The notes beneath the pieces were generated by a model. That model searched no databases, was not told the DNA's origin, and was given only the letters and a program-made list of their open reading frames with translations. A program made the translations under genes and the position numbers. This document shows, one piece after another, positions 1 to 64,000 of a DNA stretch of 64,000 bases. The stretch lies in the NCBI RefSeq assembly GCF_039830095.1, contig NZ_CP142435.1, positions 372,001 to 436,000 of the forward strand, written 5' to 3'. The number at the start of each line of letters is the position of its first letter. Within the stretch, counting starts at the first letter, position 1. This DNA comes from Dolosigranulum savutiense (GTDB lineage: Bacteria; Bacillota; Bacilli; Lactobacillales; Carnobacteriaceae_A).

Positions 1-1
1 A

Positions 2-205
2 ATGCGTGCTGAAGTACAAAAACAACGCGCCAAAGTGGTGGAAGCAGAAGCTGAAGTGCCTCGTGCTATGGCAGAAGCCTTGCGTAATGGGAATTTAGGC
101 GTCATGGATTACTACAAGCTAGAAAACTTGAAATCAGATACCCAAATGCGTGAAGCTATTTCGAGTCAAGGAGAACCGATGCAAGCGGACACTGAGGAAG
201 AGTGA
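2..205 (+). CDS. floA: Flotillin-like protein FloA, C-terminal end (5' cut by window edge)
   Basis: This is the last 67 codons of a FloA/YqfA-type bacterial flotillin; the gene starts left of the window. The helical A/E/K-rich stretch ([20 protein letters not shown]) followed by [14 protein letters not shown] and a short acidic tail is the typical C-terminus of this family. FloA is a membrane-associated scaffold that forms functional membrane microdomains and affects membrane fluidity and protease or secretion complexes. The frame ends in tandem stops (TGA TAA), and the next gene starts a few bases later, so the two are probably cotranscribed. The apparent ATG at position 2 is internal, not a start. 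Confidence 0.88.
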
Positions 206-211
206 TAACAG

Positions 212-748
212 ATGGAAATCCTAATTATCTTACTCGGTCTTGGATTTGCTGCCTTCTCTGTCGCTATCCAAGGTTGGGGAAGTTCCCAGAAAAAATCAAA
301 ACCGTTATCGTCGAAAAATAGCAGACAAATATCCAGACGAAACCAATCAAAACAAGCATCTCGTTCACAACACAATCGAAAAAGTTTCTTAAATCAACTG
401 CGCAGTGAACGGAATATGGCAAATGCTGAACGAGCTACCGATTCAAACAGAGGGCAACAGAGACGAAACAGCTCTGTCCAACAAGAAGCTGATCAAGAAC
501 ACAGACGTACTTCTCGCATTAACCACCCAAATTCACAGGAATCTCGCTCAAGGCAGAGTCACTCAGCACACGAACGTCGTCAGCGGGCTAAACAGTTAAG
601 TGCAACGGAGAAGACATCTAAAAAATCAATAATCCAAAAACAATCAACTAGACCGGCTAATAGATCTACTCCATCGCTTAATCAACAAAACTTAAAACAG
701 GCAGTTATTTATACCGAAATACTGAACAAACCAAAATCACTTCGTTAA
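212..748 (+). CDS. Single-pass membrane protein with basic low-complexity tail
   Basis: 178 residues of no family I recognise. Residues 3-22 form one hydrophobic helix. The rest is a highly basic, Q/S/R/N-rich, probably disordered domain with repeated SR/RQ/HN runs. It starts 6 nt after the floA stop, with GAGGAAG in the floA end as a weak ribosome site, and a strong terminator follows. The topology suggests a membrane-anchored protein with a cytoplasmic polybasic tail, which could bind RNA, DNA or acidic lipids. Co-transcription with floA hints at a flotillin-associated role, but this is inference. Low-complexity composition will hide homology. Confidence 0.7.
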   Translation: MEILIILLGLGFAAFSVAIQGWGSSQKKSKPLSSKNSRQISRRNQSKQASRSQHNRKSFLNQLRSERNMANAERATDSNRGQQRRNSSVQQEADQEHRRTSRINHPNSQESRSRQSHSAHERRQRAKQLSATEKTSKKSIIQKQSTRPANRSTPSLNQQNLKQAVIYTEILNKPKSLR

Positions 749-767
749 TGATAACTGTCTCCACTAT

Positions 768-826
768 AATCAAGGACCACCGACACTAACAATGCTGGTG
801 GTCCTTGATTATTTAGCTTTTTTTTC
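768..826 (+). terminator. Rho-independent terminator of floA operon
   Basis: Perfect 14-bp stem (arms 768-781 and 797-810) with a 15-nt loop, followed by a T-rich run near 818-826. It ends the floA / basic membrane protein unit. Confidence 0.92.
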
Positions 827-879
827 CTTAAGAAATCCTTCATGACAACCCATTTAAGTCTCTTTTTATCCGATCCTAG

Positions 880-1146
880 TTAGTCTACTCTGTCATCTTC
901 ACTTTCACCAGACAGTTTTTTATTCATTGCTTGTTTCTTCTTTTCTTTTCGCTGCTCTATTTCTTTAATTTCCTTTTTCTGTTGGTCTATTTTTTCTTCT
1001 TCTTTCGCAATTCGCTGCTTTCTTGCTTCCACATGATCATCATCTTCCTTAAAAAGTTTGCGATAGCCGCGCCCAAAAATATACATCAAGGCGAACGTAA
1101 ACAGAAGCGATCCAATCGTTGTCTCATATCCAAGAAAATCAAACAT
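880..1146 (-). CDS. Small membrane protein with charged coiled coil
   Basis: 88 residues, unrecognised. The N-terminus (MFDFLGYETTIGSLLFTFAL) forms one transmembrane helix to about residue 25. It is followed by a basic/acidic heptad-like coiled coil (AKEEEKIDQQKKEIKEIEQR) and an acidic end. A GTG lies 9 nt upstream in frame at 1155, but AGAGGTGG covers it and sits 5 nt before the ATG at 1146, so 1146 is preferred. It is monocistronic, convergent with the floA unit. Function unknown; the layout resembles small membrane-anchored coiled-coil envelope proteins. Confidence 0.65.
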   Translation of the reverse strand: MFDFLGYETTIGSLLFTFALMYIFGRGYRKLFKEDDDHVEARKQRIAKEEEKIDQQKKEIKEIEQRKEKKKQAMNKKLSGESEDDRVD

Positions 1147-1155
1147 ATTAACCAC

Positions 1156-1501
1156 CTCTTTATTGTATTAACTACATTATATATATAAGGACTTTTATGC
1201 AAGCGGATTCTTGGGTACTGTCATATGCTTATTACTTTCTAACATTTTAATAATGTACAATGTTGTATATAAAAGTCAACTTAATCTTATTAAATTATTT
1301 TTGTACATTTATCTGTATTTTTGGTGTTTTAAGAATCAATATGTATTCGGCTCCTTTTATCAAGGCAGTTAATAGGATGCACGACACTTTTTAGTTAGAT
1401 ATCAAGTACATCTCTAGAGAATCTTTACAGTTACAAATGACTTCTATTATGAACTTAATGTTAAGTTTTTGGAAAAAATATCGTTTTCTTCAAAAAAGGT
1501 A
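1156..1501. other. AT-rich intergenic stretch before spx
   Basis: No convincing ORF. It is very AT-rich and may hold upstream control sites for spx and the minus-strand small membrane gene. The TACAA-TG-TTGTA near-palindrome at about 1257-1268 is the only symmetric element I noticed. Confidence 0.4.
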
Positions 1502-1530
1502 TTGCAATCATTGCGTAAGCGTAATACAAT
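1502..1530 (+). promoter_or_regulatory. spx promoter
   Basis: TTGCAA (1502-1507), 17-nt spacer, TACAAT (1525-1530). Predicted start is near 1537, giving a leader of about 93 nt before spx, with a GAAAGGGA ribosome site. Confidence 0.8.
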
Positions 1531-1629
1531 AGTTATGTAAGGTCAAAGTTAAGCACTAACCATTACTTCTGTGGAAAGGGAGTAACCCTGTAAATTGAGG
1601 ATCTTTTTACATAGAAAGGGACGTTCTAT

Positions 1630-2040
1630 ATGATTAATTTGTACGTATCACCAAGTTGTACATCATGTCGTAAGGCAAAATCTTGGTTGGAAGAACATGA
1701 CTTAGACTATGTTGAAAAAAATATCTATCATGATCCATTGACAAAAGATGAAATTAAGGAAATCCTGATGCTGACAGATGAAGGAACCGGCGAGATTATT
1801 TCATATCGTTCGCAAGCGTACCAAAATCTTGAAGTAGATATTGAGGACTTATCAATGAGTGAACTGCTTGATCTATTCACTGATCAGCCTAGCCTCATTC
1901 GTCGTCCGATTATTATGGATGATCGTCGTCTACAAATTGGTTACAACGAAGAAGAAATTCGTTGTTTCCTACCGCGTGAAGTTCGCGAATTAAAACTCGC
2001 TGAAATCAGACAGCAATTAATTGCTGACGACATCGCCTAA
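1630..2040 (+). CDS. spx: Spx global redox/stress transcription regulator
   Basis: 136 residues, ArsC/Spx family. The redox switch is the CxxC at C10-C13 (SPSCTSCRKA), and the RRPIIMDDRRLQIGYNEEEI block matches Spx rather than arsenate reductase. Spx binds the RNA polymerase alpha C-terminal domain and turns on thiol-stress genes when the CxxC is oxidised; ClpXP degrades it otherwise. The ribosome site GAAAGGGA lies 8 nt before the ATG, with a consensus promoter at 1502-1530 and a terminator just after. The C-terminal extension of about 5 residues versus the 131-residue B. subtilis protein is minor. Lactobacillales often have several Spx paralogues, so this may not be the principal copy. Confidence 0.95.
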   Translation: MINLYVSPSCTSCRKAKSWLEEHDLDYVEKNIYHDPLTKDEIKEILMLTDEGTGEIISYRSQAYQNLEVDIEDLSMSELLDLFTDQPSLIRRPIIMDDRRLQIGYNEEEIRCFLPREVRELKLAEIRQQLIADDIA

Positions 2041-2063
2041 GATTTATGACCTTATTTCAACTT

Positions 2064-2093
2064 AAAAAGCGTGGTTTCTCACCACGCTTTTTT
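2064..2093. terminator. Bidirectional terminator between spx and SGNH hydrolase
   Basis: 9-bp stem (2066-2074 / 2082-2090) with a 7-nt loop. There is a T run on the plus side and an A run on the left, so it can serve both convergent genes. Confidence 0.9.
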
Positions 2094-2106
2094 CTATGCA
2101 ATTTAT

Positions 2107-2730
2107 TTAGTTTCCTAAGTTTTCTAACCACTTTTGGGCAATAAAGCCGTGTCCAGCCAAGGTTGGGTGCACACCATCTTCTTCTGTATAATAAGTCAAT
2201 CCATCACGCATGGCCACTGCATTGATTAACCCATCGAGCGGGATAAAATCTGTCTGATAATCCCGAGCTAACTTACGGATAATATTGATAATTGCATCCA
2301 GCATCGGGCGCCACTGATGACGATCTTTTTTATACGGCACCACATAGGGCTCCATCAGTACAACTCGCGCATCTGTTCGCTGATATAACGTCTTTAGCAA
2401 GTAACGATATTGTTCCTCAAAACGGTCTAAATCTTCTTGCGTTTGGATGTTCCCTTCCCAAATATCATTAATCCCAATCAGAATAGAAATAACATCCGGA
2501 TTCAATTCCAAACAGTCTCGCTCCCAACGATGCACAAGATCATCTAATGTATCTCCGCCAATTCCCCGATTATAAAACTGGAAATTCTTGGTCGGCTGAT
2601 CTGTCAACAACTGAGCAGCCACCAAATGAGGATAGCCTTGTCCTAAAGCGCCTTCATCACTGCGGTTACGTCCAACATCCGTAATACTATCCCCAATAAA
2701 CAACACCACATCATCCGTCTTCAATCTCAT
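2107..2730 (-). CDS. SGNH/GDSL-family hydrolase (esterase/lipase)
   Basis: 207 residues, cytoplasmic (no signal peptide). Block I is FIGDSITD with the nucleophile S15. Block II contains GIGGDTL (G57-58). Block III is GIND (86-89). Block V is D185xxH188 in DGVHPTLAGH. These are the SGNH catalytic and oxyanion residues. The family hydrolyses acyl or acetyl esters of small molecules or sugars; the substrate cannot be read from sequence. Ribosome site AAAGGGG is before the ATG, with a TTGATG-18-TATAAT extended -10 promoter at 2754-2783. Single gene. Confidence 0.9.
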   Translation of the reverse strand: MRLKTDDVVLFIGDSITDVGRNRSDEGALGQGYPHLVAAQLLTDQPTKNFQFYNRGIGGDTLDDLVHRWERDCLELNPDVISILIGINDIWEGNIQTQEDLDRFEEQYRYLLKTLYQRTDARVVLMEPYVVPYKKDRHQWRPMLDAIINIIRKLARDYQTDFIPLDGLINAVAMRDGLTYYTEEDGVHPTLAGHGFIAQKWLENLGN

Positions 2731-2753
2731 CGTGGCACCCCTTTCACCTTCTT

Positions 2754-2783
2754 ATTATATCATGTTCATTAACCGTTCATCAA
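2754..2783 (-). promoter_or_regulatory. Promoter of SGNH hydrolase gene
   Basis: Minus strand: TTGATG (2783-2778), 18-nt spacer, TATAAT (2759-2754) with a TGA extended -10. Two tandem 11-bp near-identical repeats (2764-2774 and 2775-2785) span the spacer and -35, a possible regulator site. Confidence 0.7.
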
Positions 2784-2836
2784 CCGACATTAATTCAAAC
2801 AAACACCTTATCTTTCCAAAAATCTTATCAAAAAAC

Positions 2837-2865
2837 TTAACACATAAAAACAAATCCTTTATAAT
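2837..2865 (+). promoter_or_regulatory. Promoter of micropeptide/HTH unit
   Basis: TTAACA (2837-2842), 17-nt spacer, TATAAT (2860-2865). It would give a leader of about 155 nt, AT-rich, with only a weak 5-bp hairpin near 2885-2898. Confidence 0.75.
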
Positions 2866-3028
2866 GGATATATCTTAAAGAAAGATGAATGCCTTCATTG
2901 TAATAATCAATTTACTAATTATTTTATACTGCCTAACAAATGGTACTAAAAAATAACTCACTAAATATTTTGGCTAACTCTAAAAGGAAGATCATAAACA
3001 AGACATCTAGAATAAAAGGAGAATTCAC

Positions 3029-3103
3029 ATGAGTCCACTGATCATTATTAATATAACTATTATGATCATCAGTCTATACATTATCAATCAGAATAAAAAA
3101 TAA
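3029..3103 (+). CDS. 24-residue hydrophobic membrane micropeptide
   Basis: ATG at 3029 with a strong AAAAGGAGA ribosome site 7 nt upstream. The product is 24 residues: an almost wholly hydrophobic I-rich helix (LIIINITIMIISLYII) ending in polar NQNKK, i.e. one membrane helix with a basic tail. Its stop lies 11 nt before the ATG of the HTH gene, under a good promoter. Such peptides occur as type I toxins, phage-like leaders or membrane regulators. No antisense RNA was identified, so a toxin role is only a guess. The excellent ribosome site argues that it is translated. Confidence 0.55.
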   Translation: MSPLIIINITIMIISLYIINQNKK

Positions 3104-3114
3104 GGATGGCTAAC

Positions 3115-3321
3115 ATGAAAATTATAAATATAGAAGCTATAAAGCAACTACTGAACGACAACTCAATCAGCGCTTACAGTATCGAAAAAGAAACAGGATT
3201 TTCACGACACACCCTCGCTAAACTTAGACGTAATGAAACAGACTTTGACAAACTATCACTAAAATCACTCAAACAACTACAATCATTTATTAATAATCAG
3301 CGTGACTCAGACCACTCTTAA
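3115..3321 (+). CDS. Small XRE-like helix-turn-helix protein
   Basis: 68 residues. ISAYSIEKETGFSRHTLAKLRRNE reads as a Cro/XRE-type helix-turn-helix (recognition helix about residues 26-37), followed by a helical KLSLKSLKQLQSFINN. A second ATG lies at 3106, but it overlaps the AAGGA ribosome site, so 3115 is used. It is cotranscribed with the 24-residue hydrophobic peptide and terminated at 3361-3411. It probably binds DNA; the target may be its own promoter (inference). Small proteins of this type are common in Lactobacillales accessory DNA. Confidence 0.75.
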   Translation: MKIINIEAIKQLLNDNSISAYSIEKETGFSRHTLAKLRRNETDFDKLSLKSLKQLQSFINNQRDSDHS

Positions 3322-3360
3322 TCAAGATTTTGTTTTGAAATACTATTTTTATTCATTAAA

Positions 3361-3411
3361 AAGTTATACTATACTCTTTCAGCATCTATTGGGATAGAGT
3401 ATAGTATTTTT
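3361..3411 (+). terminator. Terminator of micropeptide/HTH unit
   Basis: Perfect 12-bp inverted repeat (3366-3377 / 3396-3407) with an 18-nt loop and a T5 run. Confidence 0.88.
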
Positions 3412-3433
3412 GATTTCATAACACTTTACCCAA

Positions 3434-3467
3434 ACAAAAAACCCCCACCACTTAAGGCAGGGTTTTG
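3434..3467 (-). terminator. Terminator of gloA
   Basis: On the minus strand an AAAACCC / GGGTTTT stem is followed by a T run, 18 nt after the gloA stop. Confidence 0.75.
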
Positions 3468-3484
3468 TCGGCTCGTCGTTTAGA

Positions 3485-3865
3485 TTAGTTTTGGATAACC
3501 TCAACTTTGTAGCCATCAGGATCTTTGATGAAGAAGTAACTTGTACTGTTGTTAGATAAAGCTTTCAGCTCAGTTACTTCATAACCTGTTTCGCTGTACT
3601 CTTTGTGAGTTGCTTCTAGGTCATCAACACCAATTGCGATATGGCCGTAACCATCACCAATTGTGTATGGTTCTTCCTTATCGTAGTTGTATGTCAACTC
3701 AAGTTCATAATCTGAACCTGGCACTTTCAAGTATACCAAGGTAAATTTATCTTCTGGGAAATCTCGTTTACGAGAAATCTCAAAACCAAGTAGATCCTGG
3801 TAAAACTCAAGTGACTTATCCAAATCTTGTACACGATAGCACGTGTGTAAAAACTTAAAACTCAT
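3485..3865 (-). CDS. gloA: Lactoylglutathione lyase (glyoxalase I)
   Basis: 126 residues, single VOC (vicinal oxygen chelate) domain. The four metal ligands of GloA are in register: H7, E56 (DYELELTYN), H75 (YGHIAIGV) and E122 (KVEVIQ). The enzyme isomerises the hemithioacetal of methylglyoxal and a thiol (glutathione in known GloA) to S-lactoylglutathione, detoxifying methylglyoxal. Glutathione reductase at 29.6 kb makes a glutathione substrate plausible. A strong AGGAGGAG ribosome site precedes the ATG. It is monocistronic with its own promoter (3886-3914) and terminator. Confidence 0.95.
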   Translation of the reverse strand: MSFKFLHTCYRVQDLDKSLEFYQDLLGFEISRKRDFPEDKFTLVYLKVPGSDYELELTYNYDKEEPYTIGDGYGHIAIGVDDLEATHKEYSETGYEVTELKALSNNSTSYFFIKDPDGYKVEVIQN

Positions 3866-3885
3866 ACAAATCTCCTCCTACTTAC

Positions 3886-3914
3886 ATTATACAAGTTTCC
3901 TATTTATTTGTCTA
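3886..3914 (-). promoter_or_regulatory. gloA promoter
   Basis: Minus strand: TAGACA (3914-3909), 17-nt spacer, TATAAT (3891-3886), about 20 nt before the start codon. Confidence 0.8.
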
Positions 3915-4009
3915 CAGATGACACTTGACCCAGAAATATACCGGAGTTTCTGATTGCTTAGACCGCTCGGATAACAAGAACGTTCACAGCCTGTTTCCTT
4001 TTTAGTCAT

Positions 4010-4585
4010 CTATTCAAATCTCATTTTTATTAAAAAGGCTAGAGGCACATCATCCAAATCCAGATTTGCTTCTGTTAAATGCTCTACAGCCATTGACGTA
4101 ACATCTGCATCATCCTTTAGATACCTAATGACTCCTAATAAATAACCATCGTCCCACTCAGCAACACCATAGTCAAAAATGGCCGGCTGAACAGTTATGT
4201 CCAACTCATTTAAATCATACGCATGATAAGTTGAATAGCTATCCGTGTCCACCTCAATACTGTCAAGTACATGATCTTCATATGTTAGGTGATTAAGTGC
4301 TAAATGGAGTGGATTATCCTTTTGTGGCTGGTCAGCTGTCATTTCAAATTCCTGAACTACTTCTTTCAGCTGACCGTATTCAACACGCTCAATCCAAAAA
4401 TAAAGAGTCGGTTGCTCTAGATTGGTCTGTTGATAGAGAAATGTTGCTTCTTGACTGGTGCGCATCGTTTCAGCTGATGACTCATTCTCATCTAATACCG
4501 CCACACTATTCTCATTGGCATTGCCTGCCGAACACCCCATCAATATTAGCAACATCAGCAATATTATCCCAAAATATTTTTTCAT
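4010..4585 (-). CDS. Unknown lipoprotein
   Basis: 191 residues. The N-terminus is a Gram-positive lipoprotein signal: K2-K3, a hydrophobic core, and the lipobox L15-M16-G17-C18, so the mature protein is lipid-anchored at C18. It then has a short S/N/E-rich linker and an acidic soluble domain of about 150 residues that I do not recognise. The ribosome site AAGGAGGCG lies 8 nt upstream. It stands alone between gloA and the small RNA, so context gives no role. Confidence 0.8.
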   Translation of the reverse strand: MKKYFGIILLMLLILMGCSAGNANENSVAVLDENESSAETMRTSQEATFLYQQTNLEQPTLYFWIERVEYGQLKEVVQEFEMTADQPQKDNPLHLALNHLTYEDHVLDSIEVDTDSYSTYHAYDLNELDITVQPAIFDYGVAEWDDGYLLGVIRYLKDDADVTSMAVEHLTEANLDLDDVPLAFLIKMRFE

Positions 4586-4760
4586 TTAAAACGCCTCCTT
4601 ATTGAAAGTCCCCATTATTCCTGACTACCTTTCAAATAATCTGTTTATCCCTTTTAATATTATTGATTATATTATACTCATTTATTATGAATGTCAATAT
4701 AAATATTCAACCGGACAACGAAGGAGTTGCTAGAAAAATAAAATAAATTTTCAATTTCAC

Positions 4761-4789
4761 TTGACACCGTTTCCAGAATGCGGTATCAT
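4761..4789 (+). promoter_or_regulatory. Consensus promoter of candidate small RNA
   Basis: TTGACA (4761-4766), exactly 17 nt, TATCAT (4784-4789). Transcription would start near 4796, toward a terminator less than 100 nt away and antisense to the lipoate operon beyond it. Confidence 0.8.
4762..4775 (+). promoter_or_regulatory. Candidate CcpA cre site over the -35 region
   Basis: TGACACCGTTTCCA fits the degenerate cre consensus TGNNANCGNTNNCA at every fixed position. It overlaps the -35 and spacer, where CcpA binding normally represses, implying glucose repression of the small RNA. Confidence 0.6.
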
Positions 4790-4795
4790 ATAAAT

Positions 4796-4893
4796 AGATG
4801 GATGGGACAAACAGCTTTTTGTTTTTCTTTTCATTTATCATCTCCTTTCTACTTGAAGAAGCTCCCCAATTTGTGGGGAGCTTCTTTTATTTC
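4796..4893 (+). ncRNA. Candidate CcpA-repressed small RNA, about 95 nt
   Basis: A complete minimal transcription unit without a credible ORF: consensus promoter, start near 4796, then an intrinsic terminator (10-bp GC-rich stem 4858-4867 / 4875-4884, extendable by A-T pairs, then a T-rich tail). The 5' part can fold a small ACAAA/TTTGT hairpin. The middle (about 4823-4850) is an unpaired CU-rich tract containing ATCTCCTTTCT, complementary to Shine-Dalgarno sequences such as AGAAAGGAGAT. CU-rich single strands and a cre-overlapped promoter are also features of the S. aureus sRNA RsaI, which CcpA represses. Homology is not claimed. It may regulate translation of mRNAs when preferred sugar runs out (inference). 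Confidence 0.6.
4855..4890 (+). terminator. Terminator of candidate small RNA
   Basis: 10-bp perfect stem (4858-4867 / 4875-4884) with a 7-nt loop, followed by TTTTATTT. The minus-strand 3' side is not U-rich, so it mainly serves the plus-strand transcript. Confidence 0.85.
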
Positions 4894-4905
4894 TCTATTT
4901 ATTTT

Positions 4906-5250
4906 TTATGCTCTAACGCCGAGAGAAATCCTCGCATAGCGCGACATATGACTCGTACTCCATGCCGGTGAAAAAACTAGATCAATATTAACAAATTCAA
5001 CCGGATCGCAATCAAGCAGAGCAAAGCGAACACCATTCATAATCTCATCCGCTAGAGGACATCCCATCGATGTGAGCGTCATAGTTACTTTACAGTCCCC
5101 TTTTTTATTTAAATCAAGTTTGTAAATCAAGCCTAAATTCAACACATCAATACCTAACTCGGGATCAATGACTTGCGTGAGTTGCTGGTGTAAGACCTCT
5201 TGATGCGTTTGAGCTTCATTCAACAATTCAACATTTAAGTTTTCCATCAT
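4906..5250 (-). CDS. SufT/YitW-like Fe-S cluster assembly factor (MIP18/DUF59 domain)
   Basis: 114 residues. The family motifs DPELGIDVLNLGLIY, TSMGCPLADEI (conserved Cys) and SPAWSTSHMS are all present, with no extra domains. Proteins of this family (SufT in Staphylococcus, YitW in Bacillus) help mature Fe-S proteins. S. aureus SufT is linked to lipoate synthesis because LipA carries two [4Fe-4S] clusters. This gene is last in an operon after lipoyl synthase and lipoate ligase, with a 15-nt gap to lplA, which fits that role well. Confidence 0.88.
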   Translation of the reverse strand: MMENLNVELLNEAQTHQEVLHQQLTQVIDPELGIDVLNLGLIYKLDLNKKGDCKVTMTLTSMGCPLADEIMNGVRFALLDCDPVEFVNIDLVFSPAWSTSHMSRYARISLGVRA

Positions 5251-5265
5251 ATCTGTGCACCTACC

Positions 5266-6267
5266 TTAATCTATATTGCGTTGTGGGATATCTAAGATGG
5301 CTGTGGCGATTTCTTCATTTGAGATATTATAAATTAACGACTGATCAGTTAATTCTGTTATTTTTTCTCGAATCGCTTGTTCGTCTAAGCGTGTCCCAAC
5401 AAGTTTCTGACAAAATTCTTCAATATCTTCGCCTGAGAAAAAATCCCCCGTCAATTGCAATTCAGCAATACGTCCGGACTTGATATTGAGCGACACACTG
5501 AGCTTACCTCCCGTCAAATAATGCGTTGTTGTACGTGTAAATGTGGGGTTCCGCTTATATTTCGCTTCCCAACTGCGAAATAATTGATCCGCCAGTTCGT
5601 TAATGCGAGCAATATCCGCTTTCGTTAAGTGATAAACTGTTGCTTCGTTACCCATCAATTCTTGGACCATATACTGCTTAAAGTCCACTGCTGTAAAGTC
5701 ATTAGGCAAATACTCAGCAATATTCGTTACCCGATCGCGGATAGATTTGATACTTTTTGAGATGATTTTATGTTCATCCACCGTCGTACTGCGCACCATT
5801 TCCTCAATGTCTGTATCGAAGAGCAATGACCCATGATGAACCGTAATACCTTTTTCTTTGTACTGTGCATTGCCCGATATTTTTTTATTCTCAATCATAA
5901 TATCATTTCGGCCATTAAATTCAGCCGGAACACCCAATTGATTGAGTGCTGCAATAACCGGTTGTGTGAAGTCATCAAAGAATATCTCTCGCTTCGTCTG
6001 ATAATGAATAAAAGTAAATTGCCAACTGCCCAAATCTGTATAAATAGTGCCCCCACCAGATGGCCGTCGCACAATGTTAATTCCGTTCGCCTTTGCATAG
6101 TTGACATCCACTTCTTCATAAATATTTTGATACTTTCCAACCATCAGTGTCGGCTCGGTGCGCCAAAAGACAAGTAATGGTTCATTTAGTTGTTTTTCCG
6201 TTACAAAATAATGCTCTAAAGCAAAATTGAAATAAACGTCATTAGAATCATTATTAATAAATAACAT
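5266..6267 (-). CDS. lplA: Lipoate-protein ligase A
   Basis: 333 residues, the usual two-domain LplA/LplJ length. The catalytic domain has the RRPSGGGTIYTD loop and the NGRNDIMIENKKISGNAQ motif with the lysine that contacts lipoyl-AMP, then the accessory C-terminal domain. It activates lipoate or octanoate with ATP and attaches it to the lysine of lipoyl domains (E2 subunits, GcvH). It starts 3 nt after the lipoyl synthase stop, so coupling is likely. In this operon the nearest acceptor domain is the one fused to LipA itself. Whether it also does the amidotransfer between carrier proteins (LipL-type) cannot be told. Confidence 0.93.
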   Translation of the reverse strand: MLFINNDSNDVYFNFALEHYFVTEKQLNEPLLVFWRTEPTLMVGKYQNIYEEVDVNYAKANGINIVRRPSGGGTIYTDLGSWQFTFIHYQTKREIFFDDFTQPVIAALNQLGVPAEFNGRNDIMIENKKISGNAQYKEKGITVHHGSLLFDTDIEEMVRSTTVDEHKIISKSIKSIRDRVTNIAEYLPNDFTAVDFKQYMVQELMGNEATVYHLTKADIARINELADQLFRSWEAKYKRNPTFTRTTTHYLTGGKLSVSLNIKSGRIAELQLTGDFFSGEDIEEFCQKLVGTRLDEQAIREKITELTDQSLIYNISNEEIATAILDIPQRNID

Positions 6268-6270
6268 GAT

Positions 6271-7371
6271 CTAAGCCTGCTTTGCTTTAGCGTGTTCGAA
6301 GGCCTCCGCTGCTTTGTATGATGAGCGAACGAGCGGTGCTGCTACGACATATTTGAATCCTTTTTCGCGGGCCATTTCTTCATATTCATTGAACTTCTCC
6401 GGTGTCACGTAGCGTGCCAACTTATGGTGCTCACTAGATGGTTGCAAGTATTGGTTAATCGTCAAAATATCACAACCCGTCGCTAAGATGTCATCCATCA
6501 AGTTAGAAATCTCTTCATCAGACTCACCTAGACCAACCATGAATCCAGTCTTCGTTAAGGTATTCGGTGAAATCTTCTTACTATTACGTAAGACATTTAA
6601 GGACTGTTCGTAATTACATTGTGGCTGAACTTTTCGGTACCATTCTTTTGGCATCTCCATGTTGTGGTTCAAGACATCGGGATCAGCTGCAAGAACATCT
6701 TCCAATGCTTCATAAGAGCCTCGCAAGTCTGAGATCAAGACTTCGATTGTTGTCTCCGGATTGATCTCGCGGATTTGTCGAACGGTCTCCGCCATATGCG
6801 CTGCACCACCATCTTTAAGATCATCTCGTGCGACTTGAGTAACCACAGCATGCTCAAGCTTCATCTTACGAACGGCATCAGCTACTCGAATAGGCTCAAG
6901 TGGATCAAGCTGGCCTGGGCGAGCGGTCCGTTCGATATTACAAAACTTACAGCCACGGGTACATTTTTCTCCCATAATCATAAAGGTTGCGGTGTTATTG
7001 CCGAAACATTCCCCGATATTCGGACAATTTGCTTCCTCACAAACTGTTGTTAATCTGTTCTCTTCTAAAATATTAGAGACGTTTTTAATCGCACTCCCAT
7101 TGTAAGACACGCGCAACCAATCAGGCTTTGACGAACGTGGCCCCACCTCAGCGACAATTGCTCCAACGGGTACATCATCTCCTTCTTCGTAACGATGCTT
7201 CATCATCAAACCATCCATCTCTGCCTCAATAATATTAACGACTTTATCTGTTTCAACTTCGTATAACGGATCGCCTGCTTCAAACACTTCCCCTTCATCA
7301 ACAACCCAAGCTACAAGTTTGCCCCTTTCCATATTAGGAAGAAGCTTTGGCATCTTAATGTGAATAGTCAT
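6271..7371 (-). CDS. lipA: Lipoyl synthase with fused N-terminal lipoyl domain
   Basis: 366 residues from ATG 7371. An in-frame GTG at 7383 is overlapped by the GGAGTG ribosome site and is not used. Residues 2-77 are a lipoyl/biotinyl-carrier domain with the acceptor lysine K43 in VETDKVVNI. Residues 85-366 are a complete lipoyl synthase: auxiliary cluster cysteines C111, C116, C122; radical SAM C137xxxC141xxC144; C-terminal RSSY (349-352). LipA inserts two sulfurs into an octanoyl chain bound to a carrier protein. Here enzyme and a potential carrier are one polypeptide, about 70 residues longer than ordinary LipA. It is first gene of an operon with lplA and a SufT-like factor. Confidence 0.93.
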   Translation of the reverse strand: MTIHIKMPKLLPNMERGKLVAWVVDEGEVFEAGDPLYEVETDKVVNIIEAEMDGLMMKHRYEEGDDVPVGAIVAEVGPRSSKPDWLRVSYNGSAIKNVSNILEENRLTTVCEEANCPNIGECFGNNTATFMIMGEKCTRGCKFCNIERTARPGQLDPLEPIRVADAVRKMKLEHAVVTQVARDDLKDGGAAHMAETVRQIREINPETTIEVLISDLRGSYEALEDVLAADPDVLNHNMEMPKEWYRKVQPQCNYEQSLNVLRNSKKISPNTLTKTGFMVGLGESDEEISNLMDDILATGCDILTINQYLQPSSEHHKLARYVTPEKFNEYEEMAREKGFKYVVAAPLVRSSYKAAEAFEHAKAKQA

Positions 7372-7383
7372 AATTATAATCAC

Positions 7384-7635
7384 TCCAATGTATAATAGTT
7401 TTTATACCGATTTCTTGCCTATAATCTACCAGAAAATAAGAACTGTTACAATATGAAAGTGAAAAATATAGCAACAAACTTTAAATTTAATAAAAATCAC
7501 TATAAAAAAGCGTAATAAGCCCCTTTATAAACACAATTTCGTGCTTCAATGAACTGATAATGCTCTTATTCTCTCCGCCACCATGAATTATTCCGGAAAC
7601 ATAAAACAATTAAAAAAAAATAAATTTCGTGAAAA
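7384..7635. other. Intergenic region upstream of the lipoate operon
   Basis: AT-rich, no supported ORF. It should contain the minus-strand promoter of the lipoate operon (for example TATACA or TATAAA hexamers near 7391-7405), but none has a convincing -35. Confidence 0.35.
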
Positions 7636-7658
7636 ACTTTACAAAATAATTGTAAAGT
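7636..7658. promoter_or_regulatory. Palindromic operator over the -35 of the metal ATPase promoter
   Basis: Perfect 8-bp inverted repeat ACTTTACA / TGTAAAGT with a 7-nt centre. It covers the -35 hexamer, a position suited to a repressor. It does not match the Fur/PerR 7-1-7 pattern or a CopY cop box, so the regulator is unknown. Confidence 0.55.
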
Positions 7659-7666
7659 AGTATACT
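7638..7666 (+). promoter_or_regulatory. Promoter of NiCo riboswitch / P-type ATPase unit
   Basis: TTTACA (7638-7643), 17-nt spacer, TATACT (7661-7666). Transcription from about 7673 reads the riboswitch leader. Confidence 0.8.
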
Positions 7667-7727
7667 ATGAGTAAGTTAATTAATTGAATGAAATAAAAAT
7701 TAAATAGCGCTTCTACTGAACGAAGCA

Positions 7728-7822
7728 CAAATCTGAGCAAGCGGTGAATAGACGACTATTCATGCAGCCCGGCTACTAAACGTAGCAGCAGCGTGTGAAG
7801 GCACACCTGTGAGACAGTTAAT
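7728..7822 (+). ncRNA. NiCo (czcD) riboswitch aptamer
   Basis: The leader carries the conserved pieces of the czcD/NiCo motif in order: CTGAGCA, a hairpin arm TGAATAG/CTATTCA followed by TGCAGCC, GGCTAC/GTAGC followed by AGCAGC, a GTGTG/CACAC arm, and TGTGAGACAGTT closing P1 with the initial CTG. This class binds Co2+ and Ni2+ (and possibly Fe2+) cooperatively. An upstream hairpin GCTTC/GAAGC sits at about 7709-7725. The 3' part, including GAGACAG, is also the left arm of the terminator, so metal binding should prevent termination and turn on the ATPase. Identified by eye against the remembered consensus. Confidence 0.85.
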
Positions 7823-7846
7823 TCTGTCCACAGGTGTGCCTTTTTT
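7798..7846 (+). terminator. Riboswitch-controlled terminator
   Basis: AAGGCACACCTGTG pairs with its exact complement ending at 7842, extended past a bulged A by GACAG/CTGTC, then T6. The left arm overlaps aptamer positions 7798-7817, so aptamer and terminator are mutually exclusive. Confidence 0.9.
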
Positions 7847-7933
7847 AGTACAGTAGCGTAAAAAGGAGGACCGTTAATTAGCGCCATTTATTAACTAATA
7901 ACTAAATTTACTATTTTCATCAAAGGAGAGATT

Positions 7934-9832
7934 ATGATGTGGAACTATCTAAAAACAAATCGGGAAGGACAATTTTTAGTCATTGGAATTGTGTTGACTG
8001 TATTAGGATTTACCTTAACAGTATTGGACTTAGCTGGCAGCCGTTGGGTATTCTACGGAGCAATTGGCTTTTTAGGGTTTTATGCTGCGAAAGATGCTGT
8101 GGTCGAAACATTCAAACATAAAGCACCCAATGATGCCTTATTAATGGTACTTTCAGCCTTAGGAGCTACATTGATTCAATATGAATCGGAAGGAGCGGTG
8201 TTGTTGCTAATCTTTGCGGGTGCAGAAGTGTTGGAAGATTATGTGACCGCCAAGGCAACGGACAGTATCTCCGAGCTAATGTCCAGTGTTCCTAATGAAG
8301 CTCATGTAATGCGTAAGAATGGCGATGTTGAGATTGTTCCTACTGATACATTAGAAGTCGGTGACACAGTGGTCGTCCAAAAAGGAGCCCAACTTCCAAT
8401 AGATGGCACAATTGACCGTCAAGCTGTTGTCAATGAAGCAGCACTAACGGGGGAATCGATTCCTGTAGAAAAAGCTAGCGGTGAGATGGTTTACGCTGGT
8501 ACCTTAAATGAGGGAGATGTCTTCTACTTAACCGTTACTCAGACAAGTGATCAAACCATCTTCTCCAATATTATTCACATGGTTGAACAAGCACAACAAC
8601 ACCCCTCCAAAAAAGCTCGCTGGATTGATACATTCGAAGCCTATTATGTAACAGGCGTGTTAATTGCAGTGCCACTATTTATCATTGGCTTATTTTTCCT
8701 GCAAGAACTCAGTTGGCAAGCTGCCTTCTACCGTGGACTCGTCCTCTTAACAGTGGCCAGTCCCTGTGCTTTAGTGGCTTCCATCACTCCTGCCACACTC
8801 AGCGCTATTAGTAACGGTGCTAAGAACGGTATTCTCTTCAAGGGAGGTAAGGCCATGGAACGCTTCGGTGAATTGAAGACACTCTATACTGACAAAACAG
8901 GTACCCTAACGCAAGGTGAATTCAGTGTCACTGATTATGAGTTAGCCGATGACTATCTTCCAACACTGGTCTATATGGAACAGCAATCGAGTCACCCTAT
9001 TGCCCAAGCAATTGTCGCTCACTTCAAATCAGAGAAGATCGAATTACCAACTGAACCAGATCAAATCGAAGAAATTGCAGGAGCCGGCTTAAGAATGGGC
9101 AATATCACAGTCGGCAAACCTGATTTATTTAAAAAATCAACGGGAATTGAAGCAGTTCAAGCTGCTATCGATGGGCCAGAGACTACGATTATTGTAGCTG
9201 AACATGATTGTATTGTTGGTTATGTTAATTTAGCCGATAAAATTCGCGTCAGCTCTCAGCAAGCGGTCCACCATTTCCAAGCAGCCGGAATTGAAGTCGT
9301 CTTACTCACTGGTGACCAACAACGCGTGGCCGAAGCAATCGCAGCTGAGATTGGTATTCCTAAAACCTATGCTGAATTACTTCCAGAAGATAAAATGAAT
9401 TTCATCCAATCCAGCCAGTCGAGCAATAAAGTGGTGGGCATGATCGGTGACGGCATTAACGATGCTCCAGCCTTAGCTCATGCGGATATTGGAATTGCGA
9501 TGGGCAGCGGTTCACAAGCGGCTATGGAGTCCGCAGATATCGTAATTGTCAAAAATGATCTACAAAAATTATTCAATAGTTACCGCTTAAGTCAACGTCT
9601 AGATAAGATTATTAAGCAAAACCTTTTCTTTGCAATTGGTGTGATTATCACACTCATCACACTGAATATTTTAGGCTGGCTCGATTTACCGATGGGCGTT
9701 GTTTTTCATGAAGTATCGACTATTCTCGTTATCTTAAATGGCCTGCGCCTCTTGCGAAACAGTTCTACAGCAGCTATCGAAACTAACACCTCACACCAGC
9801 ATACCGCTGATCATCCCGAGACCGTCATTTAA
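7934..9832 (+). CDS. P1B-type heavy-metal exporting ATPase (SPC motif; Co2+/Ni2+/Fe2+ likely)
   Basis: 632 residues, heavy-metal P-type ATPase without an N-terminal metal-binding domain. The actuator motif is TGES (172-175). The transmembrane metal site is SPC (276-278), where copper and Cd/Zn pumps have CPC; SPC marks the P1B-4 group (CoaT, PfeT/FrvA, PmtA). The phosphorylation site is DKTGT (320-324), and SSHP and GDGINDAPAL follow. The protein exports cytoplasmic divalent metal using ATP. The NiCo riboswitch in its leader supports cobalt/nickel as the signal; iron is an alternative, as for PfeT. Ribosome site AAGGAG, 5 nt before the ATG. No metal-sensor protein gene is adjacent. Confidence 0.93.
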   Translation: MMWNYLKTNREGQFLVIGIVLTVLGFTLTVLDLAGSRWVFYGAIGFLGFYAAKDAVVETFKHKAPNDALLMVLSALGATLIQYESEGAVLLLIFAGAEVLEDYVTAKATDSISELMSSVPNEAHVMRKNGDVEIVPTDTLEVGDTVVVQKGAQLPIDGTIDRQAVVNEAALTGESIPVEKASGEMVYAGTLNEGDVFYLTVTQTSDQTIFSNIIHMVEQAQQHPSKKARWIDTFEAYYVTGVLIAVPLFIIGLFFLQELSWQAAFYRGLVLLTVASPCALVASITPATLSAISNGAKNGILFKGGKAMERFGELKTLYTDKTGTLTQGEFSVTDYELADDYLPTLVYMEQQSSHPIAQAIVAHFKSEKIELPTEPDQIEEIAGAGLRMGNITVGKPDLFKKSTGIEAVQAAIDGPETTIIVAEHDCIVGYVNLADKIRVSSQQAVHHFQAAGIEVVLLTGDQQRVAEAIAAEIGIPKTYAELLPEDKMNFIQSSQSSNKVVGMIGDGINDAPALAHADIGIAMGSGSQAAMESADIVIVKNDLQKLFNSYRLSQRLDKIIKQNLFFAIGVIITLITLNILGWLDLPMGVVFHEVSTILVILNGLRLLRNSSTAAIETNTSHQHTADHPETVI

Positions 9833-9864
9833 TAAGCACGATTCTCTCGCTACACCGTTATGTA

Positions 9865-9873
9865 TGTTATACT
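9865..9873 (+). promoter_or_regulatory. Extended -10 promoter of SDR gene
   Basis: TGT-TATACT (TG 9865-9866, -10 hexamer 9868-9873), about 30 nt before the SDR start; no good -35. Confidence 0.55.
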
Positions 9874-9901
9874 AGGTAGCAAATAGAAAGGTTGATAACT
9901 C

Positions 9902-10663
9902 ATGACAAAAACATATAGTTTAATTACTGGAGCAAGCTCTGGTATCGGACGTGATCTTGCTTATAAACTAGCTAGTGAAGGGCACAACGTTATCCTCGTA
10001 GCCCGCCGTGAACAACGTCTAAAAGAGATTGCCGCTAATATTGAAGAAAACTATCAAGTCAGTGCCCAATACTTGGTGCAAGATATCGGTGATGTGGCCA
10101 GCTTAGATGATTTTTATGAAAAAACAAAAGCATTCAACATTGATCTCTGGGTTAACAATGCTGGAATCAGTGTATCCGGTGACTTCTTGGAAATGGACCC
10201 CAATGACATCTTAAAAATGTTAAAACTCAATACGGGGGCTCTAGCCAAGTTATCGATTCTTTACTTGCAAGATTATGCTGATAAACCGGTCCAACTCCTC
10301 AATGTCTCATCTGTGGCCGGGTATGCTTTAATGGAAGGTGCGCCACTCTATTCCGTGTCTAAGCACTTTGTCAGTACCTTAACTGAAAACTTAGCCCACG
10401 AATTAGCGAATAAAAACAAACCAGCTCGGGCTAAAGTACTTGCTCCTGCTGCAACTGAGACCGAATTTGTCGGCGTTGTTCGTGGTGATGCTGAAGCAGA
10501 TGTTGATTACTCTGATGTTTTCGAACGCTACCATACAAGTGAACAAATGGCAGAATTTGCCTGGGAGTTGCTCGAGTCCGATAAAGTGGTCGGAATCGTT
10601 GACTTAGATGATTTCGAATTCAAACTAACAGACCCTCAGTTCAAATATGTTGGCGGTAACTAA
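9902..10663 (+). CDS. Short-chain dehydrogenase/reductase
   Basis: 253 residues, classical SDR fold. The cofactor motif TGASSGIG (9-16) is followed by basic VARREQR (NADP(H) preferred), NNAG (85-88), N110, a catalytic Ser at 136 or 137, and YSVSK with Y150 and K154. It is similar to the DltE/YqjQ type of cytoplasmic oxidoreductases. The substrate cannot be deduced. AAAGG ribosome site 8 nt upstream. Single gene with its own terminator. Confidence 0.88.
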   Translation: MTKTYSLITGASSGIGRDLAYKLASEGHNVILVARREQRLKEIAANIEENYQVSAQYLVQDIGDVASLDDFYEKTKAFNIDLWVNNAGISVSGDFLEMDPNDILKMLKLNTGALAKLSILYLQDYADKPVQLLNVSSVAGYALMEGAPLYSVSKHFVSTLTENLAHELANKNKPARAKVLAPAATETEFVGVVRGDAEADVDYSDVFERYHTSEQMAEFAWELLESDKVVGIVDLDDFEFKLTDPQFKYVGGN

Positions 10664-10688
10664 GCAGTTTAACTAACTGAAACACCAA

Positions 10689-10732
10689 TAGCCGAGAAAC
10701 GTCTATCTTACTAGCGTTTCTCGGCTATTTTT
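10689..10732 (+). terminator. Terminator of SDR gene
   Basis: 13-bp perfect stem (10689-10701 / 10715-10727), 13-nt loop, T5 tail. Confidence 0.9.
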
Positions 10733-11013
10733 CAAGTAAAGATTGGTTATTATTCCCTCATCTCTCAGAATACTTCACAAAATACAATCTGCCCACAATA
10801 TTTCCAAGCGAAAAAACAACTTTGAATCCAAAAAAACAAAAGAATCTACTCATATCTTGGGTAAGGGCAACAAATAGTCCAGAATCAAACGTATATCATT
10901 GTACTGACACCCAAAGTCAAAGTTATAGAACCATCAAATTCCTATTTCAGAGAAATATACTGTTCACTACCCATTCATTTTAGTGTCTTACGATTACATA
11001 TTATTGAACAACT
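10733..11013. other. AT-rich gene-free stretch bordering the accessory island
   Basis: No ORF, RNA or repeat recognised. If the following genes are an island integrated at tRNA-Leu, its far edge could be here, but I found no copy of the tRNA 3' end sequence. Confidence 0.35.
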
Positions 11014-12798
11014 CTAAGTTATTGTATTCCCATGCCCATACCAGCTGGCTTGCGCATCCCACATATGGGCATATTTTCCTTGTTTAGCTATTAACTCTGA
11101 ATGAGTCCCGATATCATCTATACGTCCATGATGCATGACGATAATACGATCAGCTAATTTAACGGACCCTAGTCGGTGCGTCACTAATATAGCGGTTTTC
11201 CCCTGAGACACCTTGTCAAACATACGATACAGTTTAGCCTCTTCGATCGGATCAATCGCTGCTGTCGGTTCGTCCAGTACAATTAAATTATGCGATCTAT
11301 ACAGACCTCGTGCGATCGATAATCGTTGCCATAATCCTCCCGACAAGTCAATTCCTCCAAACTCTGGAGACAACATTTGTTCATGTCGTATATGTTGTGG
11401 AAAATCGACCTCTTGGAGGACTTCTTGTACTTGATCTGTATTCAGCTCCTCATTTAGATCACTTATTCGAACATTTTCTTCTAGCGTTAATTTATATCGG
11501 CCATAATTTTGGAAGATAGCACTTATTTGACTAAATAACATAGTCGGTTCCACTAGACGTGTATCACAACCCCCTACTTCAACGCTTCCACTCGTCGGTA
11601 GGTACAGTCCTGTCATCAGTTTAACCAATGTTGATTTCCCTGAACCATTTTCACCAACAATTGCAATTGTTTCTCCTGGATTGACAGTTAGCGATAGATT
11701 CTCTACCGCATATCGCTTCGTATGCGGATAAGAAAAACTGACCGCTTTTAACTGAATGCCTTCCTCTAGATTAGGGACCCTCGTTTCTTTTTGGGGTTCA
11801 TTAATATCCATAAATCGATAAAAATTAGCGACTTCAACCATTAATTTATTTCCATTTTTAAGATACACAGACAACATCTCATCAATAATCGAAAAAATAT
11901 GGGTTAATGCTATAAAAACAGATGCAAATGCTCCAACAGTCATCTGCCCATCTAAGGTAAAGATGACGAGTATATACAGTGATAGCCCTAACCCCAAAAA
12001 AGAAACGACATCCAACCCCATCTGTTTCACTGCAATGTTTCGCTCAGTGTGCCATTTATTTTGAGTCATCACTGTCAGTGTTTGGACAAACCGTTTTCTA
12101 AAATGATTAGCTGCTCCTAATAACCGCGTTTCTTGATAAGCGGCAGTACCAACTAATATTTTTTTATAATAATCATATTGTCTACGGGTACGTACATTTT
12201 TTTCTTCTAATTGCTCAAAGGCATCGCGTTGACTAAATTTTCCCCATATTGCAGGCACAAACCCTAGAAGGATTACAATAAGAAGCACAGGAGATAATGA
12301 AAATAAATAAATCCCTACAGCTACTAAAAAGACACTATAATACGTAATCACTTGCAAACAAATAGATGAAAAATGCCCTAGACTTTCATATTCAATACAT
12401 TCTTTTGCCTTATTTAATTGATCTAGAAATACTGAATCCTCAAATTTTTCAGGCGACATCTGCCCTATTTTCTGCTGAAATTCTACCATATATTTCCCCA
12501 TATTAGTATAAGACACATGGCTTAATAAATAGCTACTCAGGCCACCCAGTAGTTGTTGCAGAAATAAAATCATGATCACCACGATAAACCAACTCATTAT
12601 TATCCGATAAGACTGTGCTTCATAGTTTAGGAGCGAATCAAATAATTTTTGAGTGGTATAGATACTACCGCCCCACAATAACCCACGGATAAGGGCGACA
12701 CTTTGCTCAACACCCCCCATCAACGGTGCTTTATTAAAATAATCAAAGATAGAGCGTACAATAATGGATCGATTATTATATGGATTATTCGTCTTCAT
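11014..12798 (-). CDS. ABC exporter half-transporter B (permease-ATPase)
   Basis: 594 residues from the ATG that overlaps the upstream stop (TAATG at 12800-12796). The first ~330 residues form a six-helix exporter domain; residues ~350-590 form the nucleotide-binding domain with Walker A GENGSGKST, signature LSGGLWQR, Walker B LIVLDEPTAA and H-loop LVTHRLGS. The catalytic residues look intact. Tight coupling to a second half-transporter implies a heterodimeric exporter of peptides, lipids or drugs; no C39 peptidase domain is present. It lies in the AT-rich island next to an MFS gene and integrase remnant. Confidence 0.9.
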   Translation of the reverse strand: MKTNNPYNNRSIIVRSIFDYFNKAPLMGGVEQSVALIRGLLWGGSIYTTQKLFDSLLNYEAQSYRIIMSWFIVVIMILFLQQLLGGLSSYLLSHVSYTNMGKYMVEFQQKIGQMSPEKFEDSVFLDQLNKAKECIEYESLGHFSSICLQVITYYSVFLVAVGIYLFSLSPVLLIVILLGFVPAIWGKFSQRDAFEQLEEKNVRTRRQYDYYKKILVGTAAYQETRLLGAANHFRKRFVQTLTVMTQNKWHTERNIAVKQMGLDVVSFLGLGLSLYILVIFTLDGQMTVGAFASVFIALTHIFSIIDEMLSVYLKNGNKLMVEVANFYRFMDINEPQKETRVPNLEEGIQLKAVSFSYPHTKRYAVENLSLTVNPGETIAIVGENGSGKSTLVKLMTGLYLPTSGSVEVGGCDTRLVEPTMLFSQISAIFQNYGRYKLTLEENVRISDLNEELNTDQVQEVLQEVDFPQHIRHEQMLSPEFGGIDLSGGLWQRLSIARGLYRSHNLIVLDEPTAAIDPIEEAKLYRMFDKVSQGKTAILVTHRLGSVKLADRIIVMHHGRIDDIGTHSELIAKQGKYAHMWDAQASWYGHGNTIT

Positions 12799-14591
12799 TA
12801 CTGATACCACCCCTCCTGTTCTTTAAACATGTACCGGTATAATCCCTGATGCTGCATTAGTTGCGAATGCGTACCGTGTTCGACCAAACGTCCCGCCTCA
12901 AGTACAAAGATTTTATCTACTAATTTAACAGATCCTAACCGATGAGTAATTAAAATAGTCGTTTTCCCTTCCATCAATTGAGCAAATGTTTGATATAGCT
13001 CGTTTTCTGATAATGGATCTAATGCTGCTGTCGGTTCATCCATAATTTTAATCGGCGCTGGACTTATTAACGATCTTGCAATCGCTAATTTTTGCCACTG
13101 CTCTCCTGAAAGATCAACACCATTTTCATGAATTTTTCCTAACAACGTATTCATCTCTTGATCTAACTGATGAAGGGTCTCTTCCAAGCCAGCTTGAATG
13201 GCTATCTGTTGGATATGAGCATCCGTCACATCCTGTGAAATACGTCCTAATGCAATATTATCTTTCAATGAAATTTGATATTTTGAAAACTGTTGATAGA
13301 CGACCGAAAACAAAGATTTTACAGTGGATTGTTTATACAATCGAAGCTGCTTCCCATTAATTAAAATGTCTCCCTCATATTCATCATATAATCCTGTTAA
13401 TAATTTTGTGAGGGTTGTTTTTCCTGCACCATTTGCCCCAACAAATGCATACCGTTGACCACTTTCTAATTTGAATGACACATTCTTTAGCACGTATTTA
13501 TCTGTTTTCGGATATTTAAAACTAACATTTATGAACTCTAACGTATTAAATGTTAACCGGTCCTTATCTGGTAAGTCCAGTACACCCGCTACACTCTCCC
13601 ATGTCATCAAAGTAGTCAAATCATTCATAAATTCTCTTGCTTCGGCAAGATGCTTGACTGCTTCTTGCAAACCTTCTCCTAAAATATCAACCAACCCAAA
13701 TAGTGCGGCAATAATCCCGATAAATATTCCTGGATTCATTTGCCCGGCTATCACAAGGGGTATAAATAATCCGCCAGTTATCCCAGCAACTATTATAGGA
13801 AGTGTCCCGGTTAGTTTCATTACTACTTTAGTTTTTAACAGAACGGCTAATTGGATATCACGAGCTTTTTCAAAAAAATGATAGTAGTGGTTGGTTATCT
13901 TTTGCGTATAATCAAAAAGGGTTCGTTCTTCCACAACTTCTCGATTCGTCAACATCTCGTCAGAATAATAACTATAGCGGTGCTCATATTCCTTCGTTGC
14001 CACTTTAGCGGCATAGTTATGCCGGCCTGCCCACATGGCTACCACAATGAGTGGACAAGAAAACATCAATACAATGATTCCCGCCCACCACAATTGCTGG
14101 GTAATTAATAGTATAATTGACGACATCGCTACACCAACATGTATCAAACTCATATAAGCTGAAATACCATCCATCACGTATTCAGACATCTCATTTAATA
14201 GTCGATCGCTTAATTCCCAATAGTCATCAGTTTCTACGTATTTGTATGCAAGCGTTATTTGCTTATCTATGATTAGTGGCAGCATCTCTTGTTCTAACTT
14301 ATTTTGTATGCTTGAATGGATAAGTGCCACGAGATTCCCCGAAAACGTCATGACACCTAATGTCGCCATCAAAATAATTATTGACGGATAAATACTTGTC
14401 ATCTCTACTCTCCCTGAAAAAATTAACTCAGCACGCTCAATAAAATTCGCTGTTGTCAGTGCAACGACAAACGTTGATACGATAGCTTCAACAATAGTCA
14501 AGAGTAACAAATATAGTATCAGGGGTTTACTCACATCATAGCCCATTTTCAATACATCGATAGCTTTATATTGCCTTTGTTTTAATTGCAT
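12798..14591 (-). CDS. ABC exporter half-transporter A (permease-ATPase)
   Basis: 597 residues. N-terminal transmembrane exporter domain to about residue 330, then an ATPase domain with Walker A GANGAGKTT, signature LSGEQWQK, Walker B IKIMDEPTAA and H-loop LITHRLGS. The signature has LSGE instead of the canonical LSGG(Q). Such asymmetry between partners is typical of heterodimeric exporters with one degenerate site. Ribosome site AAGGATTAG before the ATG. Its stop overlaps the start of half-transporter B. The upstream gene is an MFS protein. The substrate is unknown. Confidence 0.9.
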   Translation of the reverse strand: MQLKQRQYKAIDVLKMGYDVSKPLILYLLLLTIVEAIVSTFVVALTTANFIERAELIFSGRVEMTSIYPSIIILMATLGVMTFSGNLVALIHSSIQNKLEQEMLPLIIDKQITLAYKYVETDDYWELSDRLLNEMSEYVMDGISAYMSLIHVGVAMSSIILLITQQLWWAGIIVLMFSCPLIVVAMWAGRHNYAAKVATKEYEHRYSYYSDEMLTNREVVEERTLFDYTQKITNHYYHFFEKARDIQLAVLLKTKVVMKLTGTLPIIVAGITGGLFIPLVIAGQMNPGIFIGIIAALFGLVDILGEGLQEAVKHLAEAREFMNDLTTLMTWESVAGVLDLPDKDRLTFNTLEFINVSFKYPKTDKYVLKNVSFKLESGQRYAFVGANGAGKTTLTKLLTGLYDEYEGDILINGKQLRLYKQSTVKSLFSVVYQQFSKYQISLKDNIALGRISQDVTDAHIQQIAIQAGLEETLHQLDQEMNTLLGKIHENGVDLSGEQWQKLAIARSLISPAPIKIMDEPTAALDPLSENELYQTFAQLMEGKTTILITHRLGSVKLVDKIFVLEAGRLVEHGTHSQLMQHQGLYRYMFKEQEGWYQ

Positions 14592-14702
14592 GATCTAATC
14601 CTTGTCATTGTTAATGTTGGTAGTGTCCCATAAATAATTCCTCATAAGATGTTTTTTGATCACTGTATCCACAATTAATACCAAATTCAAACATCCTCTC
14701 AC

Positions 14703-15947
14703 TTAATGTTTTATATTGTTCTTCCTTAATCTTTTTTTGCTAATGTTACGATATAACAATGATGCTATACAATATAAAACTACTAAGCTAATCCCAGAAA
14801 TCAATAATGATACACGAACTCCTAATTTCTCTGTTATGAAGCCACCAATAATAAATCCAAGCGAATTCACTCCAATCAACACCGTTTTATAAAGACTATT
14901 TGCTCTACCTAAATATTCTTTTTCCACCAACTTTTGTCTATTGGTTATAATTATTATATTCAATATTGATTGTAAAGCATCTATAACAAAAGTAATTGCA
15001 ACAATCATATAAACATTGCTCCATTGTGCATAAATAATTCTCAGTATAGATTGAAGTAAAATGTTTGTAATGAAAAGCTGATGAAATTCAAATTTCTTAC
15101 TCAGAAAGTTTATTAAAAAAGCTCCACAAAGTGCCCCACTAGTAGCAACTGATACTACAAATCCAATCTGACTAGTATCTAAATTTATGATATTTTTTAA
15201 AAAAATCAGACTATCATTTTGAAAATTCGCCGTTAATATATTAAAAATAGCTGTAATAACTAATGGTAAAAATACTGTTTTTCTACATGAAACATATACA
15301 TACCCTTTTACAATATCAGCAAATATATCCTTAAAAATTTCAGATGAAAATTTAGGATTAGATTTATTTTCTACAGCCTTAATATAATAAAATGAAAATG
15401 AACTTAAGAGATAGCATAGACTACTGATCAACAATAAAATTCCTATTGAATACTTACTATATATCATTCCACCCACAATAGGAGATAAAATACCTAAAAT
15501 ATATTGTATTGAATAGATACTACTATTTAAAGATGTAAAATCATCTGTGTGTTTGAATAAATATGGTAGGTAGGTTGTTTCTGATATTGAACTAATAACG
15601 TTAATACAACTTACTAAAATAGTTACTATGATCAGTGTCCACAATTTAATATCTAAGCTATCAATATAAACCACTATAAAAAATAAAGTAAAATATAAAA
15701 AGAATCTAATAAAATCAGATAAATACAATATTTTCTTTATATTTAACTTATCAACCAAAGCTCCAAATGGCATCCCTAGAACTAGAAAGGGGAGAAGTGT
15801 TAAAGAAGATATTAAAGATAAATATAAAACTGAATTACTTAATCCTAATATATAAACTGGTATCGCAAAAGTCATTAATGAACTACCAAAATTATCAAAA
15901 ATTACTGACATAAAGTATTTTTTTTTATCCGTTAATAAACTTTCCAT
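14703..15947 (-). CDS. MFS transporter (possibly frameshifted at its end)
   Basis: 414 residues from ATG 15947 (GAAAGGA upstream; an in-frame TTG at 15974 is less likely). About 12 hydrophobic helices; the GALVDKLNIKKILYLSDFIRFF loop between helices 2 and 3 fits the MFS G-x-x-x-D-[R/K] motif. It resembles MFS drug or macrolide efflux proteins. Very AT-rich compared with core genes, a sign of transfer. The annotated end lies just past a run of seven A (minus strand; 14732-14738). One base inserted there would let the frame continue in a protein-like tail to 14611, directly before the ABC gene. The tail could also be a separate small ORF. Confidence 0.82.
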   Translation of the reverse strand: MESLLTDKKKYFMSVIFDNFGSSLMTFAIPVYILGLSNSVLYLSLISSLTLLPFLVLGMPFGALVDKLNIKKILYLSDFIRFFLYFTLFFIVVYIDSLDIKLWTLIIVTILVSCINVISSISETTYLPYLFKHTDDFTSLNSSIYSIQYILGILSPIVGGMIYSKYSIGILLLISSLCYLLSSFSFYYIKAVENKSNPKFSSEIFKDIFADIVKGYVYVSCRKTVFLPLVITAIFNILTANFQNDSLIFLKNIINLDTSQIGFVVSVATSGALCGAFLINFLSKKFEFHQLFITNILLQSILRIIYAQWSNVYMIVAITFVIDALQSILNIIIITNRQKLVEKEYLGRANSLYKTVLIGVNSLGFIIGGFITEKLGVRVSLLISGISLVVLYCIASLLYRNISKKRLRKNNIKH

Positions 15948-16080
15948 GTATGTATTCAATCCTTTCACTATCAATTATTGCTTTGTACGAATGTATGTCT
16001 TTTTCCATACCGTCTATATTGATTAGCGTAGCACCGTGTCTGTCACCTGTGATTTGTGACCAATTTTTTCCTGTTGCTTT

Positions 16081-16563
16081 ATTTTTCAATTGCCATACCA
16101 CTTCTGCTCCACTATTATCTAGAGCAACTGGATTATGATTTAGTGAAGTATTGGGTTTAAAATGGAAAGATGTTGATTTCAAAGAGAATATCTTAGTTGT
16201 CAATAAATCATTCGATCATATGCACACAAAAAACTCAAGGAAACCAAGACAGCTAGTTCAAATAGAAAAATCAAATTAGATGACCACACGATAAATATGC
16301 TTAAGGAGTACAAAAAACAAAACAAAGATAGACATCCTACATTTGTGTTCTTAGACAGTAACCATAATCATGCTTCAAACAGTGCTATAAATAAAGCATT
16401 AAAAAAAGCATGTCAGCAAGCAGGTATCAAGAAAATTACCTTTCACTCGTTGCGACATACTTGGTGTTCTATTTTTCTTTGGACAACTAATATCAATGTG
16501 AAAATTTTGTGTTCTTATAAATTCTTCACTTATACTAGCACTTTAGAAAATGTGTATATATAA
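16081..16563 (+). pseudogene. Tyrosine recombinase/integrase remnant
   Basis: Pieces of a phage/ICE-type integrase catalytic domain can be read across frames: LLSRATGL, an in-frame TGA where Arg of the catalytic ATGLR motif should be, then FSEVLGLKWKDVDFKENI. A frameshift follows near 16225-16240. Then KTASSNRKIKLDDHTI, SNSAINKALKKACQQAGI and FHSLRHT, the RxxH catalytic box. After this box the end is degenerate (TLENVYI resembles the final helix), and no complete TLxxYxH with the nucleophile Tyr is seen. The gene is inactive by stop, frameshift and loss of its ends. It points at the 3' end of tRNA-Leu, a usual integrase target. Confidence 0.85.
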
Positions 16564-16609
16564 CATTCTTGTCTTTTGTACAACTTCTCTTTCAATCTCA
16601 ATCTTTATA

Positions 16610-16694
16610 TGCGCATAAGAAGATTTGAACTTCCACGGGCACTAAGGCCCACTACCCCCTCAAGGTAGCGCGTCTACCATTCCGCCATATGCGC
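16610..16694 (-). tRNA. tRNA-Leu (GAG)
   Basis: 85-nt class II tRNA. Acceptor strands GCGCATA (16694-16688) and TATGCGC (16617-16611) pair perfectly, with discriminator A and no encoded CCA. The anticodon loop TTGAGGG gives anticodon GAG (reads CUC/CUU). A long variable arm (GTGGGCC...) and the TTCAAAT T-loop are present. A perfect consensus promoter lies upstream. The 3' end faces the integrase remnant. Confidence 0.95.
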
Positions 16695-16710
16695 TTCAAT
16701 CACAAATATT

Positions 16711-16739
16711 ATTATACCGATTTGTAGATGACTTGTCAA
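16711..16739 (-). promoter_or_regulatory. tRNA-Leu promoter
   Basis: Minus strand: TTGACA (16739-16734), 17-nt spacer, TATAAT (16716-16711); both hexamers are perfect consensus, 17 nt before the tRNA 5' end. Confidence 0.92.
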
Positions 16740-16784
16740 CTCACTTATCCAAATTCTTGTGAAAGTTGGTCTTCACGCCGAAGT

Positions 16785-17249
16785 TTATTCGGATTGTGGT
16801 TCCGTAGCATCTTCTGGGTGTCTCAACAGGTGCCGAGCTTCCTTATGTTGCTGGATAACACGCTGATAATCTGGAATATGTTCATCTGGCAAGTTAAAGA
16901 CAATCTCGCCTTCTCCTGTCACATAATATTCATTGCGCGCTAGCTTAGCCACATACTGTTCATCATTAAGTTGGTCAATGTAATATTGAAGATCTTCTTG
17001 ATGCGCCTTTACTAGATCAAGCTCGTCAGATGCCAATTCTCGCTCTTCACGCAGATTATGAGCTTTCATATAATTATTCATAATCGGAACGGCTAAAGTA
17101 ACCAACAGTAACATCCCAATGCCAACAATAAACATCATGCGTTTCTTTAGGTACGCTTTACGCTGACTTGCAACTTGCTTACTCTGATGATAGGCACGCG
17201 TATGTGAATTATTCAGTTGTGTAATATTTGATTCCTGATTCTGGTTCAT
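16785..17249 (-). CDS. divIC: Septum formation initiator DivIC (FtsB-like)
   Basis: 154 residues. A basic cytoplasmic N-terminus (1-37), one membrane helix (about 39-57), then an extracellular coiled coil (NLREERELASDELDLVKAHQ) and the conserved NDEQYVAKLARNEYYVTGEGE block of the DivIC/FtsB family. It works with FtsL and DivIB in the divisome and helps control septal peptidoglycan synthesis. Ribosome site AAAGGATGGG. Position after yabN-rqcP matches the B. subtilis mfd-yabN-yabO-...-divIC order, with the sporulation genes yabP/yabQ absent, as expected for a non-sporulating relative. Confidence 0.92.
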   Translation of the reverse strand: MNQNQESNITQLNNSHTRAYHQSKQVASQRKAYLKKRMMFIVGIGMLLLVTLAVPIMNNYMKAHNLREERELASDELDLVKAHQEDLQYYIDQLNDEQYVAKLARNEYYVTGEGEIVFNLPDEHIPDYQRVIQQHKEARHLLRHPEDATEPQSE

Positions 17250-17403
17250 TCGGTACCCATCCTTTTGATCATTGTATCTTACATCTATTACTTCTCACTC
17301 TCTATTATAGCAGTAAAACCCCGTTCTGCCAACCGATTTCACAACTTTATCATTGTTTTCTGTTAGATTAATCTTCTATTTAGTTGTGCAATACAACTAA
17401 ATA

Positions 17404-17443
17404 AGAAAAATAACCCCATCCTATTATAAAGATAGAATGGGGA
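17404..17443 (-). terminator. Terminator of pth-mfd-yabN-rqcP operon
   Basis: CCCCATTCTAT / ATAGGATGGGG stem (17442-17432 / 17424-17414) followed by TTATTTTTCTT on the minus strand, just after the rqcP stop. Confidence 0.8.
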
Positions 17444-17455
17444 GCCATTTCTCAA

Positions 17456-17728
17456 TTATTCATCTCTAAAGTCTCTTTCATATGTTTCATCAATAACGGT
17501 ATAAAGATGCTCGGCTTCGGCTTTTTTTGTTGTATCTTGTATGTCATCGACTCGTACGAATAAGGTCTTATTCCCAAAACGAATTTCCAACTCATCGCCC
17601 ACCGAGACGCGAGAAGAAGATTTAGCCATTTTTCCATTAATTAGAATTCGTTCTTGGTCAGCAATCTCTTTCGCTACGGTTCGTCGTTTAATAATACGGG
17701 ATACTTTTAAAAATTTATCCAATCGCAT
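17456..17728 (-). CDS. rqcP: RqcP/YabO, S4-domain ribosome quality control factor
   Basis: 90 residues from ATG 17728, with GGAAGGAG 6-7 nt upstream. A longer frame opens inside the upstream gene and is rejected. [20 protein letters not shown] is the S4 RNA-binding fold, continuing through [19 protein letters not shown]. RqcP helps RqcH add alanine tails to nascent chains on split 50S subunits in ribosome-associated quality control. It follows yabN with a 2-nt gap. Confidence 0.93.
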
Positions 17729-17730
17729 AA

Positions 17731-18783
17731 TTAATCTCCTTCCTTCTCTTGTGCTTTGATTTGTTGCCATAATATTTCAACTTCTTCTGCCGTTTTCGCT
17801 GTTGCATCGCCAAAGACATGTGGATGGCGGCGATACAGTTTGCGGTTAAGCGCAGCTAAGACATCCTCCAGTTGAAACTCACCTGCTAATTCCCCAATAC
17901 GCGCATGATACATAACTTGCATAAGGACATCGCCGAGTTCTTCCACGATATGATCTGGATCTTCGGACTCGATCGCTTCAATTAATTCCGCTGTCTCTTC
18001 TTTCAAGTACGGAATCAGGCTCTGATTGGTTTGATCGATAATCCATGGATCGCCCTCTGCTGAAATAATCTCATCAATGTAATGAGCTAGCAAGCCAAAA
18101 GAATTCACTTGCTCATGACGTTCAACTGGTGGGACATATACCGAGCGTAAGTTATAGGTACCGTCGAAGTGATCCAGTTCATGAAGCGGAACTTCTTGAA
18201 TCTGCTGCTGATCTGTCCCCGCCGCATCCACGATAAAAACTGAATGTTCCCATGGGTATTGTTCCATTAAGGTCAACTTCACATCACCCGCCATCAAGGA
18301 ATTAAACACTTGCATAATAATCAGATGCTGATTTGGATTCAGTTGATCGCTTGCTAAGTCAAAACTATCGACTAGCTGGAAACCATCAATCGGATCGACT
18401 TCAACTGCTTGGAACATATCATCTAAAAAGCTACTCCCGCCAAGAACCGTGACATTGGCTGAACTTTCCCGAAGTAAAACCGTTGTGCGTTCTGCCACAG
18501 CGGGATGGCCCGGTACCGCATAGAGTACCGGTTGTTGCTCTGCTAATTGCAATAATTCATCAACAATGGCTTGATACACTTGCTCGAAGTCATCACTGCA
18601 AGCTTCATATACATGATCAAAACTTTCAATCTCAATACCTTCTTCTGCTAGCTGCGCAACAACCGGATGATCTTTCGTCCGGACCACAAGTCGCTGGGCA
18701 GACATAATTCTGCGATAAATCCCTAGTGGCAATTGATCGATTGTTCCAGCGCCAAGTCCAATAATATTGATTGGATAAGTCAT
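17731..18783 (-). CDS. mazG: YabN-like tetrapyrrole-methylase / MazG NTP pyrophosphohydrolase
   Basis: 350 residues. Residues 1-~225 form the tetrapyrrole (corrin/porphyrin) methylase-like domain ([34 protein letters not shown]). Residues ~245-350 are a MazG domain with [35 protein letters not shown] and the RRHPHVFGD signature. MazG hydrolyses NTPs to NMP and pyrophosphate, removing abnormal nucleotides and lowering ppGpp-type signals in E. coli. B. subtilis YabN is about 490 residues with two MazG repeats; here only one is present. Start codon is right after the mfd stop, with AGAAGGAGG inside the mfd end. Confidence 0.9.
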
Positions 18784-18784
18784 C

Positions 18785-21700
18785 TTATGCCTCCTTCTCG
18801 GCTGATTCTCGTAAATTAGCTAACGCTTCAGTAAATATTAGCAAATTATTCAACCAGTCTTCTTTTGTCGTTCGTTTGGTTAATTTAAAGGTCAGCTGCC
18901 ATTGATCTTCTGTTTTCATATCAGAACGTAACGTCGTATCACCAAGCGCCTTAAACAACCATTCCACTGATAATTGCTGACTAGCTTCTGGTGAAAAATC
19001 AATCTGGATCGTCTTATCTTGACGTGCAATTTTTTCTATTAACGCACGCTCACCGAAGTATTTAATTAACCCGATTTGGAGTAAATCAGCTACTTCTTGG
19101 TCGTATTCTCCAAATCGATCAATGAGTTCCTCTTGTAATTCACGGTACTCATCGCGACCGGTTAGAGAGCGGATTCGTTTGTAGAGTTCAATTTTTTGGC
19201 GTTCATCTTGAATATAATCTGACGGCAAGTAAGCATTAATGGCAACATCAATTTCAAGTGTTGTTTTCTTCAACTTCCCATTATTCTGCTTGCGTTCAAC
19301 AGCTTCTTCCAACATCTGTGAATACAAGTCAAATCCAACCGCATCGATAAAGCCGTGTTGCTGCTTGCCTAGAAGGTTACCGGCCCCACGAATTGCTAAG
19401 TCACGCATTGCAATCTTAAATCCTGAACCTAACTCCGTAAAATCTTTAATCGCTTGCAGGCGACTTTCGCTCACTTCGGTAAGAACTTTTCCGGGCTGGT
19501 GCATAAAGTAAGCATAAGCCACACGACTACTACGCCCTACCCGTCCACGCAATTGATACAGTTGGGACAAGCCCATATGATCCGCATCTTCGACAATTAA
19601 TGTATTCACATTCGGCATGTCAACACCGGTCTCGATAATCGTTGTCGTCACGATCACATCATATTCGCCAGATAAAAATTCAAACAAACGATTCTCCAAT
19701 TCTGTCTCCGTCATCTGACCATGAATGCAACTAATCCGGGCATCTGGCACTAATTCTTGCAATTCAAACATACGGCGTTCAATGGTCTTCACCCGATTAT
19801 GCAAGAAGAAAATCTGACCCCCACGAGCCATTTCGCGCTCAATCGCTTCCCGAATAACGATACTATTCATTTCCATCACATAAGTTTGGACTGGGTAACG
19901 ATTGGCTGGAGGAGTCTCAATTACAGACAGATCTCGCACCCCAAGCATCGACATATGCAACGTCCGTGGAATTGGTGTCGCTGTCAGTGTTAAGACATCG
20001 ACTTGTGTTTTCATATCTTTTAGACGTTCTTTATGCTTCACCCCGAAGCGCTGTTCTTCATCCACCACCAGCAGACCCAAATCTTGAAATACAATATCTT
20101 TCGACAACAAGCGGTGTGTCCCTACTACAACATCCAGCTGACCTTTTTTCAACTGCGAGATCGTTTCTTTGACTTCTTTTTGGGTTTTGAATCGGCTTAA
20201 AATACCAATCTCTACTGGGAAATCGACAAAACGTTCGATCATCGTCTCATAATGTTGCTGAGCGAGAACGGTTGTCGGCACGAGGAAAGCAGCTTGCTTT
20301 CCTTCTTGAACCACTTTGAAAATAGCACGTAAAGCCACTTCTGTCTTCCCATAACCAACATCACCAACTAATAAGCGGTCCATCGGTTTAGCTTCTTGTA
20401 AATCTTCTTTTATTTCTTTAGCCGACCGTAATTGATCGTCTGTTTCACTATAAGGAAAAGCGGCTTCGAATTCTTTTTGATAAGCATTATCAGCAGGATA
20501 GGCATAACCTTTTTGGCGTTCACGTTCTGCATAAAGCTCGATTAAATCATCAGCAATATCTTCCACTTGAGAGCCAACTTTTCGCTTCGTCTTCTCCCAA
20601 GAGGTACCTCCTAATTTATTGATTTTCGGTGTATGCCCTTCTGAAGCAACATATTTTTGTAATAAATTAAGCTGAGTGACGGGAATGAACAGCTTCGAGT
20701 TGTTCTTATACATCACGGAAAGATAATCTTGATTCACGCCACCGATTTCCATGGTCTCCATGCCCACATATTCACCAATACCATGATGAACATGCACCAC
20801 ATAATCCCCCGGTGATAGTTCATTATAATTCTTCAATCGTTCCGCATTCGATAGCTTCGTCTGACGCGCGCGACGTTTCGGTATTTTATTAAAGAGATCT
20901 TGTTCCGTCAGCACAACCAGTTTATCATCAATCAATTCAAATCCTTCTCGAACCGTATGAGCAACAACTTGAATGCTCCCCGTCTGAATCTGATCAACTG
21001 TACCAATCACCGCATCTATCTCAAAGTCCTGTAATGTCCGATGAATTTCACCTTGACGCTCTTCGTCACTTCCCATCACAATAACAGTCGTGTCTTTCTT
21101 CTGCCAACCTGTCATTTCGGTCTGGATTAACTTCATCTGACCGAAGAACTTCTGCGCTTGTCGCGAATGAATATGATGAATACTATCGAACGTCACACTC
21201 CCCATCCCTTTACGGAAAAGAGAAAAATAAAGCATCGGAAGCGAGGTAGCCGCTAGAATATCCTTAGCTGACTGTGAAAATACTTGTCCCGGAAGCAATC
21301 GCCCACCTTGCAGTTCTCCAGTAACCCACTCTGCCTCTTCTGTATCTAGCTGGGCATTATTTTCTCGCACACGCGGATATTCATCCACCAACAGAATGGC
21401 TTCTCCGTTCACATAATCGAGGACACTTGTTTTGCCTGGATACAATAGATCTGGAAACTTAATATACTCACGATTCTGCTCCTCAACCTCCAATGAATCT
21501 TGAACCGATTCAAAAGACTGTCTCAGACGTTGAATTTTTTCATCACTATCGGCCTTCTCCAGTGCTTTTTGGTAAGCTGCCTTGAAACGATTAGCTGCTT
21601 GCTTGGCATATTGAGGTAGTAACATATAATCGCGCGCTGGTAAAATAGTCATCTCAGCTAAATTAGCAATCGACCGTTGCGTATCTGCATCGAAGGAGCG

Positions 21701-22309
21701 CAACGAATCAACTTCTGAGCCAAACAGCTCCACTCGAATTGGATGAGCCTCCGTAATCGGATAAATATCAATAATCCCACCGCGTACACTAAACTCGCCG
21801 GGCTTCGTCACTTTTTGTTCCTTCACATATCCCATATCAACCAAATGGCTCGTCAGCTGTTTAAGTTCAACCTCTTCACCTAACGCTACACTAAACAACA
21901 ACGATTGAAATGCCTCCACTGGGGGAAGCAACTTACGCAACCCCGCCAGTGGAATAATCGCAATCCCCGGTCTATCGGACGATAAAAATTCCAACGTGCG
22001 AATACGCTCAGCCTGCGCTTCTGGAGAACTCACTGCCAACTCTGCATGTAATACATCATTCGTCTCAAATACATAAAGATCCTCTTCCGCCACCATTCCA
22101 GCTAAATCAGTCGCTAATTGACCAGCATGGTAAGTATTTTCTGTTACCCAGATGATTTTCTGAGGTTGTTTTTGGTACATTGCTTGAGATAATAAGCCTC
22201 GTGCTGAGCGCACCATCCCTGTTAGAAGATGGGATGTATTTGGTTGTAAAGCACGTAATACCTCTTGCACAGACGGCTGAGATAATAATCGATCGGTTAA
22301 TGATGACAC
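18785..22309 (-). CDS. mfd: Transcription-repair coupling factor Mfd
   Basis: 1174 residues, the full Mfd length, with GTG start at 22309 and GAGGGAGA upstream. In order: UvrB-homology N-terminal module (~1-350), CarD-type RNA polymerase interaction domain (SPGDYVVHVHHGIGEYVG, ~500-590), superfamily 2 translocase with Walker A LVGDVGYGKTE (~650) and DEEQRFGVKHKE, helicase C with QLRGRVGRSSRVAYAYF, and the TRCF C-terminal domain. Mfd pushes or removes RNA polymerase stalled at lesions and recruits UvrA/UvrB. It is in operon with pth (49-nt gap) and yabN. Confidence 0.97.
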   Translation of the reverse strand: MSSLTDRLLSQPSVQEVLRALQPNTSHLLTGMVRSARGLLSQAMYQKQPQKIIWVTENTYHAGQLATDLAGMVAEEDLYVFETNDVLHAELAVSSPEAQAERIRTLEFLSSDRPGIAIIPLAGLRKLLPPVEAFQSLLFSVALGEEVELKQLTSHLVDMGYVKEQKVTKPGEFSVRGGIIDIYPITEAHPIRVELFGSEVDSLRSFDADTQRSIANLAEMTILPARDYMLLPQYAKQAANRFKAAYQKALEKADSDEKIQRLRQSFESVQDSLEVEEQNREYIKFPDLLYPGKTSVLDYVNGEAILLVDEYPRVRENNAQLDTEEAEWVTGELQGGRLLPGQVFSQSAKDILAATSLPMLYFSLFRKGMGSVTFDSIHHIHSRQAQKFFGQMKLIQTEMTGWQKKDTTVIVMGSDEERQGEIHRTLQDFEIDAVIGTVDQIQTGSIQVVAHTVREGFELIDDKLVVLTEQDLFNKIPKRRARQTKLSNAERLKNYNELSPGDYVVHVHHGIGEYVGMETMEIGGVNQDYLSVMYKNNSKLFIPVTQLNLLQKYVASEGHTPKINKLGGTSWEKTKRKVGSQVEDIADDLIELYAERERQKGYAYPADNAYQKEFEAAFPYSETDDQLRSAKEIKEDLQEAKPMDRLLVGDVGYGKTEVALRAIFKVVQEGKQAAFLVPTTVLAQQHYETMIERFVDFPVEIGILSRFKTQKEVKETISQLKKGQLDVVVGTHRLLSKDIVFQDLGLLVVDEEQRFGVKHKERLKDMKTQVDVLTLTATPIPRTLHMSMLGVRDLSVIETPPANRYPVQTYVMEMNSIVIREAIEREMARGGQIFFLHNRVKTIERRMFELQELVPDARISCIHGQMTETELENRLFEFLSGEYDVIVTTTIIETGVDMPNVNTLIVEDADHMGLSQLYQLRGRVGRSSRVAYAYFMHQPGKVLTEVSESRLQAIKDFTELGSGFKIAMRDLAIRGAGNLLGKQQHGFIDAVGFDLYSQMLEEAVERKQNNGKLKKTTLEIDVAINAYLPSDYIQDERQKIELYKRIRSLTGRDEYRELQEELIDRFGEYDQEVADLLQIGLIKYFGERALIEKIARQDKTIQIDFSPEASQQLSVEWLFKALGDTTLRSDMKTEDQWQLTFKLTKRTTKEDWLNNLLIFTEALANLRESAEKEA

Positions 22310-22358
22310 AATAATCTCCCTCTCTTACGGCAGTCTTTTCTGAATCGACCGCCCACTC

Positions 22359-22919
22359 TTAATTAAACTTGCTCATCGTCTCAGGGAATGGATGCCCCTC
22401 TGCCCAAAAACGCGTGGCATCCACCGCTGAACGGACAGCCACTAACATATCATCATGTGTTTCTTTCGGAAACGTACTCATCACATGCGATATCACTGTT
22501 TGCTCAGCATAAGGACGCCCAATCCCAATCTTAATCCGATTGAATGTCTTCGAACTTAAATAATTAATAATGCTCTTAATTCCGTTATGACCCCCAGAAC
22601 CACCCGCTTCACGCAAGCGAACCTTGCCGACCGGTAAATCTAAATCATCATAAATAACCAAGACATCATCCGTCGATAAATCATAGTAATCTAACCACGG
22701 TCGGACAGAGCGCCCCGAATTATTCATAAATGTTTGCGGTTTAATCAGAATGACTTTTTCTGTTCCAATCCGCGCTTCACCATACGTCGATTCAAATTTA
22801 CTTTTATTCAACGTAATGCCAAGCTGATGTGCTAATTCATCAATTGTAATAAATCCAATATTATGCTTTGTTCCCTCATATTTTTTGCCAGGATTACCTA
22901 GCCCAATAATTAATTTCAT
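22359..22919 (-). CDS. pth: Peptidyl-tRNA hydrolase
   Basis: 186 residues, standard bacterial Pth length. Key residues N9 and H19 (GLGNPGKKYEGTKHNIGF), the DDLDLPVGKVRLREAGGSGGHNGIKSI loop with the conserved Asp, and N/H further on are present. It releases peptides from peptidyl-tRNAs dropped by ribosomes; essential in bacteria. AAAGGAGATCAAG before the ATG. First gene of pth-mfd-yabN-rqcP. Confidence 0.96.
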   Translation of the reverse strand: MKLIIGLGNPGKKYEGTKHNIGFITIDELAHQLGITLNKSKFESTYGEARIGTEKVILIKPQTFMNNSGRSVRPWLDYYDLSTDDVLVIYDDLDLPVGKVRLREAGGSGGHNGIKSIINYLSSKTFNRIKIGIGRPYAEQTVISHVMSTFPKETHDDMLVAVRSAVDATRFWAEGHPFPETMSKFN

Positions 22920-22952
22920 CTTGATCTCCTTTATTCTTATCAGACACGTGAA

Positions 22953-22981
22953 AAAACTGGGGATACACGCTCCCCAGTTAT
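22953..22981 (-). terminator. Inverted repeat: terminator of S9 peptidase gene
   Basis: AACTGGGGA / TCCCCAGTT stem with 7-nt loop then T6 on the minus strand. It sits between the peptidase and pth, just downstream of the putative pth -10, so it could also act as a 5' hairpin of the pth mRNA. Confidence 0.75.
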
Positions 22982-22992
22982 CGTCACCGCTT

Positions 22993-23001
22993 ATTATAAC
23001 A
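22993..23001 (-). promoter_or_regulatory. Extended -10 promoter of pth operon
   Basis: TGT-TATAAT on the minus strand (TG at 23001-23000, hexamer 22998-22993); no good -35. The start would lie just before the hairpin at 22953-22981. Confidence 0.5.
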
Positions 23002-23061
23002 TATAAGTTCTACCCGTGCGACTTTTTGGCTTAAATAACCTCAATCTAGCCACCTAAGTCA

Positions 23062-25032
23062 TTATTCTGGCGCTTTGAACCAATTTTGAATATCCATTAA
23101 GCGCTCCATTCGTAAATTAGGCAATCCTTCTCGCGAAAGTCCATGACTAGACTGCGGATACGTAATCAGCTTTGTCTCGTTACGGTACTTTTTCATGGCG
23201 ATGTACATCTCTTGAGCTTGGCTCAGCGGGCAACGTAGATCTTCTTCTCCATGTAGAATAAGCAGTGGAGTCTTCACTTGATGAGCATACTTGAGTGGCG
23301 ACATATTCCACAGTGCCGTAACATCAGATAAATCAGCCCCTAACTGGTATTCATTGAAGAACGGCCCAATATCACTAGCACCGTAAAAGCTTACCCAATT
23401 CGAAATACAACGTTGTGTGACCGCCCGCTTGAAGCGATCAGTATGTCCCACGATCCAATTCGTCATAAAGCCACCATAACTGCCACCCGCCACATAGAGT
23501 TCACCCTTGTCGATTTCTGGATGTTGCTCAAGAATCGTATCTAGCCCTAACAGCAAATCATCATAATCCTTATTCCCATAATCACCTAAAATAGCCGCCA
23601 CAAATGCTTGCCCATAGCCATTGCTCCCGCGTGGATTAATCATAAGTACACCATAACCTTGTGCGGACAAGACGTGCATCTCATGGAAGAACGTTTCCCC
23701 GTAAGCAACTTGCGGTCCCCCATGTACATACAAAACAACTGGATGTTGATTATTTGCCTGCACGGGTGGCACATACCAGCCTTGGATCTTGGCTTCACCA
23801 TCCGTACTCTCATACCAAAAACGCTCAGGCTCCATCACTTGATATGTCTGGCTAAACGACTCATTCGGATTATAAATCGCCGTCCATTCCCCCGTGCTCA
23901 AATCAATTAATCCTAACTCACTCGGCTCTGTAAATGTTGAGCGAACAGCTACTAGTTGCGATCGACAGGCACTTAACGTCCCATCCATTAAATGCTGGCA
24001 CTCATCCACAAACACCTCTAACTGCCCATCCAACGACCCTTTATACAAGACAATCTTCCCTTGATCCGTCACCGGAAATAAAAATGTCTCATTATCCAAC
24101 CACTCAACTGGAAAACCTTGTACATTTTGCGCCGTATCACCAATTAAGACATCTCCGATATTTTTATCCAAGTCATGGGTCAGACAAGTCAACTTACCCG
24201 TAGCGACATCATACGCATACAATTGATCAAGCGTGACAAACTTATACTGAAAATCATTCCCCACCAACAAATAGGTCTCTTCCGTCTCATTCGCTCCAAC
24301 AAAATAAAAATTACCTTCCGGAATATCACGAGTCAACGCATGCACATCTTTTGTCGCCAAATGATACTTATAAACCGTTGTCCCACTTGCCCACTCATCA
24401 TCAGGATACAGCCGGTCTCCGAACAACACATAACTCTCATCCCGAGCAACATATTGGAAAGAAAATGCCTCTGACCGCTCCATAATCAGCTCTGTCGCTT
24501 GCGTTGCGATCGTAACTTTTTTCAACTGATACAGCTGATTAGTCGGCAAAATCCCCGCCTTGTCTAATTTATATTTCACTTTAGTGATCACTGTTTTTTG
24601 AGGGAGCTTACGCTGTTGTTTGCCCTCTTCTTCTGTCGCTTTCTCTGCTTCTTGCGTGGTCTGATAATAAATTCCCGCTGAGTTCTGCGTCCACTTATAC
24701 GTGCTCACCCCTTGTTCTTCTTCCGTCAATTGGACCGCCGAACCCCCTGACAGCGGAATAATGAACAATTGCGGCTTATTATTGTCCGTATTAGTCGACA
24801 GATAAGACAACCACTTGGCATTCGGCGACAGCGCCAGCGATGTATTGCTCTGGCCACCATCACCCCAATGCACCTTCTCCCCTGTCTTCTGATTCACACT
24901 GTAAATTGTTTTCTGATAATTATTCTCTTCTTCATCCACCAACGTCTCAACAAAAAACACCTGATCCTGATGAACAACTGGCTCCGAAACCGTCTTAATC
25001 TCATATAAACTCTCATTAGTCATAACTGACAT
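23062..25032 (-). CDS. S9-family prolyl-oligopeptidase-like peptidase (acylaminoacyl-peptidase type)
   Basis: 656 residues, cytoplasmic. The first ~400 residues resemble a beta-propeller (repeated WD/TolB-like strands); residues ~400-656 are an alpha/beta hydrolase with nucleophile S518 in GGSYGGFMTNW, D598 in HGEEDLRCP and H630 in SSHGLS, a complete triad. Family members (B. subtilis YuxL) cleave short peptides from the N-terminus, often after blocked residues. GAGGAGTT ribosome site. Single gene with terminator after it. Confidence 0.9.
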   Translation of the reverse strand: MSVMTNESLYEIKTVSEPVVHQDQVFFVETLVDEEENNYQKTIYSVNQKTGEKVHWGDGGQSNTSLALSPNAKWLSYLSTNTDNNKPQLFIIPLSGGSAVQLTEEEQGVSTYKWTQNSAGIYYQTTQEAEKATEEEGKQQRKLPQKTVITKVKYKLDKAGILPTNQLYQLKKVTIATQATELIMERSEAFSFQYVARDESYVLFGDRLYPDDEWASGTTVYKYHLATKDVHALTRDIPEGNFYFVGANETEETYLLVGNDFQYKFVTLDQLYAYDVATGKLTCLTHDLDKNIGDVLIGDTAQNVQGFPVEWLDNETFLFPVTDQGKIVLYKGSLDGQLEVFVDECQHLMDGTLSACRSQLVAVRSTFTEPSELGLIDLSTGEWTAIYNPNESFSQTYQVMEPERFWYESTDGEAKIQGWYVPPVQANNQHPVVLYVHGGPQVAYGETFFHEMHVLSAQGYGVLMINPRGSNGYGQAFVAAILGDYGNKDYDDLLLGLDTILEQHPEIDKGELYVAGGSYGGFMTNWIVGHTDRFKRAVTQRCISNWVSFYGASDIGPFFNEYQLGADLSDVTALWNMSPLKYAHQVKTPLLILHGEEDLRCPLSQAQEMYIAMKKYRNETKLITYPQSSHGLSREGLPNLRMERLMDIQNWFKAPE

Positions 25033-25096
25033 ATCATAACTCCTCTAAGCTTTTAAGGTAACTTTATTTTACCGGAAAAAGAAATCACCGTCCAAC

Positions 25097-25135
25097 TAAA
25101 AACAAGCTACCTAAAGTAATAGTAGCTTGTTTTGA
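25097..25135. terminator. Bidirectional terminator after NCS2 permease
   Basis: AAAACAAGCTAC / GTAGCTTGTTTT (25099-25110 / 25122-25133), T-rich on both sides. Confidence 0.8.
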
Positions 25136-25204
25136 TTTTTATTTTGTAAGAAATTCACTATAACTATTGAAATAAATTTCTATTTAAGATAAATAGTTAT
25201 TTAT

Positions 25205-26671
25205 TTAAATAAACGCTAGTATAATAAAATTCAGAATAAAGAGAATTGTGGTGATCCAGATGACGATTGAGACGCTCTTGAGTTCGCGTTGAGCAGCTTT
25301 GGAGATGATGTAAAATAAGAAGCCCGCTGCAATTCCATATGAAATGCTGTAAGAAAAGCCCATAAAAATAGCGGTAAAGAAGGCTGGGATGGCTTCATAC
25401 ATATTGTCCCAATTCACTTCTGAAAAAGCTGACATCATCAAGATTCCCACAACAATCAAGGCCGGTGCCGTTGCTGCTCCAGGGACTACCAACATCAGTG
25501 GCGAGAAGAACATCGTAATAGTAAATAGCACGGCAACCGTGAAACTTGTCAGTCCAGTGCGACCACCAGCACCAATCCCCGCTGCACTCTCCACAAAGGT
25601 TGTCACAGGAGAGGTACCTAAGATCGACCCGACACCTGTTGCTACAACATCGGCCATTAACGCTTTTTCCATCTTTGTATTCAAGCCTGCACCGCTATTC
25701 ATCGATTCCAAGTCTTCTTGGGTGAAGATGCCCGTCCGACGACCTGTCCCCACAAAGGTCCCAATCGTATCAAATACATCAGTTAAGGTAAAGGCAAAGA
25801 CCGTTACTAAAATAATAGGATAGCGTGATGGATCAGCTAGTAGTGCACCTAATCCGTCTGCACCAAATGCGGCCCCGAATGTCTGAGACAACTCGATAAA
25901 TCCAGTTAAATAAGAAGTGGATGGATCAGATAAGCTCGATAAATCCGTTACCCCCATCGGAATCCCAATCAATGTTGTCACAACAATCCCAATTAAAATA
26001 GCACCCTTCACTCGCATCAGCATCAGCACAATAGTCAAGACTAAACCAATCAACGCAAGTAATGTATACGGACTAGCAAAGTTGCCTAATTCAGGAATAA
26101 TGCCTCCACCAATTGTGACAGAACCGATTGCCTCTCCTACTGCTTCTCCCGCATAAGGCGCTCCATTCACTGATAAGACATCTGCCCCATCTGCTGTGAA
26201 AGACAATAATTCAGCATTCTTCAAGCCAATATAAGAGACAAATACGCCAATTCCACCGCCAATTGCATGTTGAATCGATTCAGGAATAGAGACAATAATT
26301 TGACGTCGAATCGGTGTAATGGTGATCAACACACCTACTATGGATGTTAAAAACACCATGAAGAGGGCTTCTTGCCAAGAAAATCCGAGAGCGAACACGA
26401 CGGTATACGTAAAGAAAGCATTCAGCCCCATCCCCGGTGCTTGGGCGTAAGGTACATTTGCATACAGTGATAATACCAACGTTCCGATCGCTGCCGATAG
26501 CACCGTTGCCATAAATACTGCTAACGTCGGCATCCCCGTCAGTGACAAAATATCTGGATTTACAAACACAATATAACTCATCGCGAAAAAGGTTGTCAGT
26601 CCCGCCATCACTTCCGTCCCTACCGTTGTTCCATTCTCCTCCAACTTAAATAACCGCTCTAACACATCCAA
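25205..26671 (-). CDS. NCS2-family purine permease (AzgA/PbuG type)
   Basis: 488 residues, about 12-14 membrane helices. The AzgA-type signatures are visible: TTFFAMSYIVFVNPDILS near the start, APGMGLNAFFTY, DVFDTIGTFVGTGRRTG, and ESAAGIGAGGRTGLTS. Family members are H+ symporters for hypoxanthine/guanine or adenine. GAAAGGA precedes the ATG. A TTGAAA-17-TATGAT promoter and a PurR-box-like inverted pair lie upstream, consistent with purine control. No purine riboswitch core is seen. Confidence 0.92.
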   Translation of the reverse strand: MDVLERLFKLEENGTTVGTEVMAGLTTFFAMSYIVFVNPDILSLTGMPTLAVFMATVLSAAIGTLVLSLYANVPYAQAPGMGLNAFFTYTVVFALGFSWQEALFMVFLTSIVGVLITITPIRRQIIVSIPESIQHAIGGGIGVFVSYIGLKNAELLSFTADGADVLSVNGAPYAGEAVGEAIGSVTIGGGIIPELGNFASPYTLLALIGLVLTIVLMLMRVKGAILIGIVVTTLIGIPMGVTDLSSLSDPSTSYLTGFIELSQTFGAAFGADGLGALLADPSRYPIILVTVFAFTLTDVFDTIGTFVGTGRRTGIFTQEDLESMNSGAGLNTKMEKALMADVVATGVGSILGTSPVTTFVESAAGIGAGGRTGLTSFTVAVLFTITMFFSPLMLVVPGAATAPALIVVGILMMSAFSEVNWDNMYEAIPAFFTAIFMGFSYSISYGIAAGFLFYIISKAAQRELKSVSIVIWITTILFILNFIILAFI

Positions 26672-26701
26672 AATCCTTTCTATTATTAATATTACCTATC
26701 C

Positions 26702-26730
26702 ATCATACGGTAATCCATGTGTTATTTCAA
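26702..26730 (-). promoter_or_regulatory. Promoter of purine permease gene
   Basis: Minus strand: TTGAAA (26730-26725), 17-nt spacer, TATGAT (26707-26702). Confidence 0.75.
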
Positions 26731-26731
26731 G

Positions 26732-26776
26732 TTAAAACGAATGATTTTTATATCTAAAATCATTTCTTTCGGTTTT
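26732..26776. promoter_or_regulatory. Candidate PurR box pair
   Basis: Two inverted 14-bp boxes with CGAA cores, TTAAAACGAATGAT (26732-26745) and, on the other strand, AAAACCGAAAGAAA (26776-26763), are 17 nt apart. This matches the layout of Bacillus-type PurR control sites and abuts the -35 of the permease promoter. PurR is encoded at 38.2 kb. Confidence 0.45.
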
Positions 26777-26842
26777 ATACATTGTACATTGAGCTAGCTC
26801 GTTCATATTAAGACAGGTCAGACTTATTCACATCCCAAAATA

Positions 26843-26885
26843 AAAAACTTCCGCTAGTCCTTCCAAATCACGACTAACGAAAGTT
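26843..26885 (-). terminator. Terminator of ABC-2 system 1
   Basis: Imperfect 14-bp stem (GACTAGCGGAAGTT against AACTTTCGTTAGTC) with a T-run on the minus strand, 77 nt after the last gene. Confidence 0.75.
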
Positions 26886-26961
26886 TATGCTATACTATCC
26901 CGTCTTACCTCGTTATGAAACCTATTTAACCTCGCGGGCCATGACCCCATAGTCAATTATT

Positions 26962-27756
26962 CTATGTTCCTGTGCTGCGATAATGCTTTAAGTAAGAAGA
27001 CCATATGACATAACACAAGACAAAGAGCCCCAATGATATCCCTATACTTATCCCTGAAAATAAAATCCCTTGACTTTGATCGGTGATTAAGGCTTTGGCC
27101 GGTAAGTAACTAATCCAGGCGATGGGGAAAAAGAATACAAATACGTTGTACATCACTTGGCCGTAAATTGAAATAGGATATCTAATTAAGTCAAACACAA
27201 TGTACGGCATATCGGATAAATCACTATCGCGAGCAACTTTAAGCGATAAAAGCGAGCCCATTATAGAAAAGCTGGCAAAAATTAAACTCGAAAACAGACC
27301 GGTAATGACCACAAGTAAGAATACCCACCATGGCAGTTGCAATTGTGCCATCGCCATCATGCATACAATAAATCCTACTAGCAAGTCACCCCAAGCATCA
27401 TCATCGAACCCTTCCATAAATATTTGAAACAATGGATCAATGGGCTTAATTAAAAAAGAATCCAGTTCACCATTCCTCACATAGTACGACACATTTAATG
27501 TATTCATAAAGAGACAGCGCCAAAATGAAAAACTAATGGTTGAGAAGGCATATAAAAATAATAACTCTGGCAAGGACCACCCGTTAATGACCGGAATGAT
27601 CTCATAAATCATAAATACCCCGATAATATTGGCTATATTTTTTATAATCATCGCAATAATACCGACGAAAAAATCTTGTCCATATGACTTCAAGCCTTTA
27701 ATATTGATGCGAAGCATGCAAAAAAATAACCGTGTATAATCTTTAATAACAGACAT
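26962..27756 (-). CDS. ABC-2 type permease, system 1 (DUF990/COG3694-like)
   Basis: 264 residues, six predicted membrane helices. The NGELDSFLIKPIDPLFQ segment after helix 2 is typical of the paired ABC-2 permeases accompanying COG4586 ATPases. It lies last in a three-gene operon after a second permease (2-nt gap). Together they would form an exporter or flippase with unknown substrate. A homologous set lies at 53.1-55.6 kb. GGAGG ribosome site. Confidence 0.85.
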   Translation of the reverse strand: MSVIKDYTRLFFCMLRINIKGLKSYGQDFFVGIIAMIIKNIANIIGVFMIYEIIPVINGWSLPELLFLYAFSTISFSFWRCLFMNTLNVSYYVRNGELDSFLIKPIDPLFQIFMEGFDDDAWGDLLVGFIVCMMAMAQLQLPWWVFLLVVITGLFSSLIFASFSIMGSLLSLKVARDSDLSDMPYIVFDLIRYPISIYGQVMYNVFVFFFPIAWISYLPAKALITDQSQGILFSGISIGISLGLFVLCYVIWSSYLKHYRSTGT

Positions 27757-27758
27757 CT

Positions 27759-28514
27759 CTATCCTCCGTTAATTGATAACTGACGTAGCCCATATCGCAA
27801 AATCATCTGAGCTCCTAACATAAATACCACTACATAAATCACTTGAATTCCTAATATTGAAAATAATGTGCGTTCTCCATTAAAGTAGGCAGCGATATTC
27901 CCCTGTGTATAGGAAAAAGGAAGTAAATTTGCAATCTGAACTAACCACTTCGGGTAATAATAAATCGGAACGATACTGCCGGCAAAAATCACCTTAACCG
28001 CAGACTTTAGTGACTCAATGCCCCAAATACTCTGTGTGAAAAAAGCAATCGAGCCAAACAGTAATTCGATTGAAAAATTAAGCAGGTATCCGGCCATCAT
28101 TAAGATAAATAAGCCTAATAATTTAGTGCCTGATATCGATTGGGCAAAAAAGATTAACGCAATAAAATTAACCCCTACTACTGTACAAAACTTGGTGATA
28201 GATGACCCGAATGCTTCATAAAAATATTGTTGAACCAGCGAGATAGGCTTACATAACTTATTAATAATATCGCCACTTTTAATATCATCACTGACATCCA
28301 TACTTGTATACGGATAGAGGGTGTCTAACCCTTGAACGATCAAAAAATAACTCATTATTGAGTGAATACTTCCTAAACTATCATCATATCTTAAAATAGT
28401 TGTCCACAATGCCCACTGAACAAGTAAATAAATTATATTTTTAAGCAACAAAATAGTTAAGTAGTCCGTATAATTCGTAATTTTTTTAATACCTATTTTG
28501 ATTAACTGCTTCAT
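27759..28514 (-). CDS. ABC-2 type permease, system 1 (COG4587-like)
   Basis: 251 residues, about six membrane helices, with SGDIINKLCKPISLVQQYFY in the cytoplasmic loop equivalent to the partner's 'LIKPI' segment. Start overlaps the ATPase stop by 4 nt (ATGA), so translation is coupled and subunits are likely made in equal amounts. Forms a heterodimeric membrane part with the next permease. Substrate unknown. Confidence 0.85.
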   Translation of the reverse strand: MKQLIKIGIKKITNYTDYLTILLLKNIIYLLVQWALWTTILRYDDSLGSIHSIMSYFLIVQGLDTLYPYTSMDVSDDIKSGDIINKLCKPISLVQQYFYEAFGSSITKFCTVVGVNFIALIFFAQSISGTKLLGLFILMMAGYLLNFSIELLFGSIAFFTQSIWGIESLKSAVKVIFAGSIVPIYYYPKWLVQIANLLPFSYTQGNIAAYFNGERTLFSILGIQVIYVVVFMLGAQMILRYGLRQLSINGG

Positions 28515-29443
28515 ACATTCGCTCCTTCTAATTGATTCAATATCGCCTCCAAATTATTATTTTGGATAGATAATTCTTCTATCGTGTTGTGTTCATACAA
28601 GTCATTTAGCACTTCTTTCAGCTGTTCTTTAGGGACATCTTCAATCCTATATTCATAATCATTTGCTTTGGTAATAGAAAAGTTTGCGGGTTCAAAATTT
28701 AAAGTACTTTCCGCAATAGTGACCTGAATAGACACAAAACCGATCCGCTGACTGATGACTGATTTTTTCTCATCAATGACCACTTGCCCATGATTTAAAA
28801 TAACAAATCGATCACATAATTCGTACACATCTGATAAATTATGAGAGGTAAATAGGATGGTGACTTGTTGTTTTAATTCTTTTATTAATTCTAACATGAC
28901 ATTTCTACTGACTACATCCATCCCAATCGTGGGTTCATCCAAAATCAATAAGGATGGATTGTGGAGTAGCGCCGCCAATAGATCTGCCCGCATTTTTTGT
29001 CCTAAACTCAATGTCCGCACAGGCCGATCCCAAAAATCCTTCACCCGCAATTTATCAGCATAGTAATGTAAGTTTTTCTGGTATTGTTCCGTATCAATTT
29101 TGTAGATTTCCTTATTTAAATCATAGGCATCTTTCGGTGAGACATCCCATCTTAATTGAGGTCTTTGTCCAAAGACTACTCCGACATCTTTCATAAGTAA
29201 TTTCCGATGATCCACTGGCGTCTTTCCAAAGAGCTTAACCGAGCCATCATTAGGCGTTAAAATACCCAATATTAATTTCAATAGTGTTGACTTACCGGCA
29301 CCATTTAGACCAATTAACCCGATTGTTTCGCCTTTATCGATCGTTAAGTTAATATGTTTTAAGGCATCTACCGTTTGGATATTTTTATGAATAAAACCGG
29401 ACTTGATTGTATATTGTTTATTGACATTCTCAAGAATGATCAT
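28511..29443 (-). CDS. ABC transporter ATPase, system 1 (COG4586-like)
   Basis: 310 residues. Walker A GLNGAGKST (~46-54), the family-specific VVFGQRPQLRWDVSP after Walker A, signature LSLGQKMRADLL, Walker B LLILDEPTIGMD and H-loop FTSHNLSD. A ~70-residue C-terminal extension follows. GQR-x-QLxWD and LSLGQ (instead of LSGGQ) place it in the COG4586 group that works with two ABC-2 permeases. First gene of the operon; AAGGAGAAC ribosome site; consensus promoter upstream. Confidence 0.9.
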   Translation of the reverse strand: MIILENVNKQYTIKSGFIHKNIQTVDALKHINLTIDKGETIGLIGLNGAGKSTLLKLILGILTPNDGSVKLFGKTPVDHRKLLMKDVGVVFGQRPQLRWDVSPKDAYDLNKEIYKIDTEQYQKNLHYYADKLRVKDFWDRPVRTLSLGQKMRADLLAALLHNPSLLILDEPTIGMDVVSRNVMLELIKELKQQVTILFTSHNLSDVYELCDRFVILNHGQVVIDEKKSVISQRIGFVSIQVTIAESTLNFEPANFSITKANDYEYRIEDVPKEQLKEVLNDLYEHNTIEELSIQNNNLEAILNQLEGANV

Positions 29444-29481
29444 TCTGTTGTTCTCCTTTTTGACCTATATTTCTTAATTAT

Positions 29482-29511
29482 ATAATAACTTTATTAAATA
29501 CCATTTGTCAA
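29482..29511 (-). promoter_or_regulatory. Promoter of ABC-2 system 1
   Basis: Minus strand: perfect TTGACA (29511-29506), 18-nt spacer, TATTAT (29487-29482). Confidence 0.75.
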
Positions 29512-29571
29512 TTGTAAATACAAATAAGCTAAATAAATGATGTTTATTTCATAATTATCTGACTGAATGCA

Positions 29572-29608
29572 TAAAAAAACGACACCGCCTTATCAGCAGT
29601 GTCGTACA
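29572..29608 (-). terminator. Terminator of gor
   Basis: ACGACAC / GTGTCGT stem followed by T7 on the minus strand, 20 nt after the gor stop. Confidence 0.88.
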
Positions 29609-29627
29609 TTTGTTTGATTATATCGAT

Positions 29628-30986
29628 TTATCGCATTGTTACAAATTCTTCAGCTGAGGTCGGGTGGATGGCAATTGTATCGTCAAAGTCTTGTTTAGTC
29701 GCACCCATCTTGATCGCTACTGCAAATCCTTGTAACATCTCATCCATCCCAGCACCAATTCCATGCAAACCGACGACGCGTTCATCATCACCGACACAGA
29801 CCAGTTTCATATGAGTGCGTTGACGGTGCGCTGTAATTGAGCTATGCATAGCGGTAAAGCTATTCGTATAGATCGTGACTTGATCATCACCATATTGTTC
29901 ACGTGCATCTCGTTCGGTTAGTCCCACTGTGCCAATAGGTGGATGCGTGAAGACAACGGTTGGAATATTTTCATGATTCACGTGTGCATCTGGTTTACCA
30001 CCAAATAAGCGTTCTGACAGTTGACGACCTTGTGCGATGGCAACTGGCGTTAATTCGACTTTTCCAATCACATCACCGACTGAATAAATACCGTCCGCTG
30101 TTGTATTTTGATATTTATCTACTTTAATATAGCCCTTGTTATCTAATTCAACTGCTGTATGTTCTAGACCTAGGTTATCGGTGCTCGGTTGGCGACCTGT
30201 TGCCCAGATAATCTCGTCCGTTTCATGAGTTGTTCCATCTGAGAAGTGCATCACTAACGTTCCGTCTGCTTCTTTTGTTACCTTATCGATTGGTTTATTC
30301 CCGTGAATATGTGCGCCTTCTTCTGTTGCAATATCGCGGTATCCTTCACGAATGAGGGTATCGAATTCAGTTAATGGCAACTCTTTCCGGAAGAATAAGT
30401 GCGTATCGACGCCAAATGAGTGGAAAACTCCAGCCAATTCTACCCCGATATAACCTGCTCCATACACAGCAATACGCTTCGGTAATTCAGTCATCGCGAA
30501 GACATCATCAGAGACAATTCCTAGATCGCCCCCTTCAATTGGCAAGCGACTCGGACGTCCACCAGGAGCCACTAAGATATGATCAGCGGTATATTCCGTT
30601 CCATCTACTGCAACAGTTTTTGGTCCGACGAATTTAGCGTAGCCTCTAATCAACTGAACATGATTATTGTCAAGTCCGCGCTTATACGCCCCATGTAAGA
30701 AATCAATATAATTCTCACGATTCGTCACTAGGCGCTCAAAATTTAACTGTGGTGCATCACTTAGCTCTAGACCATATCCTTCTCCATATAACTTAATATC
30801 ATCCAAGAGTTGCGATACATACCACATCACTTTTTTCGGTACACAGCCCAGGTTGACACAAGTACCGCCTAACTCGTTTGCTTCAATCAGGGCCACTTTT
30901 GCTCCACGTTCACCGGCACGATTTGCCGAAGCAATCCCGCCACTACCGCCACCAATTACTAAATAATCAAAATGTGTTTCACTCAT
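29628..30986 (-). CDS. gor: Glutathione-disulfide reductase
   Basis: 452 residues, class I pyridine nucleotide-disulfide oxidoreductase. FAD motif GGGSGG (12-17), redox-active disulfide C43-x4-C48 ([16 protein letters not shown]), NADPH-binding [13 protein letters not shown], and the dimer-partner active-site HP in the C-terminal [13 protein letters not shown]. The [10 protein letters not shown] and HPTSAEEFV signatures are those of glutathione reductase rather than mercuric reductase or lipoamide dehydrogenase. It keeps glutathione (made or imported) reduced; supports GloA in this window. Single gene with its own terminator. Confidence 0.94.
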
Positions 30987-31123
30987 CTAATCACCTTTCT
31001 ATTATCAATTCCACTCACAATATACCACTTTTACCGGATTAATAGCAATTATTCTGTTTACTCAATAGATTTCTTTTCAACTGGCTAGCTCTACATAAAT
31101 TTGTATAGTTTGCGATAATCCTT

Positions 31124-31152
31124 TTGAAACTTAGCCCAGACAAGAGTATACT
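31124..31152 (+). promoter_or_regulatory. Promoter of CHR transporter operon
   Basis: TTGAAA (31124-31129), 17-nt spacer, TATACT (31147-31152). Confidence 0.8.
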
Positions 31153-31187
31153 TAAAGAAATAGTTCTAAAGATAAAGGAGAGTTTTT

Positions 31188-31745
31188 GTGGAAAAACGTG
31201 CATCATATTGGGAATTATTTACCTCAATGTTTTATTTAAGTGCCTTCACGTTCGGAGGCGGGTATGTGATTGTGCCTTTAATGGAAGATAAATTCGTAAA
31301 GGAATTAGGTTGGATTGATTATGATGAGATGTTAGACTTAATCGCTCTCGGACAATCGGCGCCGGGTGCGATCGCTGTTAATACGTCGGTGTTGATCGGA
31401 TATCAACGATTAGGGATACTTGGAGCAGTGGTTTCTACTTTAGGAACTGTCCTCCCGCCCCTATTGATTATGACCGGTCTATCCTATATTTATTTGCTTG
31501 TTCGCGATAATCCGTATGTGAACAATATGCTTCTTGGCATGTCAGCCGGCGTTGCCGCGATTATTGTCAATGTCGTCTATAAGATGGCGCGTCGCATTAT
31601 TGATCAGCAAAAACTTGTGCCCATTCTCGTCATGATCGGGGCCTTTATCTTAGTAATCGGCTTCCATGTTCATATTTTATGGATTTTATTCGGTGCGGGT
31701 TTAATCGGACTGATCACGACACTCATGGAGGGTGATTCAGTATGA
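31188..31745 (+). CDS. CHR-family (chromate) transporter, first half
   Basis: 185 residues with GTG start and AAAGGAGAG upstream. FGGGYVIVPLMEDKFV near residue 22 and GQSAPGAIAVNTSVLIGYQ are the repeated CHR-domain signatures. Short CHR proteins (about 190 residues) occur as adjacent pairs that together equal the long ChrA. Family members export chromate in known cases; many pairs have no known substrate. Overlaps the second half by 4 nt (ATGA). Confidence 0.9.
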   Translation: MEKRASYWELFTSMFYLSAFTFGGGYVIVPLMEDKFVKELGWIDYDEMLDLIALGQSAPGAIAVNTSVLIGYQRLGILGAVVSTLGTVLPPLLIMTGLSYIYLLVRDNPYVNNMLLGMSAGVAAIIVNVVYKMARRIIDQQKLVPILVMIGAFILVIGFHVHILWILFGAGLIGLITTLMEGDSV

Positions 31746-32308
31746 TTTATCTTGAATTACTTCTGACGTTCATGCTGGTGGGGGCGCTTGGTTTCGGTGG
31801 TGGCTATGCGGTGCTCCCTTTGATTGAAGAGCAATTGGTCGTCAATCACGGTTGGCTGACGACGCAAGAATTTATCGATATATTGACACTTTCTGAGATG
31901 ACACCGGGACCTATTGCTGTCAATGCAGCAACATTTTCTGGTAACCGTATTGCGGGGGTGTTCGGAGGGATTGTAGCGACAATCGGTGTCGTTTTACCTT
32001 CTTTCGTTATTGTCATACTGATTGCCTATCTTTACTTCAAGTTCCGACAGTTGCGCTTATTTCAAGGGATAGTCGAAGGGTTACGCCCAGCTGTAGTGGC
32101 CTTAATTGCCTCAGCTGGACTCACTATTTTCCTTAATGCCCTCTTTCATACCACAGATAACGCTCAATGGTCATTACATCATGTCAATATAGTTAATGTT
32201 TTCCTTTTTGTTATCGGCTTTATCGGTATCCGCAAGTACCAACTATCCCCGATCAACATCATTCTCCTATGCGGTGGGCTAGGTATGATGATTTACAGTT
32301 TTATCTAA
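31742..32308 (+). CDS. CHR-family (chromate) transporter, second half
   Basis: 188 residues. FGGGYAVLPLIEEQLV and SEMTPGPIAVNAATFSGNRI match the CHR domain in the same positions as its partner, with which it shares a translationally coupled operon. Five to six membrane helices. The pair presumably forms a heterodimer with opposite membrane orientation, as shown for other short CHR pairs. A terminator shared with rnfD follows. Confidence 0.9.
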   Translation: MIYLELLLTFMLVGALGFGGGYAVLPLIEEQLVVNHGWLTTQEFIDILTLSEMTPGPIAVNAATFSGNRIAGVFGGIVATIGVVLPSFVIVILIAYLYFKFRQLRLFQGIVEGLRPAVVALIASAGLTIFLNALFHTTDNAQWSLHHVNIVNVFLFVIGFIGIRKYQLSPINIILLCGGLGMMIYSFI

Positions 32309-32316
32309 AAAAACAG

Positions 32317-32367
32317 CGAAAAGGCAATGCTCACGGAATGGTAAGCATTGCCTTTTCGTATGTTTTC
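32317..32367. terminator. Bidirectional terminator between CHR operon and rnfCD
   Basis: 15-bp perfect stem (32317-32331 / 32344-32358), 12-nt loop; A-rich left and T-rich right flanks. It ends rnfD on the minus strand. Confidence 0.9.
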
Positions 32368-33432
32368 TTATTTTTGTAAACTTGTACTCTGGCGGTTCAA
32401 TGAGCGTTCTGGACGGGATTTGTGTCCATAAATGCGCGGTAAGAACCAAGAGTCAATGAATGGTGCCGCAATATTCATCATAATAATGGCAATACCAATG
32501 GCACCTGGGAAACCAACAGCAATACGCAAAATCCCTGTTAGGAGTCCACCAGCAATGGCAAAGACGGTTTTCCCATCCGGTGTTAATGCACCCGAACTGT
32601 AGTCAGTTGCCATATAGGTTGCGGCAAAAAATAAGGTGCCGCTCAAGGCGTGAGCCATCATATATTCCAAGTTAAATCCGGACCAAAAACAAGCGACAGT
32701 CACTGTTGATAGGATAAATAAAATTGGAATCTTTGGATTAATAACGCGTCTGACGATTAAGTAGATCATTCCGATTAAGATGGCTAATTTCGATGTTTCC
32801 CCGATGTTTCCGCCCATGTTGACACCGAGAAACATTTCCCATAATTCAGGAACAGCTTCGGCTACTTCAGTTGCGCCACGACTAAGATACTCAAGGGGGG
32901 TAGCTGTCGTCACGTAATCGACATGATAACCGCCGTATGGGCCAGCGAAGAATCCTTTTGGCAAGACCCAATTAGCAAAAAATGGCGTAAAGAATACTTT
33001 GGCGATAACCCGGGCTGTTAAGGCTGGGTTCAAATAATTCTTCCCAAGCCCACCGCCGAGCCCAAAATTCCAATGCTTAATAATAAAAACAGCGATAAAG
33101 GCTGCCACCGCGACAACCCAGAGTGGGGCTGAAATAGGAAAACTTAGCCCCAACAAAAGACCTGTCACATACACACTACGGTCATGAAGAGTGACCTTTT
33201 GATAGGTTAGCTTCTGATAACCATATTCTGATAAGACCGAAACAAGCAGGGCAACTCCAAGTTGGACAAATACCCACCAACCGAAGAAGTAGACAGCTGC
33301 GATAATCGGAGGGATCAAGGCAATGATTACTTCGGTCATGACTTGCTTAGATGTTCGCGGATTGCGAATATGAGGCGATGGCCCTGTCTGTAATTTGCTT
33401 TCAACATCTTTCATATTGATCGTGCCTGCCAT
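32368..33432 (-). CDS. rnfD: RnfD-like membrane subunit of Rnf electron transport complex
   Basis: 354 residues, about 9-10 membrane helices. N-terminal GPSPHIRNPRTSKQVM is the RnfD/NqrB entry motif. The covalent FMN site DYVTTATPLEYL has flavinyl Thr at T178. YLNPALTARVIAKVFFTP and ATDYSSGALTPDGKTVFAI are further family blocks. In full Rnf, D passes electrons across the membrane between C, G and E/A. It follows rnfC by 2 nt, but a terminator comes right after; no rnfG/E/A/B is in this window. Confidence 0.93.
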   Translation of the reverse strand: MAGTINMKDVESKLQTGPSPHIRNPRTSKQVMTEVIIALIPPIIAAVYFFGWWVFVQLGVALLVSVLSEYGYQKLTYQKVTLHDRSVYVTGLLLGLSFPISAPLWVVAVAAFIAVFIIKHWNFGLGGGLGKNYLNPALTARVIAKVFFTPFFANWVLPKGFFAGPYGGYHVDYVTTATPLEYLSRGATEVAEAVPELWEMFLGVNMGGNIGETSKLAILIGMIYLIVRRVINPKIPILFILSTVTVACFWSGFNLEYMMAHALSGTLFFAATYMATDYSSGALTPDGKTVFAIAGGLLTGILRIAVGFPGAIGIAIIMMNIAAPFIDSWFLPRIYGHKSRPERSLNRQSTSLQK

Positions 33433-33434
33433 CC

Positions 33435-34763
33435 TTAGCCCTCCTCTGCTGCTTTAATAGCCGCTTTCGCTCCACGAATATTTTCTAAGAGCGGAATCTT
33501 TGATGGACAGATGAATGAACAGTTCCCACATTCAATACAATCCATGGCGCCAAGTTCCTTCGCCTTATCAATATCCCCACGTTCAAAAGCTTCTGAAATA
33601 AGGATCGGTTGTAAACTAACCGGACAGACGTGAAGACATTCCGCACACATAATACAGTCTTGGCGCTCACCCACTTCGGCTTCTTGTGGGGTCAGAACGG
33701 TTACAGCTGTCATTCCTTTAATGATTGGAGTTCCTAAGTCATCACAGGCTTTCCCCATCATTGGCCCACCAGAGAGCACTTTGCCCGGAACTGCGGTGAA
33801 GCCTCCACAATCTTCAATTAATGAATCCATTGGGGTCCCGATTTTAACTTTTAAGTTCTTCGGCTCTTTAATTGGATCTCCGGCAACTGAGACAATTCGT
33901 TCAATGAGTGGTTCACCCAATTTGCAAGCACGCCATATTTGCCGACAAGTAGAAACATTCATTAGAATGATATGATTATCTGCCGGCAATGTTCCTGGTT
34001 GGACTTCTCGCCCTGTTAAATTCTGAATTAAGTTTTTCTCTGATCCTTGTGGGTACTTAGACGGCAACGGTTGAACGGTTACTTTATCGATGTGGGCGGT
34101 TGCTTCTTTCATGACTTTAATGGCATCCATTTTGTTATCTTCAATTCCAACATAGATGTTAGCCAACTGCGGGTACAAGCGCTCAACAAGTTCAATACCT
34201 TGTGCAATCTCATCTGCATACTCTAACATCACACGATGATCACTTGTTGAATAAGGTTCACATTCGGCCCCATTTAGAATAATTGTATCAATCATACTAC
34301 TCGGTGGCGGAGATAACTTAACCGCTGTGGGGAAAGTCGCCCCACCCATTCCAACAATACCGGCTTTACGAACGGTATCTGTAATCTCATCATTAGTTAA
34401 CTCACTGGCACGACCCGGTTCAATAATAGGATCAGCCTTGGTATACTGGTAATCATTTTTGATAATAATACTATTCACTGCACCGCCACCTGCTGATGGA
34501 CGTTCTTCAATCCCAATCACTTCTCCTGATACAGACGAATATACGTGAGCAGAGATGAATCCTCCTTCTTCAGCAATCTTCTGCCCAACTTTCACTTGAT
34601 CACCAATCTCAACAATTGGTTCAGCTGGTGCACCGATATGCATGGAAACAGGGAACACCATAATCTTCGGTACCGATGCTTCTTCAATCGGCTTATGTTC
34701 CGTATATCCCTTCTTATCATCTGGGTGTGAGCCTTGTTCTTTACGCATAAATGAAAATCTCAT
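33435..34763 (-). CDS. rnfC: RnfC-like subunit of Rnf electron transport complex
   Basis: 442 residues from ATG 34763 (GAAAGGA 8 nt upstream; earlier in-frame starts lack a ribosome site or overlap it). N-terminal HIGAPAEPIVEIGDQVKVGQ (RnfC barrel-sandwich), the nucleotide/FMN part with GMGGATFPTAVKLSPP and LNGAECEPYSTSDHRVM, SLBB region, and two [4Fe-4S] sets C370/373/376/380 and C409/412/415/419. It is the NADH- or ferredoxin-side peripheral subunit. Its promoter is covered by a 25-bp palindrome. Confidence 0.93.
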   Translation of the reverse strand: MRFSFMRKEQGSHPDDKKGYTEHKPIEEASVPKIMVFPVSMHIGAPAEPIVEIGDQVKVGQKIAEEGGFISAHVYSSVSGEVIGIEERPSAGGGAVNSIIIKNDYQYTKADPIIEPGRASELTNDEITDTVRKAGIVGMGGATFPTAVKLSPPPSSMIDTIILNGAECEPYSTSDHRVMLEYADEIAQGIELVERLYPQLANIYVGIEDNKMDAIKVMKEATAHIDKVTVQPLPSKYPQGSEKNLIQNLTGREVQPGTLPADNHIILMNVSTCRQIWRACKLGEPLIERIVSVAGDPIKEPKNLKVKIGTPMDSLIEDCGGFTAVPGKVLSGGPMMGKACDDLGTPIIKGMTAVTVLTPQEAEVGERQDCIMCAECLHVCPVSLQPILISEAFERGDIDKAKELGAMDCIECGNCSFICPSKIPLLENIRGAKAAIKAAEEG

Positions 34764-34871
34764 AGCCAACATCCTTTCTAATCCTATCACTATGTACCTG
34801 ATACTTCCCGTCATCTACTATATTCTCATTATTAAAAGTATTTTTCTCAAAAAACAAATAAAACGCCTAAT

Positions 34872-34906
34872 AATTACAGTATACCTTACTGTAATTCTAA
34901 TTAAAA
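34872..34906 (-). promoter_or_regulatory. rnfCD promoter with overlapping 25-bp palindromic operator
   Basis: Minus strand: weak -35 TTTTAA (34906-34901), 17-nt spacer, TATACT (34883-34878). A perfect 10-bp inverted repeat AATTACAGTA / TACTGTAATT with 5-nt centre (34872-34896) overlaps the -10, the position of a repressor site. The sequence is neither a Rex nor an FNR box. Confidence 0.6.
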
Positions 34907-34943
34907 GAGAAAATTCAAATTTTTTTACCATTAATTTAGCGTT

Positions 34944-35019
34944 TAAAAAACACACAATCGCTTTGCAAAGTAGCGTAGAGAGTGGTTATACTGCATACTT
35001 GACGCAAATTGATTGTGTG
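34944..35019 (-). terminator. Large-hairpin terminator of the NusG-II gene
   Basis: Minus strand: CACACAATC..TTTGC pairs with GCAAA..GATTGTGTG across a ~37-nt loop (arms 35019-35011/35008-35004... wait-free core 34962-34966/34951-34959), followed by T6. The 9-bp outer stem is perfect; a two-base internal loop separates the inner 5-bp stem. Confidence 0.65.
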
Positions 35020-35044
35020 ATGTTATACACTATAAGGATGTTGA

Positions 35045-35518
35045 TTAATTAGGAATAATGATATCATCCTGTTCGGTCTGTTCATCATCGTCCCTAAGTT
35101 CTCTCGGGTTAATCTCCTGCCCTGATGCATCCTCGGCATGAACAGCGACAATTAACTTATGCGGTAGGACGACAGCTGTTTCTCCCGGCTGGCTAATCCA
35201 GCCGCGTCGCACACCGATTTGATCTGGACTATTATCTTCACGATTACGGATACGCTCACCATCCACTTCAATAATATTATACTGATGATCAGCTGGATGT
35301 AAGGTAAATTCTTCATGCGTCGAACCGTCTAGTGGAGTTCGGTACACTTCTTGACCATCAATCGATACAGTCGCTACAATGTTGATATCATCACCGATTC
35401 GACTGAGCTGGTAGGCATAGATCCCATGTGGAATAAATGATGCGACGAACAGTGTTACTAGAATAACGACATCCAGTAGTTTCATTTTTTTGAGATTATT
35501 CCACAACTTGGTCAGCAT
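35045..35518 (-). CDS. NusG domain II-containing membrane-anchored protein
   Basis: 157 residues from ATG 35518 (GGAAGGAGGAG upstream); a longer reading to 35560 lacks a site. One N-terminal membrane helix (about 12-30: VVILVTLFVASFIPHGIYAY), then an extracellular beta domain of the NusG-II type (VSIDGQEVYRT; YNIIEVDGERIRNREDNSPDQIGVRRGWIS; HKLIVAV) and an acidic tail. In Firmicutes such proteins often sit near flavin/quinone electron-transfer genes (FMN-binding, Gx transporter). Here rnfCD is 280 bp downstream, with a terminator between. The exact role is unknown. Confidence 0.82.
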   Translation of the reverse strand: MLTKLWNNLKKMKLLDVVILVTLFVASFIPHGIYAYQLSRIGDDINIVATVSIDGQEVYRTPLDGSTHEEFTLHPADHQYNIIEVDGERIRNREDNSPDQIGVRRGWISQPGETAVVLPHKLIVAVHAEDASGQEINPRELRDDDEQTEQDDIIIPN

Positions 35519-35536
35519 CCGAATCTCCTCCTTCCA

Positions 35537-35593
35537 AAAAATATAAAAGGACATACCCACCTCACCTCAAGAAAGGCAGTTATATCCTTTTAA
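35537..35593 (-). terminator. Probable terminator of prs
   Basis: AAAAGGATAT / ATGTCCTTTT imperfect stem with a long loop and a T-rich tail on the minus strand, overlapping the promoter/leader area of the NusG-II gene. Confidence 0.5.
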
Positions 35594-35626
35594 GCTCATT
35601 TCATTCCGGGGTCATCTTCGTTAGAC

Positions 35627-36601
35627 TTACTCGACAAATTTTTTCTCAAATAATGGCGAAACTGGACGATCTTCATAAATACGTAAAATCGCATGACCAA
35701 TCAAGTTCCCGACTGAAATGACTTCCATCTTGTCGATTAGTTTCTCCTCTGGTAAGTAAATAGAATCGGTAATCAGAAGCTTCTCAATCGCTGAGTCACG
35801 AATCCGCTCAATCGCCGGTCCACTGAAGACAGCATGTGATCCACAGGCATAGACACACTTAGCGCCACGATCTTTTAAGGCATTCGCGGCAGCCGTCATT
35901 GTGCCGGCTGTATCAATTAAGTCATCGATTAGAATGGTAGTCTTCCCTTCCACATCACCGATAATATTCATAACTTCAGCGACGTTGGCTTTTGGACGAC
36001 GCTTATCAACAATGGCAATGCTACATTTCAGGAATTCAGCCAGTTTACGTGCGCGTGTGACCCCGCCATGATCTGGTGAGACAACAACGACATCATCGCC
36101 AACAAAATCATGTTCAATAAACCAATTGGCCAAAAGCGGTGCTCCCAGTAAATGATCAACTGGAATATCGAAGAAACCTTGCAGTTGTGCTGCGTGCAAG
36201 TCAAGTGTCAGTACACGATCAGCACCCGCTTCGGTAATCATATTAGCAACTAATTTCGCTGTAATTGGTTCTCTCGAGCGAGCTTTACGATCTTGACGAG
36301 CGTAGCCATAGTACGGAATAACAACATTAATCGTCTTCGCACTTGCTCGTCGTAAAGCATCAATCATAATCAATAGTTCCATTAAATGTTGGTTAGATGG
36401 TGCAGACGTAGATTGAATAATGTAAACATGATCACCCCGAACACTTTCCTCTAGGTTAATGCGGATTTCTCCATCACTGAATGTAGTGACCGTCACGTCC
36501 CCTAACTCAACACCTACATCAGCCGCAATTTTTTCAGCTAACGGTCGGTTGGAACTCAATGAATAAATCTTCAACTTTGAATCGTGATATTTTTCGCCCA
36601 T
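35627..36601 (-). CDS. prs: Ribose-phosphate pyrophosphokinase (PRPP synthetase)
   Basis: 324 residues, class I PrsA. The flexible-loop [20 protein letters not shown], the ATP/Mg [29 protein letters not shown] and the PRPP-binding loop [14 protein letters not shown] are intact. Makes PRPP from ribose 5-phosphate and ATP for purines, pyrimidines, NAD, His and Trp. AAAAGGAG ribosome site. The purR-glmU-prs neighbourhood is conserved in Firmicutes. Confidence 0.97.
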
Positions 36602-36684
36602 GATTAACTCCTTTTAGTCATATTTGTTACTTCTAGTGTAATGGTGTAAGCGTCTATAATCAAGTGTTATCCTTTTTAAATGAG

Positions 36685-38058
36685 TTACTTCTTAGATGCT
36701 GGTAAATTTTTCACGTAATCTGCTTTATTTTCTTGGCGACTACGAGCAATGGCCAATGCATCTGCTGCGACATCTTGATTAATAGTTGAGCCAGCTGCTA
36801 AGAAAGCGCCCGCCTGTACGGTTACTGGGGATACGATCGTTACATTACTTCCGATAAAGACATCTGCTTCGATAACAGAATGATGCTTGTTTATTCCATC
36901 ATAGTTAGCAAAGATAACCCCACAGCTGACATTAACACGTTCACCAATCGTTGCGTCCCCAATATAGGCGTGATGCCCCGCTTTCACGCCACTCTTTAAG
37001 GTAGCGTTCTTCACTTCAACGTAATTGCCGATATGCACGTTATCTTCAAGAATAGCACCTTTACGCAAGCGACTGTTCGGACCAATATCAGAATGTTGAC
37101 CAACTGTTGCCTCTGTAATATGGCTGGAGATAATCGTAACGTCATCAGCAATCTGACTATCCGTAATCACTGAACCCATCCCAATTGTCACATTGCTACC
37201 GATTGTCGTCTGCCCTTTTAAGTAGACACCAGGCTCAATTGTTGTATCTGGACCGATTTCAACGCCTGCTTCAATATAGGTATTATCCGGATCAATTAAC
37301 GTTACGCCGGCAAGCATATGTTGTTGATTAATGCGCTGTTGCATCAATTGGTTAGCCTTAGCCAGAGCTGTCCGATCATTGACGCCTAAAGAATCCGCCA
37401 TATCAGTCATTGAATAAGCGGAAACCTTCTCGTCCTGAGCGTTTAAGATCTCAATAACATCAGGTAAGTAATATTCACCTTGTGCATTATCATTGTCAAC
37501 TTGCTTCAGTGCCTCGAACAACGCTTTATTATCAAAACAATAGGTTCCTGTATTGATTTCACGAACTTGTTTTTCTTCTTCCGTAGCATCTTTTTGTTCG
37601 ACAATTTTTGTGACTGTTCCCTCTTCTGAACGCAAGACTCGCCCATAACTGAAGGGATCATCCGCAATTGCCGTCAAGATGGTTGCTTTCGCTCTTTCTT
37701 GTTCGTGATAGTTGTACAAGTTCTCGATGGTTTCGTTAGAGATAAGAGGCGTATCACCGCAGATAACTAGAGTGGTCCCTTCTTTTCCTTCTAACAAGTC
37801 AGCTGCCTGCATCACAGCATGGGCCGTCCCAAGTTGTTCTTCTTGGTAAGCAAATTGCGAGCGATCTCCCAGATAATCTTGGACCATCTCCGCATCAACT
37901 CCAAGAATCGAAATAATCTCTTCAGCGCCCGCTTGTGTTGCCACTTCGACTGAATAATTGACCATGGGCTGACCCATCACGGGATGAAGCATTTTATTCA
38001 CTTTTGACTTCATTCGCGTCCCTTTACCCGCCGCTAAAATAATTGCAAAACGTTTCAT
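36685..38058 (-). CDS. glmU: Bifunctional GlmU (UDP-GlcNAc pyrophosphorylase / GlcN-1-P acetyltransferase)
   Basis: 457 residues from ATG 38058 (GAGGAGA 8 nt upstream), not the ATG-like start 18 nt earlier. N-terminal uridyltransferase with LAAGKGTRMKSKVNKMLHPV and EQLGTAHAVMQA; C-terminal left-handed beta-helix of hexapeptide repeats (from ~250) with HAYIGDATIG and GVIFANYDGINKHHSVI acetyltransferase residues. Makes UDP-GlcNAc for peptidoglycan and teichoic acids. Confidence 0.97.
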   Translation of the reverse strand: MKRFAIILAAGKGTRMKSKVNKMLHPVMGQPMVNYSVEVATQAGAEEIISILGVDAEMVQDYLGDRSQFAYQEEQLGTAHAVMQAADLLEGKEGTTLVICGDTPLISNETIENLYNYHEQERAKATILTAIADDPFSYGRVLRSEEGTVTKIVEQKDATEEEKQVREINTGTYCFDNKALFEALKQVDNDNAQGEYYLPDVIEILNAQDEKVSAYSMTDMADSLGVNDRTALAKANQLMQQRINQQHMLAGVTLIDPDNTYIEAGVEIGPDTTIEPGVYLKGQTTIGSNVTIGMGSVITDSQIADDVTIISSHITEATVGQHSDIGPNSRLRKGAILEDNVHIGNYVEVKNATLKSGVKAGHHAYIGDATIGERVNVSCGVIFANYDGINKHHSVIEADVFIGSNVTIVSPVTVQAGAFLAAGSTINQDVAADALAIARSRQENKADYVKNLPASKK

Positions 38059-38186
38059 AACTATAATTCTCCTCATTCAATTGGTTCAATATCACCTTTA
38101 TTGTATCATACACCGTTCATCCTTGCATAAACAATATTGTTCGGTTCTAATCTCATTAGCCGTATTTTTTCAGCGATCTCATATGT

Positions 38187-39008
38187 TTATGCGTCAAAAA
38201 AGTCGCCTAGCTTCACCTGAATTGTATTTTGTTGTTCATCGACGTCACTGATTTGGATTAATGAGCGATAGTTAGCTGACACGCTCGATTTTCCGACAAT
38301 ATTTTCGACAACAACGGTAGTGCCGATCAAGGTAGCATTGAACTCATCTAACAAGGCACGCATCCCCTCAATCGTACCGCCACTCCGAACAAAATCGTCG
38401 ACCACGACCACTTTTGACCCTTCTGCTAAACTTCGCTTCGCTAATTCCATCTTCTCTACCCTAGTATGATCAGATCCGGAGACATAATTGACACTAACCG
38501 TACTTCCTTCTGTCACTTTTGGATCACGGGTAACAATCGTGAATGGCACATTTAAGAACCGGGCGACACTTTGGGCAATTGGAATGCCACTCGTTGCTAC
38601 AGTCATTACCGTATCCACATCTTCATCCATGTACCGGCTCGCAATCACTCGTCCAATATGATTGAGCCACTTCGGTTGTCCTAAGACATCGGATAGATAG
38701 ACAAATCCCCCTGGTAATAAACGCTCTGATCCGTCCAATTCTTCTACTAATTCTGCAATTAGTCGATGCTGTTGTTCGCTGTCAACCGTGGGAATATAGC
38801 GCACGCCACCCGTTGCTCCGACGAAGGTTTCTAAATCGCCAATCCCTAAGCGGACAAATCGTTCCTTAATAATATTCAAGTCTTCACTGATACTGGACTT
38901 TGCCGCCTGGTATAACTCAGCAAAATAAGTCAGCGAAATAATATCAAACGGATGCTCCAATAAATAATGAGTCATATCTACTAATCGTTCGCTTCGTTTT
39001 GCTTTCAC
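38187..39008 (-). CDS. purR: Purine operon repressor PurR
   Basis: 273 residues, GTG start (GAGGAAGA upstream). N-terminal winged helix (KRSERLVDMTHYLLEHPFDI, about 1-75) and C-terminal phosphoribosyltransferase-like domain with the PRPP loop VVVVDDFVRSGGT. Bacillus/Lactococcus-type PurR binds paired CGAA boxes and responds to PRPP. Candidate target in this window: the NCS2 permease promoter at 26.7 kb. It lies upstream of glmU, as in B. subtilis. Confidence 0.95.
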   Translation of the reverse strand: MKAKRSERLVDMTHYLLEHPFDIISLTYFAELYQAAKSSISEDLNIIKERFVRLGIGDLETFVGATGGVRYIPTVDSEQQHRLIAELVEELDGSERLLPGGFVYLSDVLGQPKWLNHIGRVIASRYMDEDVDTVMTVATSGIPIAQSVARFLNVPFTIVTRDPKVTEGSTVSVNYVSGSDHTRVEKMELAKRSLAEGSKVVVVDDFVRSGGTIEGMRALLDEFNATLIGTTVVVENIVGKSSVSANYRSLIQISDVDEQQNTIQVKLGDFFDA

Positions 39009-39123
39009 GTATATTCTTCCTCTTCTTTTTTATAATATTCGCTTCTTCTCCATTATACACTAAATCCGGTGGCAAGTTGACTGTTTTTATCATTTCGTAT
39101 ACTCAATATGAATGGCAGATTTC

Positions 39124-42100
39124 CTACTCAAGTTCTACTAATAAATCACTGACTTCAATCGGATCACCTGCGGAAACATAGACATGCTTAACCGTTCCTG
39201 ATGTATTGGCTCGAATTGTGGTTTCCATCTTCATCGCTTCGGTAATTACAACAGGTTGTCCCTTCTCAACCGTGTCACCTGCCTGCACCAAGACTTCTAG
39301 AATACTTCCTGGCATCGTTGCTCCTAAGTGATGTTTATTGGATGGTTCAGCTTTTTTGTTTACAGCTTGCGTACTTGTAATTGAATGGTCCTTCACTTGA
39401 ATTTCCCGCGCTTGTCCATTCAGATTGAAGTATAAAGTCACCATCCCATTCGGATCCGGCTCACTGATTGAATTCAAGGAAATAATTAAGGTTTTCCCTT
39501 TTTCAATCTTCACTTCGATCTGCTCACCACGTCGCATACCGTAGAAGAAGGTCAAAGAATCCATCTTCGTTACATCAGCGAAGCGTTCATATAAGTCCTC
39601 ATAATCTAAGAACACTTGTGGATACATAATATAACTCAGCACTTCTTCTTCAGTTACTTGACGATTCAACTTCTCTGCTAATTCAGCCTCAACTTTGCTG
39701 AAATCAACTGGCTCCAACAAATCACCTGGACGTTCGGTAATGGCTTCTGTCTCGCCTAAGATAATTTGTTGTAATTCTTCTGGGAAGCCGCCAGCAGGTT
39801 GCCCTAACTTGCCACTGAAGAAGTCAATGACCGATTGTGGATAAGTTAAGCTATGACCTTTTTTGTACACATCCGCTTCGGTTAGATTATTCTGAACCAT
39901 GAATAGTGCCATATCGCCGACCACTTTGGATGATGGCGTCACTTTCACGATATCACCAAACATCTGGTTAACTGTCGCGTACATATCCTTGATTTCGTCC
40001 CACTTATCTTCCAGACCGACGCTTTTGGCTTGTTGCTTCAAGTTCGTATACTGTCCACCTGGCATCTGATGCTTGTACACCTCGGTTGCTGTACTTGAGA
40101 TCCCTTCTTCAAAAATACGGTAAAACCCTCTAATATCTTGCCAGTAACGGTTAATCTGCTCCACGTTCTCGATATCTAAGTCTGGCTCCCGCTCAGAATT
40201 TTCCAAGGCGTAGTATAGACTACCCATTGAGGGTTGACTAGTCATTCCACTGAATGCATTAAGTGCAACATCAACGATATCAACGCCAGCTCTGGCTGCT
40301 GCTCCATACGTGTAAATCCCATTTCCACTCGTATCATGCATATGCAAGTGAATCGGCAAATCAACTGCTTCTTTCAACATACTGATCAGTCGATAAGCTG
40401 CATCTGGTTTCAAGAGTCCACTCATATCCTTAATCGCAATCATATGCGCCCCGAGTTTCTCCAATTCTTGAGCTAATTCCTTATAATAACTTAGCGTATA
40501 TTTGGTCTCACTGGCACTATTCAAGTCTCCGGTATAACAAATCGCTGCTTCGGCAATTTTTTGATTATCACGAACGAATTGAATACTTTTTTCCATCTGT
40601 GGGATCCAGTTCAGGCTATCAAAAATACGGAAAACATCAATACCATTCTTAGCTGCTAAGCGGATAAATTCTTGTAAGACATTATCCGGATAAGCTGCAT
40701 AACCGACACCATTCGAACCACGGAATAACATTTGGAGTAAGGCATTCGGCATCAATTCACGTAATTTGCGCAGACGCTCCCATGGGTCTTCAGTTAAGAA
40801 GCGATAGGCCACATCGAAAGTCGCTCCACCCCACATCTCATGGGAGAAAACATTTGGGAGCGCTTGGTTCGTCTGCCGGGCAATATTGAACATATCATAT
40901 GAACGCATTCGTGTAGCGATCAAACTTTGGTGCGCATCACGGAAGGTCGTATCCGTCAACATTAATTTTTTCTCTGCACTTACGCGACGGGCTACCGCTT
41001 CAGGTCCTTCTGTTTCCAATACGTATTTCAACGAATCTGGATGCGGTAAGTTTTCGCCTGGTTTCAACAGGTTCAATTCCTCAGGCATTCGTGGTGCCGA
41101 TAGACGCGGCTTATCAATGTTGCCGACACCAGGGAACCCATTGACCGTCACATCAGAAATATATTTCAATGTCTTGTTCCCGCGGTTACGATTCTTCGGA
41201 AAGACAAATAATTCTGGTGTATTGTCAATAAATTTTGTCGTCACATCACCACTGATAAACGTTGGATGGTGAATAACATTTTTTAAGAACGCAATATTGG
41301 TCTTTACTCCACGAATACGGAACTCCTTCAAGACCCGCGCCATCTTCTGACAAGCAAGATCAAAGGTTCGCCCATGAACGCAAGCTTTCACTAACAGCGA
41401 ATCAAAGTAAGGTGTCACAACCGTCCCAACAAAGCCATTCCCCGCATCAAGACGCACGCCAAAGCCACCCGGTGAACGATACGTATTGATCTTACCCGTA
41501 TCAGGCAAGAAATCATTCTCTGGATCTTCTGTTGTCACACGACATTGAATGGCATAACCATTCAAATTGACGTCCTCTTGCTCGGGCAATCCCATCTCTT
41601 CATGCAAGGACAATCCTTGCGCAATTTGAATTTGAGACTGAACAATATCAATATCTGTGATCATCTCTGTAATGGTATGCTCAACTTGAACACGTGGGTT
41701 CACTTCAATGAAGAAGAACTCCGATCCTTCGACTAAAAATTCAACTGTTCCCGCATTTAAGTAATTCACATGCTGCATCACTTGAACAGCCGCTTGACAG
41801 ATTTGCTCCCGCAAGTCATCCGGTAAATTGACACTCGGTGCGAGTTCGACAACTTTTTGGTGACGACGCTGAATCGAGCAATCTCGTTCGTATAAGTGCA
41901 AAATATTCCCGTGTGCATCACCTAAAATTTGCACTTCAATATGTTTCGGGTTTTCTATAAAGCGCTCAACATAAACATCTGCCCGACCAAAAGCAGCCTT
42001 CGCTTCAGACTGAGCACGAGAGAAGCCTTCCTTCACTTCTTCTGGTGTACGCGCCACCCGCATCCCGCGACCACCACCACCAAGCGCTGCTTTCATAATA

Positions 42101-42570
42101 ACCGGATAACCCGCCTCTTCTGCAAACGCTAATACATCTTCTACTTGATCCAAAGCCCCATCTGTTCCTGGAATTGTTGGAATTCCTGCTGCCAGAGCAA
42201 CCGCTTTTGCTTTTAACTTATCCCCAAACATATCCAAATGTTCCGACTTAGGCCCAATGAAAGTAATGCCTTCTTCTTCACAACGACGAGCAAACTCCAG
42301 ATTTTCGGACAAAAATCCATATCCCGGGTGAATCCCGTCTACCCCAATATCTTTCGCTAAGGCAATAATGCCTTCAATATCTAAGTATGCATCAATCGGC
42401 TTCTTCCCTTCACCGATGAGATACGCCTCATCCGCTTTAAAGCGGTGCACGGACTGCTCATCTTCAGCCGCATAAATACCAACCGTTTGGATATCAAGTT
42501 CAGTTAACGCTCTAAAAATTCGAATCGCAATCTCGCCACGGTTTGCAACTAATACTTTCTTCATCATCAT
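39124..42570 (-). CDS. pyc: Pyruvate carboxylase
   Basis: 1148 residues, single-chain form. Biotin carboxylase (KVLVANRGEIAIRIFRALTE start; ERDCSIQRRHQKVVE, ~1-460), carboxyltransferase (LLTDTTFRDAHQSLIATRMR at ~540; LHMHDTSGNG metal-binding HxH), allosteric linker, and C-terminal biotin-carrier domain with K1114 in EAMKMET. Converts pyruvate, bicarbonate and ATP to oxaloacetate, feeding aspartate synthesis; with the fumarate-reductase-like lipoprotein it could support a partial reductive C4 route (inference). Three tandem Met codons at the start; first ATG used. Confidence 0.97.
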   Translation of the reverse strand: MMMKKVLVANRGEIAIRIFRALTELDIQTVGIYAAEDEQSVHRFKADEAYLIGEGKKPIDAYLDIEGIIALAKDIGVDGIHPGYGFLSENLEFARRCEEEGITFIGPKSEHLDMFGDKLKAKAVALAAGIPTIPGTDGALDQVEDVLAFAEEAGYPVIMKAALGGGGRGMRVARTPEEVKEGFSRAQSEAKAAFGRADVYVERFIENPKHIEVQILGDAHGNILHLYERDCSIQRRHQKVVELAPSVNLPDDLREQICQAAVQVMQHVNYLNAGTVEFLVEGSEFFFIEVNPRVQVEHTITEMITDIDIVQSQIQIAQGLSLHEEMGLPEQEDVNLNGYAIQCRVTTEDPENDFLPDTGKINTYRSPGGFGVRLDAGNGFVGTVVTPYFDSLLVKACVHGRTFDLACQKMARVLKEFRIRGVKTNIAFLKNVIHHPTFISGDVTTKFIDNTPELFVFPKNRNRGNKTLKYISDVTVNGFPGVGNIDKPRLSAPRMPEELNLLKPGENLPHPDSLKYVLETEGPEAVARRVSAEKKLMLTDTTFRDAHQSLIATRMRSYDMFNIARQTNQALPNVFSHEMWGGATFDVAYRFLTEDPWERLRKLRELMPNALLQMLFRGSNGVGYAAYPDNVLQEFIRLAAKNGIDVFRIFDSLNWIPQMEKSIQFVRDNQKIAEAAICYTGDLNSASETKYTLSYYKELAQELEKLGAHMIAIKDMSGLLKPDAAYRLISMLKEAVDLPIHLHMHDTSGNGIYTYGAAARAGVDIVDVALNAFSGMTSQPSMGSLYYALENSEREPDLDIENVEQINRYWQDIRGFYRIFEEGISSTATEVYKHQMPGGQYTNLKQQAKSVGLEDKWDEIKDMYATVNQMFGDIVKVTPSSKVVGDMALFMVQNNLTEADVYKKGHSLTYPQSVIDFFSGKLGQPAGGFPEELQQIILGETEAITERPGDLLEPVDFSKVEAELAEKLNRQVTEEEVLSYIMYPQVFLDYEDLYERFADVTKMDSLTFFYGMRRGEQIEVKIEKGKTLIISLNSISEPDPNGMVTLYFNLNGQAREIQVKDHSITSTQAVNKKAEPSNKHHLGATMPGSILEVLVQAGDTVEKGQPVVITEAMKMETTIRANTSGTVKHVYVSAGDPIEVSDLLVELE

Positions 42571-42635
42571 ACCCCATTCTACACTACAGCTTGATTCATT
42601 TAGTTATCCGTTATTTACAAACATGCATCATTTCA

Positions 42636-42644
42636 ATTATAACA
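42636..42644 (-). promoter_or_regulatory. Extended -10 promoter of pyc
   Basis: Minus strand TGT-TATAAT (hexamer 42641-42636), about 65 nt before pyc; weak -35. Confidence 0.45.
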
Positions 42645-42732
42645 GATATGAGCTAAAAATATAGGTCCGACTTATCTTTCTCCTCAAAAAATCTGCCCTC
42701 TAGAAAAAAATCTATTTTTCTACTTTTGGGTA

Positions 42733-42761
42733 TTGCTTTCTGCTTCTGGGCACTGTATACT
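42733..42761 (+). promoter_or_regulatory. Promoter of Mn riboswitch / P2-type ATPase
   Basis: TTGCTT (42733-42738), 17-nt spacer, TATACT (42756-42761). Confidence 0.75.
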
Positions 42762-42779
42762 AGATTAACAAACTAAATA

Positions 42780-42886
42780 TGAGTACGGGAGTAACTGACA
42801 GATAAACAATTCAAGCTTATCTGTGCCAACACCACCAACCGTAGCACTTGATGCTGCTGGTGTTGGATTAAATAGTGAGACGTATG
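42780..42886 (+). ncRNA. yybP-ykoY (Mn2+-sensing) riboswitch aptamer
   Basis: P1 (TACG 42784-42787 with CGTA 42881-42884) encloses the class markers GGAGTA directly after the 5' strand and TGAGA directly before the 3' strand. Between them are the P2 hairpin (ACAGATAA/TTATCTGT) and a second long arm (CCAACACC/GGTGTTGG). This is the layout of yybP-ykoY, which binds Mn2+ at the L1-L3 dock. It precedes a P-type ATPase as in Lactococcus yoaB. The 3' P1 strand overlaps the terminator arm, implying Mn-induced read-through. Identified by eye from the remembered consensus. Confidence 0.78.
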
Positions 42887-42926
42887 TGGGATGTAGTAAG
42901 TTATATTTCCACATGCGTCTTTTTTT
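42877..42926 (+). terminator. Riboswitch-controlled terminator
   Basis: GACGTATGTGG / CCACATGCGTC (one wobble pair) then T7; the left arm begins at 42879 and contains the P1 3' strand. Confidence 0.88.
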
Positions 42927-42956
42927 GAAAAACGTACTCAAAAAAGGAGAGAAATT

Positions 42957-45593
42957 ATGTCAACACCTGTCTATCAACAATCAATCGATGAGCTCAAAGG
43001 ACAGCTGAACGCCTCAGAACACGGCCTAAGTGCCCAGGAAGCGGCCCAGCGCTTAGAACAATACGGACTTAATGAAATTAGTCAAGGAGAGAGAAAGCCG
43101 CTCTGGCAACTCTTCCTGTCTAACTTCAAAGATCCAATGGTGATTGTGCTTCTCATCGTTGCCGTAGTCCAGATCGCACTCGGTGATATTATTGAGTCGA
43201 GCGTTATCTTAGGAATTGTTATTATTAGCGCTATCGTTACCGTTATTCAAGAACGAAAAGCGGAAGATTCACTGGAATCACTGAAAAACCTCTCAGCCCC
43301 AACCGCCACAGTCTTGCGTAACGGAACTTATCAAAAAATCGAAGCGAAAGATGTTGTCCCTGGCGATATTATTTCGCTTGAAGTTGGAGATTACATTCCC
43401 GCTGATGGTCGCTTGCTCGAAGCTCAAACCTTACAAGTAGAAGAAGGTGCCCTCACCGGAGAATCCATCTCTGCTTCAAAAGAAGTCACCCAATTCGATG
43501 AAGAGATGCCGCTTGGTGATCGATCGAATATGGTCTTCTCTAGCACATTAGTTACTAATGGCCGCGGCGAATTTCTAGTCACTAGTACCGGGCTAGAGAC
43601 TGAAATGGGTAAAGTCGCTCAACTGATTCAATCAGCGAAAGCGAAAGAAACCCCACTGCAGCGCAAATTAGCTGATTTCAGTGTCAAATTAGGCTGGGGA
43701 ATCTTAGCCTTATCTGTGCTTATTTTTGCTCTATCTGCCTTTCGTGCGTTCAGTGGAGAAGTCACTGACGTCACGGGTGAACTCATTAATTCCTTTATGT
43801 TTGCTATAGCCGTAGCTGTGGCTGCTATTCCGGAAGCTCTACAATCTATTGTTACGATCGTCTTATCTACGGGTACGAATAAGATGGCTGATCGCCATGC
43901 CATTATTCGTCAGTTACCCGCTGTCGAAACGCTAGGCTCCGCTTCTATTATTTGTACAGATAAGACCGGAACCTTAACTCAAAATAAAATGACGGTTGTG
44001 AATTCCTACTTAGCAGGAGAAGACGATCCATTCCATGGTGAGCCAGAAGACTGGTCCGATACAGCAACCCTCTTAATGAATATAGCCGTTCTAGCGAATG
44101 ATTCCTATATTACTGAAGACGGCGAAACAGCCGGTGATCCCACTGAAGCGGCACTTATATTGCATAGTAATGACTCTGGCCAGCCGTATGATGAAATCCA
44201 GCGCCACTACCCGCGTATTGCCGAGCTACCTTTTGACTCAGACCGAAAATTAATGTCTACTTTACACAATATTGACGGCCGACAATTTATGCTGACAAAG
44301 GGAGGTCCTGATGTCATCTTCCGCCGCAGTGCCAAAGTCTTGATTAACGGTGAAGTGAAGCCACTAACCCCAGAAGCATTAGCATCCTTCCAAGCACAGA
44401 ATGAAACATATTCTGAAGAAGCCAAACGCGTATTAGCTTTCGCTTACAAACCGGTTGATCACTCGACACTTGAATTAGACGATGAGCACGACTTAATCTT
44501 AGTCGGACTCATGGCTATGATTGATCCTCCGCGTGAAGAAGTCGCTCAAGCAGTGGCCCAAGCTAAAGGAGCCGGTATCCGTACAATTATGATTACCGGT
44601 GACCATAAAACAACTGCCCGTGCGATTGCTGAGAATTTAGCTATCTTCTCAGAGGGGGACTTAGCCCTAACCGGACGAGAATTAGATGCCTTAAGCGATG
44701 CTGAATTAATGGAAAAACTAGAGAGTATTTCTGTTTATGCGCGTGTCTCGCCTGAGAACAAAATTCGTATCGTCAACGCATGGCAAGAGAAAAATAAAGT
44801 CACGGCAATGACTGGCGATGGTGTGAATGATGCGCCAGCCTTGAAGAAAGCAGATATCGGTATTGCCATGGGATCAGGAACAGATGTGGCCAAAGATGCC
44901 TCAGCTATGATCTTAACGGATGATAACTTTGTCTCGATTGTAGGAGCAGTTGAAGTGGGCCGTAATGTCTACAACAATATTAAGAAATCAATTTCTTACT
45001 TATTCTCTGGTAACTTAGGTGCAGTGGGAGCTATTATATTTGCCCTTATCTTCAACTTAGCTAATCCGTTCACCGCCTTACAACTTCTGTTTATTAACTT
45101 AGCGAACGATGCCTTGCCTGCTATTGCCTTAGGACTTGAACCATCTGAAGACCATGTCATGACTGAAGCACCACGCGATCCGGATGAAGGAATCTTCGCT
45201 GGAGGAACCTTGCAGAATGTTATCTTCCGTGGGGTTACCATTGCTATCTTTGTCATTATCGCACAATTGATTGGTAGCCGAACTTCGGTTGAATTAGGCG
45301 TTGCTATGGCTTTCTCAACACTTATCTTGTCGCGAACATTTCAAGTTTTCCCAGCCCGTTCAACGAAAAAGACCGCTTGGGAATTAGGACTCTTCTCGAA
45401 CAAGTGGGCTATTTTAGCCTTTGTCGTCTGTATTGGACTCTATTCAGTCACACTACTACCGTTCACACGTGACATTTTCAGTATTCCAGCAAGCTTCGGC
45501 ATGACCGAACTGCTCATCTCACTTGGTCTAGCTCTCAGCACAACGATAATCACCGAACTCAAAAAATTGATTAACCGATCATCTAACAAATAA
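42957..45593 (+). CDS. P2-type cation-transporting ATPase, probable Mn2+ (Ca2+) exporter
   Basis: 878 residues, SERCA/PMCA-like. N-terminal cation-ATPase domain (1-~75), TGES (167-170), IPEAL in TM4 (291-295, ion-binding segment), DKTGT (335-339), KGGPDVIF in the nucleotide domain, TGDGVNDAPALKKADIG, and a C-terminal helix bundle with NLANDALPAIALG. Related YoaB/MgtA-type pumps of lactic bacteria export Mn2+ or Ca2+. The yybP-ykoY riboswitch favours Mn2+. AAAAAGGAGAG ribosome site 4-5 nt before the ATG. Confidence 0.93.
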   Translation: MSTPVYQQSIDELKGQLNASEHGLSAQEAAQRLEQYGLNEISQGERKPLWQLFLSNFKDPMVIVLLIVAVVQIALGDIIESSVILGIVIISAIVTVIQERKAEDSLESLKNLSAPTATVLRNGTYQKIEAKDVVPGDIISLEVGDYIPADGRLLEAQTLQVEEGALTGESISASKEVTQFDEEMPLGDRSNMVFSSTLVTNGRGEFLVTSTGLETEMGKVAQLIQSAKAKETPLQRKLADFSVKLGWGILALSVLIFALSAFRAFSGEVTDVTGELINSFMFAIAVAVAAIPEALQSIVTIVLSTGTNKMADRHAIIRQLPAVETLGSASIICTDKTGTLTQNKMTVVNSYLAGEDDPFHGEPEDWSDTATLLMNIAVLANDSYITEDGETAGDPTEAALILHSNDSGQPYDEIQRHYPRIAELPFDSDRKLMSTLHNIDGRQFMLTKGGPDVIFRRSAKVLINGEVKPLTPEALASFQAQNETYSEEAKRVLAFAYKPVDHSTLELDDEHDLILVGLMAMIDPPREEVAQAVAQAKGAGIRTIMITGDHKTTARAIAENLAIFSEGDLALTGRELDALSDAELMEKLESISVYARVSPENKIRIVNAWQEKNKVTAMTGDGVNDAPALKKADIGIAMGSGTDVAKDASAMILTDDNFVSIVGAVEVGRNVYNNIKKSISYLFSGNLGAVGAIIFALIFNLANPFTALQLLFINLANDALPAIALGLEPSEDHVMTEAPRDPDEGIFAGGTLQNVIFRGVTIAIFVIIAQLIGSRTSVELGVAMAFSTLILSRTFQVFPARSTKKTAWELGLFSNKWAILAFVVCIGLYSVTLLPFTRDIFSIPASFGMTELLISLGLALSTTIITELKKLINRSSNK

Positions 45594-45629
45594 ATTCATC
45601 CTAAAAAAATTCTCATATTGATGCAACCA

Positions 45630-45658
45630 TTCACAATTTTGCTCCAATATGGTATAAT
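45630..45658 (+). promoter_or_regulatory. Promoter of histidine-rich protein gene
   Basis: TTCACA (45630-45635), 17-nt spacer, TATAAT (45653-45658). Confidence 0.78.
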
Positions 45659-45689
45659 AAGGATAAGAATTTACGAAGGAGTGATTCAT

Positions 45690-46028
45690 ATGAGTACTGA
45701 TTGCAACAAACACTCACACCATGATCATGAACATTCTCCAGAATGTGGACACACACGGATTAAACACGATGATCACACCGATTATGTTCACGATGGCCAC
45801 TTACACCATAAACACGGGGAACACTGGGATGAATGTAAAATTCCTGTCAGTGACAAAAACCCTGATGAATGTCATCCAGTCGATACTGACTGTGACCATT
45901 CTGAAGACTGTGAGCACGAACAAGTGCCACACGGTGATCACACCGATTACCTTGTTGACGGTCGTTTGCACCACAAACATGGTGACCACATCGATGACCA
46001 CGGACCGGTTGACGTCATTGAAGACTAA
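45690..46028 (+). CDS. Histidine-rich cytoplasmic metal-binding protein with internal repeat
   Basis: 112 residues from ATG 45690 (GAAGGAGTG upstream); the frame is open further upstream but without a site. About a quarter of residues are His, plus many Asp/Glu and seven Cys. Two homologous blocks, HDDHTDYVHDGHLHHKHGEH and HGDHTDYLVDGRLHHKHGDH, are separated by a Cys/Asp-rich linker (DECHPVDTDCDHSEDCEHE). No signal peptide. The composition indicates binding of Zn2+, Ni2+, Co2+ or Mn2+. It stands right behind the Mn-type ATPase but has its own promoter and terminator. A metal buffer or chaperone is likely; no experimental family name is known to me. Confidence 0.85.
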   Translation: MSTDCNKHSHHDHEHSPECGHTRIKHDDHTDYVHDGHLHHKHGEHWDECKIPVSDKNPDECHPVDTDCDHSEDCEHEQVPHGDHTDYLVDGRLHHKHGDHIDDHGPVDVIED

Positions 46029-46048
46029 TCTACAACTAGGTTAATCAC

Positions 46049-46102
46049 TTGCACCAACTTCCTACTCTACTTTCTGGTGGATAAGAAGTTGGTGCTTTTT
46101 TA
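46049..46102 (+). terminator. Terminator of histidine-rich protein gene
   Basis: GCACCAACTTC / GAAGTTGGTGC (46051-46061 / 46085-46095) with 23-nt loop and T6. Confidence 0.9.
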
Positions 46103-46255
46103 TGCTGGTGAATGCTCACTAGCCATCTGAATCGCGACCCTATCACTTGCAGTGTGTCAATCTGCCTGATACAATTGCACCAACACTATAATGGAAGAAT
46201 TAATCTATCATAGACCAAAATAGACCAAGTGCTAGAACAAGGAGTGATCTACAAT

Positions 46256-46468
46256 ATGTTTTGGCTAAACCTTATTCTAAGAAACTTAACCGCTTTCTTC
46301 ATTGTTGAAGGGATGACTTCTTTATCCGGACACAAACATAGGTGGTGGATCACACTTTCGATAACAACATCACATTACGTCACGAAATGGTATTTCGATA
46401 AACGCAGAGAAGAAAAACATTATGATGAAACATGGGAAGAATGGAAAAAAAGAAATGGTCAAGTCTAA
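46256..46468 (+). CDS. Small hypothetical membrane protein
   Basis: 70 residues from ATG 46256, with CAAGGAGTG 9 nt upstream (an in-frame GTG at 46229 has none). A hydrophobic N-terminal half with one or two helices (MFWLNLILRNLTAFFIVEGM; WWITLSITTSHYVTKWYF), then a charged tail RREEKHYDETWEEWKKRNGQ. Unrecognised. Single gene, terminated by the shared hairpin at 46491-46546. Confidence 0.65.
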   Translation: MFWLNLILRNLTAFFIVEGMTSLSGHKHRWWITLSITTSHYVTKWYFDKRREEKHYDETWEEWKKRNGQV

Positions 46469-46490
46469 CCTTTCCCTAGAATGAAAAATC

Positions 46491-46546
46491 AGCATAGTAA
46501 AAAAAGTAGCCTCCTTTTTAGGGGCTACTTTTTTACTATGCTTTTT
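46491..46546. terminator. Bidirectional terminator
   Basis: AGCATAGTAAAAAAAGTAGCC pairs with GGCTACTTTTTTACTATGCT; A-rich left and T-rich right flanks serve both the small membrane gene (+) and the ugpB-like gene (-). Confidence 0.88.
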
Positions 46547-46552
46547 ATCTAC

Positions 46553-47878
46553 TTAGTTTTCTTGATATAATGCTTCGGTTTGTTTTTGTAGAGTATCAAG
46601 TGCGTCTTGTGGTTTGTTACCAGAGATTGTAACGGATTCCATGGCATCAATTGTATTCTGGCGGAACGTGCTGTAATTAGCAAATGTTTGGCTTGCCATA
46701 CCGTAATCAAGCATTTCAGTTGGTGCTTTATACGCTGGGTTTTCTTCTAAGAATTTTTGGTAACTGTCAGACTCTAATGCTGATTGACGAACCGGTAAGT
46801 AACCTGTTGCTTCAGCCCACTGTGCAGAATTCTCAGGTTCTAATAAGAACTTCATAAACTCAACAAATGCTAGCTGTTCTTCTGATGATGCTGATTGGAA
46901 TAAACCTAAGTCATTCCCCGCGAATAAAGCAAGCTCCGTATCGTTGTATGTTGGGATTGGTGCTGTTGACCAATTAATTCCTTCAGCTGCTGGGGCAACG
47001 TGAGCTGTTCCAGCTGATGAACCAATGTAGACTGCTGAAGCTCCATTACCAAATGGCCCTGACATGTAACCATCTTCACCTGCTGTACGCGCATATCCTT
47101 CGTCAAGCATTGTTTGGATCATCTCAAGTGGTTCCACTGCTTCTGGTGTGTTCAACTCAGCCACTTCGCCATCAGCAAATTTTGAGCCATTCTGACGAGC
47201 TAATGTCTCCCACTCCATCTCAATACCGTTCTCTAATCCTAAAGCAACCGCATCTGAATTAGCTTCAGCCATTTTTTGGCCTAATGCCACAAGGTCATCC
47301 CATGATTTCGGTACTTCGGCATCATGTTCGTCAAGTAAATCTTGGTTATAGAACATCACACGAACGGATTTTGAGAATGGTAAGGCAAAACGTTCGCCTT
47401 GGTAAAGTGAACTATCTAAGAACCCTTCATAAATATCGTCTAATGTTTCTTGTTCTAAGCCTCGTTCAGTCAAGTACTCGTCTGTTAATGGGACTAAGAT
47501 ATCATTAGATGCTAATTCTGGTACATCTGTTGGGGTTAACTGAGTCATTGTTGGCAAATCACCCGATGTCGCCGCTGCCTTAATTGACTGGTTCAAGTCA
47601 TCATAGCTTCCTTGTCCTTGTTCATTGACGGTCACCATGTCTTGTGACTCATTGAATTTATTCACAAGTTCTGTTAACGCTTCTTGGTGTGGTCCATTCA
47701 TCGCATGCCAGAACGTAATTTCAACCGGTTCAGATAATTCAGTCACAGCTGCTTGGTCATCTGCTCCTGCTGAAGTGTCCTTCCCACTATCTGCTGAATC
47801 CCCATTACCACAAGCCGCTAACAATGCTCCCGCTGACATCATTGCAAGTGACATTTTTGCCAATTTCTTAAAATCCAT
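46553..47878 (-). CDS. ABC sugar/glycerol-phosphate substrate-binding lipoprotein (UgpB-like)
   Basis: 441 residues from ATG 47878 (AAAGGAGTATG upstream; the ATG 9 nt earlier overlaps the ribosome site). Lipoprotein signal with lipobox LLAAC, then a type I periplasmic-binding fold: EITFWHAMNGPHQEALTELV, QGSYDDLNQSIKAAATSGDLPTM, and a late ENSAQWAEATGYLPVRQSAL block. These match the UgpB family (sn-glycerol 3-phosphate and glycerophosphodiesters), but oligosaccharide binding is possible. Last gene of a four-gene importer operon. Confidence 0.88.
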   Translation of the reverse strand: MDFKKLAKMSLAMMSAGALLAACGNGDSADSGKDTSAGADDQAAVTELSEPVEITFWHAMNGPHQEALTELVNKFNESQDMVTVNEQGQGSYDDLNQSIKAAATSGDLPTMTQLTPTDVPELASNDILVPLTDEYLTERGLEQETLDDIYEGFLDSSLYQGERFALPFSKSVRVMFYNQDLLDEHDAEVPKSWDDLVALGQKMAEANSDAVALGLENGIEMEWETLARQNGSKFADGEVAELNTPEAVEPLEMIQTMLDEGYARTAGEDGYMSGPFGNGASAVYIGSSAGTAHVAPAAEGINWSTAPIPTYNDTELALFAGNDLGLFQSASSEEQLAFVEFMKFLLEPENSAQWAEATGYLPVRQSALESDSYQKFLEENPAYKAPTEMLDYGMASQTFANYSTFRQNTIDAMESVTISGNKPQDALDTLQKQTEALYQEN

Positions 47879-47977
47879 ACTCCACATACTCCTTTGATTT
47901 AATTAAAGTGTCTATCGACAAGTATAATATACCATACATGACTAGCTAAAATAAACTATTTTTTCACAAAAGATTGA

Positions 47978-48844
47978 CTAACCTTTCACACCCGTATTAG
48001 AGACCCCTTGAATAATATATTTTTGTAAAACAATGTAAATAATAATCATTGGGACAACTACAATCGTCGCAGCGGCCATTAGTAATTCGAAATAAGTTCC
48101 GGCTTCAGTCGTGAAGGCTTGCAAACCAACTGGCAGTGGACGTAGTGATGTTTCGTTCGTTACAATAAGCGGCCATAAGAACGCATTCCAGCTGCTAATT
48201 GCTTTTAGAATTGTTACTGCTACAACACTAGACTTCGAGAGTGGGACTAAAATTTGCCATAAGAACTTAAAGTCACTTGTCCCATCAACTTTTGCCGCAT
48301 AGTATAGCTCTTTCGGTACCGCTTCGAAGTTTTGCTTTAACATAAAGACTGAGAACACACTGGCCAAGAATGGAATAATCATCGCTCCATACGTGTTGAT
48401 CAAGTCTAACTTCGAGAGTGTCAAGTAGTTAGGAATCATGAGTAACTCGAATGGCACCATCATCGTCGCAATTAAAATTGTAAATAAGACATTTTTTCCA
48501 TAAAAATTCATCTTCGCAAAGGCAAAGGCCGCCAAAATTGATGTAACCAATTCTCCCACAGTGGTTGCTGCGGTAATAAGCAAACTGTTGAGGAAGTACC
48601 GCCCAAATGGAGCCACTTCCAATGCTCGCTCATAGTTACTCCAGCGCAAGCTCTCTGGGAACCAAACAGGTGGAGTTGCTACCGCTTCTGCACCTGTCTT
48701 CAGGGAGGTTGCAATCATCCAATAAAACGGTAAAATCATCGACAAGGACCCAATAATCAACATAATATATGATACAATTTTTAACATATTAACTCCAGCC
48801 GTTGTATGCTGCTTTCGTTCACCTAAAAATCCTGATTTAAACAT
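47978..48844 (-). CDS. ABC importer permease (UgpE-like)
   Basis: 288 residues, six helices. The MalG/UgpE-type EAA loop is ELYYAAKVDGTSDFKFLWQILVPLSKS. GAGAGGAGACG ribosome site. Middle gene in the importer operon, 14 nt after the partner permease. With the UgpA-like protein it forms the membrane channel driven by the UgpC-like ATPase. Confidence 0.9.
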   Translation of the reverse strand: MFKSGFLGERKQHTTAGVNMLKIVSYIMLIIGSLSMILPFYWMIATSLKTGAEAVATPPVWFPESLRWSNYERALEVAPFGRYFLNSLLITAATTVGELVTSILAAFAFAKMNFYGKNVLFTILIATMMVPFELLMIPNYLTLSKLDLINTYGAMIIPFLASVFSVFMLKQNFEAVPKELYYAAKVDGTSDFKFLWQILVPLSKSSVVAVTILKAISSWNAFLWPLIVTNETSLRPLPVGLQAFTTEAGTYFELLMAAATIVVVPMIIIYIVLQKYIIQGVSNTGVKG

Positions 48845-48858
48845 GTCCGTCTCCTCTC

Positions 48859-49749
48859 TTAGTACTGCATGAATCGCTTATTGAACCACATTTGGATCAA
48901 TGTGAACGATAAGATAATAAAGAATAAAACCAAACCCGCTGCACTCGCTACTGCATAGTTACTTTCGACATAAAATTTGTCAAAGATGTAGTACACGACC
49001 GTCAAAGCTGAATTAGCCGGCCCTGGTCGTCCATTAAAGAGGGCAAATACTTGATCGAATACTTTAAAACTACTAATCACACCCATCACGGACACTAAGA
49101 ACATGGTCGGGCTGAGCAGCGGCAAAGTAATGTTGGTGAATCGTTGCCATGGACGCGCTCCATCGACTTTTGCTGCTTGATAGTACGTCTCATTGATATT
49201 GCTTAAGCCCACTAAAAATAAAATAATGTTAAAGCCTAGCCCTTTCCATACAGACATAATCACCAGTGCAGTCATCGCATACTTCGGATCGGTTAAAAAT
49301 TGAATACTATTAAATCCAAATAACCCTAAGAAATAATTAATCAGTCCATATTGTGAGTGATACAACCAGCGCCACACGATGGATACCGCAACCGTTGAAG
49401 TAACAAACGGTAAGAAATAAATCGAACGGAAAAAGCCTTGTAAGAAATCAATCGAATGCAACATCAAGGCAATTGCTAAAGAAATAATAATCGAAATAGG
49501 CACTACGCCTAAGACAAAAATAAATGTATTGCGCACCGCTAACCAAAATTGTGGATCGCTAAACACTGTCTTAAAGGCATCTAATCCATACGCATTCACT
49601 TCTTGCTTGAAAAAGTTATAATCCGCCCAAAAGCTCATCTCGAAAGAACGAAAAATAGGATATAAGTTAAAGGTTCCAATAATCAAGAGCATCGGCAGTA
49701 AATAGAGTAACGCTTGTAAGGTTCGCTTTATGGTTGGTCGTTCTTTCAT
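48859..49749 (-). CDS. ABC importer permease (UgpA-like)
   Basis: 296 residues, six helices. EAA loop ETYYQAAKVDGARPWQRFTNITLPLLSP. N-terminal LLYLLPMLLIIGTFNLYPIFRSF is the usual MalF/UgpA opening helix. Start overlaps the ATPase stop by 4 nt (ATGA). Confidence 0.9.
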   Translation of the reverse strand: MKERPTIKRTLQALLYLLPMLLIIGTFNLYPIFRSFEMSFWADYNFFKQEVNAYGLDAFKTVFSDPQFWLAVRNTFIFVLGVVPISIIISLAIALMLHSIDFLQGFFRSIYFLPFVTSTVAVSIVWRWLYHSQYGLINYFLGLFGFNSIQFLTDPKYAMTALVIMSVWKGLGFNIILFLVGLSNINETYYQAAKVDGARPWQRFTNITLPLLSPTMFLVSVMGVISSFKVFDQVFALFNGRPGPANSALTVVYYIFDKFYVESNYAVASAAGLVLFFIILSFTLIQMWFNKRFMQY

Positions 49750-50804
49750 ACTTGGTCACCTACTTGCATCTGAATGGCAATCCCCGCCTGATCGAAATAG
49801 TGAACCTTCTGTGGATCAATCCCCATCATGACACGCTCACCGACTTCAGGGATACGATCAATATCAGTCGCCACAATATGGGCATTATCTTTTGTCAAGT
49901 GAAGGGTTGTGTCTTTCCCTACACGTTCTACATGATCAACCGTCGCTTCAAACACTGACTGGCTTTCGTCACTCACTACAGATAAATCCTCGGCACGTAA
50001 TCCTAACGTGGCAACCCGTGCTTCTAGAGCTGCAGACAACCCTAAGTTTGTAAGTAAATCAGCATGTTCAGCCGCCTGAAGTGTATTAATAACAGGTGTC
50101 CCAATAAATTTCGCTACAAATAAGTTCGATGGCTTCTCATAAAGCGTAATGGGATCCGTATATTGTTGTAAGTTCCCATCATGCAAGACCATTACCTCAT
50201 CAGAAATACTGAGCGCCTCTTCTTGATCGTGGGTCACAAAGACGGTGGTGACGCCCGTTTCTTGTTGAATCCGACGAATTTCTTGACGCATCTCTATACG
50301 AAGTCGTGCATCCAAGTTCGACAGAGGCTCATCCATCAATAGAATAGATGGTCGCTTCGCTAATGCCCGTGCAATTGCAACACGCTGCTGTTGTCCACCT
50401 GAGAGCTCTTTTGGTTTTTTATCTGTATGTTCATCAATATGAACTAACTTAGCTAATTCGAGCGCTCGTTCGCGTCGCTCCGCTTTTTTCACACCTAGCA
50501 TCTTCAATGGGAACATAATATTCTCCAATACCGTCAAATGCGGGTAAAGTGCATAGTTTTGAAACACCATGCCGACTTTTCGCTTCACTGCATCGTGCTT
50601 CGTTACTTGCTGATCTCCGAAGTAGATTTCTCCTTCAGTTGGGAACGTTAATCCAGAAATTAACATCAATGTTGTTGACTTCCCACATCCACTCGGCCCT
50701 AAGATGGATACGAGCTTCCCTTCTGGGATCTTAAAATTAATATCACGTAAGACCTCTTTCGTCCCATCGAAGCTCATCCGAATATTATCAAATTTGACTT
50801 CCAC
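49746..50804 (-). CDS. ABC importer ATPase (UgpC/MsmK-like)
   Basis: 352 residues from GTG 50804; AGAAGGAG lies 8 nt upstream, while the GTG at 50813 overlaps it. Walker A GPSGCGKST, Q-loop VFQNYALYPHLTVLEN, signature LSGGQQQRVAIARAL, Walker B LLMDEPLSNLDARLR, H-loop VTHDQEEA, and a C-terminal TOBE regulatory domain (~240-352). Energises the ugpA/E-like permeases. First gene of the operon. Confidence 0.92.
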   Translation of the reverse strand: MEVKFDNIRMSFDGTKEVLRDINFKIPEGKLVSILGPSGCGKSTTLMLISGLTFPTEGEIYFGDQQVTKHDAVKRKVGMVFQNYALYPHLTVLENIMFPLKMLGVKKAERRERALELAKLVHIDEHTDKKPKELSGGQQQRVAIARALAKRPSILLMDEPLSNLDARLRIEMRQEIRRIQQETGVTTVFVTHDQEEALSISDEVMVLHDGNLQQYTDPITLYEKPSNLFVAKFIGTPVINTLQAAEHADLLTNLGLSAALEARVATLGLRAEDLSVVSDESQSVFEATVDHVERVGKDTTLHLTKDNAHIVATDIDRIPEVGERVMMGIDPQKVHYFDQAGIAIQMQVGDQV

Positions 50805-50884
50805 ACCAGTCACTCCTTCTCATTATTCACTACATGTAGGTTAAAAATAACCTCACCTTACGAAGATTTTTTCTCTCCTCATCC

Positions 50885-50913
50885 ATTATAAAATTTACGG
50901 CCATTTTTTACAA
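50885..50913 (-). promoter_or_regulatory. Promoter of ugp-type operon
   Basis: Minus strand: TTGTAA (50913-50908), 17-nt spacer, TATAAT (50890-50885). A small hairpin (AGGTTA/TAACCT) sits in the leader. Confidence 0.78.
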
Positions 50914-50954
50914 TAGTTGATTAAAAACCTCAACATAATCTATCATTATTAACA

Positions 50955-50999
50955 GAAAAAAGTAGCTCACTCCCAACTTATCTCGGAAGTAAGCCACTC
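50955..50999 (-). terminator. Terminator of flavin lipoprotein gene
   Basis: AGTGGCTTACTTCC pairs (with wobbles) with GGGAGTGAGCTACT, then T6, on the minus strand. Confidence 0.8.
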
Positions 51000-51037
51000 A
51001 TTTATGCTACACAGTTAGTTCACTTGTATTGGCTAGC

Positions 51038-52837
51038 TTAATGATGCCCAATACGCTTGCCGGCAATACGCCCAAAGGTAATAATATCCGTAATGGCGTT
51101 ACCTCCTAGACGGTTGGCTCCTTGAATAACACCTGTTAATTCCCCAGCAGCATATAAATTCTTAATCGGCTCACCTGATTCATTCAACACTTCAGCATGC
51201 TCATTAATCACTAATCCACCCATTGTATGGTGTACTGATGGAGCTGCCTTCTGGAAATAGAATGGTGCATCTTTAATCGGAGCTAAGCCTTTTCGGTGAT
51301 TGAAGTCTGGATCTTCACCAGATTCTGCGTATGCATTAATCTTCTCGATTGTCTCCATGAACTGTTCAACCGGAATATCCCAGTATTCTGCCCCTTCTTC
51401 TAATGTATCTGCTACATAGATCAGATCCTGTTCTTGCAGTTGTTCCAGCTCGCGTTGGTGAGCTTCAAGCGTTCCCGTCTCTTCACCTAATGTCTGGTCC
51501 CAGACTTGATAAGCATAGCCACCTGTCTGATCAATAATCGCTTTTGAGATAACATCGCGTCGTTCTAATTCTTCAACGAACCGCTCTCCTTCTTGATTAA
51601 TTAATGTAGCACCATCGAAGCGGCTATCCGCTAAAAGCGAGATTTCTCCTGTTTTTGGATTGGATACTGGGTAAGTTTGGATATGTTCCAAGTTATCGAC
51701 AGTTGCGCCAACTTCTTGTGCCATAATAATGCCGTCGCCGGTCGCTCCCGGTGAGTTCGTCGTCCCATAACGGTCGTCGTATTCTTCATTAGCTTCTGTC
51801 CGCATTTCAACATTTGAACCAAAGCCACCCGTTGTTAGAATAACTCCTTGTTCTGCATTGAAAGTGACTTCTTGGTCATGGTTGGTCGCCACCACACCAC
51901 TAACCGTCTCACCTGTTGTCAGTAGGGACTGAGCTTCTGTCTCGGTATAAATATCAATACCTAGCTCATCTGCTTTCGCTTCCATCTTGTCGATTAGTTC
52001 CTGACCGGTGTGACCAACTGGAATAAGTGCCCGCTGGAAACTGTGACCACCGAATTGGAATAATTGATCATCTAAGAACTCAACATTCACTTCATCTTTT
52101 AACCATTCAGCCGATGCTAAGGCACTGTCAGCCATTAAGCGAACTAATTCTGGGTTCCCTTCGTTATTACCGCCCTCCATCGTATCTTCATAATAAATAT
52201 CCGTACTATCTCCGTCGATTCCTAACTTCTCTTGTACCCAGTTGCCGGGTGCGTTCATCTCACCACCAGAGATTAACGTATTCCCACCGGTCACTGGCAT
52301 CTTTTCAATAATAGTGACTGAATAGCCTTGTTCTGCTGCTTCAATCGCTGCACTGAAGCCTGCTCCACCTGCTCCGACCACTACCACATCATACGTATAT
52401 TCTTCATCCAATTGCCCCGTCTGACTATCGGATGCCTCAGACTGATCTGATGCTTCCGTTAATTCAACATTATTCTCCTCCAACGCATTAGTCACCGAAT
52501 TAATATAGCCTTCACTAGTCATCGTTGACCCTGAGACAGAATCAACTTCCGTAGAGTTGCGTGCAATCATTTTTTCGCTCAATTGTTCATAGACAGGCTC
52601 CGCCAACCGTTCCGTCTCACTACTTTCAACAACATCAATAGCTTTTATTTTACCATCTTCTATCGTTACTTTAGTTACAATATTGCCGTTGCGCCCTTCT
52701 CCGGTCCCTTCATAGACACCAGATGTGGACGTTTCTACTGCATCATCGGCCGTATCACCCGTTGTCTGACACCCTACTAATACCAAACTACTTGCTAATA
52801 ATAATGCACCTGATTTAAACTTTATCCGCTTCATCAT
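51038..52837 (-). CDS. Extracellular flavinylated fumarate-reductase-like lipoprotein
   Basis: 599 residues. Lipoprotein signal ending at C23 (LVLVGC). Residues ~38-118 are an FMN-binding domain with the flavinylation site D99-S-V-S-G-S-T105 (substrate of ApbE). From ~145 is an FAD-binding flavoprotein domain of the fumarate reductase/flavocytochrome c family (VVVVGAGGAGFSAAIEAAEQ; TGGNTLISGGEMNAPG; HHTMGGLVIN; YAAGELTGVIQGANRLGGN). Relatives reduce fumarate, urocanate or other enoates outside the membrane with electrons from the quinone pool or extracellular transfer systems. The substrate is not decided. A Rex-like operator overlaps its promoter, which fits redox control. Confidence 0.9.
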   Translation of the reverse strand: MMKRIKFKSGALLLASSLVLVGCQTTGDTADDAVETSTSGVYEGTGEGRNGNIVTKVTIEDGKIKAIDVVESSETERLAEPVYEQLSEKMIARNSTEVDSVSGSTMTSEGYINSVTNALEENNVELTEASDQSEASDSQTGQLDEEYTYDVVVVGAGGAGFSAAIEAAEQGYSVTIIEKMPVTGGNTLISGGEMNAPGNWVQEKLGIDGDSTDIYYEDTMEGGNNEGNPELVRLMADSALASAEWLKDEVNVEFLDDQLFQFGGHSFQRALIPVGHTGQELIDKMEAKADELGIDIYTETEAQSLLTTGETVSGVVATNHDQEVTFNAEQGVILTTGGFGSNVEMRTEANEEYDDRYGTTNSPGATGDGIIMAQEVGATVDNLEHIQTYPVSNPKTGEISLLADSRFDGATLINQEGERFVEELERRDVISKAIIDQTGGYAYQVWDQTLGEETGTLEAHQRELEQLQEQDLIYVADTLEEGAEYWDIPVEQFMETIEKINAYAESGEDPDFNHRKGLAPIKDAPFYFQKAAPSVHHTMGGLVINEHAEVLNESGEPIKNLYAAGELTGVIQGANRLGGNAITDIITFGRIAGKRIGHH

Positions 52838-52862
52838 TACACTCCTTATAAAATTTATTTAT

Positions 52863-52891
52863 AGTATAGCATACAGCGCCTTATTTGTGAA
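52863..52891 (-). promoter_or_regulatory. Promoter of flavin lipoprotein gene
   Basis: Minus strand: TTCACA (52891-52886), 17-nt spacer, TATACT (52868-52863). Confidence 0.78.
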
Positions 52892-52902
52892 GTTAATCAC
52901 TG
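52885..52902. promoter_or_regulatory. Candidate Rex (NADH/NAD+) operator
   Basis: TTGTGAA-GTTA-ATCACTG: the first half is a perfect Rex half-site (TTGTGAA), the second keeps TCAC at the correct distance. It overlaps the -35, so Rex would repress until NADH rises. Confidence 0.55.
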
Positions 52903-52966
52903 AATAAAATGATATTTATCCACATTAGCGGTTCCCTGCCTACATTCTCTTCGTCATGCCGGACAG

Positions 52967-53007
52967 AAAAAAACAGACGAAGACCGCATTCATCCTCGTC
53001 TGTTTTT
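52967..53007 (-). terminator. Terminator T2, after ABC-2 system 2
   Basis: AACAGACGA(A/G)GA-type stem with T7 on the minus strand. Nearly identical to T1 at 56331-56372. Confidence 0.85.
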
Positions 53008-53056
53008 GGGTGCGTTCATGCTATGCGCACAAATTTGAAAATGATCACCTATAAAC

Positions 53057-53836
53057 TTAATTAGCAGATTGATATCGACGTAAACCTATAGACCACTGAA
53101 GATCTACCAGTTTTTTTAGCACAAATGTGACAGCAACAGAGTATATCATTAAAATTGAAGTCTCATCTCCACTAATCACCTCTATAGGTAAATTAGTCAT
53201 CATAAGGATAGGAACACCATATCCCAGTATTATTTGAATATATTTTGGATAAATCGCTCTAGGCTTAGTCGCAAATGCAAATAAATACTCCGGAAGAGCA
53301 ACAAATGACTCCGAATTTTCAACCCAAAATGCTAAGGATACCATTAATTGACTGATGTAATAATATTGAGTAACGCCTAAAATGACTAACAAGGCATATA
53401 TCACCCATTGATACCATACAATCGAGAAGTCTTGATAAATATATCTAATCATAGCGATTGGAATAATCATGTTAGCTAAACTTGGCAAATCAAAAATTCT
53501 TATACTCGATAAAAATAGTGTATTTAACGGTTTAATCAGTATATAATCTAATTCACCTTCTAAAATCATATAACTGAATTCTTCATGTTGCATAATAAAT
53601 AGAAAGTTATACATATGTTGAATTAACGTTGCAGTTGCTAATAACAATATAACCTTTGATTGGCCCCATCCAGCGATTGAATCCGTAAATTGAAAGAACA
53701 CAGTGACACTCAATATTTCTGCAATAATAAATAGTGTAGAAAACAAAATGGTTAATATCGCTGTTGTTCGATAAATTAATAATTGTTTTACACTAATCTC
53801 AAATAACCTCACTATCACACCGATATATTGTCTCAT
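53057..53836 (-). CDS. ABC-2 type permease, system 2 (DUF990/COG3694-like)
   Basis: 259 residues, about six membrane helices, with LEGELDYILIKPLNTLFLS after helix 2, equivalent to NGELDSFLIKPIDPLFQ of system 1. Last gene of the YcaO-fragment/ABC operon; start overlaps the previous stop by 4 nt. AT-rich. Confidence 0.85.
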   Translation of the reverse strand: MRQYIGVIVRLFEISVKQLLIYRTTAILTILFSTLFIIAEILSVTVFFQFTDSIAGWGQSKVILLLATATLIQHMYNFLFIMQHEEFSYMILEGELDYILIKPLNTLFLSSIRIFDLPSLANMIIPIAMIRYIYQDFSIVWYQWVIYALLVILGVTQYYYISQLMVSLAFWVENSESFVALPEYLFAFATKPRAIYPKYIQIILGYGVPILMMTNLPIEVISGDETSILMIYSVAVTFVLKKLVDLQWSIGLRRYQSAN

Positions 53837-54609
53837 GATAACACCTCTTCATAGCGTTTCAGCGATATATTCCAAATAATTTGGTGCAATACTAAAAACA
53901 GAACCAGATAAAACAAGGATAAGTTAATATAAAATATGATTTCATCAAACCCTATATTCCCTTGTAAGTTCTTAATATTAACATAACTAAACAGTGGAAA
54001 TGGAGAAAATCTCACCAAATTATACATTCCTTCTGGCAACAAGTCTAATGGAAAGAACCCACCTCCAGCTAACATGATTAAAGCATTATACAAAGGTTTA
54101 AGCGGCCATGTATCGGTCAAATAAAATACAATATTTCCAACCAACATACCAAATACAAACATGCAAAGAAAATTGATCAAAAGACTGGCGACACTAAGGA
54201 AAAAATACGTTTCAGTATCACCCGTCATCATAACATAATTTAGAATAATAATAATGGATAATATTACACCGTCAACGACCTTATTGGCTAACTCTGCCGC
54301 AAATATATCCCCCATAAATGAATATGGTTTTAAAATGTACTGGCTTAACTTTCCTGTTTTTACTAAATCGCCGATCTTAAATATATGTCTCGGGAAAAAT
54401 ATCGGCGCAATTACCATAGACAACATAATATAACTTACCATCGTCATAAAACTATAACCTTTGACTGATCCTGCCATGTACACACTTTTCCACACATAGA
54501 ATAATGTTAATCCTTCAATTATCCGTCCAACCAATCCCATGTTAAAATTAGCACGATACATTAAAGATCTTTTTAGATTGACCTTAAAAATTTCAATGTA
54601 TTTACCCAT
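53833..54609 (-). CDS. ABC-2 type permease, system 2 (COG4587-like)
   Basis: 258 residues from ATG 54609 (GAAAGG 8 nt before it; the ATG at 54615 is too close). Six helices; VKTGKLSQYILKPYSFMGDI in the first cytoplasmic loop. Pairs with the following permease and the upstream ATPase. Substrate unknown; if the YcaO piece is meaningful, a modified peptide is one possibility (inference). Confidence 0.85.
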   Translation of the reverse strand: MGKYIEIFKVNLKRSLMYRANFNMGLVGRIIEGLTLFYVWKSVYMAGSVKGYSFMTMVSYIMLSMVIAPIFFPRHIFKIGDLVKTGKLSQYILKPYSFMGDIFAAELANKVVDGVILSIIIILNYVMMTGDTETYFFLSVASLLINFLCMFVFGMLVGNIVFYLTDTWPLKPLYNALIMLAGGGFFPLDLLPEGMYNLVRFSPFPLFSYVNIKNLQGNIGFDEIIFYINLSLFYLVLFLVLHQIIWNISLKRYEEVLS

Positions 54610-55564
54610 TGACATATCCTTTCTCGTATAAATTGATCAACAGCGATTCTAGTGTATTACGTTCTATCTGGATATCCTCGAAATTAACATGTTGTAATAG
54701 TTTATTTAGAATATGAGATTCATCCTTCTTGGCAATGGTTATTATATACGTACCCTCGCTATATTCAAAATCAACCGATAAATTCTTCTCAAACTCACGG
54801 GATTGTTTATGGTTAATGCTAATTGTAACGGAATCTTCTAATTCAATATGTTCTATTTCTTCATGTAACAGAATTTTTTTATCGGATAAGACAATAACAT
54901 CATCACACGTGTTCTCTATATCCTTAATGTAATGACTAGTAATGATAACGGTTTTATTTCTAGCTTTAAATTTTTTAATCATCTCATGTACTTCTAATTG
55001 AGCTTTTAAATCCAGTCCTATAGTTGGTTCATCTAGCAACAACAACTTCGGATCATGGATTATAGCAACTAGTATTTCAAATTTCATTCTTTCTCCAAGT
55101 GACAATTTTCTCACAGGAGTATTCAGTTTATCGGCAACATTCATTTGTGCTACATACTCCGTTACCCTTGATCTAAACACATCATTTGGAATATCATATA
55201 TTTTTTGTGAAATTTTAAGTGTATCCATGGGGGGTAAATCCCATATGAGTGCTGACTTTTGGCCAAATAGCACCCCAATATTTTTCAAAAAATCTTTTTC
55301 TTTTTTATATGGATTATACCCCATCACTTGTACATAACAATCAGTATGCAATAATCCACACATTATTTTTAATAATGTAGTTTTTCCCGCACCATTTGCA
55401 CCGAGTAATCCAATAATTTTCCCTTCTGGAATACTTAGATTGATTTCATCAAACACCATATGATTCTCATATTTTCGATTAAAAAAATCTTTAATGACAC
55501 CAAATTTTTCATCACTTCTCTGAAATGTTTTGTAACAGTAGGAAAGATTATTAATTTCAATCAT
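54602..55564 (-). CDS. ABC transporter ATPase, system 2 (COG4586-like)
   Basis: 320 residues from ATG 55564 (AGGGGAGAG 9 nt upstream). Walker A GANGAGKTT, the family segment VLFGQKSALIWDLPP, signature LSLGERMKFEIL, Walker B LLLLDEPTIGLD, H-loop ITSHYIKD, then a ~75-residue C-terminal extension. Same subgroup as the system 1 ATPase. Overlaps both the YcaO-fragment gene and the next permease. Confidence 0.9.
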   Translation of the reverse strand: MIEINNLSYCYKTFQRSDEKFGVIKDFFNRKYENHMVFDEINLSIPEGKIIGLLGANGAGKTTLLKIMCGLLHTDCYVQVMGYNPYKKEKDFLKNIGVLFGQKSALIWDLPPMDTLKISQKIYDIPNDVFRSRVTEYVAQMNVADKLNTPVRKLSLGERMKFEILVAIIHDPKLLLLDEPTIGLDLKAQLEVHEMIKKFKARNKTVIITSHYIKDIENTCDDVIVLSDKKILLHEEIEHIELEDSVTISINHKQSREFEKNLSVDFEYSEGTYIITIAKKDESHILNKLLQHVNFEDIQIERNTLESLLINLYEKGYVNG

Positions 55565-55901
55565 GATCATTATCTCTCCCCTCTGTAAATCTTCTCAAAT
55601 AGTTCATCCCTCGTTTAGATGGCATTATGATATTTCCCGACCTGATTAAAGGGGCTGCTCGATTTTCATTAATGTAATGTTCAATTGCTTCAAATAAGGC
55701 ACTCACTAACGATTGTTTTTTTAACCCCTTACTATTTCCCACTATCTGCTGATTATGATTATTAAATTCATCGAGCAAGACTCTCATAGTTACTATATCA
55801 GTTCCAAATTGAGTAGTCTTGTCATCTATATCATAGCTCTTTAATAATTGTTTAGCTTTTTCTAAACTTTTTTCAGTAATGGTATATCTTCTTATCAACA
55901 T
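55557..55901 (-). CDS. Truncated YcaO-domain protein (N-terminal part only)
   Basis: 114 residues. NSKGLKKQSLVSALFEAIEHYINENRAAP (about 56-84) closely resembles the first ATP-binding block of YcaO proteins: GKGxxxxxAxxSAxxExxER. Here S67, E71 and E74 are kept, the final Arg is His75. Nothing corresponding to the later ATP/Mg motifs or the C-terminal domain follows; the frame ends normally inside the ATPase gene start. YcaO enzymes make azolines, thioamides or amidines in RiPPs. This is either a decayed remnant or a small derived protein with another job. GAAGGGGTG ribosome site; coupled to an ABC exporter. Confidence 0.65.
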   Translation of the reverse strand: MLIRRYTITEKSLEKAKQLLKSYDIDDKTTQFGTDIVTMRVLLDEFNNHNQQIVGNSKGLKKQSLVSALFEAIEHYINENRAAPLIRSGNIIMPSKRGMNYLRRFTEGRDNDHD

Positions 55902-56030
55902 ATTTACACCCCTTCAATATAAAGAACCGTACATATAAATGATGGATTTACCGTATACGATTCTTTCATTCTAAGCACAATTAAATTTTCATTTTTAATT
56001 TTACAATGAAGGATTTTAATTATTACAGAA

Positions 56031-56059
56031 ACTATATACATTTCACTGATAAAAGTCAA
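56031..56059 (-). promoter_or_regulatory. Promoter of YcaO-fragment/ABC-2 operon
   Basis: Minus strand: TTGACT (56059-56054), 17-nt spacer, TATAGT (56036-56031), giving a leader of about 120 nt that contains a possible 21-codon ORF (55904-55969). Confidence 0.75.
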
Positions 56060-56103
56060 CTATATTTTCATTATATCTCTTTTATGTTTGAAGACTTATA
56101 ATA

Positions 56104-56326
56104 CATTTCTGTCATTTCTTCCTAGGACTTCACTTTGTTTGGCAAGCTTATCCACATCTATTCGGCCTTCTTTATAAGATTTCTGTTCGTCAGTGCAGGT
56201 GTTGCTTCCAACTTCCTTCAGATGCCACCTCACGATGGACACCCTTGCATTCAGTTAACGATTCCTACTGTAAAGGTGGTTCGCAGTGGCCTTTCACCAC
56301 CCAGTTGTCGTCCATGCTGGGCACAC
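56104..56326 (-). mobile_element. 5' fragment of a group II intron (class C-like)
   Basis: Read on the minus strand from 56326: GTGTGCCCAGCATGG, a domain I hairpin with GGTGAAAGGCCAC, AAGGGTGTCCATCGTGAGGT, GGAAGCAACACC, and a later GAAGTCC. This is the order seen at the 5' end of bacterial group II introns. It begins 5 nt after the U-tract of an intrinsic terminator, the target preferred by class C introns. It ends near 56104; no intron ORF and no domain V/VI are found, so it is a dead fragment of about 220 nt. Confidence 0.72.
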
Positions 56327-56330
56327 ATAG

Positions 56331-56372
56331 AAAAAACAGACGAGGAGCTGATTCATCCTCGTCTGTTTTTTC
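56331..56372 (-). terminator. Terminator T1, after 5'-nucleotidase gene
   Basis: ACAGACGAGGA / TCCTCGTCTGT stem with T6 on the minus strand, next to the group II intron fragment. Near copy of T2 at 52967-53007. Confidence 0.88.
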
Positions 56373-56379
56373 TATTTAG

Positions 56380-57984
56380 CTATAAACTCTCGATTGATGG
56401 CTGAGGATAGACAATATCTAACTCGGAGTGAATGACTTGGAAGTCGGACGCCACCGTCACTTGCACAGGTGTATGATCAGCGATATAGTCAGCAATTAAT
56501 TCAGTCATCGGAACAGTCACTTCGCGTACAATTTTATCCGCACTGAACATGGTATAATCGCCACCACCCACTGCGCGGTATAGATTGACCGCTACTTCTA
56601 ATGTCTGATCAGGTCTAATCGGTTCACCCTGGTAATGAAGTGTCGTAATGCGAGATCCCACCGGCTGCGCCAGATCAATGGTATACTGTACCCCCGCATA
56701 CATATCATAATTATATGGCTTCGGTTTCGGATCACACCACGCCGGATTAATACTGAGTTGTCCTGCATCATCAACCACATAATATTCCGCTGACTGTTCC
56801 AAGGCGGCTTTCAATTCAGCTCCAGTCAATTTTGCTACTGCAATCGTATTCGGGTAAATATAATTCGTCACAATATCGCGCGTGGTCACTTCTTCAGTCA
56901 GTCCCCGTACATCATCACGGAAAATACTTGTTCCAGAAATATCCACCTGACCATAAGCCATCTGTACTTGATTAATGAAATCCACATACGCATGACCGGT
57001 TAGTCGCGCTTCATGGGCATCCTCAATCAATAAATGTCCCTCAACTCGTCCAATCGGTTGATCAAGCCACTCGTTCACTGCTTGATCGAGCGAAGTTGCC
57101 TTAGACTGCAAAGCATCATCAATTGGTGTCGTCTCCTCAACCGGAAGCAATTCAGGAATGGCATCTTCCAAGTGTAATCCCGTCTCACTCTCAGAAAAAT
57201 GAAGGGTTACTTTTCCAAGGTGACTTCCTTTATGGCCTGGCATCACAACCGGTGTCCCATCAACCACTTGGGCATAGCGATTATGCTGGTGCCCTGCCAA
57301 CAACACATCAATGTCAGCCACTTCTTCTAACAAACGAATCCCTTCATTTTCACCGTTTTGTACTTCAGTTGCTTCTCTAGTATCTAGATCTTTTTCGAAC
57401 CCGCCATGATAACTGACAATCACGACATCCACTTGCGCCCTTAATTCAGGAATAAAACGTTTAGCCATCTCAACAGCTGACTTAAAGGTCAATCCTTCAT
57501 AATGACTCGGATGCTCCCAATGCGGAATATGTTGCGTCGTCAGCCCCAAAATCCCACAACGAATACCATCTTTTTCAATAATCTCATATGGTTTACCCAA
57601 TGCTGGATTCCCCGTCTCATCTAATATATTCGCCGATAAAATCGGATGATTCAACTGTTCAATCGCTCGCTTTAAATAAGGCAGACCGTAATTAAACTCA
57701 TGATTCCCCACAACGCCCACATCATACGGTAGCTCATTGTAGAGACGGATTAATTCATCTGGCACATCATGTTCTTTTTTGACATAGTAGCTGAGCGGTG
57801 ATCCTTGTAAAATATCTCCATTATCAATCAATAACGATGGTCCGTCCAAGGCAGCCACTTCTCTTTGGTACAGCTGAGCAATTTTCAACAATCCGAACGG
57901 CTGATTTTCTTCGCGTTGTTGATAATTTGATGGGTAAATATAGCCATGAACGTCACTGGTTTCAAAAATGGTTAAAGTTTTCAT
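56380..57984 (-). CDS. Metallophosphatase / 5'-nucleotidase (YfkN/UshA-like, cytoplasmic)
   Basis: 534 residues from ATG 57984 (GAAAGGA 8 nt upstream). Calcineurin-like domain with SDVHGYIYP, NGDILQGSP, GNHEFNYG and HQHNR metal ligands (1-~270). The C-terminal 5'-nucleotidase substrate domain is ~300-500 (NPAWCDPKPKPYNYDMYAG; YRAVGGGDY). No signal peptide or LPXTG, unlike secreted UshA-type enzymes, so it acts inside the cell or is a 2',3'-cyclic nucleotide or 5'-nucleotidase of YunD type. Start overlaps the MBL protein stop (ATGA). Confidence 0.9.
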   Translation of the reverse strand: MKTLTIFETSDVHGYIYPSNYQQREENQPFGLLKIAQLYQREVAALDGPSLLIDNGDILQGSPLSYYVKKEHDVPDELIRLYNELPYDVGVVGNHEFNYGLPYLKRAIEQLNHPILSANILDETGNPALGKPYEIIEKDGIRCGILGLTTQHIPHWEHPSHYEGLTFKSAVEMAKRFIPELRAQVDVVIVSYHGGFEKDLDTREATEVQNGENEGIRLLEEVADIDVLLAGHQHNRYAQVVDGTPVVMPGHKGSHLGKVTLHFSESETGLHLEDAIPELLPVEETTPIDDALQSKATSLDQAVNEWLDQPIGRVEGHLLIEDAHEARLTGHAYVDFINQVQMAYGQVDISGTSIFRDDVRGLTEEVTTRDIVTNYIYPNTIAVAKLTGAELKAALEQSAEYYVVDDAGQLSINPAWCDPKPKPYNYDMYAGVQYTIDLAQPVGSRITTLHYQGEPIRPDQTLEVAVNLYRAVGGGDYTMFSADKIVREVTVPMTELIADYIADHTPVQVTVASDFQVIHSELDIVYPQPSIESL

Positions 57985-59282
57985 TCGCATAATCCTTTCG
58001 CTAAATCGTATGGCTGTTGACAATTGGGCATAAATGGTTGTAATCCGATCGCTTCTAATGCCTGCTCTAAGCGCTCGGGATTGAACGTATGCCATGGAAT
58101 CGTCCATGTCGCATCAATGGTTTTAGCAATGGTTAAAATATCTTCCGGTGTTGCATGACCGCTGACCGCAAATCGTTGAAATTCAAATCCTGCCGCCGCC
58201 ACTCGTCTAAGCATCACTGCATATTCAGGGTCATAATCTCCCAGCGGCGTCCCATTACTATGCAAATATAAACCCGCCCCTATTTCCGCTAGCCGATCAA
58301 TATGGGCATAACTATTTTGCAAAATAAACTTAGATGGCTGAGCTAATATGTCATCTTTCACTGCGGGACTCCACTCCACAATCTTCTCATCCGGGTAAAA
58401 CGCACGAACAAGCTGGGCAATGGCTGTTTCCATCACGAAGGTCTTATCCAATTGTTGCGCCGCCCGATGAAGTGCGACAATTCGCTCAATATTTCGTTCA
58501 TATAAGTTAATTGCTATGAGTTGATCTTGCTGTTTTAAGAGTTGCTTAAACTCCGCGACTAAGGCTGCTTCGGAAGCCAAATAGAGCCGTGACTTATTTG
58601 ATTCTTCTTGGCTGTCAACCTTGCCTTCATCAGTACCTTTGGAATAAGTTGTCCCTTCGATTAGTAAAATATCCGGTTGCCACTCATGAGCTGCTTGCGC
58701 CCAATCTAGCACGTTCTCCGGTGACGTACCATGTAAGCGGAAATCACCTGAATGAATCAGCTTAGCATCTGGCGTCTGCAACCAGATTGATGCAACTCCC
58801 GGCACATCATGATCACTCTTCTTCAGACAAAAAGAAATATCTTCAACGTCAATCCACTCATCCCCCCTCACCGGAATCATCTGACAGGCAGGGAGTTGTT
58901 CCACCCCTAATTGAATAAGTTGCTGGTACAGGCGCCAAGTCGATTCGCTCATATAAACCGTCGCATCACTCGGCAAATAAATCAACCCACCCATATGATC
59001 AATATGTAAATGTGACAAAATAACAACCAGTGGCCGTTGATCCGTCTGATGATCCGCTAAAGTAACCTGTTGAAATTGGTCTGTTTCAAATATTCCCTCT
59101 ATTCGAGGCAGTGATCCAGCCAAAAGATGTTGTTCCAAGTCACTCATCTGTTGCTCGACTGAGATATCTGAATCCCCAATTCCCACCCCAAAATCGGTCA
59201 ACACGCGCACACGCTCTGTTGCTACTTCAACAATATTACCACCTATTCGCTCTAACCCACTATGAATCGTCATCCAACTCAT
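57981..59282 (-). CDS. MBL-fold hydrolase with RMMBL-like C-terminus (RNase J-related)
   Basis: 433 residues. Metal motif SHLHIDHMGG (HxHxDH), HSGDFRLHG, and the C-terminal SGHATPEDI and WHTFNPE typical of the RNA-metabolising MBL (RMMBL) motif. Shorter than RNase J (about 555) and probably lacking its C-terminal domain. A nuclease or phosphodiesterase role is likely; translational coupling with a nucleotidase suggests consecutive steps of nucleic-acid or nucleotide breakdown (inference). AAAGGGAG ribosome site; TTGACG-17-TAAAAT promoter. Confidence 0.85.
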   Translation of the reverse strand: MSWMTIHSGLERIGGNIVEVATERVRVLTDFGVGIGDSDISVEQQMSDLEQHLLAGSLPRIEGIFETDQFQQVTLADHQTDQRPLVVILSHLHIDHMGGLIYLPSDATVYMSESTWRLYQQLIQLGVEQLPACQMIPVRGDEWIDVEDISFCLKKSDHDVPGVASIWLQTPDAKLIHSGDFRLHGTSPENVLDWAQAAHEWQPDILLIEGTTYSKGTDEGKVDSQEESNKSRLYLASEAALVAEFKQLLKQQDQLIAINLYERNIERIVALHRAAQQLDKTFVMETAIAQLVRAFYPDEKIVEWSPAVKDDILAQPSKFILQNSYAHIDRLAEIGAGLYLHSNGTPLGDYDPEYAVMLRRVAAAGFEFQRFAVSGHATPEDILTIAKTIDATWTIPWHTFNPERLEQALEAIGLQPFMPNCQQPYDLAKGLCE

Positions 59283-59311
59283 TACAATCGCTCCCTTTCG
59301 TATGACAGTCT

Positions 59312-59340
59312 ATTTTAACAAGAAATACCGCCTACGTCAA
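59312..59340 (-). promoter_or_regulatory. Promoter of MBL/nucleotidase operon
   Basis: Minus strand: TTGACG (59340-59335), 17-nt spacer, TAAAAT (59317-59312). Confidence 0.8.
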
Positions 59341-59397
59341 CGGTTGACACAGCTTGAAACAAGAATCTGTCTCCAGCTCATATTAACGCTAAATTTG

Positions 59398-59406
59398 TGG
59401 TATACT
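59398..59406 (+). promoter_or_regulatory. Extended -10 promoter of LysR gene
   Basis: TGG-TATACT (hexamer 59401-59406), 35 nt before the start codon. Confidence 0.65.
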
Positions 59407-59440
59407 AGCTTAAAACAGACAAATAAAAGGAGTCCAATCT

Positions 59441-60361
59441 ATGCGACTTGATCAATTGCGTTATATCATTAAAGTCGTTGAATGTGGTTCGATCACCGAA
59501 GCGGCTGAACAATTATTCATGAGCCAACCTAGTCTATCCGCAGCCATTAAACAATTAGAAGAAGAAATGGGGATTACGATCTTTAATCGGTCTAACCGAG
59601 GTGTCTCTCTGTCAGTCGATGGGACCGAGTTCCTTGCCTATGCCCGCCAAATTTTAGAACAGACGGATTTAATGATTGATCGCTATCATAGTAAGAAGCC
59701 CGCTAAAAAGTTGCTTGCTATCTCCACGCAACATTATGCCTTCTCGGTTAATGCTTTCGTCCAACTACTCGGTGACTTAGAATTGGAAGAATATGATTTT
59801 ACGTTACGCGAAACACGCACTTATGACATCATTGCTGATGTGGCTGAATTTAGAAGCGATATCGGGATTTTATACTTAAGTGATCACAATAAGCGGATCA
59901 TTCGCAAATTATTAAAAGAACGCGGCTTGACCTATCATGCCCTATTCGAAGCCTCACCACATGTCTTCGTCACCCGCACACATCCACTCGCTCATCGCAA
60001 AAGCGTTGACCCAAAAGATTTGGCCCCTTACCCCTTCTTAGCCTTCGAACAAGGTGAGATGAATTCTGGTTATTTTGCCGAAGAAGTGGTCCAATTATCG
60101 AAGTTATCACAGACGATTCATGTCAGTGACCGGGCAACTATTTTTAATTTAATTATTGGATTGAATGGTTATACGATTAGTTCTGGTATTTTAAGTACTG
60201 ATTTGAACGGAGAAGATATTATCTCCATCCCCTTGAATGTCGATGCTACGATGCGTTTAGGCTGGATTTCCAATGATAAAGCCAAACTGACTTCTGTCGC
60301 TCGCGTTTACATCCATCAATTACAAAAAATCATTGAATCTTATGGCTACACCACCCGCTAA
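59441..60361 (+). CDS. LysR-family regulator, possibly of methionine/cysteine genes
   Basis: 306 residues. N-terminal winged HTH (MRLDQLRYIIKVVECGSITEAAEQLFMSQPSLSAAIKQLEEEM, 1-60), dimerisation helix to ~90, then the two-part effector domain (HVFVTRTHPLAH; GEMNSGYF; FNLIIGLNGYTISSG). The domain resembles CmbR/MtaR-type sulfur regulators of Lactobacillales. It is divergent from the MBL gene and convergent with metF. A MET-box-like palindrome upstream of metE supports control of metEF (inference). AAAGGAG ribosome site. Confidence 0.88.
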   Translation: MRLDQLRYIIKVVECGSITEAAEQLFMSQPSLSAAIKQLEEEMGITIFNRSNRGVSLSVDGTEFLAYARQILEQTDLMIDRYHSKKPAKKLLAISTQHYAFSVNAFVQLLGDLELEEYDFTLRETRTYDIIADVAEFRSDIGILYLSDHNKRIIRKLLKERGLTYHALFEASPHVFVTRTHPLAHRKSVDPKDLAPYPFLAFEQGEMNSGYFAEEVVQLSKLSQTIHVSDRATIFNLIIGLNGYTISSGILSTDLNGEDIISIPLNVDATMRLGWISNDKAKLTSVARVYIHQLQKIIESYGYTTR

Positions 60362-60402
60362 AAAAGCCAAATCTGCTAAGTGACAGACTTGGCATTTTTT
60401 AT
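60358..60402. terminator. Bidirectional terminator between LysR gene and metF
   Basis: GCCAAATCTG / CAGACTTGGC stem flanked by A-run and T-run. Confidence 0.88.
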
Positions 60403-60405
60403 GCA

Positions 60406-61263
60406 TTAGACAATATTTTTGATCGCACGATAAATATTTTTGGCAATATAGGAATTATTCATCGTATACAGATGAATCCCGTTCACATCTTGCGCTAAGA
60501 GATCGATAATTTGATCCACTGCGTAAGCAATGCCCGCATCTAGCAAGGCTTTCGGATTATCTCCGAAACGATCAATAATAGATACAAATTTCTTCGGTAG
60601 ATTCGCCCCAGTCAGTTGAATCATGCGTTCGATTTGTTTCTTACTCGTGACGGGCATAATGCCTGCTGATATCGGCTGATCGATCCCGACAATATCAGCA
60701 CGTTCTCTAAAACGATAAAAATATTCATTATCTAAGAACAGTTGCGTGACGAAGGCATCCACACCAGCATCTGCCTTCCGCTTCAAATGCTTCACATCTT
60801 CGACAATAGACGCACTTTGCGTATGACCTTCTGGATAACACGCTGCCAATACATTAAAATCTCCCGATTCCTTAATAAATTCGATTAAATCACTTGCATA
60901 ATTAAAATCTTGAGACCGTATCGCCCCCGGACGTTCATCACCACGCAACGCTAAAATATTACTAATTCCTCGATGTTTAAGATCGGCTAAAATATGGGTT
61001 ACTTCTGGCTTACTTAAATGAATACTTGGCAAATGGACCACACTATCGATCTGATATCTTTGTTGGATATCATCTGTAATATCAACGGTCCCTTTCGAAT
61101 TGCCGACACCCCCTGCTCCCATCGTGACACTAATAAAATCTGGCTTCAATGTAGAGAATAAATCAATCGTTTCATGCAGTTTTTCCATATTGTGCTTGCC
61201 CTTTGGTGGAAACATTTCAAAAGAAAAAACCTGTTTTTGTTGATATTTATCGATGATGGTCAT
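60406..61263 (-). CDS. metF: 5,10-methylenetetrahydrofolate reductase
   Basis: 285 residues. FSFEMFPPKG (substrate Glu), FISVTMGAGG, ILALRGDERPG, TQLFLDNEYFYRF and PISAGIMPVTS are MetF family blocks. The FAD enzyme reduces methylene-THF to 5-methyl-THF, the methyl donor for MetE encoded just upstream (5-nt gap). Usual length for the bacterial enzyme. Confidence 0.95.
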   Translation of the reverse strand: MTIIDKYQQKQVFSFEMFPPKGKHNMEKLHETIDLFSTLKPDFISVTMGAGGVGNSKGTVDITDDIQQRYQIDSVVHLPSIHLSKPEVTHILADLKHRGISNILALRGDERPGAIRSQDFNYASDLIEFIKESGDFNVLAACYPEGHTQSASIVEDVKHLKRKADAGVDAFVTQLFLDNEYFYRFRERADIVGIDQPISAGIMPVTSKKQIERMIQLTGANLPKKFVSIIDRFGDNPKALLDAGIAYAVDQIIDLLAQDVNGIHLYTMNNSYIAKNIYRAIKNIV

Positions 61264-61268
61264 GTTCG

Positions 61269-63530
61269 TTACACCTGCTTTCTAATAGCTTTCGCTGCTT
61301 GTACTAAGTTCTCCAATGCGGGTCTAGTTTCTTCAATACTTCGTGTTTTTAGTCCACAATCTGGATTCACCCAAATATTTTCTTTTGGTAATTTATTGAC
61401 AAATATTTCCAGCGCTCGTTCAATTTCAGCTTGACTCGGGACACGTGGTGAGTGAATATCATACACGCCAGGCCCCACTTGTGTTTGGAATTCCACATCG
61501 ACTAACGTATCAATTAAGCTGAGATCCGAGCGCGATGCCTCGAAGCTAATCACATCAGCATCCATTGCATCGATACTTTCGATAATGTCTTCGAACTCAC
61601 TGTAGCACATGTGGGTATGAATCTGTGTCTCCGGTTGTACCCCCGAGTGAACCAAGCGGAAAGCTGGAATAGCGAAGTCCAGATATTCACTGTACCAATC
61701 TGTTTGGCGAAGCGGCAACTTTTCACGAAGGGCAGCTTCATCAATTTGAATAATTTTAATACCGTGGGCTTCCAGATCCAAGACTTCTTCACGAATAGCC
61801 AGTGCTAATTGATAAATACCGTCTTTCACTGACAAATCTTCACGAGGGAAGGACCAGTTGAAGATGGTTACCGGACCTGTCAACATTCCTTTCACAATCT
61901 GATCAGTTAAGCTTTGGGCATATGTGGAGTAATCAACCGTAATGGCTTCTTTCCGCTTCACATCCCCCCAAATAATTGGTGGCTTCACACAACGCGTTCC
62001 GTATGATTGAACCCATGCTTTCTCCGTAAATAAGAAACCAGCCAAGTTCTCACCAAAAAATTCAACCATATCATTCCGTTCGCACTCACCATGAACTAAC
62101 ACATCTAGACCAATCTCTTCTTGCAGACGAATAACACGTTCAATCTCTTGTTCGTTAAACTTACGGTATTCCGCTGCTGATTTTTCCCCTTTACGGAAGT
62201 CGCTACGGTTTTTGCGCACTTCAGCTGTTTGTGGGAATGAGCCAATTGTCGTAGTCGGCAGTAGCGGTAAGTTGAACGCATCGCGCTGAATTCCCACACG
62301 CTCTTTCGCTTCAGGTCGACGAGTAAAGTCATCCTCTGTTAAGTCTGCAACTTGCTGACGAACCGTATCATCCGGTTGCACGCGTGAGCCATCGAATAAG
62401 TCCACATTAGCTTCCAGTGCTTCTTGGGTGCCATGTGCCAAAATCGCATCTAGTTCACTCAATTCATCCAGTTTTTCCGTAGCAAAGGCTAAGTGAGCTT
62501 TTTGTTTATCACTTAGTGTTGTCTCATTCTCTAACGTATACGGCACTAATTGAAGGGAACAGCTCGTCGATAGCACAATTTGTTCCGCTTTTTCGCGCAG
62601 TTGTTTGACTAATTTCAATGTTTCTTGGTAATTATTACGCCAAATATTTTTCCCATTCACAACCCCAGCGAAAAGTGTCTTGTCAGCTGGGAAACCATGC
62701 TCCTGAACCAAAGCCAGTGACTGCTTACCTTCGACAAAATCAAGTCCTAATCCATCGATATCTAACGCTAGCAACTCGGTATATACATCACGCACATCAC
62801 CAAAGTACGTTTGAACGAGAACCTTCACTTCTCCTTTTTCAGCTAATAACTCGGTGTACAGTGTCTGAAGTAACGCCTTATCTTCGGCGGTTAAATCAAG
62901 CACTAACGATGGTTCTTCCAACTGCACCCAATCTGCTCCTAACTGATTAAAGCGAGCGAACCATTCTTTATACGCTGCTGCCAATTCACTCGCCACAGCT
63001 GACGGCTGACGACCATCCGTAAACTTCGCCAACTTCAGCAACGTGAACGGTCCAATAACAGTTGGTTTGGTCGTAATACCTAATGCTTTCGCTTCTTCAA
63101 ATTCATTAAAGGGCTTCTCACCGACTAATTTAATCTCTGTGCTTGGCTCAATTTCAGGGACTAAGTAGTGATAGTTGGTGTTGTACCATTTTTTCAGTGC
63201 TAGCGCTTTTACATCTCCAGCATCGCCTTGATATCCGCGTGCTTGCGCAAAATACGTATCTAGTTCGCTCAAGCCTAATTCACGGTATCTTTCCGGCACA
63301 ATATTGAATAATACAGCCGCATCCAATACTTGATCATAGAAACTAAAGTCATTCGACGGAATAAAATCAATCCCGCGTTCTTGTTGTAAGGTTAAGTGCT
63401 CCTTGCGCAAATCAGCTGCGACTTGACGTAAATCTGACTCATTAATAGTTTGTTTGAAGTATTTTTGTGTAGCAAATTTTAATTCTCGCAATTTTCCAAT
63501 ACGAGGAAATCCGATTGTTGAAGTTGTCAT
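61269..63530 (-). CDS. metE: Cobalamin-independent methionine synthase
   Basis: 753 residues, full two-barrel MetE. N-terminal [21 protein letters not shown]-terminal catalytic half with [18 protein letters not shown], zinc ligands in [10 protein letters not shown] (His/Cys) and NPDCGLKTR (Cys), and [13 protein letters not shown]. Transfers methyl from 5-methyl-THF-polyglutamate to homocysteine. Operon with metF. The upstream region has no S-box or T-box that I can recognise, but does hold a MET-box-like palindrome. Confidence 0.96.
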
Positions 63531-63616
63531 CTGTCATCCGCTCCCTTGTTTTGATTGATTAAAAATAGTCTATCATAGAATCTTCACCCCGTATAATACG
63601 CTCTAAACGCATTTCT

Positions 63617-63635
63617 CCATAGGCTAAAACTATGG
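63617..63635. promoter_or_regulatory. MET-box-like operator upstream of metEF
   Basis: CCATAG-GCTAAAA-CTATGG, a 6-bp inverted repeat. On the minus strand its core ATAGTTTTAGCCTAT resembles the streptococcal MtaR MET-box (TATAGTTTnAAACTATA) in about 11 of 17 positions. A TATTAT -10 lies about 30 nt downstream, as expected for LysR-type activation. Confidence 0.5.
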
Positions 63636-63661
63636 CAACAATTCATCCTATGCTACATATG

Positions 63662-63695
63662 AAAAAAACTGCTTAGATTATTCATCCAAGCAGTT
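63662..63695 (-). terminator. Terminator of LytTR regulator gene
   Basis: AACTGCTTGGAT / ATCTAAGCAGTT stem (one wobble) followed by T7 on the minus strand. Confidence 0.88.
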
Positions 63696-63712
63696 GACTT
63701 ACAATCGTTTCT

Positions 63713-64000
63713 TCAAATATTAATACCTTGCATCTTATTTTTTATTTCCATTACATAACGCTTTGAGCACTCCACATACAGACCATTCGTAAATACAATC
63801 ATTCGTTTATCAACACGAAACATATCTACATAATCAAAATTAACCAAGGTAGATTGTGATACTTTAGTTAATTCTAAACATTCCTCTTCATAGTCACTAA
63901 TTTTACCATAGAATTCATGTTTTCCCCGCTTTGTGTATAGTGTTAAACGATGAGGTTTGTCTGATGTAGTCATGTACACAACATCATCTATAGGTAGCTT
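63713..64000 (-). CDS. LytTR-domain response regulator, C-terminal part (5' cut by window edge)
   Basis: The frame is open to the window edge: 95 residues, beginning KLPIDDVVYMTTSDKPHRLT. This is a LytTR DNA-binding domain: YMTTSDKPHRLTLYTKRGKH, EFYGKISDYEE, the STLVNFDYVDMF segment (cf. SYLVNLDHI) and MIVFTNGLYVECSKRYVMEI. It matches the C-terminal half of AgrA/ComE/BlpR-type regulators, which usually have an N-terminal receiver domain and control peptide-sensing or bacteriocin genes. The GTG/ATG codons at 63979-63971 are internal, with no ribosome site. The rest lies right of the window. Confidence 0.85.
   Translation of the reverse strand, partial: KLPIDDVVYMTTSDKPHRLTLYTKRGKHEFYGKISDYEEECLELTKVSQSTLVNFDYVDMFRVDKRMIVFTNGLYVECSKRYVMEIKNKMQGINI

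Follow-up and report, generated by a model that had tools for sequence, protein, structure and literature searches.

On the minus strand of the window (the whole 64,000-nucleotide stretch of the Dolosigranulum savutiense genome that was analysed), a single gene encodes a lipoyl domain joined to a lipoyl synthase, LipA. An earlier note had singled out this gene without giving its strand, and its coordinates proved exact (Table 1). The frame runs unbroken from an ATG at 7371 to a stop at 6271. A GGAG read from the sequence lies at 7386-7383, 11 nt 5' of the ATG; an alternative GTG start at 7383 would overlap this GGAG and is unlikely. On the same strand, lplA follows after 3 bp, and a SufT/MIP18-like gene for Fe-S assembly comes 15 bp after lplA and is probably co-transcribed with the other two. 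On the other side, a gene for a P-type metal ATPase is divergent from the fused gene and carries a NiCo (AnGGAG) riboswitch aptamer at its 5' side. A match to a group II intron RNA lies elsewhere in the window.

Table 1. Features of the window, in positions of the 64,000-nucleotide stretch
Feature	Position	Strand	Evidence
SufT/MIP18-like Fe-S assembly gene	4906-5250	-	PF01883; TIGR02945 below cut-off
lplA, dedicated ligase of the unit, 333 aa	5266-6267	-	TIGR00545 370 bits (cut-off 280); groups with the LplAs of other units (100/98)
Fused lipoyl-domain/LipA gene, 366 aa	6271-7371	-	Open frame; Pfam and NCBIfam domain matches; AlphaFold pLDDT 94, pTM 0.87
LipA (radical SAM lipoyl synthase) part, residues 83-366	6274-7125	-	TIGR00510 above cut-off; conserved cluster ligands; fold match to LIAS and MtLipA, Z 43-44
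Seam/linker GPRSS, residues 78-82	7126-7140	-	Aligned at DNA level with Vescimonas, G486 and G364; one TAA in the translated Vescimonas pair
Lipoyl (carrier) domain, residues 1-77	7141-7371	-	PF00364, residues 4-75; fold match to 3crk, Z 14.7; 52% identity to the G486 and Vescimonas carriers
K43 codon, predicted lipoyl-lysine in VETDKVV	7243-7245	-	Hairpin position in the model; lysine kept in 15/15 aligned carriers
NiCo (AnGGAG) riboswitch aptamer	7730-7817	+	72.2 bits
P-type metal ATPase gene	7934-9832	+	
Group II intron RNA match	56087-56239	-	RF02001, 75.5 bits

The claim that a complete lipoyl domain, with K43 in VETDKVV, precedes a complete LipA with all its cysteine motifs was borne out by Pfam, by NCBIfam and by alignment. 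The Biotin_lipoyl match (PF00364; E 6e-13) covers profile positions 2-72 of 73, and Radical_SAM is matched over residues 131-295 (E 8e-19). TIGR00510, the lipA family, scores 356.8 bits against a cut-off of 310.25, from residue 80 to 364 and over profile positions 15-300 of 302. In an alignment of 67 rows, nearly invariant columns hold C111, C116 and C122 (CX4CX5C, the auxiliary cluster), C137, C141 and C144 (CX3CX2C, the radical-SAM motif) and R349-S350-S351 of the RSSY motif. Confidence is high along the whole AlphaFold2 model. Residues 1-78 match the lipoyl domain 3crk with an rmsd of 1.1 over 77 residues, and K43 lies in the hairpin that links strands 35-41 and 44-49. The LipA part of the model resembles human LIAS (9c19; Z 44.4, rmsd 1.3 over 297 residues) and the LipA of M. 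tuberculosis (5exk; Z 43.4). Two other assignments were considered: the LipS2 profile gives 43.9 bits against a cut-off of 270, and NF053790, the LplA-LipA fusion family, which needs more than 800 bits, gives 383, the LipA half alone being matched and LplA being a separate open frame. The fused gene is not among the four matches of the genome to PF01597, the GcvH H-protein profile; its lipoyl domain may still act as a GcvH-like carrier.

Where does such a protein come from? LipA is scarce in the order to which D. savutiense belongs, being found in 24 of 395 sampled genomes, this one included. In 12 of the 24, a free lipoyl-domain gene of about 80 codons is followed by lipA and then by lplA, with ends that overlap or nearly touch. 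These genomes belong to families f1, f3, f5 and f8 and to six genera, all different from that of the window, and in seven of them carrier and lipA share a reading frame with one stop between. We call this arrangement the carrier-LipA-LplA unit, a name coined here for a lipoyl domain without E2 parts directly before LipA, with lplA directly after, and the genes of the window have this arrangement too. It also occurs outside the order, in the clostridial genome G486 (locus L146) and on a plasmid of Vescimonas fastidiosa (NZ_AP023417.1). In all 14 relatives the carrier is a separate protein without an E2 domain, its gene adjoins lipA and lplA, and the lysine is present throughout (15 of 15 sequences with that of the window). 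Eight of the unit loci were viewed more widely, and none showed a dehydrogenase gene beside the unit. Free lipoyl domains of another type (TSKAV) lie downstream of two clostridial lipA genes, L188 and L235, and were left out. These TSKAVF-type domains (L188 of G411, 697-930; L235 of G617, 3008-3250), directly downstream of lipA, possibly represent another carrier arrangement.

The remaining 11 LipA genomes of the order, all from family f7, have no free lipoyl domain adjoining LipA. Directly upstream of lipA, ten of them carry a shorter open frame of the LplA family (273-280 aa), and the eleventh (L140) has a similar one. From their position, size and sequence these frames appear LipM-like, and the one that was tested lacks the ligase C-terminal domain.

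Comparison with the free-carrier relatives indicates how the join arose. When the carrier and LipA of Vescimonas are read in one frame, with a single TAA between them, their identity to residues 1-352 of the fused protein is 54.6%. Alignment at the DNA level with Vescimonas, G486 and G364 places the seam where the relatives have a stop, a spacer and a LipA start codon. All three are missing in the window, which has the linker GPRSS instead, so that a single sequencing error is excluded as the cause. The join of lipoyl domain and LipA is genuine, and the sequences indicate that it arose from a pre-existing carrier/lipA gene pair by loss of the stop, the spacer and the start codon.

The fusion itself is rare. 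A domain search of the kind that the earlier note had proposed was run on 1,380 genomes, a count that includes repeats, and found no lipoyl-LipA fusion other than that of the window. It covered samples of 395 genomes from the order, 27 from the family, 398 from the phylum and 398 from the class (strong hits only), together with 13, 21 and 46 genomes from the family, order and class of G486. A search of genome contigs for related loci returned generic LipA only among the 80 loci listed. Of the large LipA open frames sampled in the phylum, some fuse LplA or a LipB-type domain to LipA, and others seem to be frames extended too far through GC-rich DNA; a lipoyl domain is present in none. Among the fusions, L177 (G519, 1326-4306) encodes an 836-aa protein made of LplA, its C-terminal domain, a DUF116 stretch and LipA, and is followed by a gcvH-like gene, while L176 (G735, 1125-2702) and L185 (G572, 1128-2699) encode proteins of about 525 aa in which a LipB-type transferase domain is joined to LipA. 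A literature search, with many subscription papers outside its reach, found no paper on a lipoyl-domain-LipA fusion or on a free-carrier unit. The domains and their chemistry are known; the joining seems new and the carrier arrangement seems undescribed.

Phylogeny adds to this picture. The LplAs of the units (n=13), that of the window included, form one clade (100/98) apart from the housekeeping LplAs of the same genomes. The lipoyl domain of the window pairs with that of G486 (94/89). A midpoint-rooted tree of the joined carrier, LipA and LplA sequences sets the window beside G486 and Vescimonas (100/100), separate from the 12 genomes of the order (100/100). From this placement, the unit of the window would have been acquired from a clostridial source and not inherited together with that of the family member G007; we infer such a gain from trees with long branches, which suggest it. 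A first LipA tree had hinted that the pairing of carrier and LipA arose twice, which was not upheld (AU p 0.44). In a smaller and more careful tree the LipAs of the window and G486 are no longer sisters, and the LipA tree by itself neither supports nor rejects a single origin at that p value.

How might the fused protein work? LipA acts on an octanoyl chain that is bound to a protein. A functional parallel is the LipM-LipA-LipL pathway of S. aureus and B. subtilis, where an octanoylated carrier protein is converted by LipA before transfer to E2. In S. aureus, octanoyl-GcvH is made by LipM from ACP or by LplA1 from free octanoate and is then the substrate of LipA, after which LipL hands the lipoate on to E2 (PMC5049849). 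The carrier in this pathway differs from that of the window in being GcvH, which is encoded apart and loaded from ACP by LipM, and no LipM-like gene was recognised in the D. savutiense genome.

PF21948 has four matches in the D. savutiense genome, three LplAs and one LipL-like protein. This genome and the unit genomes of the order alike encode paralogues of LplA together with a single shorter protein that bears the LipL-type cysteine motif (SYCPG), and the five f7 LipA genomes that were checked have the LipM-like frame directly upstream of lipA in addition. No LipM-like protein was recognised in the window genome or the unit genomes, as judged by size and motif and not by a curated LipM model. 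G486 has two LplAs and neither a LipL-like nor any other shorter protein; the extra LplA of the Vescimonas unit is present in G486 too. Possible clients in D. savutiense are a PDH operon, a BCKDH-type operon (both named from a reading of their open frames), a third E2-like protein, and GcvH, which is encoded with GcvT and GcvP and is accompanied by two further GcvH-like proteins. The E2-like protein (508 aa; genome ~1127506-1129032, L299:7506-9032) has one lipoyl domain and an acyltransferase domain; its gene stands directly after selB/selA-like genes and adjoins an alpha/beta hydrolase, with no E1 or E3 seen nearby. Elsewhere in the genome (~677000-680100, L304:3027-6086), open frames read as GcvH-like, macrodomain-like, sirtuin-like and LplA lie together, and this cluster resembles the SirTM operon of PMC4518038.

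On these grounds, the fused protein is probably the joined form of a conserved three-gene unit for lipoate assembly (carrier, LipA and a dedicated LplA) from which lipoate is relayed to other proteins. K43 would first be charged by LplA, either with free octanoate or with lipoate that the cell has scavenged. Two sulfurs would then be put into the octanoyl chain on this lysine by the radical-SAM part, either of the same polypeptide or of one next to it, at the cost of its auxiliary cluster. Delivery of the lipoyl group to GcvH and the E2 subunits would come last; the simplest agent for it would be the LipL-type amidotransferase, whose gene lies elsewhere in the genome, though another transferase might serve. 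The carrier would thus fill the place that LipM-made octanoyl-GcvH has in B. subtilis and S. aureus. Given that LplA paralogues and a LipL-type protein are present and no LipM-like protein was recognised, a route through LplA, carrier, LipA and LipL would be the simplest scheme.

What the sequences show is the architecture, descent from a gene pair, a clade of its own for the LplA of the unit, the retained lysine, and that no LipM-like gene was recognised; every catalytic step, the source of octanoate, the relay and the choice between cis and trans are inferred. Loading of K43 by the adjacent LplA is plausible by analogy with LplA1 of S. aureus, which accepts octanoate and yields an octanoyl-GcvH that LipA then processes (PMC5049849). 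The linker has only about five residues. The hairpin that bears the lysine is, in lipoyl domains, remote from the termini. For both reasons, reach in cis is uncertain, and sulfur may be inserted between molecules rather than within one. In G486, where no LipL-like protein is present, the relay would need something else. Two further points count against the proposed scheme: GcvH is present and could itself be the substrate of LipA, and the fusion is known from one genome only. A more specific proposal goes further: a protein with a single lipoyl domain, charged by its own LplA, would be the normal site of sulfur insertion and the lipoyl donor in place of octanoyl-GcvH, and the fused form would modify itself in cis. 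We regard this as possible and hold it tentatively. Of the earlier claims, that of a lipoyl domain serving as the carrier gains from comparison, because 14 relatives encode the domain next to lipA and lplA, and none of the 15 sequences has lost its lysine. To speak of a self-contained enzyme was an overstatement, as LplA and a transferase would still be needed, and the replacement of GcvH is doubtful in the form proposed, with GcvH, GcvT, GcvP and a LipL-like protein all encoded in the genome.

Could the lipoyl domain serve some other end? It might be a docking or redox module: LipA would act on GcvH or E2 as usual, and the domain would position it on E2/E3 or pass electrons by way of dihydrolipoamide dehydrogenase. 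Lipoyl domains are mobile modules in other complexes, and GcvH and the three E2-like proteins of the genome could be used by LipA directly. We nevertheless think this unlikely, because the 14 relatives encode the domain as a free protein, beside lipA and a dedicated lplA, and all have kept its lysine, because a dedicated clade of LplAs is hard to explain if acylation of the domain is unneeded, and because no E1 or E3 gene lies beside the unit in the eight loci viewed more widely.

Or is the domain itself the client, a lipoylated protein with a function of its own, for example in peroxide defence or in some enzyme complex, which LipA and LplA mature and whose lipoate is never passed on? Precedents exist in the GcvH-L of SirTM operons and in LbpA, which are reportedly lipoylated, have their own ligases and have their own functions (PMC4518038, PMC6067878), and in G486 the pair of LplAs without a LipL-like protein would agree with it. 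This seems quite improbable all the same. The eight wider loci have no conserved partner enzyme beside the unit; 11 of the 12 unit genomes and that of the window have no other recognised source of octanoyl-protein and yet carry LipA; the D. savutiense genome holds several E2 and GcvH clients; and a domain that is fused to the synthase is more likely to take part in synthesis.

That carrier and LipA are in truth two proteins, joined by an artefact of assembly or annotation, is very improbable even with no other genome of genus g1 among the relatives searched: the genome is one contig of 1.98 Mb (98.6% complete), the assembled frame has neither the stop nor the frameshift between the domains that the earlier note had named as its refutation, and the losses at the seam, with GPRSS in frame instead, could not result from one base error.

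The SufT-like gene was also weighed as a further member of the carrier-LipA-LplA unit and rejected, being absent beside the unit in the eight wider loci of relatives. As a neighbour it fits, since SufT of S. aureus is reportedly required when the demand for lipoic acid is high (Mashruwala 2016).

The proposed unit can be set beside several other arrangements. Closest is plasmid pMM35_02 of Vescimonas fastidiosa, a human gut bacterium, where lplA, a biotin/lipoyl-containing protein (WP_212822080), lipA (WP_212822082) and lplA are annotated in this order (L313, 6994-10071). Its carrier, LipA and LplA follow each other as in the window, with identities of 52%, 57% and 50% to the three parts and with carrier and lipA in one frame, but they are unfused, an extra LplA gene precedes them and the whole is plasmid-borne. 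The free-carrier units of the same order (e.g., L013, L121 and L012) share the tight order of lipoyl domain, lipA and lplA, and their LplAs fall in the clade of the window; they differ in being unfused and more distant (31-38% identity to the window for the carrier, 45-50% for LipA). The LplA-LipA (NF053790) and LipB-type-LipA fusions (L177, L176 and L185) likewise join LipA to another part of lipoate assembly, with the difference that the partner is the acyl-loading enzyme, whereas in the window it is the acceptor domain. Finally, LbpA of sulfur oxidisers is a lipoyl carrier encoded with a dedicated ligase, sLpl(AB), and a synthase, LipS1/LipS2 (PMC10332631); unlike the carrier of the window, it is GcvH-like and works in sulfur oxidation, and its synthase is not LipA.

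These genes touch on the question of which carrier LipA uses in each lineage. One that is encoded with LipA or fused to it would be a clean, purpose-made case. Bacteria with LipM and LipA but no LipL have been noted, for which broader specificity or unknown transferases were suggested (PMC10332631). A fusion of carrier and LipA would also permit LipA assays on a single polypeptide with its substrate built in.

For the order, where most of the genomes sampled are without LipA, the scattered units suggest that some genomes may have gained lipoate synthesis as a compact whole, plausibly spread by transfer, one copy being on a plasmid. In D. savutiense, the fusion suggests a route to lipoic acid that has been little described.
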